From: Christiangramia sediminis | GTDB lineage: Bacteria; Bacteroidota; Bacteroidia; Flavobacteriales; Flavobacteriaceae | Direction of reading: 5' to 3' | DNA length: 64,000 nucleotides | Assembly (NCBI RefSeq): GCF_020552705.1 | Contig: NZ_JAJBZG010000001.1 | Span: forward strand, 558,001-622,000 | Part shown: positions 1 through 64,000 of the stretch, piece after piece | How the letters are laid out: each line of letters begins with the position of its first letter | Position numbering within the stretch: position 1 is the stretch's first letter | Program-made: the position numbers and the translations under genes | The notes under the pieces: generated by a model | Databases searched by the model: none | The model's input: the letters and a program-made list of their open reading frames with translations, nothing else | Told to the model about the DNA's origin: nothing

Positions 1-572
1 AAAATTCCCGGAGTTACTCCCAGCACGCCGGTAGCCTCACAACTGATATTCTGCCTGATGGTCTTCGGAAAAAGACATCGATAAGAAGGTCCTTCCTGAT
101 AATTGAATACCGCAAGCTGACCTTCATTTTTATAGATAGAGGCATACACCCATGGCTTTTCAGTAAGAATACAGGCGTCGTTTATCAAATATTTTGTTTC
201 AAAATTATCGGTTCCGTCAAGGATGATGTCATATAGCTGAAAGAGATTTTCCGCATTTTCAATATTCAAAGGTTCTTCAAAAACATCTATTTCAACTTCT
301 GAATTGATCATTTGTAGTCTCTGTTTCGCCGCCGAAGCTTTCGTACTACCTATATCCGCTTCGGTAAACAATAACTGCCGATGAAGATTTGAAAGAGAAA
401 CCCGGTCATGATCTATTAATCCAATTCTACCAATCCCGGCACCAACGAGATATTGCGCTGCCGGGCACCCAAGCCCGCCCACACCAACTATTAGTACGCT
501 GGCATTTTTAAGCTTTTCCTGGCCTGAAACGCCCACTTCATCCAATTTTATTTGTCTGTCGTATCTCATCAT
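1..572 (-). CDS. moeB: MoeB/ThiF-family sulfur-carrier adenylyltransferase (3' end outside window)
   Basis: E1-like enzyme that adenylates the C-terminal glycine of MoaD so it can receive sulfur for molybdopterin synthesis. About 190 N-terminal residues are visible: MMRYDRQIKLDEVG at the start, the nucleotide loop GVGGLGCPAAQYL, the helix SNLHRQLLF that carries the usual Arg, and DGTDNFETKYLIND with the conserved Asp. The zinc-site region reads SYRCLFP, so the first Cys of the usual CxxC is Ser. The start ATG (572-570) overlaps the moaD stop as ATGA, which indicates translational coupling. The C-terminus, including the second CxxC and any rhodanese domain, is beyond position 1. ThiF or HesA are alternatives; the MoaD neighbour favours the molybdopterin role. 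Confidence 0.88.
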   Translation of the reverse strand, partial: MMRYDRQIKLDEVGVSGQEKLKNASVLIVGVGGLGCPAAQYLVGAGIGRIGLIDHDRVSLSNLHRQLLFTEADIGSTKASAAKQRLQMINSEVEIDVFEEPLNIENAENLFQLYDIILDGTDNFETKYLINDACILTEKPWVYASIYKNEGQLAVFNYQEGPSYRCLFPKTIRQNISCEATGVLGVTPGI

Positions 573-805
573 CCTCCTGCAAATGGTGGTAAAAATGCGA
601 TCTCATCGCCTTCTTTTAATACTGTTGAAGTATTCAAATCCTGATTTACCACTAGCTGAACAGCTTCAGGATCCTGGATTTTATATTTCTTTATTTGCTG
701 ATCTTTGAGATCGTATAATTTGATTTGATCGGAAACATTCAGAATTTCTTCGGTTCTACCGGTAGCTTCTGCGATCATTCCAAAATATCTTAAAGTAAGT
801 TTCAT
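569..805 (-). CDS. moaD: MoaD-like molybdopterin synthase small subunit
   Basis: 78-residue ubiquitin-fold sulfur carrier. It ends in PPFAGG, the free C-terminal Gly-Gly that MoeB adenylates and that is then thiocarboxylated to donate sulfur to precursor Z. The N-terminus MKLTLRYFGMIAEATG matches the MoaD pattern (beta strand, then FGxxxExTG). It overlaps the nucleotidyltransferase gene upstream and moeB downstream by ATGA junctions. ThiS is a less likely alternative because all the neighbours belong to molybdenum cofactor metabolism. The partner MoaE is not in the window and may lie past the left edge. Confidence 0.9.
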   Translation of the reverse strand: MKLTLRYFGMIAEATGRTEEILNVSDQIKLYDLKDQQIKKYKIQDPEAVQLVVNQDLNTSTVLKEGDEIAFLPPFAGG

Positions 806-1407
806 TCTTCCATCTTCTTTAATAATTCCACATCATTCATAGTATCCACATCAAAATTTGCTTCTTCTAACTTTAGAGTTTCGTATTTAAAACCTTCCCG
901 ATAGATCATTTTTTTAGCTCCATGATCTCCTTGCAATTTTTCCAGATCTGGAAATATACTGCTGGAGAAAATCGCCGGGACTCCAATATCTCCATCATAT
1001 TCTGAAAAAGTAGCCCTGCTATTTTTATTTATCTGGAGGTCTATTAATTCCTCAATTTGTCGTTTTGTAACCAGGGGTTGATCTGAAAGCAGGATTAGTA
1101 AATGATCCAGTTCCTCTTCACTCTCCAGTGCTTTAGCTAAACCAAGCCTGATACTGGAAGCCATTCCTTCTTCCCAGTTGTTATTCTCAATTACTGTTAT
1201 ATTTCCCGGTTTAACCTGGGATTTAATTTTATCCACACCAGATCCAAGCACCAAAATCCTTGAATCAAAAGTTAATGATTTAACCAGGTCCACCATGCGC
1301 TGTAATAAAGCTTTTCCTTTATACTCCACCAATTGCTTCGGAAACCCTAGTCTACTCGATGAACCTGCAGCCAGGATCACTACTCCTATTTTGTTATTTG
1401 CTATCAA
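802..1407 (-). CDS. MocA-like molybdenum cofactor nucleotidyltransferase
   Basis: 201-residue GT-A-fold nucleotidyltransferase of the MobA/MocA family. The N-terminal signature LAAGSSSRLGFPKQ (about residues 12-25) is the NTP-binding loop, and LLSDQPLVT supplies the metal-binding Asp. MocA attaches CMP to molybdopterin, giving the cytosine dinucleotide cofactor used by many bacterial molybdenum hydroxylases. That fits the hydroxylase in this operon, but CTP rather than GTP is inferred from context. The start is TTG at 1407-1405, overlapping the xdhC TGA; no in-frame ATG lies before the signature, so this non-ATG coupled start looks real. Confidence 0.85.
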   Translation of the reverse strand: MIANNKIGVVILAAGSSSRLGFPKQLVEYKGKALLQRMVDLVKSLTFDSRILVLGSGVDKIKSQVKPGNITVIENNNWEEGMASSIRLGLAKALESEEELDHLLILLSDQPLVTKRQIEELIDLQINKNSRATFSEYDGDIGVPAIFSSSIFPDLEKLQGDHGAKKMIYREGFKYETLKLEEANFDVDTMNDVELLKKMEE

Positions 1408-2558
1408 ACCTGAATTTCTTTAAAGTGATTTTCTTTTTTATCGTGGATAGGAGTTTTCTTTTGCTTCAATGGCTTTGCGCTCTTGCCGGTCAAAACTGAT
1501 TGAATTTCAGCTAAAATAGAAAGTCCAATCTCTGCAGGAGTTTCTGCTCCTATTTCCAATCCCACCGGAGCATGAATCTTATTCAGAATTTCATCATTCA
1601 ATTGGAAACCGTCCTTCTTAAGATAGGTCAACATTCTATCAAACTTTTTCTTGGGCCCCAATATTCCGATATATGGAATTTCATTCTTACCGATCAATAA
1701 TTTTAATACGGCCAGATCATAGTTGTAATTATGGCTCATCAAAACAAAATAAGTACGGGCATCGATCCTGATCTTCGATAATGTTTCTTCAGGTTTGGAT
1801 ACGATTACCTGGCAAGAACTGGCAAAACGTTCGTTATTTGCGTGAGTTGGACGACCATCTGTCACAATTACATCCCATCCAAGTAATTCGGTTTGCTGAG
1901 CCAGGATCTGTGCATCATTTCCAGCTCCAACAAGTACTAACTTCACCGGTGGCTTATAATTCTGAATAAAAAAATGGTAGGTTTTATTATTTATAGAGAT
2001 TTCAGTAAAGTTTGGTTTACCATTCTGAAGGCTCAATTCACATTCTTTAATAATAAGTTCCAGGAGCTGCTTTTCAGGTTTTTTACCGTTCAATTGTAGA
2101 TCTTCATTGATAAATAATCCTGTACCCGGCTGATCCAATGATTTATCTAAATTGAATTGTACCACGATTGCCAGTTTCTGATTACTGGAAACAACAATTT
2201 TAAGTAGTTCACAGGGGTTATACTTATTCTCAAAATCCACATATTCAAAAAGCACCTGGATGACCCCGTTACATCCTAATTGTGCCCCAATTACCGCATC
2301 ATCTTCATCGCTGGTATCGTAATTGACCAGCTTATTTTTCTGTTGATGCATGGCGTGAAGTGCTTTTCTTAGTGCATCTCCCTCCAGGCAACCACCACTA
2401 ATAGCTCCGGTAATATTGCCGAATTCATCAACCAGCATTCTTGCTCCCGCTCTTCGGTAAGAAGAACCTTCAACATGTACCACCGTTGCCAAAACACATT
2501 CGGTTCCGGCCATTTTCAGAGAACAATATTGAGCGTTTATCGCATCCAATTCTCTCAT
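1404..2558 (-). CDS. xdhC: XdhC/CoxI-family molybdenum cofactor maturation factor
   Basis: 384 residues with the two-part XdhC architecture. The N-terminal CoxI part shows TVVHVEGSSYRRAGARM and GAISGGCLEGD (residues about 25-65). The C-terminal Rossmann part begins near residue 205 with LVLVGAGNDAQILAQ, followed by VTDGRP and ILGPKKK. In Rhodobacter capsulatus XdhC binds the cofactor, promotes its sulfuration by a NifS-type desulfurase and inserts it into xanthine dehydrogenase. Here it sits directly between the desulfurase and the nucleotidyltransferase, with ATGA overlaps on both sides, so the same job for the upstream hydroxylase is a strong inference. The C-terminal tail is rich in Lys. 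Confidence 0.92.
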   Translation of the reverse strand: MRELDAINAQYCSLKMAGTECVLATVVHVEGSSYRRAGARMLVDEFGNITGAISGGCLEGDALRKALHAMHQQKNKLVNYDTSDEDDAVIGAQLGCNGVIQVLFEYVDFENKYNPCELLKIVVSSNQKLAIVVQFNLDKSLDQPGTGLFINEDLQLNGKKPEKQLLELIIKECELSLQNGKPNFTEISINNKTYHFFIQNYKPPVKLVLVGAGNDAQILAQQTELLGWDVIVTDGRPTHANNERFASSCQVIVSKPEETLSKIRIDARTYFVLMSHNYNYDLAVLKLLIGKNEIPYIGILGPKKKFDRMLTYLKKDGFQLNDEILNKIHAPVGLEIGAETPAEIGLSILAEIQSVLTGKSAKPLKQKKTPIHDKKENHFKEIQV

Positions 2559-3709
2559 ACGGTTGCGGTTTTAAGCTGTTCAACTGTTTTAGTAATTTGG
2601 GCAACTGCAAATTCTATATCTTCTGTGCTTGTATATTTCCCCAGGCTTATGCGCAAAGATGCTAGTGCCTGTTCTTTAGTAGCGTCCATCGCCAATAACA
2701 CATGAGATGGCTGTATTGTATTTGCCGTACAGGCTGAACCTCTCGAGACAGCAAGCATATTCAGTCTTCGAAGTAACTGACTTCCATCAATATTTTTGAA
2801 GCCAATATTTGTGGTATTCGGTAATCGATTTGTTTCTTTTGAATTGATCTCCGCTCCTTCAATTTTTGATAAAAGTGCTTCCAATTTGTTTCGCAATTCA
2901 AGCAATCTCCTGGATTCTGAATCCATTTCAAAAAAAGCAATTTCAGCAGCTTTACCAAAGCCCACGATAGCCGGGACATTCAGAGTTCCGGGACGTAAGC
3001 CTCGCTCCTGACCGCCACCAAATTCATGCGGATCCAATTGTATCTTATTCTTCTTGGAAATATATAATGCGCCAACACCCTTAGGGCCATAAATTTTATG
3101 TGATGAAAAAATCGCCATATCAATGTTCAGATCATTTAGATCAATCGGAATTTTCCCCACAGCCTGTGTAATATCGCTCATGATATAAACATTCTTTGCA
3201 TGGGCTATCTGAGCTATTTTTTTAATTGGATGAATAAGACCGGTTTCATTATTAGCCAGCATCAGGCAAACCAGAATTGTTTCAGCAGTAATAGAGTTTT
3301 CCAGTACCTTTAGATCGATATTTCCGTCAGCATCAACATCTAGATAAGTAATCTTAAAACCTCTATTTTCTAATGCTCCCAAAGTATCCAGGATCGCTTT
3401 ATGTTCTGTTTTACAGCTTATAATATGATTACCCTTCTTTTTATTTTTTTGGCAAAACCCGAACAAGGCAAGATTTGCAGCTTCCGTAGTTCCTGAAGTA
3501 TAAGTAAGCTCTGTTGGCTTACAATTAACCAATCTGGAAATCTGTTCCCTGGAATTCTCTATAGCTTCAGCTGCGTCCCATCCAAAAGCATGGTCACTGC
3601 CTGGGTTTCCAAATTTTTCGGTAAAATATGGGAACATCTCTTTAACCACTCCAGGATCCACAGGTGTGGTGGCATTGTAATCCAGGTATATCTTCTTTTT
3701 TGCAGTCAT
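2555..3709 (-). CDS. Cysteine desulfurase (NifS/IscS family), probably for Moco sulfuration
   Basis: 384-residue PLP enzyme that removes sulfur from cysteine as an enzyme persulfide. The N-terminus reads YLDYNATTPVDPGV, TSGTTEAANLAL lies near residue 72, the PLP lysine is in FSSHKIYGPKGVGAL, and the catalytic Cys is in SRGSACTANTIQPSHVL near residue 330. Length and loop are those of class I NifS/IscS enzymes. No IscU or SufU scaffold lies nearby. Its overlap with xdhC points to a NifS4-like role, sulfurating the cofactor of the hydroxylase, rather than general Fe-S assembly. That specialisation is an inference from position. Confidence 0.9.
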   Translation of the reverse strand: MTAKKKIYLDYNATTPVDPGVVKEMFPYFTEKFGNPGSDHAFGWDAAEAIENSREQISRLVNCKPTELTYTSGTTEAANLALFGFCQKNKKKGNHIISCKTEHKAILDTLGALENRGFKITYLDVDADGNIDLKVLENSITAETILVCLMLANNETGLIHPIKKIAQIAHAKNVYIMSDITQAVGKIPIDLNDLNIDMAIFSSHKIYGPKGVGALYISKKNKIQLDPHEFGGGQERGLRPGTLNVPAIVGFGKAAEIAFFEMDSESRRLLELRNKLEALLSKIEGAEINSKETNRLPNTTNIGFKNIDGSQLLRRLNMLAVSRGSACTANTIQPSHVLLAMDATKEQALASLRISLGKYTSTEDIEFAVAQITKTVEQLKTATV

Positions 3710-3786
3710 TCAAGAAAGCGTTATGTATTTGTATATATATCGCATGATAAATTTATTCAGGCAATAAATAAAGATCACCCTAAAGG

Positions 3787-4122
3787 CTATTTTAATAGTT
3801 TAAGTAAATCCTGTCGGTTTATTAGATCAGTAATTTCTTTTTCCAATTTGTCATATTCAGCTACTACCTCTAAGCCATGAGCAGTAACTTCTGCTCCACC
3901 TCCATGATAACCTCCTTTTTTCAAAATCACCAATGGTTCTTCAGAGTTCTGATTTAACCTTTGTATCATATCCCAGGCCTTTTTATAAGACATATTCATT
4001 ACTGCAGCAGCCTTTGTCAACGAGCCTTCTTTATGAATTTTTTTGATTAATTCATTCGGCCCAGGTCCAAATAACTTTTCTCCGTCATCTTCTACCCAGC
4101 ATTTTATGCGGATCTGTTTCAT
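3787..4122 (-). CDS. ModE-like winged helix-turn-helix regulator
   Basis: 111 residues corresponding to the ModE N-terminal DNA-binding domain only. The helix-turn-helix reads KEGSLTKAAAVMNMSYKKAWDMI (about residues 30-52, shown in two overlapping parts: KEGSLTKAAAVMNMS and MSYKKAWDMI), and the wing region contains KKGGYHGGGAEVTAHG. Full-length ModE carries C-terminal MopI domains that bind molybdate; none are present here, so direct molybdate sensing is unlikely. It lies inside the molybdenum operon, 8 bases downstream of the Mo subunit and 77 bases upstream of the desulfurase. A role in regulating this operon is inferred. Confidence 0.85.
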   Translation of the reverse strand: MKQIRIKCWVEDDGEKLFGPGPNELIKKIHKEGSLTKAAAVMNMSYKKAWDMIQRLNQNSEEPLVILKKGGYHGGGAEVTAHGLEVVAEYDKLEKEITDLINRQDLLKLLK

Positions 4123-4130
4123 GAAAAAAA

Positions 4131-6407
4131 CTAAGTTTTCAATTCAGTATCTATAGTCTGTAACTCATTGATAAATGGTTGCCTGTAAAACCTCTTTCCA
4201 GTTGCCTTATAAAGTGCGTTTGCCAATGCTCCCTGAACTGGTGGAAATGGAGGCTCTCCTAATCCCGTGGGATCAATTCCATTGTCCACAAAATGAACGT
4301 CTATCTTTTTAGGAGCCTGTTTATGTCTAATTAATTTATAAGTGTCAAAATTACTTTGTTGCGGCTTGCCATCTTTAAAAGTCATTTCACTATAAAGGGC
4401 ATGGCCAATCCCATCAATCGTTCCTCCTTCAACCATATTTTTGGCGGCATCGGGATTCACTACAATTCCACAGTCAACCGCACAGGTGACTTTATCTATT
4501 AAGGGCTCATTTCCTTCTATAGACATATCCAGGATTTGGGCAACATAAGAATTGTGGCAGTAATAGGCTGAAACTCCACGACTCAATGAAGAATTTCCTT
4601 TATCCCATCCTGACTTATCCCGGGCAAGCTTTAAAACTCCGGCATATCTCGCAGCATCGTAATCATTTTCTTCCCCTACAGGATCTTTCTTTGCACGATC
4701 CAGCATATCGAGTCTAAATTGAATTGGATCCTGGCCCATTTCTTCAGCAAGTTCATCTAAAAATGACTGCTCTGCACCCGCAATAAAATTTGAACGTGGC
4801 GCTCTAAAGGCTCCTACAGATATATTGGAATTCAAGGTCCAGCTTTCTGCTAAATAATTATCTATTGCACCGGCTGGAAAACGATTGGCAAATAATGGAC
4901 TCTCCGGAATACCTCCCGCATTTACATGGAAAGCGGTAAGTTTATTATTTGCATCAAGAGCAGCGCGATAGGTTACATGATAGGCGGGACGGTAAACGCC
5001 ATTGGTCATATCATCTTCACGGGAATAGACCAGTTTAATAGGTTTACCCATCTTTTCAGAAATCACTGCTGCTTCTACTAAAAAGTGGCCATAAAGTCTA
5101 CGACCAAATCCGCCCCCCATTCGGGTCATTTGAACATCAATATCTTCAAGTTCTAAACCCAATCGTTTATTAATGCTTTTTTCAGCATATTCCGGGGTCT
5201 GAATTGGTCCTAATAATTCTGCCTTTCCGCCACTAACATCTGCAAAGAAGTTCATGGGTTCCATACAATTATGTGCGAGAAACGGACAGGTATACGAACG
5301 CTCGATTACGCGAGCTGCATTTTTAAAAGCTTTTTCGGGATCACCATCCTTTCTTACTACCTCAGATTGTTTAGAACCTACATCGGCCATTAAAGTGGCA
5401 TGAATATCGGTGCTTTCTAATCCGCTGGCATCATCCATTCCCGCAGACTTCTCGAGAATTTCAATTTCCTTGGTGAGTTCGGGATTTAAATCCCATTCTA
5501 CATTTAAGGCTTTTTTTGCCTGCATTACCTGCCAGGTAGTTTCTCCAACTACAACTACCAATTTGGAAAAAGCGGCTACATCGCTCCATTCCTTCTCCAT
5601 GTCTTCCGGGTAGGTATCTATAGTAAAAACATCTTTTATTCCTGGCATTTCCTTCACCTTCTCATCATCCATGGTTTTGAACTCCATCCCAAAGGCAGGT
5701 GGCTGCACGATCATGGCGATCAGCATTCCATCCTTATAGGTATCCAATCCATATAATGGCTGGCCTGTAACAATCTTTTTAGCATCCACATTTTTCCGAG
5801 AGGTTCCAATAATTTTAAAATTATCATTATCTTTTAATTCAACCTCTTCGGGCACCTCTACCTGGGCAGCAGCTTTAGCGATTTCGCCATACCCAATAGT
5901 TTTATCGCTGCCTTTATGCGTTATCACTCCATTTTCTACGGAAAGTTCTGAAACTGGCACTTCCCATTGTTTTGCCGCAGCAATTAATAGCATCTGCCTT
6001 GCGGTTGCTCCGGCAGTTCTCAATGATTCCCATCCCTGACGAATAGACTGACTTCCACCTGCCAATTGTCTGGTGAAAACTTCGGTATTCAGTGGGGCTT
6101 GTTCCACAACAACATTATTCCAGTCTACATCCAGTTCTTCGGCTACGATCATAGGCATAGAAGTTTTCACGTTCTGACCTATTTCCGGGTTTGGAGAATA
6201 AATAGTGACGATTCCATTATCGCCTATTTTCAAATATCCGTTAAGTTCGAACCATTCATCTGGCATTTGCATTGCCAATTCTTCGCTGCCTTCTTCCGCT
6301 GGTCCCTTACATGCCATCCAGTTGAAGCCAATGATCAATCCACCTCCAGCAACCGAAACACTTTTTATGAAAGATCTTCTTCCTATTCCTGTTTTTATTT
6401 TAGTCAT
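4131..6407 (-). CDS. Tat-exported molybdenum hydroxylase, molybdopterin subunit (IorB-like)
   Basis: 758 residues of the xanthine dehydrogenase family, closest in design to isoquinoline 1-oxidoreductase beta subunit: a single chain with no FAD domain. The N-terminus has a twin-arginine signal (GRRSFIKSV, then a hydrophobic stretch ending in MAC), so the folded holoenzyme should be exported. Cofactor-contacting segments include GSQSIRQGWESLR, MTRMGGGFGRRL, GAFRAPRSNF and near the C-terminus GLGEPPFPPVQGALANAL, which carries the catalytic Glu. The partner is the 2Fe-2S protein immediately upstream. The substrate cannot be read from sequence; N-heterocycles or aldehydes are plausible. No cytochrome c subunit is visible, so the electron acceptor is unknown. 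Confidence 0.9.
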   Translation of the reverse strand: MTKIKTGIGRRSFIKSVSVAGGGLIIGFNWMACKGPAEEGSEELAMQMPDEWFELNGYLKIGDNGIVTIYSPNPEIGQNVKTSMPMIVAEELDVDWNNVVVEQAPLNTEVFTRQLAGGSQSIRQGWESLRTAGATARQMLLIAAAKQWEVPVSELSVENGVITHKGSDKTIGYGEIAKAAAQVEVPEEVELKDNDNFKIIGTSRKNVDAKKIVTGQPLYGLDTYKDGMLIAMIVQPPAFGMEFKTMDDEKVKEMPGIKDVFTIDTYPEDMEKEWSDVAAFSKLVVVVGETTWQVMQAKKALNVEWDLNPELTKEIEILEKSAGMDDASGLESTDIHATLMADVGSKQSEVVRKDGDPEKAFKNAARVIERSYTCPFLAHNCMEPMNFFADVSGGKAELLGPIQTPEYAEKSINKRLGLELEDIDVQMTRMGGGFGRRLYGHFLVEAAVISEKMGKPIKLVYSREDDMTNGVYRPAYHVTYRAALDANNKLTAFHVNAGGIPESPLFANRFPAGAIDNYLAESWTLNSNISVGAFRAPRSNFIAGAEQSFLDELAEEMGQDPIQFRLDMLDRAKKDPVGEENDYDAARYAGVLKLARDKSGWDKGNSSLSRGVSAYYCHNSYVAQILDMSIEGNEPLIDKVTCAVDCGIVVNPDAAKNMVEGGTIDGIGHALYSEMTFKDGKPQQSNFDTYKLIRHKQAPKKIDVHFVDNGIDPTGLGEPPFPPVQGALANALYKATGKRFYRQPFINELQTIDTELKT

Positions 6408-6435
6408 TTCTATGTCTTTTTAATTCAACTGAAGC

Positions 6436-6900
6436 TTATGCAATTTCAGAATTTGAGGCTTTTTTGATAGCGGCTTTAATTCTGGTGTAGGTTCCGCAGC
6501 GGCAAATATTACCATCCATGGCATTTTCAATTTCTTTGTCACTAGGACTTGGATTACGTTTCAATAAGGCTGAGGCAGACATGATCTGCCCTGCCTGGCA
6601 ATATCCGCATTGAGGAACATCTATTTCCAGCCAGGCCTGCTGTACCGGATGGTCTCCATTTTCAGATAAACCTTCGATGGTAGTGATCTCATTATTGGCC
6701 GCCGAAGAAATTGGTAGCTGACAGGATCTTACTGCAGAACCGTTAAAATGAACAGTACAGGCGCCACATTGTGAAATTCCGCAGCCATATTTAGTGCCCA
6801 CCAGTTTTAAATGATCTCTTAAAATCCAAAGTAATGGAGTTGATGGATCTGCTTCTATAGTTTTTTCTTTTCCGTTGATTGTAATGTTGAATGTCGCCAT
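6436..6900 (-). CDS. 2Fe-2S subunit of the molybdenum hydroxylase (IorA-like)
   Basis: 154 residues carrying both [2Fe-2S] clusters that pass electrons from the Mo site. The N-terminal plant-ferredoxin-type cluster uses CGISQCGAC (about residues 40-48) plus a later Cys in VRSCQLP. The C-terminal helical cluster uses CGYCQAGQ and CRCGTY. The protein has no signal peptide, so it is probably carried out by the Tat signal of the Mo subunit. It is the first gene of the leftward operon, and 28 bases separate it from the next start. I found no clear TAnnTTTG box in the 150 bases upstream. Confidence 0.93.
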
Positions 6901-7048
6901 GGTACACTGGATGTATTTTTATTCTTTGAATTTAAGAAATATTTTAGTTTAAACAGATAAAATGGCTTTAGAGAATAGTAATTTTCTGAATGCCAATTAA
7001 GTATATACTGAAAACTGTGAATTTAAGATCATGTTATTCACCATTAAT

Positions 7049-7263
7049 CTATGTTTCTAAATGTTTTTCAATCGGGGCCTCGATCAGTTTTTCCGGAGTT
7101 ATTGGAAGTGATCTCATTCTTTTCATGAAGCGCTAAAAATAGGATTGGCTAAAAAAGCAGGTATACTGGTAATTCCCAATTCTCCAATTCCTTTTAAGCC
7201 CATTTTATTAGTAATCTTATCATCTACTGGTAAAAGGATGACATCAATATCTACACTGAATAG
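7049..7263 (-). pseudogene. Relic C-terminus of a second xanthine-dehydrogenase-family Mo subunit
   Basis: Reading leftward from 7263, one frame gives 46 residues with LPVDDKITNKMGLKGIGELG then ITSIPAFLANPIFSAS, ending in a stop at 7125-7123. The next frame continues with KRMRSLPITPEKLIEAPIEK and stops at 7051-7049. Joined by restoring one base near 7123, this matches the conserved tail of PaoC/YagR-type molybdopterin subunits (GxKGIGEIGI, the catalytic Glu in GIGE, then ANAxxxATGKRxRxLPITPEKL). No start, no upstream domains and no partner subunits are present. It is a decayed fragment, upstream of and on the same strand as the intact molybdenum operon. It is clearly not the tail of that operon's own Mo subunit, whose C-terminus is intact and different. 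Confidence 0.82.
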
Positions 7264-7271
7264 CTAATTAT

Positions 7272-7829
7272 TTAAGATTTTTTCAGAGTTTTATCTTGTT
7301 CCGACTTAATATCCCACTCTGTTATTTCCCCCCGATATGTGATGGCACTTCTCTGGGATCCATTTACATAAATAGTAGTTGTACCGTTTTCAAAAACCTG
7401 TACATTAAATTGAAAGTTTTCACCTTCCGTACTTTTAGCATTCAGTTTTATAAACTTAGAATTTTTCTTGATGTTGCTAATAGTTAAATCAGAAAATTTT
7501 TCTTTGACAGTGATCCCACCATCTCTATTATATCCACCACCCATTTGACGGACACCAAAATATGGAAGTTTCACAGATAAACTGTCTCCAATAATTTCAA
7601 AGTGATTAGGATTACCAATAAGATTAATGGCATTTGAGGAACTACCGTCAGGTAAATTCATAGAAAGCTGATTAAGAACCTGGTCACCCATTGGCGAAGC
7701 CCAGTTATTTTCAATTCGGAAAGAAAAACCTTCCCTTTCCATCTTTTTAAGATCTAATTTAGTTGCATTCTTAACAGGTCCACAAGCAGACAAAATCAAA
7801 AGAATTAAAATGCCTTTTAAGATTTTCAT
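7272..7829 (-). CDS. DUF4251-like lipoprotein
   Basis: 185 residues from the chosen start MKILKG. This gives a short signal peptide ending in the lipobox LLILSAC, so the mature protein should be lipid-anchored at Cys16. A start 17 codons further upstream would put a hydrophilic leader before the signal and is disfavoured. The mature part is a beta-rich domain with FRIENNWASP near the front and PYFGVRQMGGGYN in the middle. The overall pattern resembles DUF4251 proteins, which are common in Bacteroidota. Function is unknown. The stop lies 8 bases from the molybdenum hydroxylase relic. Confidence 0.75.
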   Translation of the reverse strand: MKILKGILILLILSACGPVKNATKLDLKKMEREGFSFRIENNWASPMGDQVLNQLSMNLPDGSSSNAINLIGNPNHFEIIGDSLSVKLPYFGVRQMGGGYNRDGGITVKEKFSDLTISNIKKNSKFIKLNAKSTEGENFQFNVQVFENGTTTIYVNGSQRSAITYRGEITEWDIKSEQDKTLKKS

Positions 7830-7896
7830 GGTTTCTTTAATTTTAAGATCTAAATCAGCCCCCTTAAAATATGTACACAACTGAATTTAACTTCAA

Positions 7897-8427
7897 CTAT
7901 TTAAGGCCTATTTCTTTGATGAAGAGTTGAAATGATTCATTTCTTTTATTGCCTATTAAAATTCTTACATGCCCTAAAGTTTTACCAGAATAATTTGGGA
8001 TATCTAAAGTTTCACCTCTATAGGTTGGATTAAATTCTTCTAAAGAAATTTCTATTGTTTCCCAATCTCCTGAAGTTTTAAATTCTTTGGTGTAGGAATG
8101 CCTTTGATCTGCAGTTTCTTTAACTCTAAAATTGTAGGTTTTTCCATCACCTTTTAATTTGATGATAACTTTAGAATATTCAGCCACTTCTTTCGTAGCA
8201 AAGTCGGCTTGCATAGATGAGAATCCACCATTATTTTCCAGAGAAACTTCTCCTTCGAATATAGCATAACCTTCTTCAGAAAATGATAAATGCCCATTAG
8301 ACCTACCTCCCATTACCGTATCATCTTCGATCATCCAATCGCTTAAAGCCGATTTATTTTCAAAATTATAAAGGCTCATTCCTATATTCATGCTGAAAAA
8401 TGCTAATACTATAAAACAATATTTCAT
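7897..8427 (-). CDS. CIA30-fold (NDUFAF1-like) exported protein
   Basis: 176 residues with a signal-like hydrophobic N-terminus (MKYCFIVLAFFSMNIGMSLY). The following domain carries the CIA30 pattern: ENKSALSDWMIEDDTVMGGR, then GFSSMQAD, then KGDGKTYNFRVK, and a final GHVRILIGNKRNESFQLFI. The family is a galactose-binding-like jelly roll. The mitochondrial member assists complex I assembly, but bacterial members sit outside that context and their role is not established. The gene is followed 67 bases later by the DUF4251 lipoprotein on the same strand. Confidence 0.82.
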   Translation of the reverse strand: MKYCFIVLAFFSMNIGMSLYNFENKSALSDWMIEDDTVMGGRSNGHLSFSEEGYAIFEGEVSLENNGGFSSMQADFATKEVAEYSKVIIKLKGDGKTYNFRVKETADQRHSYTKEFKTSGDWETIEISLEEFNPTYRGETLDIPNYSGKTLGHVRILIGNKRNESFQLFIKEIGLK

Positions 8428-8521
8428 CTACTGTTGTTGAAGTTTAATTGCTGAAATCATTTAATTTCAATTATAATAGTTTCATCTCATCCTTTTTAAT
8501 TTGGAAAAGAATTTTTACAAA

Positions 8522-8728
8522 CTATTCTTCCTCGTCCTCCCCTACTTCTAGAGAATCTAAGGTATTCTGAATCATTTCATCTTCATCCTCAGAAACTCCA
8601 CTATCTTTTTTTATTTTCAGGTTTCCTTTACCGTCCTTCTCAAGATCACTATCCTTTCGATTAAAATTTGAAGGTCTTGCAGCATTTTCCTGCCAGTTTG
8701 TATGGTCATTTTTTTTCTCTTCAGCCAT
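8522..8728 (-). CDS. Small acidic hypothetical protein
   Basis: 68 residues, very hydrophilic, with no membrane segment. The second half is strongly acidic (SGVSEDEDEMIQ and VGEDEEE at the C-terminus), and the middle has alternating charged KDGKGNLKIKKD. It looks intrinsically disordered. I do not recognise the family. It is kept because the start is ATG, the composition is protein-like, and it fits the minus-strand gene spacing between the FNT channel and the CIA30 protein. Small stress-related proteins of this composition occur in Flavobacteria, but no function is claimed. Confidence 0.6.
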   Translation of the reverse strand: MAEEKKNDHTNWQENAARPSNFNRKDSDLEKDGKGNLKIKKDSGVSEDEDEMIQNTLDSLEVGEDEEE

Positions 8729-8813
8729 AATTTTATTTTTAAGTACATCAATTTAGGAATTCAAATTGATGCTATTACCCGAATTAAATTTGTTTTAACA
8801 GATGTATTATCAG

Positions 8814-9674
8814 TTAAGGCATTTTTACATTAAAAACAAAAGCCCTGTATTTAAGTAAGGCTACAAATATGGTAGCTCCAAGAGCATTCCCGACCAAAGC
8901 TGTTATTAAGGTTTTTAGATATATAATGAAATCTATTTCCGGAGAAACCAGCATTCCGGCAAATATTTCAATTTGACCTATGATACTATGGTGTAGTCCG
9001 GTAAATCCCATTACTGCTGTAATTAAGTAAATAATCAATATTTCTGAAGTGGTTTCTTTAGAAGAAGTTACCAGCCAGCTGAGCAGTCCCATTAACCATC
9101 CCGCGAGAATGGCACTAACCAGAATGGTAGGGATATCATAACCTACAAAATGTTCGCCAATTTTGGCAATCACTTCCGCATCAAAAATTCCAAGTTTAGG
9201 CCCAACCCACGCTAAGGTAAGTGCTATTAAAATGCCTCCAATAACATTTCCCAGGATCACAATTCCCCAAATTTTAAAGAGGCTCCAAATACTTCTGTGG
9301 TTGTTTAGAACTGGCAGCGTCAATAAAGAAGTTTGTTCTGTAAATAAAATAGACTGCCCCAAAACCACTAAGATAAAACCCAGAGGATAGACTAAGGCAA
9401 TAAGTTTAAAAAGTGTATCCTCTGCAACTTTCCCCTGAAAAAAGCTAAAAACGGAACAGATCATCAAAAAGCTAAACCCAATTTCTAAACCTGCCGTAAA
9501 AGAACTTAATAAAATACTTCTTTTGCTCCTATCGTAAGTCTCGCAGCCCTCCATGATTTGCTGCTTTAAGATCTCACCATGAGTTTTCGTTTTCGTATTA
9601 TCGTTAGATTCTGAATTCTTTAATTCATCATTAACCTTTTCTGTCTGTTCTTTTTTGTTATTTTCTGACTGCAT
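8814..9674 (-). CDS. Formate/nitrite transporter family channel
   Basis: 286 residues. An acidic hydrophilic N-terminal extension of about 50 residues precedes a six-helix FNT channel. Recognisable pieces are SILLSSFTAGLEIGFSF (helix 1), the re-entrant region LFTEQTSLLTLPVL, GNVIGGILIALTLAWVG, ILAGWLMGLLSWLV and the final NALGATIFVALLKY. The family forms pentameric pores for small monovalent anions such as formate, nitrite and hydrosulfide; which anion applies here cannot be read. The extended N-terminus is longer than in FocA or NirC and is typical of the YfdC-like branch. Confidence 0.88.
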   Translation of the reverse strand: MQSENNKKEQTEKVNDELKNSESNDNTKTKTHGEILKQQIMEGCETYDRSKRSILLSSFTAGLEIGFSFLMICSVFSFFQGKVAEDTLFKLIALVYPLGFILVVLGQSILFTEQTSLLTLPVLNNHRSIWSLFKIWGIVILGNVIGGILIALTLAWVGPKLGIFDAEVIAKIGEHFVGYDIPTILVSAILAGWLMGLLSWLVTSSKETTSEILIIYLITAVMGFTGLHHSIIGQIEIFAGMLVSPEIDFIIYLKTLITALVGNALGATIFVALLKYRAFVFNVKMP

Positions 9675-9749
9675 TTAAGTTTTATTTCTAAAAATAGAAA
9701 ATCCGGAAAAGCCACGGCCTCCCGGATTATTAATTTATCTGTTAAATAT

Positions 9750-10226
9750 TTACTCATGAAGTTCTTCAGGCTTCACTTCGTCCCATACGCCTACGGCTTC
9801 ATTTCTACATAATTGTATCATTTTAAACTCTGTATGCCTGTCTTTGGAATTAGAATTATAATACATATCACTATATATAAATCCATAATTCCTGGCATCT
9901 TCTGCTGAAGCACCAAAATAAATATAATCTATATCTGCCCAATAGGCAGCACCAAGACACATCATACATGGTTCACAACTGGTAAATAATACACAGCCCT
10001 GAAGGCTTTTTGTTTTCAATTTCTCACATGCTTTTTGAATCGTTCTTAATTCTGCATGTTGAGTACAGTCTTGCTGGAACAATATCTCATTATGAGATTC
10101 AGCAATTATATCATCTCCTTTCGTAATAACAGCTCCAAAAGGACCACCATTATTCATATCTCTTCCCTCACTGGCTAATTGAATAGCTCTGCTCATCATC
10201 TTCTTTTGCAAATCCTTCGTTCCCAT
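9750..10226 (-). CDS. Nucleoside/guanine deaminase (cytidine deaminase superfamily)
   Basis: 158 residues. Zinc ligands are visible as HAE (His57, Glu59 as proton shuttle) and PCMMC (Cys87, Cys90). GGPFGAV near residue 27 and the C-terminal WDEVKPEELHE resemble Bacillus guanine deaminase, which swaps domains through its C-terminus. The likely reaction is guanine to xanthine plus ammonia in purine salvage. TadA is excluded as best match because its tRNA-binding C-terminus is not seen; a broader nucleoside deaminase remains possible. The start ATG has a TAGCTTTG box 6 bases upstream. Confidence 0.85.
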   Translation of the reverse strand: MGTKDLQKKMMSRAIQLASEGRDMNNGGPFGAVITKGDDIIAESHNEILFQQDCTQHAELRTIQKACEKLKTKSLQGCVLFTSCEPCMMCLGAAYWADIDYIYFGASAEDARNYGFIYSDMYYNSNSKDRHTEFKMIQLCRNEAVGVWDEVKPEELHE

Positions 10227-10231
10227 AGTTA

Positions 10232-10239
10232 CAAAGCTA
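10232..10239 (-). promoter_or_regulatory. Bacteroidota minus-7 box TAGCTTTG for the deaminase gene
   Basis: On the minus strand the sequence is TAGCTTTG, a full match to TAnnTTTG, just upstream of the ATG at 10226. I see no matching TTG at the usual minus-33 distance. The very short distance to the ATG would give an almost leaderless message. Confidence 0.4.
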
Positions 10240-10412
10240 CAGATTTATAGACGTTTAATAGCCTATTTCACACTATTTACTATGGGATTAGGTACAATTT
10301 AAGGTTACCGTGATCAAGTCTAAAAATAGTCCTAAAACTTTGCCAAATCTACCCTAAGGCTCTTGGTAAGCCTGTGGGAAATAAGTTTATTTAAATAATT
10401 AAAAAATACTAT

Positions 10413-10712
10413 ATGGAAACTATATTTGAATTTGTAAACATTAGCAAAAGTGAAACCCTTGAAGCTTTTACTCAAAAAAAACTGAATAAACTTGAGAATA
10501 AATATGACTGGATCGTGAGAGCGAATATCTATTTTAAAAGAGATGAAAATCAAAAACCAAATGGGTATATCTCAGAAATAAGATTAAGTGCCCCGGGACC
10601 TGAAATTTTCGCTCAGTCAAATGAAAATTCTTTTGAATCTTCCGTTGCCAATACCGTAAGCGATCTGGATAGACAATGCGAGAAGCGTAAAGCTAAGATG
10701 AGTACTCACTAA
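10413..10712 (+). CDS. HPF/RaiA-type ribosome hibernation factor
   Basis: 99 residues of the short HPF/RaiA fold: METIFEFVNISKSETLEAF at the front (beta strand and first helix), IYFKRDE in the central sheet and SVANTVSDLDRQCEKRKAK in the final basic helix. Family members bind in the 30S decoding region and block or dimerise idle ribosomes. The long-form C-terminal dimerisation domain is absent. The gene stands alone, diverging from the deaminase and ending in a strong terminator shared with the convergent aconitase gene. Confidence 0.85.
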   Translation: METIFEFVNISKSETLEAFTQKKLNKLENKYDWIVRANIYFKRDENQKPNGYISEIRLSAPGPEIFAQSNENSFESSVANTVSDLDRQCEKRKAKMSTH

Positions 10713-10732
10713 TATTAGTGTTATTTATATAA

Positions 10733-10767
10733 ATTAAAGCCCTTTCAATTGAAAGGGCTTTTTAATT
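10733..10767. terminator. Bidirectional intrinsic terminator between the HPF and aconitase genes
   Basis: Perfect 11-bp stem AAAGCCCTTTC / GAAAGGGCTTT with an AATT loop, flanked by A-rich sequence on the left and T-rich sequence on the right. It can therefore end transcription from both convergent genes. Confidence 0.9.
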
Positions 10768-10788
10768 AGACCAAGTAGCATCAATATT

Positions 10789-12774
10789 TTATGCTTTTAA
10801 ATCTTTCTCTTCTAACTTATCTTTAAATTCATTTATGATCCCTCCTTTGAGAAGAACTTCTATCTGACGATCACTCATAGAATGTTTCGTTTCAAACTCT
10901 TTTTTCTTACCATTTTCGTTCTTCACGATCACTTTAATATTATTCCTGTTTTTAACATCTTCCCGGAGATTTCTAAAATAAACAAGGTCACCTTGCTCTA
11001 TTTTATCAAAATCATCAATATTAATAAACTCCAGGGGTAATATTCCAAAATTTACCAGGTTCTGCCAGGCAATTCTTGCGTAAGAATTCGCGATAACGGC
11101 TACCTGTCCCAGATATTTGGGCGCGATAGCTGCATGTTCACGACTGGAACCCTGGGCATAATTATCTTTTGCCACTACTATATGTCCGCCATGTTCTGTT
11201 TTTGACTTCATGGCTCTATCATAAAAGCTCTCATCAATTACGGTATAGGAATACTTACTTATCTCAGGAAGGTTACTTCTAAAAGGAAGTACCTCTGCCC
11301 CTGCTTTCAGGATCTCATCTGTAGAAATATTATCACCCATTTTCAATAATACTGGAACACAATATTTTTCCTGCATTGGTTCTATATAAGGAAGGGATTT
11401 AATATTTGGTCCTTTTTTAAGTTCGATCTTGCTTCCATCTTCTGGTGGAGCAACCAGCATTTCAGTATTTATGATTTCAATTTCCGGATGCTGGAATTGA
11501 GGATATTTCATATTATAAAGTTTCTCCATATCCCGTGGATCGGTGATCTTTCCTGTTAATGCTGAAGCTGCCGCTGTTTCAGGACTACATAGATAAACCT
11601 GATCATCTTTGGTTCCCGATCTATCCGGGAAATTTCTCGGCATGGTTCTCAAACTAATAGTTTGCGAGGCAGGTGCCTGTCCCATTCCTATACATCCCAT
11701 ACAACCAGATTGGTGAAATCTTCCTCCTGCTTTAATAAGATTAGCAAAAGCACGATTATCAATCATATTCTGGATCATCTGCCTGGAGGTAGGATTAATA
11801 TCGAAAGACACATCGTTATTAACGGATTTATCTTCTACGATCGCTCCGGCAATCCAGAAATCTCTAAGACCGGGATTGGCAGAAGATCCAATTACCACCT
11901 GGCTTATATCTTTTCCCTCAACTTCTCTAACCGGTACAACATTGCCGGGGCTTGTAGGTAGAGCAATCAAAGGAATAAGATCATCCAGGATGATCTCGTC
12001 TTCAAAATCATATTTACAGCCTTCATCAGCTTTTAATTCTACCCAGTCTTCTTCTCTACCTTGTGATTTCAGGAATCTTTTGGTTTCTTCATCACTAGGG
12101 AAAACAGTAGTTGTGGCACCTAATTCTGCACCCATATTAGCAATGACGTGACGATCCATCGCACTTAAATGTTTGAGTCCGTCACCATAATATTCTATTA
12201 CTTTACCCACTCCTCCTTTAACATCATAACGCCTTAGCATTTCGAGAATAACATCCTTCGCACTCACCCAGTCGGGTAGCTTTCCGGTTAGTTTAACTCC
12301 CATCACCTTAGGCATTTTAACAAAATATGGTTCACCCGCAATTGCTGATGCAACATCAAGACCCCCTGTCCCTATCGCCAGCATTCCGAGTGATCCCGCG
12401 GCAGGTGTGTGACTATCAGATCCTACCATTGTTTTACCGGGTTTGCCAAATCGCTGCATATGTACCGGGTGGCTTACACCATTCCCAGGCCGGCTATACC
12501 ACAAGCCAAATCGCTGTGCTGCGGAATGGAGAAATAGATGATCATCTGCATTTTTAAAATCTGTTTGAAGAAGATTGTGGTCCACATATTGAACTGCAAC
12601 TTCTGTTTGAGCTTTCTTTAAACCCATAGCCTCCAGTTCCAGCTGTACTAAAGTTCCCGTAGCATCCTGAAGAAGGGCCTGATCTATTTTTATGCCTATT
12701 TCCTTTCCAGGTTCCATTTCTCCGATCAAGAGATGTTCTTTAATAAGCTTTTGTGTGACATTTAATTTTGACAT
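10789..12774 (-). CDS. Aconitase-family hydratase with an altered cluster-cysteine motif
   Basis: 661 residues, a monodomain-order aconitase of the shorter bacterial type. It has a catalytic core (GSDSHTPAAGSLGMLAIGTGG, split here as GSDSHTPAAGSLGM and IGTGG), HQSGCMGCIGMGQAP with two cluster cysteines, GTKDDQVYLCSPETAA, and a C-terminal swivel domain with YAQGSSREHAA. The usual first cluster ligand, in GSCTN, is here IGSSANPG, so Ser replaces Cys. The predicted reaction is citrate/isocitrate isomerisation in the TCA cycle, but the missing ligand makes cluster binding and substrate uncertain. It stands alone and is convergent with the HPF gene. A related hydro-lyase specificity is possible. 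Confidence 0.85.
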   Translation of the reverse strand: MSKLNVTQKLIKEHLLIGEMEPGKEIGIKIDQALLQDATGTLVQLELEAMGLKKAQTEVAVQYVDHNLLQTDFKNADDHLFLHSAAQRFGLWYSRPGNGVSHPVHMQRFGKPGKTMVGSDSHTPAAGSLGMLAIGTGGLDVASAIAGEPYFVKMPKVMGVKLTGKLPDWVSAKDVILEMLRRYDVKGGVGKVIEYYGDGLKHLSAMDRHVIANMGAELGATTTVFPSDEETKRFLKSQGREEDWVELKADEGCKYDFEDEIILDDLIPLIALPTSPGNVVPVREVEGKDISQVVIGSSANPGLRDFWIAGAIVEDKSVNNDVSFDINPTSRQMIQNMIDNRAFANLIKAGGRFHQSGCMGCIGMGQAPASQTISLRTMPRNFPDRSGTKDDQVYLCSPETAAASALTGKITDPRDMEKLYNMKYPQFQHPEIEIINTEMLVAPPEDGSKIELKKGPNIKSLPYIEPMQEKYCVPVLLKMGDNISTDEILKAGAEVLPFRSNLPEISKYSYTVIDESFYDRAMKSKTEHGGHIVVAKDNYAQGSSREHAAIAPKYLGQVAVIANSYARIAWQNLVNFGILPLEFINIDDFDKIEQGDLVYFRNLREDVKNRNNIKVIVKNENGKKKEFETKHSMSDRQIEVLLKGGIINEFKDKLEEKDLKA

Positions 12775-12930
12775 AGTTGGAAAATTTTAATTATTAATTT
12801 ACCAACTTTTGCAGGAAAGACAGGCTTCTTTAACAGAACCTTAGTTTTAAAATAGAATTCCAAGTTAAAAATTTGGAACTCTTTTCTACTTCAAATTATT
12901 TATATTTAGGTAAATAAAATATTTTTTTCA

Positions 12931-13506
12931 ATGAATCAAATTGTAAAAAGAGCGATCGTAGGAGGCGTAGTTTCTACTGTTGTGATGGCTACAGGAACTT
13001 TTATACTGGGTCAGATTTCCGGTTATAAAGCAATGGAATTATTGAAGAATTCAATGTCTGGGATCAATATGCTTTGTAATACAGTTATTCTAGGCTCAAC
13101 CACTATTCTGGCACTTATGTTAACGCTATTGGGACTCAGCCGGTCCTCAGAATCCCGGTTAACAGACAGGCATTACAAAGATGTTCTTACCATCGCCAAG
13201 TCTGATACAATACTAATTGTTGCAGCTGTAATTACTTTTTTAATGTTGAATTTACCTATTGGTGAATCGGAAGAAGTTGGAAAATCCTGGTATCAAACTA
13301 TCTATTTTGTAAGTCTGGGAATGGCCTCATTGCTTGGGGGTGGGTTTATTGCAGTTGTGATGATGCTGTATGGTACAGTCACCAATGTGATCCTGATAGT
13401 TGGGCTTAATATGAAAGAGCATCCCCTAATTTCAGATGAAGAGGTTGAAGAAGTTGAAGAACAGGAAGCAAAACAGCAGGAACGAAAAGAAAAAAATACA
13501 TTCTAA
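12931..13506 (+). CDS. Four-helix membrane protein of unknown function
   Basis: 191 residues with about four transmembrane segments: residues 8-28 (AIVGGVVSTVVMATGTFIL), 46-68 (MLCNTVILGSTTILALMLTL), 92-106 (ILIVAAVITFLMLNL) and 122-158 (FVSLGMASLLGGGFIAVVMM). It ends in a charged tail rich in Glu, Gln and Lys from residue 168. I do not recognise a family. It is a single gene facing the convergent MBL-fold gene, and its stop lies at the A-run of the structured terminator element. Confidence 0.75.
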   Translation: MNQIVKRAIVGGVVSTVVMATGTFILGQISGYKAMELLKNSMSGINMLCNTVILGSTTILALMLTLLGLSRSSESRLTDRHYKDVLTIAKSDTILIVAAVITFLMLNLPIGESEEVGKSWYQTIYFVSLGMASLLGGGFIAVVMMLYGTVTNVILIVGLNMKEHPLISDEEVEEVEEQEAKQQERKEKNTF

Positions 13507-13600
13507 AAAAAAAAAGGGCATTTTGAAAGACCTGCATGCTGACGGATTTGCTGAATTCAAGGCAATCGTGGTCAGACATAATCTTTCGAAATAGCCCTTT
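13504..13600 (-). terminator. Long structured hairpin with T-run, terminator of the MBL-fold gene
   Basis: The arms 13513-13530 and 13582-13600 pair over about 18 bp with one bulge and one G-T pair. Inside, CTGAC (13539-13543) pairs with GTCAG (13571-13575), and GATTTGC can pair imperfectly with GCAATC. Read on the minus strand it is followed by ten or more T residues, so it can terminate the gene at 13621-14337. The roughly 88-base hairpin is far longer than a normal terminator and may be a small dispersed element or a structured 3' RNA. Confidence 0.7.
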
Positions 13601-13620
13601 CTATAAGAAATTATTTCAAT

Positions 13621-14337
13621 TTAGCTTTTACCAAGCTTATTGAGGATATCAATTTGGTGTCCTTCTTCAAGATTGAAACCAGGTTTTCCTTTTCTTGGGA
13701 ATAAGAAAGTAAATGGAGTATCAAATGCCGCCCAGCTTTCAGCAAGTCCGTAATCATTATTCTCATTTTTCTTTTCCGGTCTTATAAAGGTGTTTAATTC
13801 TGAATCGTAATCAGATCCCACGGCATCTTCTCCGGGGAATAACATTCCTTCATTAATTTCAGTATAAACAACAACGGAAGCTCCTTCGCTGCCCGGTAGA
13901 TCAAAAATATTAATATCAAAACTATCTAATACCTTATCTTTTGCGGTAATGTCTTTGGTTTTAAAATTATCTTTGAAATTTTTTCGTGGATGTGCATAAA
14001 TTGGCGCCCCATTGGCATCTTCTGAAATTGTTTTTAAATCTGCATAGGCAGAATTTAAAATTCCGTCACAGGTTATCAAAATACCTTTAATATTATATCC
14101 TTCTTCTACCAGCTTTTTTACGGCTGCTTTTGAAGATTTTTCCACTACATCTATCAGAATCATATCTCTACGATTTAAATGCCTAATCGCGTAACCCTGA
14201 TTAAAAACTCCATTCTCTTTTTCACCCTTTATAATAAAAGTGTCCGGGATTAATTTTAAGAATTTCCCTGTTTCACCTTGTTCAATAAATTCTGCCGACT
14301 GGCTGTGAAGCACCTCCATTTTATCTACTGTCTTCAT
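13621..14337 (-). CDS. Metallo-beta-lactamase-fold protein lacking metal ligands
   Basis: 238 residues from MKTVDKMEV; an upstream ATG would add 12 residues of doubtful value. The segment order matches an MBL hydrolase: FIIKGEKENGVFNQGYAIRH, then LIDVVEKSSKAAV, then the position of the HxHxDH metal motif, which here reads GILITCDGILNSAYADL. Next come GAPIYAHPRKN, LPGSEGASVVVY in place of the usual GHTxG, and GMLFPGEDAVG in place of the FxGD loop. All the usual His ligands except possibly one are gone, so hydrolase activity is unlikely. A structural, sensory or binding role is possible. The fold call is mine from pattern, not from a search. Confidence 0.65.
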   Translation of the reverse strand: MKTVDKMEVLHSQSAEFIEQGETGKFLKLIPDTFIIKGEKENGVFNQGYAIRHLNRRDMILIDVVEKSSKAAVKKLVEEGYNIKGILITCDGILNSAYADLKTISEDANGAPIYAHPRKNFKDNFKTKDITAKDKVLDSFDINIFDLPGSEGASVVVYTEINEGMLFPGEDAVGSDYDSELNTFIRPEKKNENNDYGLAESWAAFDTPFTFLFPRKGKPGFNLEEGHQIDILNKLGKS

Positions 14338-14419
14338 ATATAAATGATTTTTAATTGATGATTGAAGATACAAAACAAGGACGGAGACATCAACCCAGTT
14401 TTTAAATGTTTAACTGCTT

Positions 14420-14980
14420 TTAGCACATAATTAACGGAATGCTCAAAGCTGTAAAATTGCCATGATGACTAAGAGAAAACGGAATGCTTTTATTATCATT
14501 TTCAAGAAATAATGAAGGTATCCCATTGAGGTCTTTGGATATGCTTGTATATGAATTATTTAAACCTAATTCTAATATTATATCCTGAATTAGATCTCTT
14601 CTGGAATATGATTTATTATCGTAGACCTTTTGAATATTCTTTCCTGAATCTACCCAGGTATGAATATATTCCGGGTTGATCACTGTTTTTAGAATATAAG
14701 TTTCTCTCTCAATTTCAACAGTTCCTGAAATGTCGCCTGAATGCAACGAACAATTATAAGAGATGGGGTTTAGCTTTCGGGCTAAATTGAATTTTCTTTG
14801 ATGGGCCTTATATGCTGCTTCTTTCATAGACCAAAATTGCCAAAGCATAAGCTCAGGATTTTTAGAATTCCAGATCGTAAGAATTTCATCCTGGTTAAAG
14901 ATCTTTCTTAAAAATCGATGATTTTCGGCTCTTTTATTGGCCAATGAAACTTTCAGGTCTATAATATCATTTCCGATCAA
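14420..14980 (-). CDS. 4'-phosphopantetheinyl transferase
   Basis: 186 residues. The signatures are GNDIIDL at residues 3-9 (the Mg-binding Asp) and WSMKEAAYKA near residue 50 (Glu and Lys of the WxxKEA motif). The enzyme moves the phosphopantetheine arm of CoA onto the serine of an acyl carrier protein; the obvious target is the ACP encoded just upstream. It is the last gene of the eight-gene polyketide operon. The start is TTG (14980-14978), overlapping the ACP stop as TTGA, because the family motif begins three residues later and no ATG precedes it. Confidence 0.9.
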   Translation of the reverse strand: MIGNDIIDLKVSLANKRAENHRFLRKIFNQDEILTIWNSKNPELMLWQFWSMKEAAYKAHQRKFNLARKLNPISYNCSLHSGDISGTVEIERETYILKTVINPEYIHTWVDSGKNIQKVYDNKSYSRRDLIQDIILELGLNNSYTSISKDLNGIPSLFLENDNKSIPFSLSHHGNFTALSIPLIMC

Positions 14981-15228
14981 CTGGCAAGTTTTTTTTGAAT
15001 AATGCTTTTCGCATCGCCTACGGTTAACATACCTTCCATAGAATCATTATCTATTTCAATATCAAATTCATCTTCCACATCCAGCACCACATCTACCAGA
15101 TTTGCTGAGTTTATTTGAAGATCATTCAGAAAATCTGTTTCCTCATGGAAATTCGCCATTCCCTCTATTCTTTGTACATAAGGTTCAACGATCTTTTTTA
15201 GTCTGGTAATAATTTCTTTTTCACTCAT
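14977..15228 (-). CDS. Acyl carrier protein of the polyketide operon
   Basis: 83 residues, acidic and helical. The attachment serine is Ser41 in LQINSANLVDVVL, where primary-metabolism ACPs have DSLxxVEL; the downstream helix DVEDEFDIEID is typical. It presumably carries the growing acyl chain for the KAS, dehydratase and reductase encoded beside it. It lies 10 bases after the KAS stop and overlaps the transferase that would activate it. A second, housekeeping ACP is expected elsewhere in the genome. Confidence 0.9.
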   Translation of the reverse strand: MSEKEIITRLKKIVEPYVQRIEGMANFHEETDFLNDLQINSANLVDVVLDVEDEFDIEIDNDSMEGMLTVGDAKSIIQKKLAS

Positions 15229-15238
15229 AATTTAAGAT

Positions 15239-16513
15239 TTAGGCAATATATTTTTTAAAAAGAACCACAGCATTTACATCTCCAAACCCAAAACTGGCTT
15301 TAGCCAAAATATTAATTTTTTTGTTGATTTTTTCATTCGGAATTTTATTTGGATCTATAAGTTTTGAGATCTCTGGGTGAACATCATCACAATTTATATT
15401 TCCAAACATGAAACCTTTATAGATCTGCAGCACGGAAGCAACACTTTCTATGGAACCCGAGGCACTTAAGCAGTGACCGGTCATTCCTTTTAATGAGTTG
15501 ATATCTGGGAAATCAGAGCCCTCTCTTTTCAATGCCTTGGTCCAGTTTAAGATTTCTACTGAATCTCGGGTAGTGGCTGTTAAATGCCCGTTTATCGTAT
15601 CTATTTCATCAGCCTTAATATTGGAATTTTTCAACGCGGTTTTAATACAACGTTGTACAGCCTCATTATTAGCTGCCGTCATACTACCTTCCCCTCTCTG
15701 ACCGCCGCTATTTACCTCTCCTCCTAAAACTTCAGCATATATTCTAGCTCCTCGTTTGTTTGCAGATTCCAGGTCTTCTAAAACAAGGGCTCCTGCCCCA
15801 CTCCCGGGAACAAATCCAGCGGCAGATTCACTCATCGGCCTGGAAGCCTTTTCAGGATCATTATTAAATTTATTGGGAAGGATTCGCATTGCATCAAAAC
15901 CACCCCAAATATAAGGCCCGTGATCTCCACAACTTCCAACGAGCATGCGTTTGGCCTTACCAGCCTTTATTCTATCATAACCCATAAGCAGGGCTTCGGT
16001 TCCTGTGGTACAGGCAGAAGAATTGGTAGTCACCTGATTTCCGCAACCCAAAATACCCCCCAGATAAGCACTAATTCCACTGGCCATGGTCTGTACCACA
16101 CTGGTACTCCCAAGTCTTCTGGTTTTACCCGCATCAATTAAATGGATAGCTTCCCTGAATTTATCTACGCCCAGAATTCCCGTTCCAAAAATGATACCTG
16201 AGTCCCAATCAGGCGAACCGGTGTCTGTAATTGATAAACCGGCATCCTTCCAGGCATCGGTTCCTGAAATAACTCCGTAAACAATTCCGCTGCTATTTAA
16301 TCCTCGAAGTTGAAGTGGTGTGAAATATTGCTGCAGTAATTCTTCAGTAATTTCCGGTTTCCCTCCAATCTGGCAGCTAAATTTTAATTCTTCCAGTTCA
16401 GGAAAAAAGCGAATGCCGCTTTGTGTTTGTTTTAAAGCATTTTGAAAATTATCGAGTCCTACCCCATTTGGTGCAGCCACTCCCATCCCGGTTATAACAA
16501 CGCGTTTGCTCAT
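15239..16513 (-). CDS. 3-oxoacyl-ACP synthase, KAS II-like
   Basis: 424 residues from MSKRVVITGMG; a longer frame to 16561 would run into the dehydratase gene and adds a basic non-conserved leader. The Cys-His-His triad of a decarboxylating condensing enzyme is visible: Cys168 in NSSACTTGTEAL, His310 in NGHLTATTRDS (primary KAS II has NAHGTSTPL) and His347 in KGMTGHCLSASG. It elongates acyl-ACP with malonyl-ACP. Its divergence from the usual second motif and its place in the operon suggest a specialised chain builder rather than the housekeeping FabF. The start ATG overlaps the dehydratase TGA. Confidence 0.9.
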   Translation of the reverse strand: MSKRVVITGMGVAAPNGVGLDNFQNALKQTQSGIRFFPELEELKFSCQIGGKPEITEELLQQYFTPLQLRGLNSSGIVYGVISGTDAWKDAGLSITDTGSPDWDSGIIFGTGILGVDKFREAIHLIDAGKTRRLGSTSVVQTMASGISAYLGGILGCGNQVTTNSSACTTGTEALLMGYDRIKAGKAKRMLVGSCGDHGPYIWGGFDAMRILPNKFNNDPEKASRPMSESAAGFVPGSGAGALVLEDLESANKRGARIYAEVLGGEVNSGGQRGEGSMTAANNEAVQRCIKTALKNSNIKADEIDTINGHLTATTRDSVEILNWTKALKREGSDFPDINSLKGMTGHCLSASGSIESVASVLQIYKGFMFGNINCDDVHPEISKLIDPNKIPNEKINKKINILAKASFGFGDVNAVVLFKKYIA

Positions 16514-16962
16514 TTTTTTGCTTCTTCTTGAAACATCATTCCGGCGATCACCCCCTGGCAAACCAGATTATCTTCAGTATCTTTCATCTTAACCCTACAT
16601 TTAAGTTTATTAAATCTGAAATATTGTTTTTCTGAACTTACGATGACTTTCTCTCCGGGGTAAACAGGTTTTAAATATTCCACTTCAGAAGAAGTTAAAG
16701 AGACCTTCTGCTTTTCCCCGTTATTACCATTGTTGTTGAAAAGATAGATACCTAAACAAACTACCCCAATTTGAGCCATACATTCGGTTAAAATAACCCC
16801 GGGAGTAACCGGATTATTTTTAAAATGCCCTTTGTAAAAATCAAGATCTGGCGAAAATGTAAATTCTCCAACAATGGAATTTTCATTGACTTCTAAAATC
16901 TTATCTACAAATAGAAACGGAGACGAGTAAGGTAGTTGTGAAAGAATAAAATTATTGTCCAA
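16510..16962 (-). CDS. FabZ-like 3-hydroxyacyl-ACP dehydratase
   Basis: 150-residue hotdog-fold protein. LPYSSPFLFVDKILEV (residues 10-25) and GHFKNNPVTPGVILTE (residues 45-60) are the FabZ signatures; His46 and Glu60 are the catalytic pair. It would remove water from 3-hydroxyacyl-ACP to give trans-2-enoyl-ACP. The start is TTG at 16962; no in-frame ATG occurs upstream before the reductase gene ends. It lies 12 bases downstream of the SDR gene and overlaps the KAS gene by ATGA. Confidence 0.85.
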   Translation of the reverse strand: MDNNFILSQLPYSSPFLFVDKILEVNENSIVGEFTFSPDLDFYKGHFKNNPVTPGVILTECMAQIGVVCLGIYLFNNNGNNGEKQKVSLTSSEVEYLKPVYPGEKVIVSSEKQYFRFNKLKCRVKMKDTEDNLVCQGVIAGMMFQEEAKK

Positions 16963-16974
16963 ATGCTTCAGAAT

Positions 16975-17769
16975 TTACATTAAATGTTCCCCGCCATTCA
17001 CAGGAATTATAGTTCCGGTGATCCAACTGGCTTCGTCCTTGCTTAAAAGGTAAACCACATTGGCTACATCATCTGGCACTGTTAATCTTCGAAACGGATT
17101 ATGTTTCAAGGCATGAACTCTCAAAGTTTCATTCCCTGGGATCATTTGAAAAGAACGAGTAACGGTTATTCCTGCCTGAATACAATTTGCCCTGATTCCG
17201 TGGCCTGCAAATTCCAGGGCCATACTTCTGGTAAGCGCCTCTAATGTAACTTTCGCAGCAGAAACCGCTGCATAATTCTTCCAGGCTTTCTTATTTCCAT
17301 CGCTGGTAAAAGAGATCACCCGGGCATCTTTAGAAAATAATTTATTGCGAAAAATCGCCTGTGTCCAGTCATACAAACTCAAAGCCATAGCATCTATGGT
17401 TAACTGAAAATCTAAATTTTCGAGCAGGTTATCATCCCCGGTCATTGGCTTTAGATTTCCTTTGGCGATACTATGAAGAAGTGTGCGTATTTTACCATTT
17501 TCACCCAGTACCTCCCTGATCTTCTCTACTAGTACTTCCCGACTTTCCTTTTTCACGGCATCGGCGTTAAAACTTTCAAATTTTACTCCAGAAGCTCTAA
17601 TTTCATCAAAAGCTTCTTCTATATCTGGAATCTCACTTCGCCTGTCACGATGAATAATAATGATATTCATCCCGTGCTTAGCCAGTTTTTTAGCACTGGC
17701 GTACCCAAGGCCGCTACTTCCACCAAGAATAAGCGCCCAGTAATTCTGATCTTGAAAATCCTTTACCAT
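16975..17769 (-). CDS. SDR, probable enoyl-ACP reductase (FabL/FabI-like)
   Basis: 264 residues. The NAD(P) loop is GGSSGLG (residues 16-22). The active site reads NYAAVSAAK with Tyr166 and Lys173 six residues apart. That Y-x6-K spacing marks enoyl-ACP reductases; 3-ketoacyl reductases have Y-x3-K. The C-terminal RANCIQAGITVTRSF and SWITGTIIPVNGGEHLM are also SDR-like. It would saturate the enoyl chain made by the neighbouring dehydratase. The operon has no ketoreductase of its own, so that step probably relies on the housekeeping FabG. The gene overlaps the PKS gene by 7 bases. Confidence 0.82.
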   Translation of the reverse strand: MVKDFQDQNYWALILGGSSGLGYASAKKLAKHGMNIIIIHRDRRSEIPDIEEAFDEIRASGVKFESFNADAVKKESREVLVEKIREVLGENGKIRTLLHSIAKGNLKPMTGDDNLLENLDFQLTIDAMALSLYDWTQAIFRNKLFSKDARVISFTSDGNKKAWKNYAAVSAAKVTLEALTRSMALEFAGHGIRANCIQAGITVTRSFQMIPGNETLRVHALKHNPFRRLTVPDDVANVVYLLSKDEASWITGTIIPVNGGEHLM

Positions 17770-18815
17770 TCTATTAAAATTCTTTGTGCCGAAAACCCGG
17801 GTCCAAAGCTTAGCATGACTCCCTGTTCCCCTTTCTGAATTTCTTTATTCAGAAATCTTTCCAAAACATAGAGCACTGTGGCACTACTCATATTACCGTA
17901 AAGACGTAAAACTTCCCGGGTATCGTCTATATTCTTTCCTAAGTTACCAAAAAGATCAGAAACAGTTTGCACAATTTTTCTACCGCCTGGATGAAATATC
18001 AAATGTTCTACTTTCTCAATAGATGATCCATGCTTTTCCAGAAATGGATGAATGATATCTGGAAAATGACTGGAAATCGTTTCGGGTACGGCTGGATCAA
18101 GGATCATTTGCAAGCCGTGATTAGTAAGATCGAATCCCATCATTTGGGTAGCATCATAAAAATGATACATTTCTTCTCCTATTATTGCAGGGCCTTCAGT
18201 ATTTTCTTCAGAAGAAAGCAATACGCAGGCGGCCCCATCACCAAAGATAGCCGCGCTAACCATATTCGCCATACTAAAGTCATTCAGCTGAAAAGTGGCC
18301 GTAGGGCTTTCAACAGCTATTATTGCTGCTCGCTTCCCCGGATTGGATCTTAGAAAATTATACGCGTAAATCATTCCTGAAATTCCTGCCGCACAACCCA
18401 TTTCGGTAACTGGAAGCCTGGTAATATCCTGTCTTAAATTCAGATCATTTATAAGGTAAGCGTCCAAAGAAGGGATCATTATCCCAGTGCAACTTACCGT
18501 GATTATATAATCCAGGGAATCGGCATTCCAATTAGAATTTCTCAATGCTTTTTCAAGAACATTCTTACCGAGTTTTTTTACCTCCCTTACATAAATATTG
18601 TTTTTATCTTCAAAGGAAGTCGCTGTAAAAACATCTTCTGGAGACATAATTGAATAGCGTTTATCTACTCCAGCACCTTCAAAAATTTTCAGGATCTTTC
18701 TTCTGAATCGTTCATCCTGATCTTCCAGCCAGTTTTCAACCAGGGGTAACACATCTTCTGTTTTTCTGAAATATTCAGGTAATTCCTTTTCAGCCCGCAC
18801 AATTTTTACACTCAT
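17763..18815 (-). CDS. Type III polyketide synthase (chalcone/alkylresorcinol synthase family)
   Basis: 350 residues from MSVKIV; the frame opens at a TTG three codons earlier, which is less likely. The Cys-His-Asn triad of type III PKSs is complete: Cys141 in TEMGCAAGISGM, His275 in HLIFHPGGRK and Asn308 in YGNMSSATVLYVLE. CTGIMIPSLD and the C-terminal LSFGPGFSAQ are also family marks. The enzyme extends an acyl starter with malonyl-CoA and cyclises the product. With fatty-acid-type genes in the same operon, a long acyl starter and an alkylresorcinol or alkylpyrone product are the best inference. KAS III is ruled out by the GNMSSAT asparagine motif together with HPGG. Confidence 0.93.
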   Translation of the reverse strand: MSVKIVRAEKELPEYFRKTEDVLPLVENWLEDQDERFRRKILKIFEGAGVDKRYSIMSPEDVFTATSFEDKNNIYVREVKKLGKNVLEKALRNSNWNADSLDYIITVSCTGIMIPSLDAYLINDLNLRQDITRLPVTEMGCAAGISGMIYAYNFLRSNPGKRAAIIAVESPTATFQLNDFSMANMVSAAIFGDGAACVLLSSEENTEGPAIIGEEMYHFYDATQMMGFDLTNHGLQMILDPAVPETISSHFPDIIHPFLEKHGSSIEKVEHLIFHPGGRKIVQTVSDLFGNLGKNIDDTREVLRLYGNMSSATVLYVLERFLNKEIQKGEQGVMLSFGPGFSAQRILIEW

Positions 18816-18824
18816 AAATTCCAA

Positions 18825-19541
18825 TTATTCTTTTCTAATGATCCACTGATACCTGAAAGCCCATTTCCATGATATTTCATGATGTTTAGCAGTAACTTTT
18901 TCAGTGAAATCCTTAATTTCTTCTTTTTTGAATCCTCTCAGGATGGAAGTTAAACCATCTTTTCTGGCGATCTCATTATTTACAAAAACAGCACAAAAAG
19001 CCTGGAACAAAATATACGCAACACGATTTCTATGCAGATCATTTATGACCACACCCAATTTTGCCTGAACATATAGCTGATTTAACAGCTCTACAATTTG
19101 ATTATCTTTAAAATGATGGAGGGTAAGTGTACAGAGAATTATATCAAACTCCATATTTTTAAAGTCTTCACTGAAAATATTAAGAGTTTTAAAATGTAAA
19201 TTCCCATAATCCCTGGATAATTCTTCGGCGATCTCAATAGCGTGATGATTGGCATCAATTCCTGTCAATTCAAATTGATAGTCTTTTCTTTGTCCCAATT
19301 CAGCAATTTTCCTGAGTATTGCGGCATTTCCACAGCCTATATCTGCAATCCTGATTATTCTTGACTTCGATCTTTCTGCTAATAACTTTTCGATTCCATT
19401 AATGGTGATCTGGTTACCGCCCAGCCAGGCATTAATATTTTCCAGATCTTTTAAAGTTCTTCGTAATTCTTCCCCCTGAAGATCAAAACCATCCATGATC
19501 TCTGCCCTATCAGTACGCTGGGATGTGTCTATTCTAAACAT
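18825..19541 (-). CDS. SAM-dependent methyltransferase of the polyketide operon
   Basis: 238 residues, class I Rossmann methyltransferase. Motif I is RIADIGCGNAAIL (residues 64-76), the acidic residue ending strand 2 is in FELTGIDANH, and FDIILCTLTLHHF is motif IV with its post-motif His. It overlaps the flavoprotein gene by 8 bases and is 9 bases from the PKS start. In Streptomyces griseus the srs operon pairs a type III PKS with a methyltransferase and a flavoprotein, so methylation of a polyketide phenol is likely. O- versus C-methylation cannot be decided. Confidence 0.87.
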   Translation of the reverse strand: MFRIDTSQRTDRAEIMDGFDLQGEELRRTLKDLENINAWLGGNQITINGIEKLLAERSKSRIIRIADIGCGNAAILRKIAELGQRKDYQFELTGIDANHHAIEIAEELSRDYGNLHFKTLNIFSEDFKNMEFDIILCTLTLHHFKDNQIVELLNQLYVQAKLGVVINDLHRNRVAYILFQAFCAVFVNNEIARKDGLTSILRGFKKEEIKDFTEKVTAKHHEISWKWAFRYQWIIRKE

Positions 19542-20667
19542 GAATTCGTTTTCCGTGGGTTCGTCTAATTATGTGCGGTAATATTCCCGGAGCTTTACTA
19601 AAAAAGCTCTGAGAAATATCAGACAGTGATTTATTTAAAAGTATTTTCTGAAGCAATCTTCCGGCCTTTATCCTTGATCTAAAATGATGATTCCATTCCT
19701 CAATATACCTGTTTTCAATATCACTTCGGGTACAATTCTTTTTATCATAAAATTGAAGAATATTTTCTGAAGCAATTTTTGCGCTATGAATTGCCATGGC
19801 CATTCCATTTCCACATAATGGATGGATAAGACCCGCTGAATCACCGATCATAAGAATATGCTCCTCAATAAGTGATTTTTTATCGAAACTTACCTGGGCA
19901 ATGCTCAATTCTTTATCAAATACCATTTCAGTATTATTAAAGAATTCATCTAAATGCGGATTTTTTCTTAAAACCTGTTCTTTATAATCCTGTGTATTCT
20001 TATAATTTTTAAAGCTATTGTATGTAGCGAGATAGCAGACATTAATAGTATTCAATTCTGTTTTTGAAAGTCCGCAATACCCCCCGTTGAAATTATGCAG
20101 GGATACCAGGTCATCTGGATAAAAATCAGATGTAGTTTTGTAATGTGCTTTTACCGCCAGCCATCCCGATTGATCCTGAATAAAATTTCTCTTCAATTTC
20201 TTATCGAGATTTGATCTTTTACCGTAGGCACCTAATACAAATTCGGAAGAGATAATTTCTCCTTCAGAAGTAGTGATTAAAAATTGCCCATTCTTATAAA
20301 CGACCTCTGTAACTAAAGAATTGATGATGATACAACCCGCGCTTTTCGCCTTCTGAAATAAAAAATGATCCAGTGAATACCGGCTTATACCAATGCCTCC
20401 CATTTCCAGCTGACAACTGATGATATTTCCTGAAATTGAAGAATACTCCATCTTATCGATCCCGGGTGGTTTTATACTCTCTAAATCGATTTCCAAAGAA
20501 TGTAAATAAGGAATAATCTCCCGGGATAAATACTCCCCGCAAACTTTATGATGAGGATAGCTCTCTTTTTCCACAAGAAGAACTTTAATGCCTTTTCCGC
20601 ATAAATGAATGGCCGCAGTTAAACCGGCCAGCCCGCCACCAATAATAATTACCTGGGTATTTTGCAC
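19534..20667 (-). CDS. FAD-dependent oxidoreductase of the polyketide operon
   Basis: 377 residues of the geranylgeranyl-reductase/PHBH-like superfamily. The FAD motif is IIIGGGLAGLTAA (residues 7-19), followed by KVCGEYLS (residues 41-48) and GDSAGLIHPLCGNGMA (from residue 275), which contacts the FAD phosphate. Such enzymes hydroxylate aromatic rings or reduce or oxidise lipids. By analogy with SrsC, hydroxylation of an alkylresorcinol towards a quinone is the best guess. This is the first gene of the operon. It starts at GTG (20667-20665): the frame is closed by a stop 10 bases upstream and contains no earlier ATG. Confidence 0.87.
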   Translation of the reverse strand: MQNTQVIIIGGGLAGLTAAIHLCGKGIKVLLVEKESYPHHKVCGEYLSREIIPYLHSLEIDLESIKPPGIDKMEYSSISGNIISCQLEMGGIGISRYSLDHFLFQKAKSAGCIIINSLVTEVVYKNGQFLITTSEGEIISSEFVLGAYGKRSNLDKKLKRNFIQDQSGWLAVKAHYKTTSDFYPDDLVSLHNFNGGYCGLSKTELNTINVCYLATYNSFKNYKNTQDYKEQVLRKNPHLDEFFNNTEMVFDKELSIAQVSFDKKSLIEEHILMIGDSAGLIHPLCGNGMAMAIHSAKIASENILQFYDKKNCTRSDIENRYIEEWNHHFRSRIKAGRLLQKILLNKSLSDISQSFFSKAPGILPHIIRRTHGKRIHV

Positions 20668-20690
20668 TTTATGAAGTTACTTAAAAGAAT

Positions 20691-20718
20691 AAAAAAATCC
20701 CGGAATAACCCGGGATTC
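20691..20718 (-). terminator. Intrinsic terminator after the OmpA gene
   Basis: Read on the minus strand, AATCCCGG and CCGGGATT form a GC-rich stem of about 8 bp around a 6-base loop and are followed by seven T residues. It lies between the OmpA stop and the GTG start of the polyketide operon, so that operon should have its own promoter in the remaining 24 bases or be expressed by readthrough. Confidence 0.88.
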
Positions 20719-20743
20719 TTATAAAATCTATTTAAAAAATAAA

Positions 20744-21451
20744 TTAGTTCTCATTATTCTGCTTTTCAGCTTCTTGTTTGGCCTGCTCTTTAAGCTCTTC
20801 GTTAGCAACGATCGCAAGTTCTACTCTTCGGTTCTTTGAACGGCCTTCGGCAGTAGAATTATCATATTTAGGTTGCGATTCACCATACCATTTTGTTGTA
20901 AACCTACCTCTGTCTATTCCTGCATCTACAAGATACCCGGTAACAGCCTGTGCTCTGTTCTTAGAAAGAGTAAGATTGTAACTATCACTTCCCGTGTTAT
21001 CGGTATGTCCTTCTACAAGAACATTTGAGTTAGGATATTCTTTGAAGATATCGGCAAGTTTGTTAAGTGTAGTTTGAGATTTTGAGTTGATATTATACTT
21101 TTCAGTATCAAAATAAACCCCGCTGGATTCGTCAAAGGTCACATTGATCCCTTCACCTACTCTTTCAACTTCAGCTCCCGGAATTTCTTCTTCTATTTGT
21201 TTGGCCTGCTTATCCATACGGTCACCAATGATCGCACCGGCAGCACCACCAACTACTCCACCAATAATAGAACCGAGAGCAGTATTACCATCTCCGGTAT
21301 TATTACCAATTACTCCACCAATAACGGCACCACCTGTAGCGCCAATTACGGCTCCTTTTTGTTTGTTATTCGCATTTTTTGTCGCTTCACAACCAAATAA
21401 AAGGCTGGATACCACTAAAATTGCGAACATTTTATTAAAAACTGTCTTCAT
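20744..21451 (-). CDS. OmpA-family lipoprotein with glycine-zipper domain
   Basis: 235 residues. A signal peptide ends in the lipobox LLFGC (Cys at 21). Residues about 33-85 form a glycine zipper (GAVIGATGGAVIGGVIG, then GSIIGGVVGGAAGAIIG), probably membrane-inserting. The C-terminal OmpA domain, with FDTEKYNINSKSQTTLNKLA, VEGHTDNTGSDSYN and RSKNRRVELAI, binds peptidoglycan diaminopimelate through Asp and Arg. It should tether the outer membrane to the wall. The gene follows the lipocalin gene by 23 bases and is ended by a strong terminator. Confidence 0.92.
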   Translation of the reverse strand: MKTVFNKMFAILVVSSLLFGCEATKNANNKQKGAVIGATGGAVIGGVIGNNTGDGNTALGSIIGGVVGGAAGAIIGDRMDKQAKQIEEEIPGAEVERVGEGINVTFDESSGVYFDTEKYNINSKSQTTLNKLADIFKEYPNSNVLVEGHTDNTGSDSYNLTLSKNRAQAVTGYLVDAGIDRGRFTTKWYGESQPKYDNSTAEGRSKNRRVELAIVANEELKEQAKQEAEKQNNEN

Positions 21452-21474
21452 AGCTATTCTATTTACTTTATTTA

Positions 21475-21954
21475 TTATTTAGAAAAATTCATTCTTATGG
21501 TGAATGGAGAACCATCTAAACTTACTGTTTGCTCCCATACCATATTGGTATCAGATAAACTTTTAAGACTCAATCTAAATCCCTGGTTACCGGTAGTAGA
21601 TTTATAATCATCATTAGTTGGCTTCAGAAGAAAGTCATATACCCCTGCAGGTGTATTCTCTTCATCTATAGACCAAATAAAATAATTGGTCCCTCCGTCG
21701 CAGCCTACACCACTTACCGTATAAGTTCCACGATTGTTATTGGAAACGAAATCCCAGGTACTGTTTTCAAAACAGGAAGCAGAGGCTTCATTGAATAGAG
21801 TTACATTAAAATCTCCGGGATTATTAGGATAAGTGATACTGGTAAGTGTCCAGTCTCCATCAAAAGTTTTACGGGCTTCTTTAGCCACTTTACTGGTTCC
21901 ACCGCAGGAAGCTATTAATGCTGCTACGGTAAATAAAATTAAATATTTTTTCAT
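21475..21954 (-). CDS. Lipocalin-like lipoprotein
   Basis: 159 residues. The signal peptide ends in LIASCGG, so the protein is lipid-anchored. The mature part starts with FDGDWTLTSITYPNN, the GxW-type opening strand of Bacteroidota lipocalin-like domains. Later strands include SCFENSTWDFVSNNNRGTY and NYFIWSIDE, and the end reads MVWEQTVSLDGSPFTIRM. The ligand is unknown. It is probably co-transcribed with the OmpA lipoprotein 23 bases downstream. Confidence 0.8.
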   Translation of the reverse strand: MKKYLILFTVAALIASCGGTSKVAKEARKTFDGDWTLTSITYPNNPGDFNVTLFNEASASCFENSTWDFVSNNNRGTYTVSGVGCDGGTNYFIWSIDEENTPAGVYDFLLKPTNDDYKSTTGNQGFRLSLKSLSDTNMVWEQTVSLDGSPFTIRMNFSK

Positions 21955-21972
21955 TGTAGATTTGATTTAAAC

Positions 21973-22017
21973 TAAAAATCCAATGTGTATTACATATTAC
22001 ATAAGTACACATTGGAT
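21973..22017 (-). terminator. Perfect 12-bp inverted repeat after the DUF1328 gene
   Basis: ATCCAATGTGTA (21978-21989) and TACACATTGGAT (22006-22017) pair perfectly around a 16-base loop. On the minus strand the stem is followed by five T residues, consistent with terminating the DUF1328 gene. The large loop and perfect symmetry also allow a protein-binding operator upstream of the lipocalin gene. Confidence 0.6.
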
Positions 22018-22037
22018 GATATAAGTTGATTTTTATA

Positions 22038-22199
22038 TTATCTTCTGAAAAGTCTGCTTAAAAGTGAAATCACCAATAATACAAGGAAAATGTAGAAAAT
22101 AATCTTTGCAATGTCTGCAGCTCCTTCCGCAACACCACCGAATCCAAAGATAGCGGCTATGATCGCGATGATCAGAAAAATAACGATTAAACGTACCAT
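22038..22199 (-). CDS. DUF1328-family small membrane protein
   Basis: 53 residues, found by reading the gap between its neighbours. The sequence starts [20 protein letters not shown], continues [18 protein letters not shown] and ends LSRLFRR. That is the full DUF1328 (UPF0391, YtjA-like) layout: two hydrophobic segments separated by a G-A-rich turn and a short basic tail. These are inner-membrane proteins, often linked to envelope or general stress, with no known biochemical activity. Start ATG 22199-22197, stop TAA 22040-22038. A promoter-like TTG-N22-TAGATTTG lies just upstream. Confidence 0.87.
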
Positions 22200-22223
22200 A
22201 ATTTATTAATTTAATTGATTAGT

Positions 22224-22256
22224 CAAATCTAAATTACAGCAGTGATAGTCCGTCAA
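22224..22256 (-). promoter_or_regulatory. Promoter of the DUF1328 gene
   Basis: On the minus strand, TTG (22256-22254), 22 bases of spacer, then TAGATTTG (22231-22224) match the Bacteroidota TTG / TAnnTTTG promoter pattern. It lies about 25 bases before the start codon. Confidence 0.6.
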
Positions 22257-22330
22257 CAAAAGATTATTAATAATTTAACAGTGAATTTGTTAAGAATTCT
22301 TAATTAGTTAGGCCTTATTTTAAAAGCTTA

Positions 22331-24337
22331 TTAATATTCTATTAAATACTTCAATTTTGCCCTGAATCTATCCTGAGGCAAATACTGTTTTTCAAGATTT
22401 TCAGCAAACGGAATTGGAGTATCCATGCTTCCTACCCGCATTACCGGGGCATCAAGACTTTCAAAGCAGTTTTCAGAAATTTGAGCGGCTATTTCTGAAG
22501 CAAAACTTCCAAATTGCGAATCCTCAGTTAGAATGATACATTTTCCAGTCTTGGTGACCGATTCACAAAGAGCATCTAAATCTAAAGGCTGAAGACTTCT
22601 AAGGTCAATAAGGTCTGCGTTATGATACTTCATATCCTCAAGAATCTCTAATGCCCAATTTACTCCTGCACCATAAGTAATAATACTAACTTCCCCACCT
22701 TCTTTTATTCTGGCAGCTTTTCCGAATGGAATGGTATAATAATCTACAGGCACTTCCTGTCTTATACTTCTGTAAAGGCCTTTATGTTCAAAGAATAACA
22801 CGGGGTTTGGATCATTAAAAGCGGTATTTAGCAAACCTTTTGCATCATAAGGAAAGGCCGGATAAATAACCTTTAAACCCGGTACCTTGGTAAACCATGC
22901 TTCATTCGTTTGGCTGTGAAAAGGTCCTGCACCAACTCCACCCCCACAGGGCATTCTGATAACAACATCGGCATTCTGATCCCATCTGTATTTCACTTTG
23001 GCAAGGTAATTTACAATGGGATTGAACCCGGAAGTCACAAAGTCACTGAACTGCATTTCTACCATCGCTTTCATTCCATTGATAGAAAGTCCCATGGCAG
23101 CTCCGACGATGGCCGATTCACAAATGGGCGTATTGCGAATTCTATCTTTCCCAAATTCTTCGGCAAAGCCTTCCGTAATTTTAAAAACACCGCCATAATC
23201 TGCAATATCCTGCCCCATAAGAACAAGGTTCTCATGCTTTTCTACTGAAGATCTTAATGCTTCAGAAATAGCATCTATAAAACGAATATTCTGAGTGTTT
23301 TCTGAAAACTTAAAATCCTCATATACAAACTTTTCAAATACGTCATTTAATTCATTAGTTGAGTTTGATTGTATTGGTTCTTCAGCAAAAGCTATCTTTA
23401 AATTCTCCTCAATTTCAGTTAGGATCTCTGTACGAAATTGTAATTGCAGGTCTTCTGTTAGAATATTCTTTTCAAATAAATATTGTTCAAAGTTGATTAG
23501 GGGATCCTTTTGTTGCCATTCATCCATCAATTCCTGGGGAACGTATTTGGTCCCACTAGCCTCTTCATGCCCCCGCATTCTGAAGGTCTTAAATTCAACC
23601 AGCACTGGTCGGGGTTGCTGCCTGATACTTTCTGCCAATTCAGAGATCTTTGTGTAAACATCCAGAATATTATTTCCGTCTATGATATGAGATTCCATTC
23701 CGTAGCCAACACCTCTGTCTGCAAGATCTTTACATCTATATTGTTCCAGCGTTGGAGTAGACAAACCATATCCATTATTTTCAATACAAAAAAGCACCGG
23801 TAGATCCCAAACCGAAGCAATATTGAGCGCTTCGTGAAAGTCCCCTTCGCTGGTCCCTCCCTCTCCGGAAAAAACTGCCGTAACTTTCTGCTCGTTTTTA
23901 AGTTTATGAGCCAGTGCGATTCCGTCAGCCACACCAAGTTGCGGACCTAAATGCGATATCATGCCGACGATTTTGTATTCCTGGGTTCCAAAATGAAAAC
24001 TGCGATCTCTACCTTTAGTGAAACCTGAAGCCTTTCCCTGCCACTGAGAAAATAATCGATTTAATGGAATATCCCTGCTCGTGAACACCCCCAGGTTTCT
24101 ATGCATGGGTAGAATATATTCGTCCGTTGTTAAAGACTTTGTAACCCCAACCGAAATGGCTTCCTGCCCAATTCCACTAAACCATTTGGAGATCTTCCCC
24201 TGCCTAAGCAAAATAAGCATCTTCTCCTCTATCATTCTGGGCTTAAGCATAGACCTGTAAAGGTCAAGTAAAGTATCATTTGATAAGTGAGTTTCTTTAT
24301 ATTCCACTGCCTGAGCTTTGGTGTTATTTGAAAGCAT
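22331..24337 (-). CDS. 2-oxoacid dehydrogenase E1, fused alpha and beta subunits
   Basis: 668 residues. Residues about 1-330 are the E1 alpha part: FRMRGHEEASGT near the end, and the thiamine diphosphate motif GEGGTSEGDFHEA to FCIENNGYGLSTP. Residues about 350-668 are the E1 beta part: LVLMGQDIADYGGVFK, ENTPICESAIVGAA-like RNTPICESAIVGAAMG, and VIRMPCGGGVGAGPFHSQ. The enzyme decarboxylates branched-chain 2-oxoacids (or a related 2-oxoacid) and acylates the lipoyl E2; E2 and E3 are not nearby. Fusion of alpha and beta is common in Bacteroidota. The substrate class is inferred from the family. It stands as a single gene, with a TACATTTG box upstream. Confidence 0.9.
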   Translation of the reverse strand: MLSNNTKAQAVEYKETHLSNDTLLDLYRSMLKPRMIEEKMLILLRQGKISKWFSGIGQEAISVGVTKSLTTDEYILPMHRNLGVFTSRDIPLNRLFSQWQGKASGFTKGRDRSFHFGTQEYKIVGMISHLGPQLGVADGIALAHKLKNEQKVTAVFSGEGGTSEGDFHEALNIASVWDLPVLFCIENNGYGLSTPTLEQYRCKDLADRGVGYGMESHIIDGNNILDVYTKISELAESIRQQPRPVLVEFKTFRMRGHEEASGTKYVPQELMDEWQQKDPLINFEQYLFEKNILTEDLQLQFRTEILTEIEENLKIAFAEEPIQSNSTNELNDVFEKFVYEDFKFSENTQNIRFIDAISEALRSSVEKHENLVLMGQDIADYGGVFKITEGFAEEFGKDRIRNTPICESAIVGAAMGLSINGMKAMVEMQFSDFVTSGFNPIVNYLAKVKYRWDQNADVVIRMPCGGGVGAGPFHSQTNEAWFTKVPGLKVIYPAFPYDAKGLLNTAFNDPNPVLFFEHKGLYRSIRQEVPVDYYTIPFGKAARIKEGGEVSIITYGAGVNWALEILEDMKYHNADLIDLRSLQPLDLDALCESVTKTGKCIILTEDSQFGSFASEIAAQISENCFESLDAPVMRVGSMDTPIPFAENLEKQYLPQDRFRAKLKYLIEY

Positions 24338-24354
24338 AAAAAAAGTTTATATCC

Positions 24355-24362
24355 CAAATGTA
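24355..24362 (-). promoter_or_regulatory. Minus-7 box TACATTTG for the E1 fusion gene
   Basis: TACATTTG on the minus strand, 17 bases before the ATG at 24337, matches TAnnTTTG. No clear TTG lies at the expected upstream distance. Confidence 0.45.
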
Positions 24363-24420
24363 ACCAAATTTCTATATGCTAAGAAAAATATAAACGAACG
24401 GCATATCCCTTAATTTTACT

Positions 24421-24428
24421 TAACTTTG
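24421..24428 (+). promoter_or_regulatory. Minus-7 box TAACTTTG for the oxygenase operon
   Basis: TAACTTTG on the plus strand, 31 bases before the ATG at 24460, matches TAnnTTTG. It diverges from the box serving the E1 gene about 60 bases away. Confidence 0.5.
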
Positions 24429-24459
24429 TCTGTTACCATATAACATAATACTGCTAAAA

Positions 24460-25413
24460 ATGGCAATGAATAATATACCTAGCGTAGATCTGGCCGATTT
24501 TTTATCGGATGACCCAAAACGCAAACAAAAGTTCGTCAACGAGATTGGAAAAGCTTATGAAGAAATTGGTTTTGTAGCTTTAAAAAATCACTTTTTAAGC
24601 GATGAGCTCGTGGAAGAACTCTACAAAGAAGTAAAATCATTTTTTGAACTTCCGTTAGAAACTAAACAGAAATATGAAATAGATGGCCTTGCCGGACAGA
24701 GAGGATATATTTCTTTTGGTAAAGAACATGCTAAAGGAAAAAAGGAAGGAGATCTTAAGGAATTCTGGCATTTTGGTCAGGAGCCTTCAGAAGATGCAAA
24801 GCTTACCGAAGAATACCCTGAAAATGTACAGGTTGAAGAACTTAAAGATTTCAACCATACAGGAATGGAAGCATACAGAATGCTGGAGAAAACAGGGATT
24901 TATGTTTTACGAGCACTAGCGTTATATATTGGTCTTGAAGAACATTATTTTGATCACTGGGCCAGTAATGGAAATAGCATTTTAAGGCCTATTCACTATC
25001 CTCCTATTAAGGAAGAGCCGAAAGGTGCCGTTAGAGCGGGTGCTCACGGAGACATCAATTTAATCACATTATTAATGGGAGCTTCCACCGGAGGACTTCA
25101 GGTTTTAAGAAAAGATGGTGAATGGATAGATGCTATTCCTCAGGAAGATGAGCTGGTAATTAATGTAGGCGATATGCTGGAAAGGCATACCAACAATAAA
25201 TTAAGGTCTACAATTCATCGTGTGATCAATCCACCCAAAGAACAGTGGGATCAACCGAGGTATTCAATACCTTTCTTTATGCACCCCAGAAGTGAAATGA
25301 AACTTGATTGTCTTGAAGAGTGTATAGATGAAGATCATCCAAAGCAATATGAAGATATTACTGCTGGAGAATTTCTTCATCAGCGTCTTGTTGAGATTGG
25401 ACTTGCAAAATAA
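24460..25413 (+). CDS. Isopenicillin-N-synthase-like Fe(II)/2-oxoglutarate dioxygenase
   Basis: 317 residues. The jelly-roll oxygenase has its Fe(II) triad at His196 and Asp198 (GAHGDINLITLL) and His253 (RSTIHRVINPP). Arg267 in RYSIPFF is the R-x-S motif that holds the 2-oxoglutarate carboxylate. The N-terminal DIOX_N part includes GFVALKNHFLSDELVE. Members oxidise varied small molecules, and no substrate can be named. No beta-lactam genes are nearby, so penicillin chemistry is not implied. It is the first of four plus-strand genes and is 5 bases from SUI1. Confidence 0.88.
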   Translation: MAMNNIPSVDLADFLSDDPKRKQKFVNEIGKAYEEIGFVALKNHFLSDELVEELYKEVKSFFELPLETKQKYEIDGLAGQRGYISFGKEHAKGKKEGDLKEFWHFGQEPSEDAKLTEEYPENVQVEELKDFNHTGMEAYRMLEKTGIYVLRALALYIGLEEHYFDHWASNGNSILRPIHYPPIKEEPKGAVRAGAHGDINLITLLMGASTGGLQVLRKDGEWIDAIPQEDELVINVGDMLERHTNNKLRSTIHRVINPPKEQWDQPRYSIPFFMHPRSEMKLDCLEECIDEDHPKQYEDITAGEFLHQRLVEIGLAK

Positions 25414-25418
25414 ATATT

Positions 25419-25775
25419 ATGGCAAAAAAGAAATTAGGCCTTGAAGATCTGGGAGGTTTCGTTTTTTCCACCAATGATGATTTTGACGAATCTGAATATG
25501 CTAACGGAGAATCCCAGGAAGAAATCGCTCCAAAAGATCAGCAACTCGAAGCTCATTTCAGTAATAAGGGCCGTGGTGGAAAAACCGTGACCATTATTAA
25601 AGGTTATGAAGGACCTGATGAAGATCTTATTGTTTTAGGCAAGATGCTGAAGAAAAAATGTGGTGTGGGAGGATCTACTAAAGACGGAGAGATCATTATT
25701 CAGGGTGATGACAGAGAGAAAATAATGAAGATTCTTAAGAAAGAAGGATATAATGTAAAGCGTGTTGGGGGTTAA
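25419..25775 (+). CDS. SUI1/eIF1-family translation factor
   Basis: 118 residues. A variable acidic N-terminal half precedes the SUI1 core: GKTVTIIKGYEGPDEDL, KMLKKKCGVGGSTKDGEI and IQGDDREKIMKILKKEGYNV. Family members (YciH in Escherichia coli) bind the 30S subunit and affect initiation fidelity; they are dispensable in bacteria. The stop codon lies inside the loop of a terminator hairpin. Confidence 0.9.
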   Translation: MAKKKLGLEDLGGFVFSTNDDFDESEYANGESQEEIAPKDQQLEAHFSNKGRGGKTVTIIKGYEGPDEDLIVLGKMLKKKCGVGGSTKDGEIIIQGDDREKIMKILKKEGYNVKRVGG

Positions 25776-25790
25776 CTAACACGTTTTTTT
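25761..25790 (+). terminator. Terminator overlapping the SUI1 stop codon
   Basis: CGTGTT and AACACG form a 6-bp stem around an 11-base loop and are followed by seven T residues. The SUI1 TAA (25773-25775) lies in the loop, so a ribosome finishing SUI1 would cover the hairpin and could reduce termination before the next gene. Confidence 0.65.
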
Positions 25791-25800
25791 ATACTATAAA

Positions 25801-26730
25801 ATGGAAAATAGAACCCTACACATTGTTAATGGTGATAGCCTGGCTGAGCAGATGCAGGAATTGAATCTGCCCGGAGAGATCATTGTTTGGAGAGAATTGC
25901 TGTGTGAGGGACCTACCCAGAAAGAAATCAATTCTGATTTTTTTAAATTACGAAAGAAATTTCTTCTGAAGACCTATAATATTTCCGCAGAGAATTATGA
26001 AGATCGTTTTATTTCTGAAATAAAGAGGTTAAGATCTTTAAAGGATTATAACAATGTGGTCCTTTGGTTTGACTTTGACCTGTTCTGCCATATTAATATG
26101 CTGGCAGCAATAAGCCTACTGGCAGATAAACATGGGGAGATCCCCATTTCATTAGTTTGTAGTAAGAAGTTGAAAGGTGAAAAGGAATTGCAGGCCTTAT
26201 CTCATTTAAGCCAGAAAGAATTAGAAAATCATTACAGGAATAGTATTCAGCTAAATACTGAAGATATTGAAACAGCCATTCTTATCTGGGAATTGTATTG
26301 TGGAAATAATCCATTAAAACTGAAACCTCAGATCAAGGTAAACACTAACTTTGAATATCTATCCAGCTGTATTAGAGCACATATAGAAAGATTTCCAAAT
26401 AGTATTACCGGGATCAATTCATTAGAAAGAAATATACTTCGGCTTATAGAAAATCAGGATATCAAGAACGAAAATCATCTCCTGGGATATGCTTTGCAAT
26501 ACCAGGGATATTATGGTTATAGTGATGACCAAATACAAAGACTTATCACTAAGTTATCTATTTTCTATGAAAAAAATGAAGACAAGATCGTGCTTTCCGA
26601 AAAAGGAAAACTGGTACTTGAAGGCAAAAAGAATTTTTACAGAGACTTAAAAAACGAGGACTATTTTGGTGGAACCAAAATGTATGATTTCCTCTATGAA
26701 TCTGAATCTCACCGATTATTAAAATTATAG
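25801..26730 (+). CDS. DUF1835 domain protein
   Basis: 309 residues. The N-terminus TLHIVNGDSLAEQMQE, followed by EIIVWRELLCEGPT, is the DUF1835 signature. The middle contains VVLWFDFDLFCHINMLAAIS, and the C-terminal part (after about residue 220) looks like a winged-helix DUF3658-type region with LVLEGKKNFYRDL. No enzymatic motif is recognised; the function of the family is unknown. It starts 11 bases after the SUI1 terminator T-run and is 1 base from the phosphorylase gene. Confidence 0.82.
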   Translation: MENRTLHIVNGDSLAEQMQELNLPGEIIVWRELLCEGPTQKEINSDFFKLRKKFLLKTYNISAENYEDRFISEIKRLRSLKDYNNVVLWFDFDLFCHINMLAAISLLADKHGEIPISLVCSKKLKGEKELQALSHLSQKELENHYRNSIQLNTEDIETAILIWELYCGNNPLKLKPQIKVNTNFEYLSSCIRAHIERFPNSITGINSLERNILRLIENQDIKNENHLLGYALQYQGYYGYSDDQIQRLITKLSIFYEKNEDKIVLSEKGKLVLEGKKNFYRDLKNEDYFGGTKMYDFLYESESHRLLKL

Positions 26731-26731
26731 A

Positions 26732-27601
26732 ATGAGTTTAGAAGCTTCAGAATTGATCCTCAACGAGGATGGATCTATTTATCATCTTGGTTTATTACCT
26801 GAAGAATTAGCAAACACCATAATAACGGTGGGCGATCCTGCCAGAGTTCCTAAAATTAGTGCTCATTTTGATTCTATTGAGATCAAGAAACAAAAGAGAG
26901 AATTTTGTACCCATACCGGCGTCTACAAAGGCAAGAAAATTACCGTAATGTCAACTGGAATGGGGACTGATAATATTGATATTGCCCTTACTGAGTTGGA
27001 TGCACTGGTAAATATAGATCTGAAAGCAAAGAAGATCAAAAACAAATTGACCAGTCTTGATATTATAAGAATTGGAACCACAGGTTCTATAAGAAAGGAA
27101 ATTCCCGTAGGGAGTTATATTCTTAGTGAATTTGCTCTTGGTTTTGATGGTCTTATGCATTATTACAAAGATGATTCATTCTTAAGAAAAGATATAGCCG
27201 AAGCGTTTGTTGAACAAACTGGTTGGTCTACAAAAAAAGCATTCCCCTATGTGGTGGAAGGCGGAAAGGAATTAATAAACAAATTGAGTTCAGATAAGAC
27301 CATACAAGGCTTTACGGGAACCAATGTTGGATTTTACGGGCCCCAGGGAAGAGTTTTAAGGGCTGAAGTGCCAGACCCTGAGATGAATGATAAAATTGCC
27401 GCTTTTGCATATAAGAGATATTCAGTTACGAATTTGGAAATGGAAACTTCAGGCATCTACGGAATTTCTAAATTACTGGGGCACAATGCCGCTTCTATGA
27501 ATCTTGTCCTGGCCAATCGGGCTACCGGTGAATTTCTGGAAAATGCCTCAGAGATGATGGAGGAACTCATCCTCTATACTCTTGATAAGATTGTGCAGTA
27601 A
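26732..27601 (+). CDS. Nucleoside phosphorylase (uridine phosphorylase-like)
   Basis: 289 residues of the NP-I (PNP/UDP) fold. VGDPARVPKISAHFDS with its phosphate-binding Gly-Asp is near residue 33, STGMGTDNIDIALTEL is near residue 74, RIGTTGSIRKEIPVGS carries the second phosphate-binding Arg, and NLEMETSGIYGISKLLG is the ribose-binding ExE-like segment. It should split a nucleoside with phosphate to give the base and ribose 1-phosphate in salvage. Uridine preference is suggested by the overall pattern but is not certain. It follows the DUF1835 gene by one base and is ended by a hairpin. Confidence 0.87.
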   Translation: MSLEASELILNEDGSIYHLGLLPEELANTIITVGDPARVPKISAHFDSIEIKKQKREFCTHTGVYKGKKITVMSTGMGTDNIDIALTELDALVNIDLKAKKIKNKLTSLDIIRIGTTGSIRKEIPVGSYILSEFALGFDGLMHYYKDDSFLRKDIAEAFVEQTGWSTKKAFPYVVEGGKELINKLSSDKTIQGFTGTNVGFYGPQGRVLRAEVPDPEMNDKIAAFAYKRYSVTNLEMETSGIYGISKLLGHNAASMNLVLANRATGEFLENASEMMEELILYTLDKIVQ

Positions 27602-27628
27602 GGTCCTTATTTAACAATATATTAAAAG

Positions 27629-27655
27629 CAAAGCATGCGCTGCTTTGTATTTTTG
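27629..27655 (+). terminator. Terminator hairpin merging into a promoter box
   Basis: CAAAGCA and TGCTTTG form a 7-bp stem with a TGCGC loop, followed by TATTTTTG. The T-rich tail ends the salvage operon, and the same eight bases (27648-27655) match the minus-7 box TAnnTTTG, 20 bases before the ppk ATG. One short stretch may serve both purposes. Confidence 0.55.
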
Positions 27656-27674
27656 ATGAAACAATCTACAATCC

Positions 27675-29729
27675 ATGCAGCAACCTAATGAAGACCGATT
27701 TAGACACCGAGATCTAAACTGGTTAAGTTTTAATGAGAGGGTTCTTCAGGAAGCCGCAGATAAGATCAATCCTTTATATGAAAGGATGAAGTTTCTGGCC
27801 ATATTTTCCTCCAATCTTGATGAGTATTTCAGGGTAAGAGTATCTCAATTGCGCCAGATGAAGCGGGTAAAGAAAAGTATTCGTAAAAAACTTGCTCTTC
27901 GCCCATCTAAGATCACCAAACAAATTATTCAGGAGGTAAAAAATCAACAGAACGATTTTGGAGATATTTATAAAAATCACATTATTCCTGAACTGGCTGG
28001 AAATGGAATTCATATAAGAGATGCTAAACATTATAGCAAGACTCATAAAAAATTTGTAGAATCTTTTTTTAAGGATAAAGTTGAGCAGCATATAGAACCT
28101 ATTGTGCTGGATCTTAAAAAAGAAAATGAGCTCTTCCTCAAAAATTCAGTACTCTATTTCCTCGTTACCTTTAAAAATGAAGATAAACTGGCAGTAGTAA
28201 ATATTCCGGTGGAAGAATGCGGAAGGTTTGTAATGATGGAAGATGTGCAGGATGAACATAATATCACTTATCTGGATGAGATTGTTCGGCATGAGGCTTT
28301 TAAGATCTTTCCCGAAAATGATATTACCGGTATCTATGAAATAAAACTCTCTCGTGACGCTGAACTTTATATAGATGATATTTATGAAGGTGTACTTTCT
28401 GAAAAGATCTACAAATCTTTAGAACAGAGAACTGACGGGCAACCCACCAGACTCTTGTATGATGCTAAAATGCCCAAGGAAATTCAGAAGAAAATCAGAA
28501 AGCTTTTGAAGCTTGGAAAAATAGATATGATGCCAGGTGGACAGTATCATAATTTTAAAGATTTTTTCTCCTTTCCAGATCCAACCAATAACAAGAAATT
28601 GCATTTTAAGAAGTTGCCCGCACTTCCGCATAAGACCCTGGATAAGAGCAAAAATTACTTCAAGGCTATTGCCGAAAAAGATCAGTCCTTACATTTTCCC
28701 TATATGTCTTTTGCCTATGTGGAAAGATTTGTAGAGATGGCTGCTGTAGATAAAGACGTTACCGAAATAAGTATTTCACTTTACCGGGTAGCTGATGAGT
28801 CTGAATTGACAAATTCGCTCATGAAAGCCCTGGATAACGGCAAAAGAGTTACTGTTTTTGTGGAAGCCAAGGCGAGATTTGATGAAGAGAACAACATTAG
28901 CTGGGGAAGAAAATTTGAAGAAAAAGGAGCGAACGTTATTTACAGTTATCCAAAGGTAAAAGTACATTCCAAGATCATGCTTATATGCCGACAGGAAGGC
29001 GACGTAAATATGCGCTATGCTTATATAGGAACAGGTAATTTTAATGCCGAAACATCTGCGATCTATTGCGATCATGCAATTTTTACAGCAAATAAATACA
29101 TAACCAAAGAACTTCAAAGATTATTCAAAGTTCTGGAAGGCGAGCTTCTTATTCCAAGAGAAAAAAATCTTCTAATTTCTCCATTTTCAACAAGACAGGA
29201 ATTTATCAAGCTCATCTATAATGAGATCGAGAATGCGAGGGAAGGAAAAAAGGCAAAGATCACGGCTAAAATGAACAGCCTTGAGGATGAAGAAATGATC
29301 GAACTTTTATATAAGGCCAGTAATGCAGGGGTAGAGATAAGAATGCTTATACGTGGATTTACCTGTCTTATTCCCGGTATAAAAGGGATGAGTGAAAATA
29401 TTTATATTACCAGTGTGGTAGACAGGTTTCTTGAACATGGCCGTATCTACCTTTTTGAAAATGGTGGCGAGGAGCTGATGTTCTACGGAAGTGCAGACTG
29501 GATGAATAGGAACCTGAATAGAAGGATCGAGGTTATCTCTCCGGTGCTCGATGAGGATATTAAACAGGAGTTTAAAGATATTCTCAATATTCAGCTAAAT
29601 GATAATGTAAAAGCACGAATTCAGGATCCTGAGGAAAGTAACATGTATGTGAAACGAAAAGATGGAGAAAAGGAAATCCGTTCGCAGTACGAGATCTATA
29701 ATTACCTGAAGAAAAAGCATAAGTCATGA
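27675..29729 (+). CDS. ppk1: Polyphosphate kinase 1
   Basis: 684 residues, the usual PPK1 length. The N-terminal domain opens RHRDLNWLSFNERVLQEAAD. The two catalytic histidines are His431 (KVKVHSKIMLI), the phosphorylated residue, and His588 (RFLEHGRIYLF); they align with His435 and His592 of the Escherichia coli enzyme. RNLNRRIEVISPV lies near the C-terminus. It polymerises the ATP gamma-phosphate into polyphosphate at the inner membrane. The stop overlaps the ATG of the next gene (ATGA). No exopolyphosphatase is adjacent. Confidence 0.95.
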   Translation: MQQPNEDRFRHRDLNWLSFNERVLQEAADKINPLYERMKFLAIFSSNLDEYFRVRVSQLRQMKRVKKSIRKKLALRPSKITKQIIQEVKNQQNDFGDIYKNHIIPELAGNGIHIRDAKHYSKTHKKFVESFFKDKVEQHIEPIVLDLKKENELFLKNSVLYFLVTFKNEDKLAVVNIPVEECGRFVMMEDVQDEHNITYLDEIVRHEAFKIFPENDITGIYEIKLSRDAELYIDDIYEGVLSEKIYKSLEQRTDGQPTRLLYDAKMPKEIQKKIRKLLKLGKIDMMPGGQYHNFKDFFSFPDPTNNKKLHFKKLPALPHKTLDKSKNYFKAIAEKDQSLHFPYMSFAYVERFVEMAAVDKDVTEISISLYRVADESELTNSLMKALDNGKRVTVFVEAKARFDEENNISWGRKFEEKGANVIYSYPKVKVHSKIMLICRQEGDVNMRYAYIGTGNFNAETSAIYCDHAIFTANKYITKELQRLFKVLEGELLIPREKNLLISPFSTRQEFIKLIYNEIENAREGKKAKITAKMNSLEDEEMIELLYKASNAGVEIRMLIRGFTCLIPGIKGMSENIYITSVVDRFLEHGRIYLFENGGEELMFYGSADWMNRNLNRRIEVISPVLDEDIKQEFKDILNIQLNDNVKARIQDPEESNMYVKRKDGEKEIRSQYEIYNYLKKKHKS

Positions 29730-30577
29730 AAACGATCAAAGTAGGTGGTGTTCCGGAACATTTTAATCTTCCATGGCATCGCTGTATAGAACAAAACAAA
29801 TTCCAGGAGAAAGATATAAATGTTGAATGGATCGAGTTTCCAGAAGGTACCGGTGCCATGTGTAAAGCTTTACGTTCAAAAGAAATTGATGCCGCGGTTA
29901 TTCTTACGGAAGGCGTAATTCGTGATATTATTAACGGCAATAAAAGCAAGATCATCCAGACTTATATTGCGAGTCCTTTAATTTGGGGAATACACGTAGA
30001 TGCAGCTTCTCCTTTTAAAAATATTCAGGATCTTGAAAATACCAAAGCTGCCATAAGTCGTAAAGGCAGCGGATCACATTTAATGGCCTATGTGAATGCG
30101 GAACATATGGACTGGAATACTGAAGAACTTCAGTTCGAGGTCATAAATAACCTCGAAGGAGCAATTGAAGCCCTTAAAAATGATACCGCCCAGTATTTCA
30201 TGTGGGAACATTTTACAACCAAACCACTTGTAGACAATAAGACCTTTAGATTAATTGCCGACTGCCCTACTCCATGGCCATGTTTTGTTATAGCGGCAAA
30301 TGAAAATAGCATTAATACTAAGCCTGAAGCACTTAAAACTATGCTCGAGGTTTTGAATTCTGAAACCAGCAATTTTAAACTTCAGAAAAATATAGATGTG
30401 GAACTTTCCGAAAGATATCAGCAAAAGCTGGAAGATATAAGAAAGTGGTTAGATCATACAAGATGGAGCCAGGAACAGATAAGTCTGGAAGACCTGGAAA
30501 AAGTTCAGCAGAAACTTCTTGAACTTAAGCTTGTAGAAAAGAAAAAAAGTCCAGACCACCTAACTCACACTTTTTAG
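29726..30577 (+). CDS. Cytosolic periplasmic-binding-protein-fold (Ca3427-like PBP2) protein
   Basis: 283 residues with no signal peptide: the protein starts directly with MKTIKVGGVPEHFNLPWHRC, the first strand of a type 2 periplasmic-binding fold. INVEWIEFPEGTGAM, EIDAAVILTEGVIRDII, AAISRKGSGSHLM and DCPTPWPCFVIAAN follow the NMT1/THI5-like layout. It should therefore bind a small ligand in the cytosol, as a sensor or enzyme-like protein, and not feed an ABC importer; no permease or ATPase is adjacent. It is coupled to ppk1 by an ATGA overlap. The ligand is unknown. Confidence 0.82.
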   Translation: MKTIKVGGVPEHFNLPWHRCIEQNKFQEKDINVEWIEFPEGTGAMCKALRSKEIDAAVILTEGVIRDIINGNKSKIIQTYIASPLIWGIHVDAASPFKNIQDLENTKAAISRKGSGSHLMAYVNAEHMDWNTEELQFEVINNLEGAIEALKNDTAQYFMWEHFTTKPLVDNKTFRLIADCPTPWPCFVIAANENSINTKPEALKTMLEVLNSETSNFKLQKNIDVELSERYQQKLEDIRKWLDHTRWSQEQISLEDLEKVQQKLLELKLVEKKKSPDHLTHTF

Positions 30578-30646
30578 ACTTTCCTGGAATTTATATACAA
30601 CATTCTAGTTTTCAGTATTTTATAATATATATTTTCATATACTTTG

Positions 30647-30654
30647 TATATTTG
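30647..30654 (+). promoter_or_regulatory. Minus-7 box TATATTTG
   Basis: TATATTTG matches TAnnTTTG in the 205-base gap before the secreted 553-residue protein. It lies about 130 bases from that ATG, so a long leader would follow. No TTG is seen at the usual distance upstream. Confidence 0.35.
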
Positions 30655-30782
30655 CAAGTATATTTCTCCAGCCTGATATAGTCTACCTGTATTTTAGCTG
30701 ATCCCCCCTTGTATTAATCCCCAATCGCCAGTTCTTAAATTGAATTGCCCCAGGCAGTTTGTAAAATTTCAAAATAAGGGAT

Positions 30783-32444
30783 ATGAAGGCGAAATTAGTA
30801 TTAATAATAGTGTGTTTAATAGTTTCAGGCTTTAGTGCAGAAGCCCAGATATTAAAAAAACTAAAAAAAACGGTCGAAAAAACTACCGAGAAGGTATTAC
30901 TGAAAAAGACAGAACAAAAAACTGAGCAGGTAGTTGAAAATTCTATTGATTCTGTCATAAATCCGGATGCAGAAAATTCTTCTAATGGGAATCCAAACCC
31001 AAATAGTAAAGATCCCAATGCTAATAAAGCAAAACTTATAAATACCGAAGCGAAACGTGCATTTTATACCTCAGATGTGGTGGTTTTAACTTCTGATAGT
31101 AAAGGAAAAGGAAGTGAATATTACTTTGACAGTGATGAAATTGCCGCTCGTGGTGAAGCTCCAAATAATGATAATTCCATTTTTATAGATAGCGAAGGTT
31201 TTCAATATGGGTACAATGAAAGTAAAGCACGTTGGGAGAAAACAGGTCTTTTTAAGTCTGATGCCATGGCTTTTATGATGCCCATGATGTCGATGGGATT
31301 ACTTAAACTTCCTGCTGAACCTACCTTAGATGCTACTGAAAAATTGAAAGATCAGGGGTTAAACCTAAATACATTTCAAATAGTTGAGTGGGCCTTTATC
31401 TACAAACCGGAACACTTCCGTTCAGAAGAATATACAGAGACCACAGGGCCTTGTCCTGGCGGAGGAACCTGTCCGAAGTTTTTATATAATGATCCTGAAT
31501 ATAAAGGTTCCTGGGTAATGTTCGATAAACAGGGCCGGTTATCAGAGATTTACGCGAATGTAAATACCCAGCAGGCGAAAGGAGATGGAACCTATAAATT
31601 TAAATATGAACCGGTCACGGTTCATGTTCCTTCTGCAGTGGAAGTAAAACAGCCATTTCAGGATCTTTTTGCAAAAGGCCTGGATGCAGATCCCAATAGT
31701 TCAAACTCCGGAAGTCGTGTTTCAGAAAGTAATAAAAGCTCGGGCAGTTCAAGCAATACTACACCTACTTCTGATCCCAATGAAAAAATCGCCAGCATAG
31801 ACCCTGATAATGTATTAAGCTTTCCGGGGGTTACTGCCATTCTTGAAGCTCAAGGCACAAAAGTGACCTTTATGCTGAATACTGAAACCATGGCCATGAA
31901 GATGGATCTTAATGATCCTAAAATGAAACCAATTTACTTTGACAGGCATAACTATATGTACATGGAGAATGATGATGGCTGCATTAAAGCCAAACTTGAT
32001 CTGAATAAAGCCTTTGCTCAAATGGAAGAAGGATTAAAAGATAAGACAATGACTGCTGGAATGGATATGGAAAAAATAAGATCAGATTATTACAAGAATA
32101 ACTTCGGGATGAAGGGATCGCCTGCAAATGTTACACCCATTGCCGGATGGGCCTATCTGTATAATCCTGAATTCCTGGAAGCCCAGGGCGAATTTGAAAA
32201 AAGTAACGTTGCCTGTGATGGAGGTTCCTGCCAGAAGTATGTAATGTCTAACGGAAAGGGAAAAGGAAGTTTTGTATTATTTGACCAATATGGAAGGTTA
32301 AAGAAAATTTATTCTACCGAGGCCAAGGGAGGAAGTGTTACCTACTCCTATCCATCCCATAGTGATCTTAAAATTCCGGAATTTAGTAATTGTCAGTTTA
32401 TAGATATCAATGAAAATATTATAGGGAAAATGATGGGAGGATAG
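30783..32444 (+). CDS. Secreted protein with an internal duplication
   Basis: 553 residues. A signal peptide (KLVLIIVCLIVSGFSAEAQ) is followed by a Lys/Glu-rich stretch. Two copies of one module follow: residues about 200-265 contain WAFIYKPEHF, CPGGGTCPKFLY, KGSWVMFDKQGRLSEIY; residues about 455-520 contain WAYLYNPEFL, CDGGSCQKYVM, KGSFVLFDQYGRLKKIY. Each carries a C-x-G-G-x-C pair that could form a disulfide. A Ser/Asn-rich linker sits near residues 315-335. The region before copy two (MLNTETMAMKMDL) recalls DUF4412. Function is unknown; it is probably periplasmic or secreted. Confidence 0.72.
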   Translation: MKAKLVLIIVCLIVSGFSAEAQILKKLKKTVEKTTEKVLLKKTEQKTEQVVENSIDSVINPDAENSSNGNPNPNSKDPNANKAKLINTEAKRAFYTSDVVVLTSDSKGKGSEYYFDSDEIAARGEAPNNDNSIFIDSEGFQYGYNESKARWEKTGLFKSDAMAFMMPMMSMGLLKLPAEPTLDATEKLKDQGLNLNTFQIVEWAFIYKPEHFRSEEYTETTGPCPGGGTCPKFLYNDPEYKGSWVMFDKQGRLSEIYANVNTQQAKGDGTYKFKYEPVTVHVPSAVEVKQPFQDLFAKGLDADPNSSNSGSRVSESNKSSGSSSNTTPTSDPNEKIASIDPDNVLSFPGVTAILEAQGTKVTFMLNTETMAMKMDLNDPKMKPIYFDRHNYMYMENDDGCIKAKLDLNKAFAQMEEGLKDKTMTAGMDMEKIRSDYYKNNFGMKGSPANVTPIAGWAYLYNPEFLEAQGEFEKSNVACDGGSCQKYVMSNGKGKGSFVLFDQYGRLKKIYSTEAKGGSVTYSYPSHSDLKIPEFSNCQFIDINENIIGKMMGG

Positions 32445-32631
32445 AAAATTAAATATTTGACTTCCTGGAAATATGGCCCATAGCATTTTTATGAAATCTT
32501 AAACTTACAATTTTGTCCCATCTCAGCATAAGAATAGTGATCCTACTCTTGCAATTTTTTATATAGAAAATCTAATAGACTAATACAGTATTAAAGGATC
32601 CATTATTAATGTTTAACCAAAATTTGATATT

Positions 32632-33846
32632 ATGAAAAATTCAAACCAACAACCAATCAATCTTAGATCAATCTATCAGTTACTTTTAAGTTTTTTATTG
32701 TTTTTTATTGTTTCGTGTGAAAAAGAGACCAGTGAGTATACTGGTAAAGTAGCAGACCTCAAGGCCAATAAGACTATGGATGCAGGTCCTTACGAATTTC
32801 CAGGAGGTCTCGTATTTGACATTTCAGCAACTCCAGACGGAAGTATTATGGTTGGACTGAATGAATTTTCAGGTGAAAGGAGTATTAAACTTATAAAAAA
32901 CGGAGAGATCTCTACTATGATTGGTTTAGATGTAGCCACTGATGTACAGGGAGTAGAATCTATTGGTGCTGGGAATGCTTTTTTTACTACCGCAGGAACA
33001 GACCTTGCCGCCACGGGAGAATTATATAGAGCATCGAAGGGTAGAGTTAGGATGGTTGCAGATCTGGCTAAATTTGAAAGAGATAACGATCCAGATGCCT
33101 TTGAAGGTCTGCAATGGAAAAATCAACAATGTGAAGAAGAATTTACTGATAATGGGGACTTAGTTTTTTCTGCTGGTCCACAAAATAATCCATACAAGCT
33201 AACGGCTTTTGATGGGGAAACAGCAATTGTTGCAGACGCTGCAGGGAATACTGTACTTCAGGCAACCATTGAGGGAGATGTAGATTGGAAAGCTATTTTA
33301 ACACCTCCCTTAAACCCTGAAGGCGAATGGATGCAATTATTTGAAACCACTGATGGTAATGAGGATATTACTTGCTATGTTCAACCCGTACCAACTTCTG
33401 TTGCCATTGGAGATGATGGTTATGTCTATGTAGGTGAATTAACCGGTGCAACCCCAGAAGGATTGCCTGTTGGCCTTTCCCGGGTCTGGAAAATGCCTGC
33501 CGATGGTTCTAATATGGTTTGCTCTGAAATTGATGGTTCTTCAGAATGCAACGTACTAATTGGGGGATTAACTTCAGTAATTGATCTTGAAATAGGACCT
33601 GATGGTCTTCTCTATGTAGTTCAATTTGATTCCAACAGTTGGTTATCATCTGTAGTTTCTTCTATTCCATGGGCTGGTGGTTCGATCATTGCTATTAATA
33701 CTGAAACAGGACAGGTTGAAAATGAAGTAGCAACCGGACTGGTTTATCCTGGAGCTATCACTTTTGACAAAAAAGGCAAGCTTTGGGTATTAGAAAATAA
33801 ATTATTTATCGGAGAGTCGGCAATTGTAAGGATGCTCGATTATTAG
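32632..33846 (+). CDS. ScyD/ScyE-like beta-propeller lipoprotein
   Basis: 404 residues. The signal peptide ends in FFIVSCEKE, a plausible lipobox, so the protein is probably lipid-anchored. The mature part looks like a six-bladed propeller: PGGLVFDISATPDGSIMVG, PTSVAIGDDGYVYVGELTG, VIDLEIGPDGLLYVVQFD and PGAITFDKKGKLWVLEN are repeated blade openings with the D-G turn. ScyD/ScyE-type proteins were named in scytonemin clusters of cyanobacteria, but relatives are widespread and there is no scytonemin gene here. It ends in a strong terminator. Confidence 0.78.
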   Translation: MKNSNQQPINLRSIYQLLLSFLLFFIVSCEKETSEYTGKVADLKANKTMDAGPYEFPGGLVFDISATPDGSIMVGLNEFSGERSIKLIKNGEISTMIGLDVATDVQGVESIGAGNAFFTTAGTDLAATGELYRASKGRVRMVADLAKFERDNDPDAFEGLQWKNQQCEEEFTDNGDLVFSAGPQNNPYKLTAFDGETAIVADAAGNTVLQATIEGDVDWKAILTPPLNPEGEWMQLFETTDGNEDITCYVQPVPTSVAIGDDGYVYVGELTGATPEGLPVGLSRVWKMPADGSNMVCSEIDGSSECNVLIGGLTSVIDLEIGPDGLLYVVQFDSNSWLSSVVSSIPWAGGSIIAINTETGQVENEVATGLVYPGAITFDKKGKLWVLENKLFIGESAIVRMLDY

Positions 33847-33867
33847 TGATATTTAGTTCTAAAAAAT

Positions 33868-33896
33868 TAAGGCCGGTATCTTAACCGGTCTTTTTT
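33868..33896 (+). terminator. Intrinsic terminator after the propeller lipoprotein gene
   Basis: GGCCGGT and ACCGGTC pair over 7 bp (one G-T) with a 6-base loop, then six T residues. Confidence 0.88.
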
Positions 33897-34095
33897 ATGC
33901 ACTTAAATCCATAATACAAGAAAATTGGGATGTCATTATAATTAAAAGTAGGACCCAAATCGAATTAAATATATTTAATAAAATATAATCTGGAAATCAA
34001 ATAGTTATATAATTCATCTTTGAATATAAAGTTTTCACCCAGACTTTATAGGGTATTTTTTAGCCTTAAACGATAGTTTTTGATTTGATTAATTC

Positions 34096-34103
34096 TATTT
34101 TTG
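34096..34103 (+). promoter_or_regulatory. Minus-7 box TATTTTTG
   Basis: TATTTTTG matches TAnnTTTG, 27 bases before the ATG at 34131. A TTG is present upstream but is closer than the usual 17-23 bases. The rest of the gap from 33897 shows nothing further. Confidence 0.4.
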
Positions 34104-34130
34104 ATCGAGAAATCAAAAAACGATTAATCA

Positions 34131-34712
34131 ATGAAAAAATTATTACTCCCCGCATTCATCTTGCTTTTTTGTTTTAATGTCCAGGCTCAACAAGAAGATG
34201 AGGATGGAGAAAGAAACAAAGAAACCGGATTTTTGAAGGATGAAAATTTAGGTAAAAATGAACTAAGTATTAACGCATTAACACTTATTGCCGTTGGAGC
34301 CTTAGATATAAGTTATGAACGCAATATAAATGAAGATTCAAGTTGGAGCACAGAATTTTGGGTTCAGTTTAATGAAGAAATCGCAGATGAATTCTATCGT
34401 GATATTGCCATTACAGGAAAATACAAACATTTTTTTAGTTCTAATTATGCTCGTGGCTTCTATGTACATGCTTTCGGAATGATCTCCAATGGTGATTACG
34501 GCGAAGAATTATATTATGTTGGCGATCAGCTGGTAGAACAAGAAGAGATGAAATTTACAGATTTTGCACTAGGTTTTGGAATTGGTGGAAAACTAATTTC
34601 TTCCGGTGGTTTTAAAGCCGATTTTAGTGGAGGTATCGGAAGAAATCTATTTAATTCAAACTCACCTACAATTGTAGGCCAGATAATGGTAAACCTAGGA
34701 TACAGGTTTTAA
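34131..34712 (+). CDS. Exported beta-barrel-like protein (DUF3575-like)
   Basis: 193 residues with a clean signal peptide (KKLLLPAFILLFCFNVQAQ) and an acidic linker. The mature part alternates in beta-strand style: LSINALTLIAVGALDISYER, STEFWVQF, ARGFYVHAFGMI, DFALGFGIGGKLI and a final MVNLGYRF. The C-terminal aromatic Phe is typical of outer-membrane barrels. The pattern is like DUF3575 proteins; function is unknown. It is monocistronic, between a promoter-like box and a terminator. Confidence 0.72.
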   Translation: MKKLLLPAFILLFCFNVQAQQEDEDGERNKETGFLKDENLGKNELSINALTLIAVGALDISYERNINEDSSWSTEFWVQFNEEIADEFYRDIAITGKYKHFFSSNYARGFYVHAFGMISNGDYGEELYYVGDQLVEQEEMKFTDFALGFGIGGKLISSGGFKADFSGGIGRNLFNSNSPTIVGQIMVNLGYRF

Positions 34713-34732
34713 TACCTAAAATTATAAAAAGT

Positions 34733-34766
34733 AAAAGCCGACTCAATTTCTAGTCGGCTTTTTTTA
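34733..34766. terminator. Bidirectional terminator between the barrel protein and ung genes
   Basis: AAAAGCCGACT and AGTCGGCTTTT form an 11-bp stem around an 8-base loop, flanked by A residues on the left and T residues on the right. It serves both convergent genes. Confidence 0.9.
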
Positions 34767-35432
34767 CTACCAATATATTTCATTTTTACCATTTGCCCTC
34801 AAATATTCATTTGCCTTGCTGAAATGACTGTTGCCAAACCAATAACCTCTATTTGCGCTTAAGGGTGAAGGGTGACCGCTAGTCAATATCAAATGTTTTG
34901 ATTCATCTATTAGTTTAGCTTTTTTCTTCGCGTATCCACCCCAAAGTAGGAACACCACATTTTCTTTTTCTTCGGAAATTGTTTGAATCACATGATCGGT
35001 AAAAATTTCCCAGCCCTTATTTTGATGAGAGCCAGCCTGATGAGCCCTTACCGTAAGCGTTGCATTTAAGAGTAAAACTCCCTGATCTGCCCATCGCTCC
35101 AGGTTTCCCGTTGCAGGAAGTGGTTTAGCAAGATCATTTTCTATTTCCTTAAAAATATTAATTAAGGAAGGCGGAAAAGTAATTCCGTCTTTAACCGAAA
35201 AACACAAGCCATTGGCCTGGCCTATCCCATGATAGGGATCCTGCCCAAGGATCACTACTTTCGTATCTTCAAATTTTGAATGCTCAAAAGCCGCAAAAAT
35301 ATCCGGGCCCGGAGGAAAACATTTATGTTCAGAATATTCCTGCTTAACGAAGTCTATAAGCTTATTAAAATAATCTTTTCCAAATTCTGGTTCCAGCTGT
35401 TTATTCCAGCTTTGATCTATTCTTACGTTCAT
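34767..35432 (-). CDS. ung: Uracil-DNA glycosylase
   Basis: 221 residues, family 1. The water-activating motif is GQDPYHGIGQANGLCFSV with Asp65. The uracil-recognition Asn is in LLLNATLTV, and the C-terminal HPSPLSANRGYWFG has catalytic His187; positions match Escherichia coli Ung (Asp64, His187). It removes uracil from DNA to start base-excision repair. Its promoter box overlaps that of the divergent MutS2-like gene. Confidence 0.97.
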   Translation of the reverse strand: MNVRIDQSWNKQLEPEFGKDYFNKLIDFVKQEYSEHKCFPPGPDIFAAFEHSKFEDTKVVILGQDPYHGIGQANGLCFSVKDGITFPPSLINIFKEIENDLAKPLPATGNLERWADQGVLLLNATLTVRAHQAGSHQNKGWEIFTDHVIQTISEEKENVVFLLWGGYAKKKAKLIDESKHLILTSGHPSPLSANRGYWFGNSHFSKANEYLRANGKNEIYW

Positions 35433-35443
35433 AGGAAATTAAG

Positions 35444-35451
35444 TAACTTTG
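35444..35451 (+). promoter_or_regulatory. Minus-7 box TAACTTTG for the MutS2-like gene
   Basis: TAACTTTG matches TAnnTTTG, 29 bases before the ATG at 35481. It lies inside the 48-base gap shared with ung. Confidence 0.5.
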
Positions 35452-35459
35452 CAAAGCCT

Positions 35460-35467
35460 CAAAAGTA
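35460..35467 (-). promoter_or_regulatory. Minus-7 box TACTTTTG for ung
   Basis: On the minus strand TACTTTTG matches TAnnTTTG, 27 bases before the ung ATG. It faces the box at 35444-35451, so the two polymerases would use overlapping DNA. Confidence 0.45.
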
Positions 35468-35480
35468 GGGAAAAATTGAT

Positions 35481-37664
35481 ATGATTAAAATTAGTTCCAG
35501 GAGTCTTGATGATCTTGAGTTTCCGGTGGTATGTGACCAAATTAGCGAATTATGCATTACCGGTCAGGGAAAGGAAAAAGCCCTAAGCATTCAACCTTAT
35601 TCAAATTATAAAAAAACGGTATTCGGTCTTAACCAAACCAAGGAATATGTTGCATCAAAAACGGTGGATCAGCCTATTCCCAATCATGGTTTTGATTCCA
35701 TTCAGCAGGAAATAAAATTACTGGGAATTGAAGGTTCTGTGGTTGAAATCAGCGGATTTCGAAAAATAGCCTCTATTACCGAAACTGTAAACTCACATTT
35801 AAAGTATTTCAGGAAATTCCAGGAAAATTATCCCGCTTTATCTGAAACGGTTTCTCATATAGAATTCGATCTGAGCCTAACCGATAAGATTAACGGAATT
35901 ATAGACCGGTTTGGGGAAATGAAAGATGATGCTTCTCCCCTTCTTCAGAATTTGAGAAGATCCATTAATTCTGTAAAAGGTAAAATAAACTCAAGTTTTA
36001 ATTCTGCACTTACTACCTATCAATCCTACGGATATCTTGATGATATAAAAGAAAGTGTGGTAGAAAATGTTCGGGTTCTGGCTGTAAGCTCTATGCACCG
36101 CCGTAAGGTAAAAGGCGGAATTATGGGGAATTCAAAAACCGGAAGTATTGTTTATATCCAACCGGAAGCGACTTACCAGTTTACCCGGGAGCTTAATAAT
36201 CTAGAATACGAACAAAAGGAAGAGGTAAAAAGAATCCTGAAAGCATTAACGGAATTTTCCAGGCCTTATCGCGAGATCCTTATAGAATATCAGGATTTGC
36301 TAAGCGATATGGACGTGATCGCTGCAAAAGCTAAATATGCGGAAAAAATAAACGGTATCCTGCCCAAGATCACCAAAGAAAGAGAACTTCATATTCAGGA
36401 AGCTTATCACCCTTTACTTTATTTAAGTAACAAGAAAAAAGGTGAAAAGACTTTTCCGCAGAGTATCGAATTAATGCCCGATAACCGAATTATGGTCATT
36501 TCTGGACCTAATGCCGGCGGAAAGAGTATCACCCTTAAAACAGTGGGTCTGTTACAGGTGATGCTTCAAAGCGGGATACTTATTCCTGTTCACGAATATA
36601 GCCGTATGTGCATTTTTAAAAAAGTGTTAACCGATATTGGAGATAATCAGTCTATCGAAAATCACCTGAGCACCTATAGCTACCGATTAAAAAACATGAA
36701 TTACTTCCTGAGGAAATGTGACGATAAAACCTTATTTCTGATAGATGAATTTGGTACAGGAAGTGATCCTGAATTAGGTGGTGCCCTGGCCGAAACTTTT
36801 CTCGAAGTCTTTTATGAAAAAGGTTCCTATGGAATTTTGACCACGCATTATGCAAATCTCAAGAAGCTGGCCAATGAACTGCCGGAAATGAGCAATGCCA
36901 ATATGATGTTTGATAATACAACACTGGAACCTATTTATAAACTTCAGGTTGGGGAAGCGGGTAGCTCTTTTACTTTTGAAGTAGCCCAGAAAAACGGAAT
37001 TCCCTATAGTCTCATCAATCGCTCAAAAAAGAAAGTGGAACGAGGTAAAATACGTTTTGACCGTAGTATTGCCAAACTTCAGAAAGAAAGGTCTGTACTT
37101 AGAAAAACTACCGATTCTCTAAAAGAAAAAGAAGAAAAAGCAGCTGCTCAAAAGGATAAACTTGAAGAAGTGAATTCTAAAGTTCAGCAGAAACTGGAGA
37201 ATTATCAGGAGCTGTACGATTCTAATCAGAGGCTTATCTATTTAGGGCAGAAAGTGAATGATCTAAGCGAAAAATACTTCAGCAATAAAAAGAAAAAGGA
37301 ACTTATAGGCGAATTTCTTAAGCTGGTGGAAATTGAAAATTCCAAACGAAAAAAAGAAAGTGTCAAAGAACAGAAGCAGAAAAAAGCAAAAGAAAGACAA
37401 TTAAAGCAGGAAGTTCAGAAGAAAATAAAACCTATCAGGGAAAAGAAAAAAGAAGAAAAAAAGAAAGCCGAACAGATCAAAAAAGAGGAGGCAAATAAGC
37501 CAAAAGCCCAGCTTAAAATTGGTGATCGCGTTCGGTTGGAAGATGGTAAGGCAGTTGGTTCTATAGATAGTATAGAGAAAGGCAAAGCCATTGTAAATTA
37601 TGGTATTTTTACAACTTCGGTTGGACTGGAACAACTTGAACTTGTCCAGGCTGCTAAAAAATAA
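35481..37664 (+). CDS. MutS2-like ATPase without the Smr nuclease domain
   Basis: 727 residues. MutS core and lever helices (residues about 1-310) are followed by the ABC-type ATPase: Walker A GPNAGGKSITLKT at residues 342-354, Walker B LFLIDEFGTGSDP near residue 416, and ILTTHYANLKKLA after it. A long Lys/Glu-rich coiled coil spans about residues 520-680 and the end is a small KOW/SH3-like segment (KIGDRVRLEDGKAVG, VNYGIFTTSV). MutS2 normally ends in an Smr endonuclease domain, which is absent here, as is the MutS1 mismatch-reading domain. A role in recombination control or in rescue of collided ribosomes is possible by family. Confidence 0.87.
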   Translation: MIKISSRSLDDLEFPVVCDQISELCITGQGKEKALSIQPYSNYKKTVFGLNQTKEYVASKTVDQPIPNHGFDSIQQEIKLLGIEGSVVEISGFRKIASITETVNSHLKYFRKFQENYPALSETVSHIEFDLSLTDKINGIIDRFGEMKDDASPLLQNLRRSINSVKGKINSSFNSALTTYQSYGYLDDIKESVVENVRVLAVSSMHRRKVKGGIMGNSKTGSIVYIQPEATYQFTRELNNLEYEQKEEVKRILKALTEFSRPYREILIEYQDLLSDMDVIAAKAKYAEKINGILPKITKERELHIQEAYHPLLYLSNKKKGEKTFPQSIELMPDNRIMVISGPNAGGKSITLKTVGLLQVMLQSGILIPVHEYSRMCIFKKVLTDIGDNQSIENHLSTYSYRLKNMNYFLRKCDDKTLFLIDEFGTGSDPELGGALAETFLEVFYEKGSYGILTTHYANLKKLANELPEMSNANMMFDNTTLEPIYKLQVGEAGSSFTFEVAQKNGIPYSLINRSKKKVERGKIRFDRSIAKLQKERSVLRKTTDSLKEKEEKAAAQKDKLEEVNSKVQQKLENYQELYDSNQRLIYLGQKVNDLSEKYFSNKKKKELIGEFLKLVEIENSKRKKESVKEQKQKKAKERQLKQEVQKKIKPIREKKKEEKKKAEQIKKEEANKPKAQLKIGDRVRLEDGKAVGSIDSIEKGKAIVNYGIFTTSVGLEQLELVQAAKK

Positions 37665-37667
37665 GAT

Positions 37668-38084
37668 ATGAGTAATATTCCTGAAAATAAAAAGATCGTA
37701 CTCTTTGACGGGGTTTGTAATCTTTGTGATGGTGCCGTACAGCGTATTATCAAGCACGATAAGAAAGATGTCTTCAGATTTGCATCTTTACAAAGCGATA
37801 TTGGGAAAAAACTTGTAAAAGAGAGAGGAATGGATCCTGAAGAATTGGATTCTATCATATTAATAGAACCGGGCGTGGCATATTACCGAAAGTCCACTGC
37901 AGCTCTGGAGATCTCAAGGGATCTTTCTGGCGGTTACTCGTTATTAAAGAATTTCTTGTTTATTCCTGAATCTCTTAGAGACGGTATCTATGATTTTATA
38001 GCAAATAATCGCTATAAATGGTTCGGGAAAAAGGAACAGTGTATGATCCCTACTCCCGAACTAAAAGCTAAATTCTTAGATTAA
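37668..38084 (+). CDS. DCC-family thiol oxidoreductase-like protein (DUF393)
   Basis: 138 residues. The family motif is LFDGVCNLCDGAVQRI near residues 14-29, the D-x-x-C-x-x-C that gives the family its name and resembles a thioredoxin CxxC. The middle has FRFASLQSDIGKKL, and the C-terminus (NRYKWFGKKEQCMIPTPE) matches other members. Function is predicted as disulfide chemistry only. It starts 3 bases after the MutS2-like gene and overlaps the convergent symporter gene by 4 bases. Confidence 0.88.
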   Translation: MSNIPENKKIVLFDGVCNLCDGAVQRIIKHDKKDVFRFASLQSDIGKKLVKERGMDPEELDSIILIEPGVAYYRKSTAALEISRDLSGGYSLLKNFLFIPESLRDGIYDFIANNRYKWFGKKEQCMIPTPELKAKFLD

Positions 38085-39409
38085 ACCTTTTCTGAAACAG
38101 TTTCAGTTTCCGGGTGATATTCATCATCCCATTCTTTCACATTAGGAGGTCCCATCATATCTACAGATTTGGCCACCATAAGAGATACTGCCGCATCACC
38201 GGTAACATTCACCGTTGTTCTACACATATCTAAAGGTCTGTCCACGGCAAAGATCAGGGCGAGACCAGCTTCAGGAATTCCTGCCTGGGCAAGTACGATC
38301 ACTAACATTACCATTCCTGCACCTGGAACTGCTGCAGAACCAATTGAGGCCAGTGTAGCGGTTGCGATAATTCCCAATTGAGCTCCGAGGGAAAGGTCCA
38401 TCCCAAAAGCCTGTGCGATAAATACCGCAGCAACGGCCTGGTATAAACTGGTTCCATCCATATTAATAGTTGCTCCAATTGGCAACACAAAACTAGTTAC
38501 CTCCCTGTTCACACCCATATGTTCTTCAACTCGTTCCATGGTTACAGGAAGTGTAGCAGCACTGGAACTGGTTGAAAATGCCAGTAATTGTGCCGGGGCA
38601 ATTCCATTTATAAAGAATGAAGGTGTATTTTTTGTAAATATCCATACCAGTAAAACATACACACCAATCATTAGTGCCAAACCAATTAAAACCGTTAAAG
38701 CATACATAGCGAGGGCAGCAAAAAGATCGGCACTAGGGGATTCTACTACAAGGGCAGCTAATAATGCAAATACACCATAGGGTGCCGTAAGCATTATTAG
38801 GTCTATCATTTTCAGGATCACTTCATTAAAGCCGTCAAAGAAATCCTTTACGGGTTTAGCAGTTTTTTCAGGGATAAGGATCAAACCTATTCCGAAGAAA
38901 ATAGCAAAGAATATCACCTGTAACATATTAGCATTATCACTGGCTGCACCAAAAATATTGCTGGGTACAAGATCTTCCAAGGCCTGTAACGGTCCAGCAT
39001 CTTTTTGTTTTTGGGCATCCGAAATCCTTACCGATGCATCTCCCTCGTAACTTGCAATTAGATCGCTACGCGTTTCCTCCGAAATAGTACGTCCGGGTCC
39101 AATAAGATTCACCAGAAGAAGACCTATGGAAACCGCTATTACCGTAGTAACTATATAAGTGGCAATGGTACGGGTACCCATTTTTGAAAGCTTGGAGATA
39201 TCTTTAAGATCTGAAATTCCTTTTATAAGAGAAGCCAGGATCAAAGGCACTGCGATCAATTTAAGGGCATTGATGAATATATTTCCGAAAGGTTTTATCC
39301 AATCACCAACAAAATCTGCTCCCCAACTAAAATTAGTCATGATTAGGGCAAATATCACCCCGGCCGCCATTCCTAATAAGATCTGCCAATGCAGTGCAAG
39401 TTTTTTCAT
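38081..39409 (-). CDS. Dicarboxylate/amino acid:cation symporter
   Basis: 442 residues, DAACS family (GltP/DctA/GltPh-like), with about eight membrane helices and two re-entrant hairpins. The Ser-rich hairpin is LLAFSTSSSAATLPVTM, the ion/substrate helix is LPIGATINMDGTSLYQAV (NMDGT), and hairpin 2 contains GIIATATLASIGSAAVPGAG. DRPLDMCRTTVNVTGD carries the residues that bind the substrate amino or carboxyl group; the Arg in MCRTT points to glutamate, aspartate or C4-dicarboxylates. It probably shares a transcript with aroC, 18 bases upstream. Confidence 0.92.
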   Translation of the reverse strand: MKKLALHWQILLGMAAGVIFALIMTNFSWGADFVGDWIKPFGNIFINALKLIAVPLILASLIKGISDLKDISKLSKMGTRTIATYIVTTVIAVSIGLLLVNLIGPGRTISEETRSDLIASYEGDASVRISDAQKQKDAGPLQALEDLVPSNIFGAASDNANMLQVIFFAIFFGIGLILIPEKTAKPVKDFFDGFNEVILKMIDLIMLTAPYGVFALLAALVVESPSADLFAALAMYALTVLIGLALMIGVYVLLVWIFTKNTPSFFINGIAPAQLLAFSTSSSAATLPVTMERVEEHMGVNREVTSFVLPIGATINMDGTSLYQAVAAVFIAQAFGMDLSLGAQLGIIATATLASIGSAAVPGAGMVMLVIVLAQAGIPEAGLALIFAVDRPLDMCRTTVNVTGDAAVSLMVAKSVDMMGPPNVKEWDDEYHPETETVSEKV

Positions 39410-39427
39410 TTTATAGTTTTCTGATTA

Positions 39428-40492
39428 TTAGATTTTCGATGATTTATTCTGAAGATAAAAATCTGCAATAACTAGAGCTGCCATAGATTCTACAATAGGT
39501 ACAGCCCTGGGTACCACACAGGGATCGTGTCTACCTTTTCCCTGCATTTCTACTTCTTCACCCTTGGAATTGATAGTTTGCTGTTTTTGCATTAAGGTAG
39601 CCACAGGTTTAAAGGCAACCTTAAAATAAATATCCATTCCGTTGGAAATACCACCCTGGATGCCTCCACTTAAATTAGTTTGGGTAGATCCATCTTTATT
39701 AAAATGGTCGTTGTGCTCGCTACCTCGCATTTTGGTTCCTTCAAAACCGCTTCCATATTCAAAACCTTTTACAGCGTTAATGGAAAGCATGGCTTTACCA
39801 AGTTCAGCATGTAATTTATCGAATACAGGCTCACCAAGACCTTTTGGAACATTTTTGATCACACATTGCACCGTTCCACCTACGGTATCGCCATCGGCTC
39901 TTATTTCCTTAATATAGGCTTCCATTTCCTTAGCCATTTCAGGATCTGGACAACGTACCGGATTTTTTTCTATTTCTGAAAAATCCAGTTCAGAATAATC
40001 CTTTTGCAATTCTATTTTTCCTACGGAAGAAACAAAAGCATTAAAACTAATATTCTGAAGCATTTGTTTGGCAATGCTCCCGGCCACCACCCTACAGGCA
40101 GTTTCTCTTGCAGAAGACCTTCCACCACCTCGATAGTCCCTTACGCCATACTTCTCATCATAGGTGTAATCGGCATGCGAAGGCCTGTACGTATCCTGGA
40201 TATGAGAGTAATCTTTAGATTTTTGATTGGCATTCTTAATCACAAAACCAATAGGTGTTCCTGTAGACCTGCCTTCAAATATTCCTGAAAGAAATTCAAC
40301 CGTATCCGGCTCATTTCGCTGGGTAACGATGGCTGACTGACCAGGTCTTCTCCGATTCAGATCATTTTGAACACTTTCCAGATCGATAGCAAGACCTGCA
40401 GGACATCCATCTATAACACCACCAATAGCTACACCATGTGATTCACCAAAAGTGGTTAACTTGAACATTTTACCAAAGGAATTTCCGGGCAT
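39428..40492 (-). CDS. aroC: Chorismate synthase
   Basis: 354 residues from [20 protein letters not shown], the standard N-terminus; the frame is open for six more codons upstream, but those are not conserved. Signature segments include [19 protein letters not shown] (NADPH/FMN region), [15 protein letters not shown] and [15 protein letters not shown]. The enzyme makes chorismate from EPSP with reduced FMN in the shikimate pathway. No other aro genes are nearby. A TACATTTG box lies 15 bases upstream of the start. Confidence 0.97.
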
Positions 40493-40507
40493 CAGAAGGA
40501 TTTTGAA

Positions 40508-40515
40508 CAAATGTA
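40508..40515 (-). promoter_or_regulatory. Minus-7 box TACATTTG for aroC
   Basis: TACATTTG on the minus strand matches TAnnTTTG, 15 bases upstream of the ATG. No TTG is seen at minus-33. Confidence 0.45.
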
Positions 40516-40730
40516 ATTTTTTAAGAACATATTTAAAAATGGAATCCTATTTAATGTTAACTAACAAATTCATTAAGATTTTAAATTAGAATAATCAAAG
40601 TCAGGGATTGTAGAAGCTTATATGCCTAATGTTCTTCCGTATGGATATGCTGAATAGAATCTTAAGAAAAAAACCATAGATAAAATTCAGAATGTTTGAA
40701 GAGAGAGAGATCTGAGATCACTTTAGTAGT
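40516..40730. other. Non-coding gap, no feature recognised
   Basis: The 332-base interval between the aroC start and the response regulator stop holds the aroC promoter box at one end and the terminator hairpin at the other. In this middle part I see no convincing open frame, RNA gene or repeat in either direction. Confidence 0.5.
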
Positions 40731-40766
40731 AAAAAAAGAAAAGCCCGTTTATATAAACGAGCTTAA
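40731..40766 (-). terminator. Terminator of the two-component operon
   Basis: AAGCCCGTTTATATAAACGAGCTT (paired as AAGC..GTTTA / TAAAC..GCTT, with a two-base mismatch) forms a stem. On the minus strand it is followed by a T-rich run broken by one C. It lies 59 bases beyond the response regulator stop. Confidence 0.72.
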
Positions 40767-40824
40767 AATTTACAAATTACATCTCCACATTTAACACTAA
40801 ATGAAATTATAGAGATCGTAAAAT

Positions 40825-41199
40825 CTAGGAATTTGCGGAATGATTCTCCAGGATAGAATTTATCTTTTCAATAAGAGTTTCCATATCAAAAGGTTTGGAA
40901 ATAAAATCTGCGGCTCCCGCAGATTTACAAATTTCACCCACATTATGAAGGGCAGACATCATAAGTATGGGAACATGTGAGACGGTCTCATCTTCTTTCA
41001 TTTGAGCACATACGTCTGTCCCGTCAACTCCAGAGATAAGCTTATCCAGAAGGATTAGTTCAATATCGTTTTCAAGGATGTTTTCCCTGGTTTTTCTGGG
41101 TTGTTGAGAAACAGTTACCTCATGCCCGTTAAATTCAAGAATATCTCGCAACATAAAACCGATGGTTTGATCATCGTCAACAATTAAAATCTTTGCCAT
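40825..41199 (-). CDS. Single-domain response regulator
   Basis: 124 residues, receiver domain only. The acidic pocket is VDDD (residues 7-10), the phosphorylated Asp is Asp52 in LILLDKLISG, the Thr/Ser switch is in ILMMSAL, and the Lys is in FISKPFDM. There is no output domain, so it acts by protein contact or as a phosphate relay. It lies 3 bases downstream of the PAS histidine kinase and is most likely its partner. Confidence 0.93.
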   Translation of the reverse strand: MAKILIVDDDQTIGFMLRDILEFNGHEVTVSQQPRKTRENILENDIELILLDKLISGVDGTDVCAQMKEDETVSHVPILMMSALHNVGEICKSAGAADFISKPFDMETLIEKINSILENHSANS

Positions 41200-41202
41200 T
41201 AT

Positions 41203-43164
41203 TTAATTATGATTTAAGGGTAATATAAAAGTAAATTCTGAACCTTTTCCAATATCACTTTTCACGAATATTTTACCGTGATGTCTTTGTATAATTTCAT
41301 TAGAAAGGTATAGTCCAATACCAAAACCGGCATAGGTGTCATCTTTATTTCCAGCAACTCTATAAAATCTTTTGAAAATCTTTTCCTGTTCTTTTTTAGC
41401 TATTCCAATACCAAAATCCTTTACGCTAATTGCCACATTGTCTGGCTGCTCGTGATATACTTTTATCTGAACTTTGTTGCTCTCTGGTGAATATTTTAAG
41501 GCATTGGTAACAAAATTGATGATCACCTGCCCTATTCTATCCTTATCAGCATAGATATTGCATTCACATTGATGCTCTAATTCTATTTGAACATCTTTAT
41601 TAGAATAGGTTATATCATCAATGATATTTTCTACCTGTTCATTAAGACTGAAATTTTCTTTTTTAAGTTGCAGTTCCTGTTGTTCGATCCTTGAAAGATC
41701 CAGCATTTCTGAAATTAATCTAATAAGTCTTTCCACCTGCGTTTCAATACGATTCAGGTAAGGTTTTATTACTAATTTTTTATCAGATTCAGAATTTTCC
41801 TTAGGGAGCATTGAAAGTAGTAACTGGACATATCCTTTAATAGAAGTTACAGGAGTTTTTAATTCATGGCTAACAAGTTTTAAAAAATCACCTTTACGCT
41901 GCTCTTCTTTCTTTATTTTATGAATTTGAGTACAGGAACTTATCCAGGATGTAATCTCATTATTTTCATCCCTTATAGCGGTGGCCCTGCAAATATGCCA
42001 CTCATATCCGCCGTCTTTATTACGAAGTCTGATATCCTTGTCTAAATCGCCACCAGTAGCTAAACACCCGACTACAATTTTCTCTACTTCTTCCCTTTCA
42101 TCGGGATGAATTTTAGCTGTCCAGGGTTCAGCTATGAAATCTTCTAAATTTTTACCTACATAGTCCAGCCAGTTCTGATTATAAAAAACAGCATTTCCCT
42201 CGGCATCTGCCAGGCTTATCTTATGAGGCATGAAATTTACCAGTTCTCGAAATTCAGCCTCGCTCCTTTTAATTTTTTGATTTAAAAGAGCTTCTTCGGT
42301 TACATCTGTAGCGATATCAGCTACTCCAACAATATTTCCCTTTTCGTCCCTCTGCGGCTGGTAAGTAAAATCAAAGAACTTATTTTCCAATTTTCCATCT
42401 ATGACCAGATCAATGGGTAGCTGGCTGGCATAAAATGGCTCACCGGTTCTATAAACATTATCAAGCAATTCCGTAATTCCCTGATCTTTAACTTCGGGTA
42501 AAACTTCCAGGATGGTTTTTCCAAATACATCCTCCCCTTTTCCCCATAATTTGATCATAGAGTCATTGGCTTTTTCAATAACATGATCGGGGCCTTTAAA
42601 AATGGCAAAAGCAATGGTGGAAGAAGAAATTAATTCATGATAAAGTTGCTCATTTTTCTTCAATTCAGCCTCAGCATGCTTTCTCTTAGTAATATCCTCA
42701 AAAGATAAGAGTATATATTTTTCATCTGATCTAAACAACTTAATTTCCTTTGCATTAAGTATGATATAGCGTACCTGAGAATCCTTAGAGTCTATGCTGA
42801 TCTCAAAATTGCTCATGCTAGATTTAGAAGGTAGTATGGTCTCTAAAATATTTCGCAACTGTGGAATATCCCAAAGCCCCTCTTCTAATTCATAGACAGG
42901 CCTTCCCTTGGTTTTCTCTTCATTGGAACCAAAAGTTTTATGATACATTTTATTGGCAAAAACCACGTGAAGATCCTCCTTCAAAACCAATAAAGGGTGA
43001 TGAATGTTATCTATAACAGAATCTTTTAGATCCTCGCTACTACCTGGTAAATATTTATTGTTTTGGGATTGAAGAATTGAATTCTTTTTTTCCAATTTTT
43101 CAATATATTCTCTGGCAATTTTAAGCTCGTTTTTAAGTTCTTCAGTATTCAAGTCCTCCTCCAT
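41203..43164 (-). CDS. PAS-domain sensor histidine kinase
   Basis: 653 residues, soluble, no membrane segments. A short N-terminal coiled coil is followed by three PAS domains at about residues 50-160, 170-290 and 300-420; the second has KGPDHVIEKANDS and the third has VFYNQNWLDYVGK. HisKA contains SHELKTPVTSIKG with phosphorylated His433. The ATPase part shows VINFVTNALKYSP (N box), DFGIGIAKKEQEKIF (G1) and GFGIGLYLSNEII (G2). The signal is unknown; a cytoplasmic cue is likely because there is no sensor outside the membrane. It is co-transcribed with the single-domain regulator. Confidence 0.92.
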   Translation of the reverse strand: MEEDLNTEELKNELKIAREYIEKLEKKNSILQSQNNKYLPGSSEDLKDSVIDNIHHPLLVLKEDLHVVFANKMYHKTFGSNEEKTKGRPVYELEEGLWDIPQLRNILETILPSKSSMSNFEISIDSKDSQVRYIILNAKEIKLFRSDEKYILLSFEDITKRKHAEAELKKNEQLYHELISSSTIAFAIFKGPDHVIEKANDSMIKLWGKGEDVFGKTILEVLPEVKDQGITELLDNVYRTGEPFYASQLPIDLVIDGKLENKFFDFTYQPQRDEKGNIVGVADIATDVTEEALLNQKIKRSEAEFRELVNFMPHKISLADAEGNAVFYNQNWLDYVGKNLEDFIAEPWTAKIHPDEREEVEKIVVGCLATGGDLDKDIRLRNKDGGYEWHICRATAIRDENNEITSWISSCTQIHKIKKEEQRKGDFLKLVSHELKTPVTSIKGYVQLLLSMLPKENSESDKKLVIKPYLNRIETQVERLIRLISEMLDLSRIEQQELQLKKENFSLNEQVENIIDDITYSNKDVQIELEHQCECNIYADKDRIGQVIINFVTNALKYSPESNKVQIKVYHEQPDNVAISVKDFGIGIAKKEQEKIFKRFYRVAGNKDDTYAGFGIGLYLSNEIIQRHHGKIFVKSDIGKGSEFTFILPLNHN

Positions 43165-43272
43165 TCCAAACTGTAGATTCTCTCAATATTTTTGAAATTA
43201 TTGTGAGGCTAAATTTAGCGTTTTGAAAATGCGATTATAAATTTTTAAGGATTATTAACAAAACTTTGGATT

Positions 43273-46200
43273 TTAGGCTTTCAGAAGTGCATTCCGTAGA
43301 ATACTAACGGGATGTTGGGCAAGTCTTCCAGTACCATCTTTTATTTGATGGCGGCAACTGGTTCCATTAGCTGAAATGATCACTGAAGCATGTGCTTTTC
43401 TTATTGCCGGAAACAATGAATTCTCCCCAATTCTCATACTTATTTCGTAATGTTCTTTTTCATATCCAAAAGAACCTGCCATTCCACAGCAGCCGGAAGG
43501 GATTATAGTAACCTTATAGTTTTCCGGAAGATTTAATATATCGAAGGTTTTAGAAACATTTGATAATGCTTTTTGATGACAGTGGCCGTGAATCTTAACT
43601 GTAGCCTTCTTTTTTGAAAATTGTTTTGAAGTTATATTTCCTAGAGAAATTTCCTGCTTTAAGAATTCTTCAATAATAAAGCAATTTTTTGCCAGTTTTT
43701 TTGCGGCTTCTTGGTCATCTGCCAGTCTTAAATATTCATCTCTAAAACTCAAAATTGCTGAAGGTTCTATTCCAATTAACGGAATCTCATCAGAGATAAA
43801 ATCTTTGAAAATACTTACATTCTTATTGGCCAGCTCTTTTGCTTTAGAAAGAAAACCTTTAGATATCTGACTTCTTCCACTCTCAGGATGGTCTATTATA
43901 AGTACTTTATAACGGAGTTTAGCCAGTAAATTCAATGCATCTTTTCCAACCTGCACATCCAGATAGTTGGTGAATTCATCGTTAAACAGGTACACGGTCT
44001 TAACCGGATCCTCAAGATGAAATTTCGTTATATTCTTAAGGTAATAATCTTTCAGTGTTTGTTTACCAACCACCGGCAACTCCCTTTCTTTGGCGACCCC
44101 CAGAACTTTTTTAGCAATGCCAGAGGTGAAATTATTGGTCATTACAAAGCGTGAGAATTTCGGAAATTTTGAGGCTCTCTCATTCTGCTGCGTAATATTG
44201 GCAAAGGCTTTGTCTCTAAAACTCGGTTTGTTAGCTTTATGATACTGATGCTGAAATTCAGCTTTTAAGGCAGCCATGTCTACATTAGACGGACATTCAC
44301 TCTTACAGCCTTTACAACTTATACAAAGGTCCAGTACCTCTTTTAATTCAGGATGGTCAAAGCGGTTTGGTTTATCAGAATTTGTAAGGAATTCCCGCAG
44401 CGCGTTTGCTCTGGCCCTGGTAGTATCTTTTTCATCTTTGGTAGCGCGATAACTGGGACACATCGTACCACCTGCCTCTACAGATTTCCTGCAATCACCA
44501 CTTCCATTACATTTTTCAGCCAGCCTTAAAACACCATCGGCATCTGAAAAATCCATGATCGTTTCTATTTCCGGTTCTTTTCTATCCGGAGTATAACGCA
44601 GGGAAACATCCATCGCCGGAGCATCTACTATTTTCCCGGGGTTAAATATATTATGAGGATCAAAAGCATATTTTACTTCTTTCAGTAGATCATATACTTT
44701 TTTACCAAACATCAATTCAATAAACTCTGCCCTTACCCGGCCGTCACCATGTTCACCACTTAAAGAACCATTATACTTTTTAACCAATTCGGCTACATCC
44801 CGGGTAATACTTCTGAAAAGTTTTACATCTTCAGTTTTCTTTAAATTAAGAATGGGTCTTAAATGGATCTCCCCGGCCCCCGCATGAGCATAATATACTG
44901 CCTGCTGGTCATAGGATTTCATGACCTTGCTGAAATCTGAAATATAATCTGCCAGCACCGGTAAAGCCACGGCTGTATCTTCTATACAGGCAACTGCCTT
45001 TTTATCTCCTTTTAGATTTCCCAGTAATCCAAGCCCAGCCTTCCTAAGCTCCAGGGCGAGATCTATTTGTTCATCATAGAGAACTGGAAATGCATATCCC
45101 AGATCAGAATCTTCTAAAGCCTGAAGTAGTGCTTTAACCTGTTTTTGCAACTCAACTTCAGAATCTGAACGTAATTCCAGCATTAAGATACCCTGAGGAT
45201 CTCCTTCAATAAAAAATCTATTATCACGATATTTTAAACTTTCCTTGGTACAGTCCAGGATCACTTTATCCATCATTTCGCAAGTGTAAAGCGAATGCTT
45301 CATAGCAGGCACCACAGCCTGCATACAGGCATCAACACTGGAATAATGTGCAGCGACCATTGCGGTTTGTTTAGGCGGAAGATCGTCCAGCTGTAAGGTG
45401 ATTTCGGTTATAAAAGCAAGGGTACCTTCACTCCCTGCTATAAGTTTAGAAAAATTAAAAGGATCTTTATTTAAACCGAATATTTCTGTACTTAATAATT
45501 CATCGATCGCATAACCTGTATTTCTCCTGTGAAGTTCTTTGGGTGGATAATTCTTCAGAATTTCCTCCTGATTAGTTTTATCATTTAATCTATCATCCAG
45601 CAACCGATAAATATCTCCCTCCAGATTTTGAAGTTTTAATTTTTGCCGGTATTCCGTTAATGAAAGATCCTTGAATTCTGCCTTGCTGCCGTCGCTTAAT
45701 AATACTTTCAGCGAGATAAGTTTATCCCTGGTGGTACCATATTTTATAGAAGTTGTACCACTGGAATTATTTCCAACCATCCCTCCTATCATACAACGAT
45801 TGGAAGTAGAGGTGTTCGGACCAAAGAACAGCCCATGTTTTTCCAGTTTTCGGTTTAGATCATCTCTTATCACCCCGGGCTGAACGGTAACTTTTTTATG
45901 TTTTGGGTCTATTTTAATAATATCAGTGAAATGCTTTGAAACATCTACTACAATTCCATCTCCTGTACATTGCCCGGCGAGGGAAGTCCCGGCAGTTCTT
46001 GGGATCAGGGAAGTTTTATGATCCCTGGCAAAAGCTATTAACTTTAAAAGATCTTCTTCATGCTGCGGAAAGCTTACCGCTAAAGGAATTTCACGATATA
46101 CCGAAGCATCTGTGGCGTAAATACCTTTCCATAAATCATCCAAATATAACTTTCCAGATAGCTGATTGGAAAGATTTTCTAAAGCCTTCTTCAATTCCAT
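43273..46200 (-). CDS. FAD-linked oxidase / Fe-S protein fusion (D-lactate/glycolate dehydrogenase-like)
   Basis: 975 residues from the ATG at 46200; a TTG two codons earlier is less likely. Residues about 25-280 are a PCMH-type FAD domain (RTAGTSLAGQCTGDG, GGMVGNNSSGTTSIKYGT), followed by the FAD-oxidase C domain ending in GEHGDGRVRAEFI and DPHNIFNPGKIV. A ferredoxin part has CISCKGCKSECP. The C-terminal CCG region has HGHCHQKALS and PSGCCGMAGSFGYE. Such fusions oxidise a 2-hydroxyacid (D-lactate, 2-hydroxyglutarate or glycolate) and pass electrons to the respiratory chain. The exact substrate is unresolved. Monocistronic. Confidence 0.9.
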   Translation of the reverse strand: MELKKALENLSNQLSGKLYLDDLWKGIYATDASVYREIPLAVSFPQHEEDLLKLIAFARDHKTSLIPRTAGTSLAGQCTGDGIVVDVSKHFTDIIKIDPKHKKVTVQPGVIRDDLNRKLEKHGLFFGPNTSTSNRCMIGGMVGNNSSGTTSIKYGTTRDKLISLKVLLSDGSKAEFKDLSLTEYRQKLKLQNLEGDIYRLLDDRLNDKTNQEEILKNYPPKELHRRNTGYAIDELLSTEIFGLNKDPFNFSKLIAGSEGTLAFITEITLQLDDLPPKQTAMVAAHYSSVDACMQAVVPAMKHSLYTCEMMDKVILDCTKESLKYRDNRFFIEGDPQGILMLELRSDSEVELQKQVKALLQALEDSDLGYAFPVLYDEQIDLALELRKAGLGLLGNLKGDKKAVACIEDTAVALPVLADYISDFSKVMKSYDQQAVYYAHAGAGEIHLRPILNLKKTEDVKLFRSITRDVAELVKKYNGSLSGEHGDGRVRAEFIELMFGKKVYDLLKEVKYAFDPHNIFNPGKIVDAPAMDVSLRYTPDRKEPEIETIMDFSDADGVLRLAEKCNGSGDCRKSVEAGGTMCPSYRATKDEKDTTRARANALREFLTNSDKPNRFDHPELKEVLDLCISCKGCKSECPSNVDMAALKAEFQHQYHKANKPSFRDKAFANITQQNERASKFPKFSRFVMTNNFTSGIAKKVLGVAKERELPVVGKQTLKDYYLKNITKFHLEDPVKTVYLFNDEFTNYLDVQVGKDALNLLAKLRYKVLIIDHPESGRSQISKGFLSKAKELANKNVSIFKDFISDEIPLIGIEPSAILSFRDEYLRLADDQEAAKKLAKNCFIIEEFLKQEISLGNITSKQFSKKKATVKIHGHCHQKALSNVSKTFDILNLPENYKVTIIPSGCCGMAGSFGYEKEHYEISMRIGENSLFPAIRKAHASVIISANGTSCRHQIKDGTGRLAQHPVSILRNALLKA

Positions 46201-46279
46201 ACTCAAATTTAGAAGTTTTCTCTCATCTTGCTTAACAGTTTTTTAATTAATATTAACAATACATTTGCTCGCCTATGCG

Positions 46280-46308
46280 TTGTGGTATTAGTATTCAATA
46301 TAAATTTG
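46280..46308 (+). promoter_or_regulatory. Promoter of the 168-residue barrel protein gene
   Basis: TTG (46280-46282), an 18-base spacer and TAAATTTG (46301-46308) fit the Bacteroidota TTG / TAnnTTTG pattern very well. It lies 25 bases before the ATG. Confidence 0.72.
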
Positions 46309-46333
46309 TCCTTATCTAACAAAACAATCAAAC

Positions 46334-46840
46334 ATGAAAAAATTAGTTCTACTCGCAGCTTTAACATTTGGAGCTGTTTTTTTTACTGATGTGAAAGCAC
46401 AGGAAATTTCGGATAATGCTATTGGTCTAAGAATTGGTGATGGTGGCGGTTTTGGGGCTGAAGTTTCGTATCAGAGGGCATTGGGTGATAATAACAGATT
46501 AGAATTAGATCTGGGATGGAGAGACAGTAAGGATTATGATGCTGTAAAATTAGTAGGTCTTTACCAATGGGTCTGGAACATTGAAGGTGGATTTAACTGG
46601 TACGTAGGTGTTGGTGGCGGTATAGGAAGTTATGATGACAAATATTACAGAGACTTAGATGATGATGATGTAAACGATGGTTTATTCGCATTATTAGCAG
46701 GTGATATTGGAATCGAATATAATTTTGACTTCCCTCTATTACTATCTTTAGATTTTAGACCAGAAATAGGATTTTCCAGCTATGATAGAGGAGATGATCT
46801 AACTCCAGATATTGCACTGGGAATAAGATATCAATTTTAG
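46334..46840 (+). CDS. Exported outer-membrane beta-barrel-like protein
   Basis: 168 residues with a signal peptide (KKLVLLAALTFGAVFFTDVKA). The mature part alternates hydrophobic and polar residues in eight or so strands: NAIGLRIGDGGGFGAEVSYQ, RLELDLGW, WNIEGGFNWYVGVGGGIG, LLSLDFRPEIGFSSYD and the final IALGIRYQF with the aromatic C-terminus of outer-membrane proteins. It contains an acidic D-D-D-D-V loop. The specific family is not recognised. Its good promoter suggests strong expression. Confidence 0.75.
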   Translation: MKKLVLLAALTFGAVFFTDVKAQEISDNAIGLRIGDGGGFGAEVSYQRALGDNNRLELDLGWRDSKDYDAVKLVGLYQWVWNIEGGFNWYVGVGGGIGSYDDKYYRDLDDDDVNDGLFALLAGDIGIEYNFDFPLLLSLDFRPEIGFSSYDRGDDLTPDIALGIRYQF

Positions 46841-46870
46841 ATTTTCTTTAATAGGTTTAAGGAAAGGAAA

Positions 46871-46900
46871 AGGTGGAGATTAATTTCTCCACTTTTTTTT
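46871..46900 (+). terminator. Terminator after the barrel protein gene
   Basis: GTGGAG and CTCCAC pair (extended by flanking A/T and G-T pairs) around an 8-base loop, followed by eight T residues. The T-run touches the stop of bshA on the other strand. Confidence 0.85.
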
Positions 46901-48030
46901 TATGCCTTCACCAGTGCTTTCTCATATAGATCTTCATACATGGGAACGATCTCATTGATATCAAATCTCTCTGCAGCTTCCCTTGCCTGCCTTTTGAATT
47001 TGACTAAAACCTCCTGATCTTCCAGTATAGAAATCGCGCTTTTTGACATAGCTTCTACATCCCCTACATCATGAAGATAACCAGAGAATTTATCTATATT
47101 AACTTCAGGCAAACCTCCTGTATTAGAAGATATTACAGGAACTGAGTGAACCATAGCTTCAAGGGCAGCCAATCCAAAACTTTCCGTTTCTGAAGGCAGT
47201 AAAAACAGATCTGAAAAACATAAGATCTTATCTATCTCGTTACTCTGTCCCAGGAAAAGAACGCGGTCTCTAATATCTAATTCCCGTACCAGTTTTTCAG
47301 CACTTTCTCTTTCCGGCCCTTCACCAACCATCATCAATCTGGCTTTTACTTTTTTCTGAATTTCGAAAAATATATTTACCACATCTTCTACACGTTTTAC
47401 CTTTCTAAAGTTACTAACATGGGTAATGATCTTTTCATCATCATGAGCCATTAATTCCCGCTGGCAGTCGGTAAATGTCTTTTGCTGAAATTTCGAAACA
47501 TCAATAAAGTTAGGGATCACTTCTATTTCCTTTCTTACCTCAAAGAACTTTAAGGTATCTTCTTTCAGGCTTTTGGATACAGAAGTGACAATATCACTAT
47601 TGTTGATACTAAAGGTCACTGCCGGTTTATAAAATGGGTGATTGCCCACCAGAGTAATATCGGTTCCGTGCAGGGTAGTAACCATAGGGATGCTTATTCC
47701 TTCTTCTTCCAGCATCTTTTTAGCCATATACCCCGCATAAGCGTGAGGTATGGCATAATGTACGTGAAGTAGCTCAATACCGTAATTTTTGACCACATTT
47801 ACCAGCTTACTGCTTAAGGCAAGCTCATAAGGCTGATAATGAAAAAGTGGATACTCAGGCACATTTACCTCATGGAATCTAATATGGCTGGAAATGGTTT
47901 CCAGTCTCACCGGTTGTTTGTAAGTTACAAAATGAACTTCATGACCTCTTTTAGATAGCGCCAGGCCCAATTCAGTAGCTACAACTCCACTACCACCAAA
48001 GGTAGGATAACAAACAATGGCAATTTTCAT
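46900..48030 (-). CDS. bshA: N-acetyl-alpha-D-glucosaminyl L-malate synthase
   Basis: 376 residues, GT-B fold glycosyltransferase family 4. The N-terminus MKIAIVCYPTFGGSGVVATE with GRGHEVHFVTYKQPVRL-like KRGHEVHFVTYKQPVRL is diagnostic for BshA; ITHVSNFRKVKRV, VGEGPERESAE and LPSETESFGLAALEAM are the C-terminal UDP-sugar site. It makes GlcNAc-malate from UDP-GlcNAc and malate, the first step of bacillithiol synthesis. BshB and BshC are not in the window. It lies 3 bases downstream of the GH3/serine hydrolase gene. Confidence 0.94.
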   Translation of the reverse strand: MKIAIVCYPTFGGSGVVATELGLALSKRGHEVHFVTYKQPVRLETISSHIRFHEVNVPEYPLFHYQPYELALSSKLVNVVKNYGIELLHVHYAIPHAYAGYMAKKMLEEEGISIPMVTTLHGTDITLVGNHPFYKPAVTFSINNSDIVTSVSKSLKEDTLKFFEVRKEIEVIPNFIDVSKFQQKTFTDCQRELMAHDDEKIITHVSNFRKVKRVEDVVNIFFEIQKKVKARLMMVGEGPERESAEKLVRELDIRDRVLFLGQSNEIDKILCFSDLFLLPSETESFGLAALEAMVHSVPVISSNTGGLPEVNIDKFSGYLHDVGDVEAMSKSAISILEDQEVLVKFKRQAREAAERFDINEIVPMYEDLYEKALVKA

Positions 48031-48033
48031 CGG

Positions 48034-50961
48034 TTAAAAATCTATAGATTCGTAAATCACTTTCTGGATCTCAGACCTTATATCTTCACGAATAAGCTTC
48101 CTGTTATTGGAGTCGGGATAAGTTCTGTTAGACAAAAATACATAAACAATTTCTTCCTCAGGATCTGCCCAGGCAAAGGTGCCGGTAAATCCACTATGTC
48201 CAAAACTCATCATCGAAACACAATTACAGGTTGGTCCCACATCCTTGAGTTGTGGTTTGTCGAATCCTACCCCTCGCCTTACATCATCTTCACAATAATA
48301 GCAGGTATTATATTTTTCAATGGTCTCTTTGTTAAGAAACTTATCTCCTCCATAAGAACCACCATTCAGGTAAGTCTGCATAATTTTAGCTACGTCATTT
48401 GCGGTACTAAAAAGCCCGGCATGCCCACCAATTCCGCCTTGCATAGCTGCACCCTGGTCATGAACATAACCTCTCACTACCTGTTTTCTCCATAATTGAT
48501 CATTTTCGGTTGGTGCAATTTGCAGGCTATCAAACCTTGTTCTGGGTAAATAACCCGTATAATTAGCTCCCAGTTTTTTGTAGATATGTTCCTGAGTAAT
48601 ATTCTGCAGCGAAGTGTCATAATAAGCTTCCAGGTAATATTTCAGAATATAGAATGGGAGATCACTGTATTTATAATTTAAACTTCTTTCCAGATCGCTA
48701 TCCCTGATCGTATTTAATATAGTATCACCAATATCTCTTCTGATATACATTTTATCTGCCACCTGAGTATTAAAAACTTCTGAAGGAACATCACTATAAT
48801 ACAAATCAGAAAGTTGTTTAGTCCTGGGGTCTAAAGTAGATATATAGAAAGGAATCCAGGCCTGTAATTTTGCGTAATGCATCAACATATCCTGCAACCT
48901 GATGTTCTTTTTATTTGAATTCTTAAAAGAGGGAATCAATTCACCTAATTTAGTATCAAAATTGAGTACCTCCTTTTCATCCAGTTCCATCACCAAAGGA
49001 AGTGTAGCCAGTATCTTGGTTAAAGAAGCCAGATCATATACCGTGGTATCGCTTACCGGAAAGTCTTTTTCGTAAGTTTGAAAGCCGAAATTCTTTTCGT
49101 AAATGACCTTCCCTTTCCTGGCTATAAGGATCTGGGCTCCGGGAGTCATTTCTTTATTGATCGCAAAATTGATAATGCTATCAATTTTCTTAAGTTTTGA
49201 CGAGTTCATCCCGACACTTTCCGGGGTTCCGTAAGACAGCCTTTTTATATTATTGGTATTGAATCCGGTACCTACAGGAAATTCATCTTTTATACTTACC
49301 GGAAGTCTCCCTTTAGCATCTAAAGCTCCAAATAACACCTGAGCCGCTTTTCTTTGTGCAACAGGATGATTTTGATAACCCACAATAATCCCTTCCAGAT
49401 TGGCAAAACTTTTTACATCAATTAGCGCGTAAGGCCTTGTAAATAATGAAAGAACTGTTTTATTCTTCCTGGCTATCTCATGCAGCCAAACGAGTTCTTT
49501 ATCTGAAAATTTGTAAGATGCCCAGGGACTACTATTAGATTTATGAAAGCCAATAACCACATAATTATACTCCTCGAGCTTTTCAAGTAACTCAGGTAAT
49601 TTGGCAGCCTTTACCCAGTCAACTTCCGCATATTTTTTCATCTGGTTCAAAAACGAACTACCATCATCGTCTCCAAAATTCACATAGGCTATTCTTTGTT
49701 TTTCCAGATTTTTAACCGGGACCACTGCTTTATTATTTTTCACCAGAGTAATCGCATTTTCATACAGCTTCTCTAATAAGGCCTCATCCCGGGAGGTATA
49801 AAGTTCCTCGATAAGGAAATTTGTGTTAATGGGTTGAAATTTATGTAAACCAGCCTTGTATTTGGCATATAAAATTTTCTTTACAGAAAGCTCCAGTCTT
49901 TTTTCAGAAACCAAACCTGAATTCACCGCCTCTATAATACTGGCAGCAGCTTTGCCGATATCTTCGCTCATCAGCAACACATCATTTCCAGCCATAAATG
50001 CATCCAAATCTACTTCCCCGGGTTCTTTATCTTTTGCAACACCTTTCATATCCAGGGCATCTGTAAATATAAGACCGTTAAACCCCATATTTTTTTTCAG
50101 AATATCAGATATGATCGTTTCAGAAAGAGATGCGGGTTTGCCATCCTGAGCTTCTAAAGCCGGGACATTTAAATGAGCAACCATGACGCTACTAAGGCCG
50201 TTTGGGATAAGTTCCTTATATGGGTAAAGTTCAACGTCATCAATTCTTTCAGCAGAAAAGTTAACGGTAGGCAACGTTTTATGTGAATCAGAGTCTGTAT
50301 CTCCATGCCCAGGGAAATGTTTAGCACTGCTAAGCACACCTTCACGGTGCATTCCATTCATAAACGCCATTGCTTTTTCAGTAACATTTATCTTATCTTC
50401 ACCGAAAGAACGGTTACCGATAATTGGATTTTCAGGATTGGTATTAATATCAACCACCGGGGCAAAATTGAAATGCACTCCCAGTCTTCTGGTGTGCTTT
50501 GAAATCGCCGCACCAGCCTGCTCAATCAATGTATTATTCTGAATTGCGCCAAGGGTCATATTCCAGGGCAGGGCAAACGTACTGTCAAGCCTCATGGCTA
50601 AACCCCATTCTGCATCCATCCCAACCAGCAAGGGAACTTTAGACATTTCCTGAAATTCATTGGTAAGCTGAGCCTGTTTTACCGGACCACCTTTTGAAAA
50701 AATAAGTCCGCCAATATGGTTTTCCTGAATCTGTTTTCTAATACTATCGGCTTCATTCTCATTTTTAGACCAGATACTGGCCATGAATAACTGCCCCACT
50801 TTCTCCTTCAGATTCATAGAATCATAAACACTGTCTACCCATTTCTTTTGCTGGGGATAATCTTCAGCAAACAATGGACTTTTAGTTTGTGCAATTCCCT
50901 GGAAGGAAATAAATAAGAAAAAAATACATGCGTAAAACCCTGGGGCGTGATTCAACTTCAT
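48034..50961 (-). CDS. GH3 glycosidase fused to a class C beta-lactamase-like serine hydrolase
   Basis: 975 residues with a signal peptide. Residues about 30-370 are GH3 of the NagZ type (GMDAEWGLAMRLDS, KHFPGHGDTDSDSHKTLP with the His-Asp catalytic loop, FTDALDMKGV with the nucleophile Asp). Residues about 390-560 look like the GH3 second domain. From about 590 to the end is a serine hydrolase: SLTK in YDLASLTKILA, YSD in YKYSDLPFYI and HSG in FGHSGFTGT. It probably removes N-acetylglucosamine from wall muropeptides and adds a peptidase- or esterase-type activity. This fusion is known in Bacteroidota. Its ATG overlaps the upstream stop by one base. Confidence 0.9.
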   Translation of the reverse strand: MKLNHAPGFYACIFFLFISFQGIAQTKSPLFAEDYPQQKKWVDSVYDSMNLKEKVGQLFMASIWSKNENEADSIRKQIQENHIGGLIFSKGGPVKQAQLTNEFQEMSKVPLLVGMDAEWGLAMRLDSTFALPWNMTLGAIQNNTLIEQAGAAISKHTRRLGVHFNFAPVVDINTNPENPIIGNRSFGEDKINVTEKAMAFMNGMHREGVLSSAKHFPGHGDTDSDSHKTLPTVNFSAERIDDVELYPYKELIPNGLSSVMVAHLNVPALEAQDGKPASLSETIISDILKKNMGFNGLIFTDALDMKGVAKDKEPGEVDLDAFMAGNDVLLMSEDIGKAAASIIEAVNSGLVSEKRLELSVKKILYAKYKAGLHKFQPINTNFLIEELYTSRDEALLEKLYENAITLVKNNKAVVPVKNLEKQRIAYVNFGDDDGSSFLNQMKKYAEVDWVKAAKLPELLEKLEEYNYVVIGFHKSNSSPWASYKFSDKELVWLHEIARKNKTVLSLFTRPYALIDVKSFANLEGIIVGYQNHPVAQRKAAQVLFGALDAKGRLPVSIKDEFPVGTGFNTNNIKRLSYGTPESVGMNSSKLKKIDSIINFAINKEMTPGAQILIARKGKVIYEKNFGFQTYEKDFPVSDTTVYDLASLTKILATLPLVMELDEKEVLNFDTKLGELIPSFKNSNKKNIRLQDMLMHYAKLQAWIPFYISTLDPRTKQLSDLYYSDVPSEVFNTQVADKMYIRRDIGDTILNTIRDSDLERSLNYKYSDLPFYILKYYLEAYYDTSLQNITQEHIYKKLGANYTGYLPRTRFDSLQIAPTENDQLWRKQVVRGYVHDQGAAMQGGIGGHAGLFSTANDVAKIMQTYLNGGSYGGDKFLNKETIEKYNTCYYCEDDVRRGVGFDKPQLKDVGPTCNCVSMMSFGHSGFTGTFAWADPEEEIVYVFLSNRTYPDSNNRKLIREDIRSEIQKVIYESIDF

Positions 50962-51446
50962 TAATTCAGAAAACGTTTATGCCAACTTTCGGATGCTGGA
51001 ACTTCCCAGTCTGAAAGATATTCAGCTTTATTATTTACAAGGTTATTAAAAACAATAGTATTGGGAGAGACCGCTTTTTCCTTAGCCATTTTCCTGAAAT
51101 CGGCAAGACTTTTATAGGCGACAAATTCTCCCTGTTTATAAGAAACATTCATCTTGTCTAAAAGATCAACGTTATATTCTCTTTCTAATTGTTGAATAAA
51201 CTGTACGGAAGCATCTATAGAGCATCCCGAAGCGGCATTTAATTGCTGATCCAGGGCGATCGTAATAAAACGCCTGTATTTTATCTCATAAGAAGCTTTA
51301 AGGTTGGCACCATGAGCGGTCCACTTCTCTATGAATACATCCAGTTTATTTGAAATTTGCTGAAGTTCTTCTTCTGTAAAAGACCTGTTCGCCTGATAAA
51401 TCCAGACTCTGGAACTATCGGGAAGGCTTTCAAAGGCTACTAACAT
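50961..51446 (-). CDS. Conserved protein of unknown function
   Basis: 161 residues, soluble. SLPDSSRVWIYQANRSFTEE at the front, WTAHGANLKASYEIKYRRFI in the middle, and AASGCSIDASVQFIQQLERE with a single Cys in a GCS motif that resembles a reactive or metal-binding turn. I do not recognise an enzyme. Similar Flavobacterial proteins often carry the label ABC transporter ATPase, but no Walker A or signature motif exists here. It heads the operon with the GH3 fusion and bshA, and a good promoter precedes it. Confidence 0.75.
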   Translation of the reverse strand: MLVAFESLPDSSRVWIYQANRSFTEEELQQISNKLDVFIEKWTAHGANLKASYEIKYRRFITIALDQQLNAASGCSIDASVQFIQQLEREYNVDLLDKMNVSYKQGEFVAYKSLADFRKMAKEKAVSPNTIVFNNLVNNKAEYLSDWEVPASESWHKRFLN

Positions 51447-51468
51447 AAGGGCTAAAATTGAATTGTTA

Positions 51469-51498
51469 CAAATCTAATTTATTTACCCGTTAGGTCAA
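51469..51498 (-). promoter_or_regulatory. Promoter of the 51446-46900 operon
   Basis: On the minus strand, TTG (51498-51496), 19 bases, then TAGATTTG (51476-51469) is a full Bacteroidota promoter match, 22 bases before the ATG. It sits in the 86-base gap after the Fe-S protein gene. Confidence 0.7.
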
Positions 51499-51532
51499 AT
51501 ATAGTACCGTGATTTAACTTTTGAATTATTAT

Positions 51533-52324
51533 TTAAAGATCATCGGCGTTGGCGATCATTTCAGCCACGTCCATAACTGCCACGCTGTCCTCTTTTTCCT
51601 TATTCTTAACACCGTCTGTCATCATGGTATTACAGAAAGGGCAACCAGCAGCAATGATCTCGGGTTGGGTTTCTAAAGCCTGTTCGGTTCTTTCAATATT
51701 CACATCTTTATTGCCAGGTTCCGGCTCTTTGAACATCTGTCCTCCACCAGCACCGCAACAAAGACCATCTTTTTTGCATTTGCGCATTTCTACAAGCTCT
51801 ACCTCAAGTTTTCTTAACAAATCTCTTGGCGCTTCGTATTCATTATTTGCACGACCTAGATAGCATGGATCGTGGAAAGTGATCTTTTTTCCCTTAAATT
51901 TTCCTCCTTCAACCTTCAACCGACCTTCATTAAGAAGGGCTTTCAGGAACTGCGTATGATGCATCACATCATAATTTCCACCAAGGGCGGGATATTCATT
52001 TTTAAGCGTATTAAAACAATGTGGACAAGCGGTAACAACATTTTTAATTTCATACCCATTAAGAACCTCGATATTCGTCGCTGCCTGCATTTGGAAAAGA
52101 AATTCATTTCCAGCTCTTTTCGCAGGATCTCCGGTACAGCTTTCTTCAGTTCCCAAAACCGCGAAATCTACTCCAGCCTGATGTAATAATTTTACGAAAG
52201 CTTTGGTGATCTTCTTGGCACGGTCATCAAAACTTCCGGCGCAACCAACCCAGAACAATACTTCCGGTTTTTTACCTTCTGCCATATATTCGGCCATTGT
52301 AGGAACCTTTAGTGCTTCTGCCAT
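51533..52324 (-). CDS. CCG-domain Fe-S protein (HdrB/GlpC-like)
   Basis: 263 residues with two cysteine-rich CCG domains: the first with FWVGCAGSFDDR and TACPHCFNTLKNEYP, the second with HDPCYLGRANNEYE, LCCGAGGGQMF and GCPFCNTMM. In heterodisulfide reductase and GlpC such domains hold a special [4Fe-4S] cluster and handle disulfides or quinones. The protein has no signal peptide. It lies 35 bases downstream of the membrane Fe-S protein, so the two probably form one membrane-bound electron-transfer unit. The donor and acceptor are unknown. Confidence 0.87.
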   Translation of the reverse strand: MAEALKVPTMAEYMAEGKKPEVLFWVGCAGSFDDRAKKITKAFVKLLHQAGVDFAVLGTEESCTGDPAKRAGNEFLFQMQAATNIEVLNGYEIKNVVTACPHCFNTLKNEYPALGGNYDVMHHTQFLKALLNEGRLKVEGGKFKGKKITFHDPCYLGRANNEYEAPRDLLRKLEVELVEMRKCKKDGLCCGAGGGQMFKEPEPGNKDVNIERTEQALETQPEIIAAGCPFCNTMMTDGVKNKEKEDSVAVMDVAEMIANADDL

Positions 52325-52359
52325 ATTGTTGATCTTTATCTTATTCTTAAATTCTTAAT

Positions 52360-53700
52360 TTATTTTTCTTTAGCCCAATTCAAACGATCCATCTGGTTGT
52401 AAGGCCATGGTGCTCCGTTATTTTCAATATTGGTCATTGCAATGGCCAACTCATTTGGAGCGGCACTTTCTTCCATCACTAAATATCTTCTCATATCTAA
52501 AATAATGGAAAGCGGATCTATACCTATAGGGCAAGCTTCTACACAAGCATTACAGGTTGTACAAGCCCACAGTTCTTCTCTTAAAATATAATCGTCCAGT
52601 AATTTCTTGCCGTCGTCTTCAAACTTTCCATTTTTATTAATGATCTCGCCAACCTCTTCTACCCGGTCACGAGTATCCATCATAATCTTTCTGGGAGATA
52701 ATTTTTTTCCTGTTTGATTGGCCGGACACTCTGAAGTACATCGTCCACATTCTGTACAGGTATAAGCATTTAATAATTGAACCTGGTTTAGGTCAAATAT
52801 GTCTGAAGCACCAAATTTTTCAGGTTCTCCTTCGTCTTCACCCTCAGCAGGCGCAGCAAAAGGATCTGCATTTGGATCCATCATAAGCTCAACCTCTTTT
52901 CTTACCGATTCCAGATTATCCATCTTTCCCTGTACGGTTAATTTAGATAAGTATACGTTTGGAAAAGCCAGAAGAATATGGAGGTGTTTTGAATAGTATA
53001 AATAGTTGAGGAAAAACAATATCCCTAAGATATGTAACCACCAGGCAGTTCTTTCAATAATAATTAAGCTTGCATTGCTTAAACCATCAAGTAATGGTAA
53101 CAAATACTGGCTTACTGGAAAGCTACCCATTATGCCTGCTTCTGATGCATAATGATCTGCCCCGTTCATCTGCAATTGATAGTCGGCTGCATTCATGGTT
53201 AGAAACAGTATCATTAAAACCATTTCAAAATAAAGAATATAATTGGCATCATTTTTTGGCCAGCCTTTTAACTCTCTACTTAAAAATCTTCGTATATGGT
53301 TTACATTACGTCTAATCCAGAAAATTACCACTCCCACAAATACCAGTAAAGCGAGTATTTCAAAACTTGCAATAAGTATATCATAAAAGCCTCCCATAAA
53401 AGAGAAGATCCGGTGAGTACCGAAAATTCCATCTATAATGATCTCCAGAACTTCAATGTTGATGATGATGAACCCAACATACACAATAATGTGAAGAAAA
53501 CCTGCAATTGGTCTTTTGACCATCTTGCTTTGACCAATGGCTACTTTGGCCATTTTGGCGAATCGTTGCCCGGAATTATCTGAACGATCTACTTCTTTTC
53601 CAAGTTTTACGTTTCGAATAACTCGTCTGATATTCATGGCGAAAAAGCCAATTCCTGCCACAAGGGCAATTACAAAAAGGATCTGCGCAACAATTTGCAT
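52360..53700 (-). CDS. Membrane-bound ferredoxin-type reductase subunit (HdrE/NarI-like plus 2 x 4Fe-4S)
   Basis: 446 residues. About five membrane helices (residues 1-25, 65-95, 105-130, 150-172 and 220-240) form a cytochrome-b-like NarI/HdrE part with several His that could bind heme. An acidic linker (NADPFAAPAEGEDEGEPE) follows, then two clusters: CTECGRCTSECP and CTTCNACVEACPIGIDP, each followed by helices. It resembles the HdrDE/DsrMK electron-transfer modules. It lies 6 bases downstream of the MCE gene and is followed by its CCG partner. Confidence 0.87.
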   Translation of the reverse strand: MQIVAQILFVIALVAGIGFFAMNIRRVIRNVKLGKEVDRSDNSGQRFAKMAKVAIGQSKMVKRPIAGFLHIIVYVGFIIINIEVLEIIIDGIFGTHRIFSFMGGFYDILIASFEILALLVFVGVVIFWIRRNVNHIRRFLSRELKGWPKNDANYILYFEMVLMILFLTMNAADYQLQMNGADHYASEAGIMGSFPVSQYLLPLLDGLSNASLIIIERTAWWLHILGILFFLNYLYYSKHLHILLAFPNVYLSKLTVQGKMDNLESVRKEVELMMDPNADPFAAPAEGEDEGEPEKFGASDIFDLNQVQLLNAYTCTECGRCTSECPANQTGKKLSPRKIMMDTRDRVEEVGEIINKNGKFEDDGKKLLDDYILREELWACTTCNACVEACPIGIDPLSIILDMRRYLVMEESAAPNELAIAMTNIENNGAPWPYNQMDRLNWAKEK

Positions 53701-53706
53701 GGTTGG

Positions 53707-54666
53707 TTATTTTAAAGAGTCTTTAGGTTCTTCGTATTCTCCGGATTTTTTACCAAAAACAGAAAAATGAACATATCTCTTTGGGTTGAGTTTAATATCC
53801 TGTAACAACTCCTCAAGTTGTTTAGTAGCTCTATCCAGGTTGTTATAAACTGCATCATCATTTATCAGCTTCCCAGCAGTTCCTTCTTTGCTATTTAATT
53901 TGTTGGAAATACCTTCAAAATCTGCGATCACTTTTTCAAGGTCTCCCGTGATTTTATTGATATTCATATTAGATAGTGTATCTGAAAACTTATTGAAATT
54001 AGAAGACATTTCATCAAGATTGGTGAAAGTTCTATCAAGTTTTTCAGAATTTCCTTTTACGATACCCTGAAGCTCATCAGCGGTAACTTTAAAGGAAGAA
54101 ACCGTAGCATCCAGGTTTCTAAAAGTTCCTCTTATATTATTTCGTGTAGAATCATCAAGTATCTCTGTAATGGCTGTAAGCATAGAATCTGCACTTACAA
54201 TAGTACCTTCAAGTTTATTCTGAAGTGGGGTTAGCCTGTCATTTACAAGCTCCATAATACCTTCTTCCTTATCTCCTTTAAGTGTATCTCCACTTTTTGC
54301 AATTCCCATCTTTGCATCATATTTAGGAACTATGGCTAAGGACTTACCCCCTATAATACTACCTCCATAAATTTGCGCCTCACTATTCTTAGAGAATTTG
54401 AAGTCATTTTTTACGGTAAAGGTTACAAGAAGATCTCCAGAATCATTTAAAAAATCGATCCCGGTGATCTGACCGACTTTAAGGCCATTGATGGTTACTT
54501 CTGAAGAGGGGGATAAACCTTCAACATCACTATATACTGCATAGAAGGTTCTACTGTTATCAAGAAGATTTTCTCCCTTTAAAAAACTATATCCAAAAAT
54601 AAGGATAACTATAGCAGTGATAGCTAATAAGGCAGTTTTGACCTCTCTGGAATATTTCAAAAGCAA
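53707..54666 (-). CDS. MlaD/MCE-domain lipid transport protein
   Basis: 319 residues. One N-terminal membrane anchor (VKTALLAITAIVILIFGYSF) precedes a single MCE domain (residues about 35-115: FYAVYSDVEGLSPSSEVTI, GLKVGQITGIDF, GGSIIGGKSLAIVP). A long helical tail with repeated DKL/NLD heptads (residues 150-300) probably forms a needle-like coiled coil. It should carry phospholipids between inner and outer membranes. No MlaE permease or MlaF ATPase is adjacent. The start is TTG: the upstream frame is closed 24 bases away and has no ATG. Confidence 0.87.
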   Translation of the reverse strand: MLLKYSREVKTALLAITAIVILIFGYSFLKGENLLDNSRTFYAVYSDVEGLSPSSEVTINGLKVGQITGIDFLNDSGDLLVTFTVKNDFKFSKNSEAQIYGGSIIGGKSLAIVPKYDAKMGIAKSGDTLKGDKEEGIMELVNDRLTPLQNKLEGTIVSADSMLTAITEILDDSTRNNIRGTFRNLDATVSSFKVTADELQGIVKGNSEKLDRTFTNLDEMSSNFNKFSDTLSNMNINKITGDLEKVIADFEGISNKLNSKEGTAGKLINDDAVYNNLDRATKQLEELLQDIKLNPKRYVHFSVFGKKSGEYEEPKDSLK

Positions 54667-54685
54667 TTTTTTTAGTGAATACGCA

Positions 54686-54693
54686 CAAATTTA
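54686..54693 (-). promoter_or_regulatory. Minus-7 box TAAATTTG for mlaD
   Basis: TAAATTTG on the minus strand, 19 bases before the TTG start, matches TAnnTTTG. No upstream TTG is at the expected distance. It lies in the 50-base gap after the amidase gene, so it may give extra transcription of the Fe-S genes. Confidence 0.42.
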
Positions 54694-54716
54694 GAAATAA
54701 AAATAGAAAAGCCGTT

Positions 54717-55844
54717 CTATTTAAGCTTAGATTTTAACGCGTCATTAACCGTTATTTTTTGCTCATCCTTAAAAGCAACGATGTAACTGCCACTGTATCC
54801 TTTCTTTATAGCATCCTGATGCAATTGCTGCACTTTTAAATAATCTGAGGTTTCACCGTAATAATACTTATATAGTTTTCCTTCCTTGGTTCTATCTATA
54901 TCACTCAATCCTTTAAAGTTATAAGGCTTGGGATCTATCTTCTTAGAACCTGCAGCCAGCTGAACCCTAAATACCACATCTTCATAAATTTGTTGCGAAG
55001 CGGGCTGGGCAATGACCTCTTTTTGACCTGCAGGATGACTTTTAGCAATAGTCTCTAAAAGATTAAGGTTGATAGTATGACTATAATTTATAATTGCAGC
55101 AGTAATAGCCCGGGCCATATCTTCCTGTCCCCTCCTGCTATTTAAATAAGGACCTTCCTGATTATTAGTTAAGAAACCTGTTTCCACTAAAACACTGGGC
55201 ATATAAGTTTGATGCAATACAATTAAGCCCATTTGTTTTACACCACGATTCTTTCTTTTAAGATCGTTGGTAAATTCTTTCTGAACCATATCTGCTAGCA
55301 AAATACTTTGATCCAGGTATTCTTCCTGCATGATAGTTAAACCGATAAAAGATTCCGGGGAATTTGGATCGTATCCTTCATAAGTAACCTCATAATTTTC
55401 CTCCAGATAGATCACAGAGTTCTCTTTTTTGGCGACTTCGAAATTTGTTTCATTCCTGTTAAGTCCTAAAACAAAGGTTTCGGTTCCTGAAGCCTGAGAG
55501 TTATGAGAATTACAATGTACAGAAACAAAAAGATCTGCATTTGCTTCATTGGCAATCCTTCCTCTTTCAAATAATTCAACAAAAACATCAGTTTTACGGG
55601 TATACACCACTTTTACTCCCTCATATTTTTCCAGGGCCTGCCCTATTTTCAGGATTATATTAAGGGCAATATCCTTTTCCTTAAAGCCATTCCCCATGTT
55701 TCCAGGGTCTTTACCTCCATGACCAGCATCTAATACCACTACAAATTCTTCCTTATTCGGTGGAATTTCTGCAGAAAAAGCCGAATTAGATAGACTGAAT
55801 AAGATAATTGTGAATACGAAAAGTTTAAGTAAGTTCGTTCTCAT
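54717..55844 (-). CDS. N-acetylmuramoyl-L-alanine amidase (Amidase_3)
   Basis: 375 residues with a signal peptide (LLKLFVFTIILFSLSNSAFS). The zinc amidase has VVLDAGHGGKDPGNMG (His ligand), KEKDIALN (Glu), FVSVHCNSH (His) and VLVETGFLTNNQE (catalytic Glu), in residues about 32-255. The C-terminal part (VVFRVQLAAGSKKI to YIVAFKDEQ) resembles a SPOR-like wall-binding domain. It cuts the amide between MurNAc and L-Ala, probably at cell division. It precedes mlaD by 50 bases and diverges from lptD. Confidence 0.9.
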   Translation of the reverse strand: MRTNLLKLFVFTIILFSLSNSAFSAEIPPNKEEFVVVLDAGHGGKDPGNMGNGFKEKDIALNIILKIGQALEKYEGVKVVYTRKTDVFVELFERGRIANEANADLFVSVHCNSHNSQASGTETFVLGLNRNETNFEVAKKENSVIYLEENYEVTYEGYDPNSPESFIGLTIMQEEYLDQSILLADMVQKEFTNDLKRKNRGVKQMGLIVLHQTYMPSVLVETGFLTNNQEGPYLNSRRGQEDMARAITAAIINYSHTINLNLLETIAKSHPAGQKEVIAQPASQQIYEDVVFRVQLAAGSKKIDPKPYNFKGLSDIDRTKEGKLYKYYYGETSDYLKVQQLHQDAIKKGYSGSYIVAFKDEQKITVNDALKSKLK

Positions 55845-55925
55845 AAAAAGCTAACGCTTATGTGGGGTGAATATTTTAATTAATATTTTTGCTGCACTCT
55901 CAAAACTCAGCTAAAAAAATATACG

Positions 55926-55933
55926 TAATTTTG
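55926..55933 (+). promoter_or_regulatory. Minus-7 box TAATTTTG for the LptD gene
   Basis: TAATTTTG matches TAnnTTTG, 47 bases before the TTG start. The spacing of the upstream T-rich region is not ideal. Confidence 0.42.
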
Positions 55934-55980
55934 AATTTGCAAAAAGCAAGCCAATCTGTACAAAAATAGCACTTAAAGCA

Positions 55981-58674
55981 TTGCAAACAAATATCCCTAA
56001 TAGTCTTTTTTGCTTAGTTTTCACGCTGTTCTTTTCCCTTGTTTTATACCCGCAGGAAGTTGAAACTTCTTCTATACCTGTTCAAGCGGAAAAGGATTCA
56101 ATAGCTCCTATAATTGATTCACAGGAGATATCACAACAACTGCAACAACAGGATTCCGTTAAAACCGATACCGTAAAAAAACCTCAGTTTTTAACCGATA
56201 TCGTGAACTATACGGCAAAAGATTACATGAGGTTGAGTCCTCAGGAAAATAAGATGTATCTATATAATGAAGCAAGAATTGTATATGGAGACATGACTAT
56301 TGAAGCCGGTCTTATTATTATAGATAATTCAAAAAATGAGGTCTATGCTTACGGGATACAGGATTCTACAGACACCTATTCCCAAACCCCAATTTTTACC
56401 CAGGCCCAGAGAAAAGTAGAACCAGACTCAATAAGATTCAATTTTGATACCCAGCGAGCCCTGGTCTATAATTCCCGAACTCAGGAAGCTGAATTCAATG
56501 TTAAAGGCATGGTAACCAAGCGGGAAAATGACTCGGTGTATTTTATGAAAAATGTACGTTTCACAACTTCTGAAGATGTTGATGATCCCGATTACTATTT
56601 CTATGCCAGGAAGATAAAATTTGTTCCGGACAAGAAGATCGTTGCCGGTCTTGTAAATATGTATATTGCTGATGTTCCTACGCCATTGGGTCTTCCTTTT
56701 GGGTATTTTCCTCTTACAGATGAAGAGACTTCTGGTTTCATCATTCCATCTTTTGGAGATAGTCAGTATGGATATAACCTTCAAAATGGGGGGTATTATT
56801 TCGCCATTAGTGATTATGTAGACCTATTGACCTTAGGAAGTTATTTTACCAACGGGTCTTATACCTTTGAATTTTCTTCTAATTACGCTAAGAGATACAG
56901 GTACCGGGGTAATGCCAGGGTGAGGTATGAGAAATTATTTAACAGTCAGCGAGGTTTTCCTGATTTTAGTGAGCGCTCCAGTTATAACATTCAATGGTCT
57001 CACAGCCAGGACGCCAAAGCCAATCCAACTTCAAGGTTTTCAGCATCTGTAAACCTTGGTAGCAGCGAGTATTACGCAGAATCCATTAATCAGTCCAATA
57101 CCGGAAACTATTTAAATAATACCTTGAGTTCTTCTGTATCTTACAGCAAAACCTTTGCTGGTGAACCTCAGATAAATCTAAGTTTAGCGGCACGACACTC
57201 TCAAAATACCAGAACTGGTATCGTGAACCTTAGCCTGCCTACCCTTCAATTGAGTATGTCCAGGATATATCCCTTTGCCCCGAATGGAGGTGCTAAAAAA
57301 GGGATCATTCAGAATATAAATTTTCAGTACACTCTTAGAGGAGAAAACCAGATGAACACGGTAGATTCTCTATTCTTTAAACCTGAAATGTTTAGAGACG
57401 CAAGATTGGGTGCTCAACACTCCATACCTTTAGCTACAAACTTCAAACTTTTTAAATTTTTAAGTGTTAGCACAGGGACTAGTTATGAAGAAACCTGGGT
57501 TTCAAAAACTTTCGAAAGAAGTTATGATCCGGTGTTAAATCAAGAAGTTATAGACACCATCAGTGGGTTTGATTCTTATAGAACCTATAATTTCAATGCG
57601 AGTATTGGTACTACGGTTTATGGTTTAAAAAACTTCGGGAAGGACAAAAAGATACAGGCGATAAGGCATGTGATGCGACCTTCTGTTAGTTATAATATCA
57701 ATCCCGCTTTTGATCAATTTTACGATACATATGAAAGGGATGATCTTAGCACAGCAAACCAAATTGAACTTGTAGATTATTCCAGGTTCGACGGCACCTT
57801 GTATGGGGCTCCCGGCAGAAACTTCTCAAGTTCTATAGGTTTTAGTTTAAGCAATACTTTTGAAGCAAAGGTTAGGGATAAAGACAGCACGGCTACAGAA
57901 CCAAAAAAGATCACCCTTTTAAATAACTTTAGTCTTAGCACAAGTTATAACCTGGCTGGAGATTCTTTAAAATTATCGCCAATATCATTAAGAGGTTCCA
58001 TACCTATAGTAAAGAACAAATTGGATATAAATTTTGGGGGTAGCCTTGATCCTTATGCATTGGACAATAATAATCGAAGGATTGACAGGCTAAATATTGA
58101 AAATGGCGGTAGCCTTTTTAGATTAACCAGTGGAACGGTAAATTTTGGATATTCTTTTTCAAATAAAGATTTTGAAGGTGGAGATGAAGAAGAAACCGAT
58201 GAATTGGAAAATGAAACCTTTAGAAACGGAGGTAGACCCGATGATCTTTTTGGTAAGGGAATGGGGCCTGATGGCGAATTATTTGAAGAAGATCCTTTTG
58301 AGGGAAAAGAAGATGAAAATGAAAGCTCGTGGTATAACTACAAGATCCCCTGGGATGTTCGCCTTGCTTATTCCATGAATTATACCAACAGAACGAGACA
58401 GAGTGAAATTTCAGCCCACTCCATAATGTTCAACGGAAATGTTGAACTGGCACCAAAATGGCAGGTTGGGATTAGCTCTGGATATGATCTTGTGAATAAT
58501 GGAGTCACCCCTACCCAACTTAGATTCCAAAGAGATCTTGACAGCTGGCTTATGAGTTTTAGCTGGGTTCCTTTTGGGAATAGAAGGTCATGGAATTTCC
58601 TTATCAGAATTAAGTCCAGCGTTCTAAGTGACATTAAATATGATAAGAGAAGAGCTCCTGACAGACGATTGTAA
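55981..58674 (+). CDS. lptD: LPS-assembly outer membrane protein LptD-like
   Basis: 897 residues. A signal-like segment (SLFCLVFTLFFSLVLYPQE) is followed by an OstA/LptA-like domain (residues about 75-230: MYLYNEARIVYGDMTIEAG, FMKNVRFTTSEDVDDPDYY). The large C-terminal barrel includes GLPFGYFPLTDEETSGFIIP and many aromatic-ended strands. It would insert lipopolysaccharide into the outer leaflet together with LptE, which is not visible here. An acidic insert (EGGDEEETDELENETF) sits near residue 740. The start is TTG (55981); no ATG precedes the signal sequence in frame. The Bacteroidota form is longer and less conserved than the E. coli one. Confidence 0.85.
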   Translation: MQTNIPNSLFCLVFTLFFSLVLYPQEVETSSIPVQAEKDSIAPIIDSQEISQQLQQQDSVKTDTVKKPQFLTDIVNYTAKDYMRLSPQENKMYLYNEARIVYGDMTIEAGLIIIDNSKNEVYAYGIQDSTDTYSQTPIFTQAQRKVEPDSIRFNFDTQRALVYNSRTQEAEFNVKGMVTKRENDSVYFMKNVRFTTSEDVDDPDYYFYARKIKFVPDKKIVAGLVNMYIADVPTPLGLPFGYFPLTDEETSGFIIPSFGDSQYGYNLQNGGYYFAISDYVDLLTLGSYFTNGSYTFEFSSNYAKRYRYRGNARVRYEKLFNSQRGFPDFSERSSYNIQWSHSQDAKANPTSRFSASVNLGSSEYYAESINQSNTGNYLNNTLSSSVSYSKTFAGEPQINLSLAARHSQNTRTGIVNLSLPTLQLSMSRIYPFAPNGGAKKGIIQNINFQYTLRGENQMNTVDSLFFKPEMFRDARLGAQHSIPLATNFKLFKFLSVSTGTSYEETWVSKTFERSYDPVLNQEVIDTISGFDSYRTYNFNASIGTTVYGLKNFGKDKKIQAIRHVMRPSVSYNINPAFDQFYDTYERDDLSTANQIELVDYSRFDGTLYGAPGRNFSSSIGFSLSNTFEAKVRDKDSTATEPKKITLLNNFSLSTSYNLAGDSLKLSPISLRGSIPIVKNKLDINFGGSLDPYALDNNNRRIDRLNIENGGSLFRLTSGTVNFGYSFSNKDFEGGDEEETDELENETFRNGGRPDDLFGKGMGPDGELFEEDPFEGKEDENESSWYNYKIPWDVRLAYSMNYTNRTRQSEISAHSIMFNGNVELAPKWQVGISSGYDLVNNGVTPTQLRFQRDLDSWLMSFSWVPFGNRRSWNFLIRIKSSVLSDIKYDKRRAPDRRL

Positions 58675-58695
58675 TTACTAAATATATCTTTCAAT

Positions 58696-59079
58696 ATGAA
58701 GAAAATTGTAAAAACAGACAAAGCTCCTGCTCCAATTGGCCCATACAACCAGGCGATCTTCGCAGGAAATACATTATATATTTCCGGACAGATTGCGCTT
58801 GATCCGGTCACTGGAGATTTGAAAACTGAGGATCTGGAGAACGAAACCCTTCAGGTTCTGGAAAATCTGAAAGCGATCCTTACGGAAGCAGGACTGGGCT
58901 TAGAGAATGTTGTAAAAACCTCCATTTTCATCAGTGATATGAATAATTTCGGAAAGATAAACGAAGTATATTCACGCTATTTCGATTCTGAAAATGCTCC
59001 TGCAAGAGAAACGGTGGAAGTGGCTAACCTTCCTAAATTTGTAAATGTAGAGATCAGTGCTATTGCGGTGAAATTCTAG
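58696..59079 (+). CDS. ridA: RidA-family enamine/imine deaminase
   Basis: 127 residues. The family marks are APAPIGPYNQAIFAGNTLYISGQ at the front (shown as APIGPYNQAI and LYISGQIALDP), TSIFISDMNNFGKIN in the middle and the active-site Arg and Glu in ENAPARETVEVANLPK. It hydrolyses reactive 2-aminoacrylate-type imines made by PLP enzymes. It starts 21 bases after lptD and its stop is immediately followed by the convergent mgsA stop. Confidence 0.95.
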   Translation: MKKIVKTDKAPAPIGPYNQAIFAGNTLYISGQIALDPVTGDLKTEDLENETLQVLENLKAILTEAGLGLENVVKTSIFISDMNNFGKINEVYSRYFDSENAPARETVEVANLPKFVNVEISAIAVKF

Positions 59080-59448
59080 TTATTCCAGGCCTTTGATTAA
59101 TAATCTGGCAGTTGCGGGATTTGTTGCCAATGGCACATTGTGAACATCACATAAACGCATAAGCATAAAGATATCCGGTTCATGTGGATGTTTATCCAGG
59201 GGGTCTCTAAAGAAAATAACCATATCTACTAAACCCTCGGCAATTCTTGCGGCTATTTGAGCATCTCCACCTAAAGGTCCGGAAAGTAGTTTCTCTACTT
59301 TATATCCGGCGGCTTCCGTTTTGGCTCCAGTGGTTCCGGTAGCAATGATCTTAAGTTGTTTAGAATCGAGGATATTACGATTCTCATTAAGAAACTGAAC
59401 CATTTCTGGCTTTTTTCCATCATGAGCAATAATCGCTATTGTCTGCAT
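59080..59448 (-). CDS. mgsA: Methylglyoxal synthase
   Basis: 122 residues, the compact form (the E. coli enzyme has 152). IAHDGKK near the front, IIATGTTGAKTEAAG as the phosphate loop, SGPLGGDAQIAARI with the catalytic Asp, and CDVHNVPLATNPATA with the catalytic His. It converts dihydroxyacetone phosphate to methylglyoxal and phosphate, a bypass of lower glycolysis under phosphate limitation. It lies one base downstream of pfkA on the same strand. Confidence 0.95.
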   Translation of the reverse strand: MQTIAIIAHDGKKPEMVQFLNENRNILDSKQLKIIATGTTGAKTEAAGYKVEKLLSGPLGGDAQIAARIAEGLVDMVIFFRDPLDKHPHEPDIFMLMRLCDVHNVPLATNPATARLLIKGLE

Positions 59449-59449
59449 A

Positions 59450-60436
59450 TTAGGTAGATAAGATTTCTGATATTCTTAAAAGATCTTTATTTATATTGTG
59501 CTTTCCTTTAAGCGCCTGGTCCAGGCTACAGGATTCCATTTCGTTATTCATCATTCCGACCATCAGATCTTTTTGGCCGTCCAATAATAATTCCACCGCT
59601 TTTACTGAAAGTCTGCTGGCCAGTACACGATCAAAGCAACTGGGTCTTCCCCCTCTTTGAATATGCCCCAAAACAGTTACCCGGGCATCATAATACGGTA
59701 GGTTCTGTTTCACGTATTCAGCGAGTTCAAAAACGTTCTTACCAATCTTGTCACCTTCAGAAACTACTACAATGCTGGAAGTCTTCCCAGCCCTTCTACT
59801 TCTTTCGAGGGAATCCAATAATCTTTCCAGACCCAGATCTTCCTCCGGAATAAGGATCTCTTCAGCACCAGCACCAATTCCACTATTCAAGGCTATAAAA
59901 CCAGCATCACGCCCCATTACTTCCACAAAGAATAACCTGTTATGAGAACTTGCGGTATCACGAATTTTATCAATAGCTTCCACCACCGTATTTAGCGCGG
60001 TATCATATCCAATAGTATAATGGGTTCCATATATATCATTATCTATGGTGCCGGGAACTCCAATCACGGGAATACCGTGTTCCTGACTAAAAACCTGACC
60101 GCCACGAAAAGTACCGTCACCACCTATAAGTATCATCGCATCAACTTCAGCATCTTTTAAATTTTTTGCAGCCTTAGCTCTACCCTCTTTAGTAAGAAAT
60201 TCTTTGGAACGGGCAGACTGTAGAATAGTACCTCCCTGGTTCACTATATTACGAACACTCCTCGCATTCATACTTATGTATTCACCATTGATCATTCCCT
60301 GAAAACCCCTATAAAAGCCTACACAATCTGTATGATAATAGGCACAGGTTCTTACCACCGCCCTTATGGCAGCATTCATTCCAGGTGAATCTCCTCCTGA
60401 GGTCATCACCCCAATACGTCTTACTTTTTTGCTCAT
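59450..60436 (-). CDS. pfkA: ATP-dependent 6-phosphofructokinase
   Basis: 328 residues. The ATP site is MTSGGDSPGMNAAIR near the start and GGDGTFRGG near residue 104. The fructose 6-phosphate site has PGTIDNDIYGTHYTIGYD with the catalytic Asp, and the later LGHIQRGGRPSCFDR. It phosphorylates fructose 6-phosphate; the Gly at GGDGT and the TIDND motif mark an ATP-using bacterial PfkA rather than a PPi enzyme. It probably shares a transcript with mgsA. Confidence 0.95.
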   Translation of the reverse strand: MSKKVRRIGVMTSGGDSPGMNAAIRAVVRTCAYYHTDCVGFYRGFQGMINGEYISMNARSVRNIVNQGGTILQSARSKEFLTKEGRAKAAKNLKDAEVDAMILIGGDGTFRGGQVFSQEHGIPVIGVPGTIDNDIYGTHYTIGYDTALNTVVEAIDKIRDTASSHNRLFFVEVMGRDAGFIALNSGIGAGAEEILIPEEDLGLERLLDSLERSRRAGKTSSIVVVSEGDKIGKNVFELAEYVKQNLPYYDARVTVLGHIQRGGRPSCFDRVLASRLSVKAVELLLDGQKDLMVGMMNNEMESCSLDQALKGKHNINKDLLRISEILST

Positions 60437-60552
60437 AGAAATCTAATTGAAACTTAAATCTACAAACTAAATTTCAAGAATTCAGTATACAGACTTAATT
60501 CCTCCAAAATTAAAGGGATGAAAGTGAAAGGAGATTAAATAAATATTAAAAT

Positions 60553-63500
60553 TTAATTATCGCTGGAAGGGAAATTAATATACTCGGGCGCCATTGATTT
60601 TGCAGATTTTTTTCTTTCTTCACTAGCTTCAGATTCAGCCTCTGCAATCTCTGTATTGGCTATTTTTCTAATGAGTTCCTTAAAAGTATCAAAATCAACT
60701 TTATATGAAAGTCCCACCCCTTGAGTAAAGCCTATTTCTTCACCTATAAACTGAATATTGTTCTCTCTATTGAAAACTTTTGCTCTCAGCGTCCCGTCTT
60801 CGTTCAATAAAAATTCAATTTCTAGGTCTCCAATAATAACAGATTCTGTTACTCCCCCAATTGGTACTCCTACCTGGCCATTAATGATCACCCTGTCTGA
60901 AATCTGGGTGGAAAGGGTGAGTCCAAATCTGTCCACCGTTTGTTGATCTGGTGTACGGTCTCCCTGCACATAATTTACACCCACCTGAAATTTACCGTCG
61001 TCATCAGCAAAAATATCATTCACAATACTGGAAGCTCTTTCTGCAAGTGTACCATAAATAGCCGCGCCGCGTAAACCAAATTCGCTATAGAAAGTTCCCT
61101 GTGTTACCAGGAATAAAGCCTGTAATTCGGTGGTTGCCCGGTCATTTATTCTATACTGTAATTCAGACTTTACCGTTGAACTTGCACTTGGAAATTCAAT
61201 TTCAAAACCAATATCCGGCTGTTCTATTTCCCCCTGGAGATTAATTACGACTTCCACCGGAATTTTACGATTTACAGATGGATTTTCCAGTAATACCGCT
61301 GGATTGGCGTTTAAAGAATAAACCGCGCTTACATCCAGTTGCGCATCTGTAGGATCACCATCCCAGTTTATGCTCCCCCCAGATTCAACTGTAAATACTT
61401 TTTGTACAAGACCAGCATATTTAAAATTATAAACACCTTCGTAGACAATAAAATCGCCCCACATATTAAACTTACCGTTGGTGTTAATTTCCAGTAAAAG
61501 GTTCCCCGAACCGCGTCCCCTTAATGTACTTCCACTGGTCTTATCAACCACCACTTCTACTTCAGCATCATTAGTGATATCAAGATCAAAGATCATCTCT
61601 ATACCCTTAACCTCTGGCAATTCTAATTCTTCCCCGGCTAATTTTGCGGCTTTCTCTTCAGGACTTAAAAATCTTATAAATGAATTATCACCTACAGATT
61701 CGGTATCGCTCAAGGGAATTTTGAAAACCGTCCCTCTTTCAGTAGCCGCATTTACATCAATTATAAGCTCATCTGTGGGTCCTTTTATAGTAGCTTCCCC
61801 GTCGATAAAAGCAGTACCGTAATAAAGGGCGTCTTCATCTGCTTCTGTATCCAGCACCAGTAATCTATCTGAATTAAGCGAAAGATCAAGAAACCATTCA
61901 GAAAAATTGCGATGAGAAATTATACCGCCTAAAACTCCCCTGGTATTGAATTTTGTATCTACAATATCAATATTGTCAAACACGAATTGTTGCTTGGTAA
62001 GATTAACCCTGGCCTCTTGCTGAAAATCTAAATCTACATTTAAATATGGAATCCTGAGGCCGGCATTATTTAGTCTCAAACTTCCAGAAAAATCGGGATT
62101 CTTATAGTTTCCTGTCACAAATGCCCGGCCCGAAGCGAAACCTCTAATATCCGTGAGAACATCTGCTCCTAATGCAGTAAATATGGACATGTTCAACCTA
62201 TTAAGATTCACTTCCAGGTCTATGGCTGGTTCATTACCACTTACATTAATATCTCCTATGGCAGAAAGTGATTCTATATCTTTTTTCTGAAGAACTGCGT
62301 AAACTGAATAGTCTGTAAGATCTGTATTTCCCTGCACCTCCATCTGAAGGTTTCCCATAAAGGTATCGTTTACTTCCAGCGAATCTATCTTGAGGTTGGT
62401 TGTTGGATAATAAGCACCATCTTGCTGCAGTAGATCAAGATCTCCATTTAAAGTACCGGCCAGATCAAGACTGTCAATTTCAGGAGTGATTTTACCGATA
62501 TCTACGTTTATAAATTTCATTTTGAAATTTTTATAGGTAGAATCATGCATTTCACCACTCAGTCTTATTTCTTCATTTTCATGACTCATTACCAGGGAAT
62601 CAATCTGAAGATCCCTGAAACTGTTATCAAATACTATTTTATTACTTCTGTTATTTTCTTCATTAAGATACCAGACATTTTCCTTGAACTTAAAATCTGA
62701 TTGCTGAATTCCTACCACAGATTTATTGTTCTCATTAATGGTATGGAAAAGATTCAGATTAAATACATCGTTATTTTTATTACCACCCTTAAATTCTGAA
62801 CGTATAAAAAGGGTGTCACGCTGGGTTACATTAATAAAACTGAATTCAGAGAAATTATAGAAATCTGTGGCTACACTATCGGCTTCAAAGAAGGTATTAT
62901 ATATTGGGTTTGTGTTATCTACCTGAAGGTTGATCTCCTCCACCATATTATTAAAAATATCAATTCGTGGAGATTTAAATGTCAGTCGGAATTCAGATTC
63001 ATCAGACTCTACTCTACCCCGTATAAATGTATTAGGGGCCAGTTCAATTTCCGGATAAAAAACTTCAACGATCTGGTTATAGATGTCAAAATCAAATTCC
63101 ATATACTGATTGGTAGTAATGGTCTTTGGTTTATAATTGGTGTAAATACTACCAATGGAATTTTCTACCAGAGCCCCAACTTCTTCCAGTTTAAAAATAC
63201 CGGTAACTTCACCATTTATAACATCCGGAGAATTGATGGTAATAGTACGAACCTGTCCTTCAAAACTTGAAGAAACGCTAAGATCATCAAAATAGTAAAG
63301 GTCATTTTGATTTTTATAGGAAGTATTAAGAAGCAAAATATTACCAAAGGCGTTATCGATATTGGTTCCCTTCATATTCATGATCACATCACCTTTGAAA
63401 ACAGAAATGCTATCACGATTCACAAAATTCAGGGCATTAAGGTCAGCATACTCTACTGAAGCTTCAAAATCATATACATTGATATCTTTTGAAACATCCA

Positions 63501-64000
63501 CCAGCCCGTTAAATTCCATTTCCAGATTAGGATCATCTGAAACAAAATAACCGTTAAAAAGAGGATTTCGAAGATTCCCAATCACTCTAATATCTGAATA
63601 CGTGTAATTATTGTAAGTGATCCTGGAAATAGCACCTTTAAGTTGCGTATTAAGATTTTCCCGGTCAAATCCTCCCCCGTCAAAATCAAGGTTAAAACTG
63701 GTCTTTCCTAATTGCTTATTATCGATCAATTTACCAATATTGAAGTTCTTAAAGATCAGTTTACCTTTATAGGTCGAAGCAGAAGAACTATTAAAATCAC
63801 GTAGAACAAAATCGGCATTGGCAGATCCTAACTGACTATTTAAAAACACATCAGCATCAAGAAAAGAATTCGTAACAAAAGTGTTTCCTTTCATATTGAC
63901 ACTTCCAAACTCCCTTAGGGATTCAGGCAATTTTCCCAATAACGCACCCGGTAGAAAATTGACCATATCGTAATAATTGGTAACAAAATCTGAATAACTA
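60553..64000 (-). CDS. tamB: TamB translocation/assembly protein (5' end outside window)
   Basis: At least 1148 residues are visible; the frame stays open through 64000, so the internal Met at 63966 is not the start. Repetitive beta-strand structure fills residues up to about 800 (for example VNLTKQQFVFDNIDIVDTKF, LRGRGSGNLLLEINTNGKF). The C-terminal DUF490/TamB domain follows (GVYNFKYAGLVQKVF, IPVEVVINLQGEIEQPDIGF, YRINDRATTELQALFLVTQG, GVGLSYKVDFDTFKELIRK). TamB spans the periplasm and helps lipid transport or outer-membrane protein assembly. No TamA is in the window. Confidence 0.9.
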   Translation of the reverse strand, partial: SYSDFVTNYYDMVNFLPGALLGKLPESLREFGSVNMKGNTFVTNSFLDADVFLNSQLGSANADFVLRDFNSSSASTYKGKLIFKNFNIGKLIDNKQLGKTSFNLDFDGGGFDRENLNTQLKGAISRITYNNYTYSDIRVIGNLRNPLFNGYFVSDDPNLEMEFNGLVDVSKDINVYDFEASVEYADLNALNFVNRDSISVFKGDVIMNMKGTNIDNAFGNILLLNTSYKNQNDLYYFDDLSVSSSFEGQVRTITINSPDVINGEVTGIFKLEEVGALVENSIGSIYTNYKPKTITTNQYMEFDFDIYNQIVEVFYPEIELAPNTFIRGRVESDESEFRLTFKSPRIDIFNNMVEEINLQVDNTNPIYNTFFEADSVATDFYNFSEFSFINVTQRDTLFIRSEFKGGNKNNDVFNLNLFHTINENNKSVVGIQQSDFKFKENVWYLNEENNRSNKIVFDNSFRDLQIDSLVMSHENEEIRLSGEMHDSTYKNFKMKFINVDIGKITPEIDSLDLAGTLNGDLDLLQQDGAYYPTTNLKIDSLEVNDTFMGNLQMEVQGNTDLTDYSVYAVLQKKDIESLSAIGDINVSGNEPAIDLEVNLNRLNMSIFTALGADVLTDIRGFASGRAFVTGNYKNPDFSGSLRLNNAGLRIPYLNVDLDFQQEARVNLTKQQFVFDNIDIVDTKFNTRGVLGGIISHRNFSEWFLDLSLNSDRLLVLDTEADEDALYYGTAFIDGEATIKGPTDELIIDVNAATERGTVFKIPLSDTESVGDNSFIRFLSPEEKAAKLAGEELELPEVKGIEMIFDLDITNDAEVEVVVDKTSGSTLRGRGSGNLLLEINTNGKFNMWGDFIVYEGVYNFKYAGLVQKVFTVESGGSINWDGDPTDAQLDVSAVYSLNANPAVLLENPSVNRKIPVEVVINLQGEIEQPDIGFEIEFPSASSTVKSELQYRINDRATTELQALFLVTQGTFYSEFGLRGAAIYGTLAERASSIVNDIFADDDGKFQVGVNYVQGDRTPDQQTVDRFGLTLSTQISDRVIINGQVGVPIGGVTESVIIGDLEIEFLLNEDGTLRAKVFNRENNIQFIGEEIGFTQGVGLSYKVDFDTFKELIRKIANTEIAEAESEASEERKKSAKSMAPEYINFPSSDN

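Follow-up and report, generated by a model that had tools for sequence, protein, structure and literature searches.

A conserved gene cassette of Flavobacteriaceae and relatives that probably provides a type III polyketide synthase with its own acyl-ACP builder

The traditional view of type III polyketide synthases (PKSs) was that they accept CoA starters alone (PMC8086630). Several systems are nevertheless described in which the starter is bound to an acyl carrier protein (ACP): germicidin synthase (Gcs) and SCO7671 use hexanoyl-ACP; CylI, served by a free ACP together with type I PKSs, takes ACP-bound substrates; and in Azotobacter the ACP domain of the fatty acid synthase ArsA passes acyl chains to the cysteine of ArsB or ArsC. 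The original prediction for the locus described here regarded transfer from an ACP to a type III PKS as novel chemistry, a claim that these precedents do not bear out. ArsA is a type I synthase, Trp281 of ArsB has a role in cyclization (PMC5916927), and the dialkylresorcinol ring is formed by DarA and DarB (PMC3992019). Further sources are PMC7440613, PMC9860996, PMC6498172, PMC6274091, PMC6139392, PMC10752948, PMC11225308, PMC8307928, PMC12376047, and PMC9606717.

The locus lies in a stretch of 64,000 nucleotides from Christiangramia sediminis (here referred to as the window). A check of open reading frames and protein families placed eight genes at window positions 14420-20667 on the minus strand, in the 5'-to-3' order FAD-dependent oxidoreductase (FAD), methyltransferase (MT), type III PKS, enoyl reductase (ER), dehydratase (DH), ketosynthase (KS), ACP, and phosphopantetheinyl transferase (PPTase), of which the reductase and the PPTase are optional members (Table 1). 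Coordinates and Pfam matches agree with the original prediction that genes of these families form a single leftward run with gaps of at most about 12 bases and overlapping starts; the junctions, from FAD to PPTase, measure -8, +9, -7, +12, -4, +10, and -4 bases. The run was also correctly predicted to lack genes for ketoreduction and malonyl loading, as Pfam and NCBIfam profiles gave no match within it to a ketoreductase or malonyl transacylase family. Among the matches listed, none of the eight proteins reached an NCBIfam curated cut-off, and they are therefore treated as members of broad families and not as named equivalogs. A pattern scan of the region found 18 terminator-like sites, whereas shuffled sequence would be expected to give 6.3.

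Table 1. Features of the eight-gene run, in window coordinates
Feature	Positions	Strand	Basis and remarks
FAD-dependent oxidoreductase, 377 aa, GTG start	19534..20667	-	Pfam FAD_binding_3; putative tailoring enzyme
Class I SAM methyltransferase, 238 aa	18825..19541	-	Pfam Methyltransf_31/25; putative tailoring enzyme
Type III polyketide synthase, 350 aa	17763..18815	-	Pfam Chal_sti_synt N/C
FabL-like SDR (enoyl-ACP reductase III-like), optional	16975..17769	-	Y-x6-K; FabL 3oic match
FabZ-like hotdog dehydratase, 150 aa, TTG start	16510..16962	-	Pfam FabA, 62.9 bits
KAS II-like ketosynthase, 424 aa	15239..16513	-	Pfam ketoacyl-synt N/C
Acyl carrier protein, 83 aa	14977..15228	-	PP-binding, just below threshold
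Phosphopantetheinyl transferase, 186 aa, TTG start	14420..14980	-	Pfam ACPS, 37.8 bits (cut-off 25)
Terminator-like hairpin	20693..20720	-	Between the end of an OmpA-like gene and the operon start; pattern match only

The cassette is common in Flavobacteriaceae, occurs in some relatives, and is nearly constant in Christiangramia. Its PKS was present in 23 of 24 genomes of that genus and, counting only matches of at least 59% identity, in 63 of the 199 Flavobacteriaceae genomes sampled. When gene order was compared across Flavobacteriaceae and relatives, all 80 related loci were collinear, allowing for contig ends; the PKS, DH, and KS were collinear in 80/80, and the ACP was as well in the 77 whose contigs reach its position. 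In a sample of 395 Bacteroidota genomes, the cassette KS adjoins the cassette PKS subfamily in all 33 carriers, an association spanning 19 named genera, while five other genomes have a cassette-type KS away from any type III PKS. No KS, DH, or ACP of the cassette kind was found in the neighborhoods fetched for 38 other type III PKSs (38/38).

One alternative is that the PKS draws CoA starters from the general pool and that the KS, DH, and ACP are merely clustered with it and feed ordinary lipid synthesis. The long-standing CoA-only view of type III PKSs (PMC8086630) favors this reading, as does the existence of PKS-MT-FAD trios that lack the module, but the KS-PKS association described above weighs against it, and so does the presence of housekeeping-type fatty acid synthesis genes elsewhere in the genome; we regard it as very unlikely. 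Those genes, named from length, neighbors, and the Pfam families matched, comprise an acpP-fabF pair, a FabZ-domain fusion protein, and FabG-like genes. The idea that the cassette KS and ACP belong to the sole set of fatty acid synthesis genes in the cell, which the original prediction had named as a finding that would count against it, is thereby rejected and the objection falls away.

The catalytic residues of the acyl-building proteins are strictly conserved. The reductase has the predicted Y-x6-K pair (Y166 and K173), invariant in 44/44 aligned rows. FabL (3oic; E = 2.4e-22) is the sole PDB match that reaches an E value of 1e-20, and the NCBIfam FabL model scores 141 bits against a cut-off of 328, so that by sequence it is enoyl-ACP reductase III (FabL)-like and short of the equivalog. 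His46 and Glu60 of the dehydratase are both invariant in 81/81 rows. The KS retains an intact Cys-His-His set (invariant in 79/79 rows) and is 32% identical to the FabF-like KS adjoining the cell's AcpP-like ACP. The cassette ACP scores 20.7 bits with Pfam PP-binding, 0.1 bit below the cut-off of 20.8, and carries Ser41 within an I-N-S-A-N-L motif that replaces the usual D-S-L; this serine is present in 77/77 rows and the preceding asparagine in 76/77.

The reductase gene was present in 43 of the 80 loci and absent from 37, the latter including most Flavobacterium loci, all Pedobacter loci seen, and others. Of the 77 loci whose contigs extend that far, 17 yielded no PPTase, so neither gene is essential to the cassette, a point against the dedicated-builder reading. 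A search for reductase homologs covered the genome of the window together with 17 relatives. Seven of the relatives have a close homolog (56-62% identity), in each case directly behind the PKS by coordinates, while nine of the other ten gave no match at an E value of 1e-20 and the tenth gave one of only 32% identity. Relocation of the gene to another site in reductase-less genomes was rejected on this basis.

The PKS matches the Chal_sti_synt N and C domains with 70.9 and 70.6 bits (Pfam cut-offs of 27). With the ATG at 18815 as the start, its complete Cys141-His275-Asn308 triad is as originally predicted and is invariant in all 80 rows of the alignment (79 loci plus the window). Basic residues special to the cassette PKS family were also noted. 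At the position of ArsB Trp281, placed by manual mapping through Pks11, all 80 family members have phenylalanine (Phe231 in alignment numbering, Phe228 counted from the ATG); of the 38 other type III PKSs of Bacteroidota in the comparison, 37 have tryptophan. The cassette PKS thus lacks the tryptophan of ArsB/SrsA-type alkylresorcinol synthases, a substitution that counts against fixing the ring type from its sequence. A structure model built from a nine-row alignment was poor (pLDDT 53.4) and was set aside.

Among NCBIfam models, the PKS is matched best by DpgA (dihydroxyphenylacetyl-CoA synthase), an enzyme that works on malonyl-CoA alone. This raises the alternative that the PKS makes a small ring of the phloroglucinol or dihydroxyphenylacetate type solely from malonyl-CoA, with the KS-DH-ACP chain joined later or destined for another lipid. 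A Zobellia type III PKS, reportedly proposed as a phloroglucinol maker, is 69% identical to an Aequorivita one, which points the same way. The DpgA score of 174 bits, however, is far below the cut-off of 425, the eight genes include no acyltransferase or ligase, and no tested flanking gene is kept across the Flavobacterium, Pedobacter, and Kaistella loci. A small-ring product appears unlikely.

The acyl-building genes also occur beside a different ring-forming enzyme. In two genomes without the cassette PKS subfamily, dar clusters carry the same SDR-DH-KS-ACP-PPTase module adjoining DarB, with a KS 53-54% identical to that of the cassette; there, the module is divergently transcribed and the ring is made by DarA/DarB rather than by a type III PKS. 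Pyrone-forming ketosynthases join two ACP-bound chains head to head. The cassette PKS might likewise join two such chains in a DarB-like manner to give a dialkylated ring, as the shared module would allow, together with the departure of this PKS at the cyclization-determining column from the other type III PKSs of Bacteroidota, but none of the eight genes is DarA-like and the triad and fold family of the PKS are ordinary, making this reading very improbable. A broader version, which we consider quite unlikely, is that a portable SDR-DH-KS-ACP module serves different ring formers and that the PKS, its cyclization pocket altered by the invariant Phe, either joins two ACP-bound chains or closes an undescribed ring; if so, the product would change between saturated and polyene side chains through repeated reductase loss.

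The role of the flavoenzyme was approached from both structure and sequence. Its AlphaFold model (pLDDT 87.8) is closest to an aromatic hydroxylase, the best Foldseek match being 3-hydroxybenzoate 6-hydroxylase (TM 0.79). Arguing against a ring hydroxylase, its best sequence model is geranylgeranyl reductase; the NCBIfam GG-reductase superfamily model gives 118 bits, below the cut-off of 158.8. Its best matches by sequence and by structure include halogenases, yet the protein lacks WxWxI, the motif of flavin-dependent halogenases, and a halogenase was rejected. The methyltransferase scores 145 bits with NCBIfam PRK06202, below the cut-off of 243.

We consider it probable that this is a dedicated operon for a phenolic lipid (or an alkylpyrone or quinone) with its own acyl-ACP builder for the type III PKS. 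The collinearity of the loci, the KS-PKS pairing in all 33 carriers, the absence of the module near the 38 other type III PKSs, and the separate fatty acid synthesis genes all argue for dedicated supply, as do the invariant catalytic residues, the FabL-nearest reductase, the module beside DarB, the aromatic-hydroxylase-like flavoenzyme model, and the established use of acyl-ACP by type III PKSs. Judging by its sequence, the PPTase could arm the operon ACP, on which the KS, DH, and, where present, ER would build a medium or long acyl chain, borrowing malonyl loading and ketoreduction from housekeeping enzymes. Cys141 of the PKS would then receive the acyl group from the ACP, the PKS would add two or three malonyl units and cyclize the chain, and the product, probably a methylated phenolic lipid, would be methylated by the methyltransferase and hydroxylated or oxidized on the ring by the FAD enzyme. 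In loci without the reductase gene, a general enoyl reductase may act on the chain, which would otherwise stay unsaturated. The predicted sequence of a dedicated acyl-ACP starter followed by methylation and oxidation is upheld to this extent, as a reading of gene association. If correct, the cassette would offer a small discrete system (ACP, KS, DH, ER, and PKS) for dissecting the hand-over from carrier to type III PKS, with loci that naturally have or lack the enoyl reductase serving to probe side-chain control, and many regions called "T3PKS" in Flavobacteriaceae would gain a chemical interpretation.

Compared with the known systems, the cassette is distinctive in its discrete type II builder within a conserved gene set, its optional reductase, and the phenylalanine in its PKS. 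The Azotobacter ars genes similarly tie a fatty acid synthase to type III PKSs, but ArsA is a type I enzyme whereas the cassette builder consists of discrete type II proteins, and the cassette adds a methyltransferase and an FAD enzyme. Gcs and CylI are reported to use ACP-bound starters, as proposed for the cassette PKS, and the available portions of their sources describe no co-encoded discrete KS-DH-ER builder such as the cassette has. The gene arrangement and its product appear to be uncharacterized: no description was found among the literature matches listed (titles and abstract openings in open-licence PubMed Central), which is weak evidence.

The tailoring pair is of the same kind as in hierridin hidABC, as far as the available source describes it, and in Bacteroidota PKS-MT-FAD trios, with which the cassette shares adjacent PKS, methyltransferase, and oxidoreductase genes. 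Such trios, which unlike the cassette have no KS, DH, or ACP, make up 12 of the 38 other type III PKS loci (in 4 of these the FAD match is weak). Compared with six members of the Bacteroidota trios, the cassette FAD enzyme has a mean identity of 41% and the methyltransferase one of 33%. The PKS averages 28% identity to trio PKSs versus 74% within its own family, and an AU test rejected a single clade of cassette and trio PKSs (p-AU = 6.6e-5), the tested group being the trio PKSs of six genomes named after scores had been seen. Very long branches distorted the more careful trees of FAD and MT, in which the cassette family was not one clade. In quicker trees it formed one clade, which for FAD stood beside the six trio members with 0.85 support and for MT had no useful support. 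The mosaic argument consequently rests on the identities, HMM scores, and PKS tree. Because trios without the module exist, the tailoring pair and the builder are separable units joined in the cassette, which looks like a mosaic of trio-like FAD and MT genes and a module shared with dialkylresorcinol clusters.

Another group of loci, which we take to be of the bpsAB/srsAB type, resembles the cassette in pairing a type III PKS with a methyltransferase; in the four inspected, that methyltransferase is of the ICMT family and, unlike in the cassette, there is no builder module. Their PKSs fall on the cassette family's side of a branch with 100/99 support. Finally, an aryl polyene or flexirubin cluster was rejected because the eight genes include no ammonia-lyase or other aryl starter gene by Pfam or NCBIfam; a separate cluster, at about G000:C2:634-646 kb in the same genome, contains KSs, an ACP, and a gene judged by eye to be ammonia-lyase-like.

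The eight-gene cassette is a real, conserved operon. In the window it reads leftward as an FAD enzyme, a class I methyltransferase (MT), a type III PKS, a FabL-like SDR (reductase), a FabZ-like dehydratase (DH), a KAS II-like ketosynthase (KS), an ACP, and a phosphopantetheinyl transferase (PPTase), with successive junctions of -8, +9, -7, +12, -4, +10, and -4 bases. The families, the order, and the tight junctions all agree with the original prediction of an eight-gene leftward operon, and a residue check confirmed the PKS catalytic residues that it had named (Cys141, His275, and Asn308). A T-tailed hairpin lies immediately upstream of the operon, and the G+C content (0.379) matches that of the window (0.376). 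A scan of bacterial genomes matched 289 stretches, 266 of them encoding a PKS relative, and the best 80 loci were retained; Christiangramia species were the closest named relatives in it. In all 80, PKS, DH, and KS keep this order and share a strand; ACP is present in 77, the contigs of the other three (L078, L103, and L110) ending in or just past KS. MT was found in 79/80 and FAD in 78/80, with the absences (both at L087, FAD at L039) falling at a contig start. Larger gaps occur in a few loci (KS-ACP, 1,035 bases in L044; DH-KS, 912 in L087; SDR-DH, 589 in L099). The OmpA-like/lipoprotein/E1 flank on the upstream side also occurs at loci of Maribacter, Arenibacter, Aequorivita, and others. 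The hypothetical gene on the downstream side was seen only in the closer genera Christiangramia, Gillisia, Salegentibacter, and Salinimicrobium, and none of the tested flanking genes was found at the Flavobacterium, Pedobacter, or Kaistella loci. Because the tested flanks vary by genus and were not found in the last three, we regard the cassette as independent of its surroundings. The protein just downstream of the operon, without a Pfam or NCBIfam match, is 56 to 94% identical in the nearer-genera loci and, by eye only, is suspected of a metallo-beta-lactamase-like fold.

Two genes are optional. The reductase is present in 43/80 loci, and the PPTase was found in 60 of the 77 whose contigs reach that point. 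Mapped onto a PKS tree that joins the window to 79 loci, presence or absence of the reductase requires 6 changes and that of the PPTase 3 (over 77 rows), both counts standing without a shuffled control. The PKS-DH gap is 5 to 167 bases in 36 of the 37 reductase-less loci and 866 in L084, where an unrelated 233-aa gene occupies the position that the reductase has in other genomes.

Judged by sequence, the cassette's acyl builder (SDR-DH-KS-ACP, with or without PPTase) appears dedicated rather than housekeeping. The same genome carries separate fatty acid genes, named by eye from family matches, length, and neighbors (see the table). Against the FabF-like KS of this genome, the cassette KS shows 32% identity, and the cassette ACP is 43% identical over 49 residues to the AcpP-like ACP, with the serine motif N-S-A-N-L in the former versus D-S-L in the latter. 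A further cluster outside the window is probably an aryl-polyene/flexirubin-type pigment cluster.

Coordinates of the cassette, of other fatty acid genes in the source genome (G000), and of features in related genomes
Feature	Location	Remark
Eight-gene cassette	window 20667-14420, minus strand (window: G000 C2:558001-622000)	
Protein downstream of cassette	window 13621-14373	
acpP-fabF pair	G000 C1:554.8-556.3 kb	outside cassette
465-aa protein with FabZ domain (LpxC-FabZ type)	elsewhere in G000	
FabG-like gene	elsewhere in G000	
Second ACPS-family protein	elsewhere in G000	
Ammonia-lyase-like gene, several KS-like proteins, ACP, FabG-like SDR (L212)	G000:C2 ~634000-646000	outside window; named by eye
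Gene between PKS and DH	L084:11131-11832	
Glycosyltransferase-type module loci	L219:5325-9689; L220:6597-11746; L221:5606-9856	no type III PKS in stretch
Subfamily PKS in two pieces	G150:C1:841126-842162	

We examined how closely the builder follows this PKS in 395 evenly sampled Bacteroidota genomes. A type III PKS (E ≤1e-25) was found in 174, and the cassette PKS subfamily (E ≤5e-190) in only 33; the scores leave a gap between the subfamily, at 5e-190 or better, and the next best match at 8e-72. A cassette-KS search of the same genomes (E ≤1e-60, at most four candidate places scored per genome) was positive in 38, including all 33 with the PKS subfamily, where by listed coordinates KS and PKS share a contig at 0.45 to 1.54 kb. 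The KS of the remaining five is 47 to 54% identical and lies elsewhere; each of these genomes also has a different type III PKS, which is on a separate contig or, in G576, ~117 kb off. Among 40 PKS neighborhoods fetched from the 174 genomes, the module was present in both subfamily members, and no KS, DH, or ACP of the cassette kind was found in the fetched stretches of the 38 others. MT and FAD genes lie near the PKS in 12 of these 38 (the FAD match being weak, 29 to 32 bits, in 4), and an ICMT-family methyltransferase adjoins it in the four inspected of the other 26 (L173, L175, L178, and L184). One subfamily PKS (G150) is split in two, through either gene decay or misassembly, and a single genome of the 24 in the window's genus (G585, one contig, rated 100% complete) has no PKS match.

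Sequence comparison makes the cassette look like a mosaic, with FAD and MT resembling those of the PKS-MT-FAD trio of other Bacteroidota and a PKS of separate lineage. Mean identity to a six-genome trio group is 41% for FAD and 33% for MT, versus 51% and 46% within 22 cassette-family rows; for the PKS it is 28%, versus 74% within the family. The cassette PKSs form one clade (100/100) apart from the trio PKSs, and an AU test rejected a joint clade (p-AU 6.6e-5), in a tree with long branches and for a group chosen once the scores were known. In careful FAD and MT trees, disturbed by long branches, the cassette family is not one clade. All five noncassette KSs belong to a module of this kind. At L217 and L218, SDR-DH-KS-ACP-PPTase runs divergently to DarB genes that score 635 and 615 bits (cutoff, 550), with the acyltransferase DarH present at L217, the one locus tested for it (454 bits; cutoff, 300); expression of darA and darB from C. 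pinensis is reported to give a dialkylresorcinol (PMC3992019). At L219 to L221, DH-KS-ACP lies beside a GNAT-match protein (Pfam) and a family 2 glycosyltransferase (both tested in L219 and L220), with SDR only in L220; here the acyl builder may serve another lipid pathway. A KS tree separates the three settings (T3, 91/97; DAR, 95/99; GT, 97/95), with a program warning that some own-genome KSs have long branches. Since the same kind of module stands beside DarB or glycosyltransferase genes, it has the look of a movable unit for building acyl-ACP that has become attached to various ring-forming or lipid enzymes.

Active-site residues are intact in the alignments of PKS (80/80 rows), KS (79/79), DH (81/81), SDR (44/44), and the ACP serine (77/77), and FabL is the sole PDB match of the SDR at E ≤1e-20. 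The armed ACP would be loaded and elongated, with malonyl transfer and ketoreduction supplied by housekeeping enzymes, and the chain would pass to Cys141 of the PKS, which would extend it with two or three malonyl units and close the ring. On the gene association, we consider this hand-over the best reading and a reasonably probable one. The original prediction had presented the ACP-to-PKS transfer as novel chemistry, a claim that falls because ACP-bound starters of type III PKSs are already in print: germicidin synthase and SCO7671 reportedly use hexanoyl-ACP and ArsA feeds ArsB/ArsC (PMC6274091), while CylI, and putatively HidC, takes an ACP-bound starter (PMC8086630). A fatty acid builder with a type III PKS is a known kind, on which the cassette is a variation; the trait is widespread and the system directly testable, with precedents for its central chemistry. 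Searches of the open-access literature turned up neither an account of the whole cassette nor a product for it. Type III PKS clusters are reported as 9% of antiSMASH clusters in one study of Flavobacteriaceae (PMC7440613), and three such clusters of Aquimarina as resembling nothing in MIBiG (PMC9860996). A "T3pks-arylpolyene" cluster described from Aequorivita (PMC6139392) is probably the same cassette, given its presence at Aequorivita loci L079, L094, and L096.

The ArsB Trp that is reported to be indispensable for making resorcinols and to be conserved across FtpA, SrsA, PKS10, and PKS11 (PMC5916927), numbered 281 (PMC6274091), corresponds to Trp230 of Pks11. Counted in the Pks11 alignment, the query has Phe231 at this column (Phe228 when numbered from the ATG). 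This Phe is invariant in 80/80 cassette-family rows, and 37/38 other Bacteroidota type III PKSs have Trp (L191 has Phe). With Phe in place of Trp281, the ring may therefore be a resorcinol, a resorcylic acid, or a pyrone. Methylation and FAD-dependent oxidation would follow ring closure. By sequence, the flavoenzyme scores best against the geranylgeranyl reductase superfamily model, below the cutoff of that model, and its own structure model (pLDDT 87.8) best matches 3-hydroxybenzoate 6-hydroxylase (TM 0.79), with halogenases close behind; on this ambiguous evidence we lean, at somewhat better than even odds, toward a ring hydroxylase.
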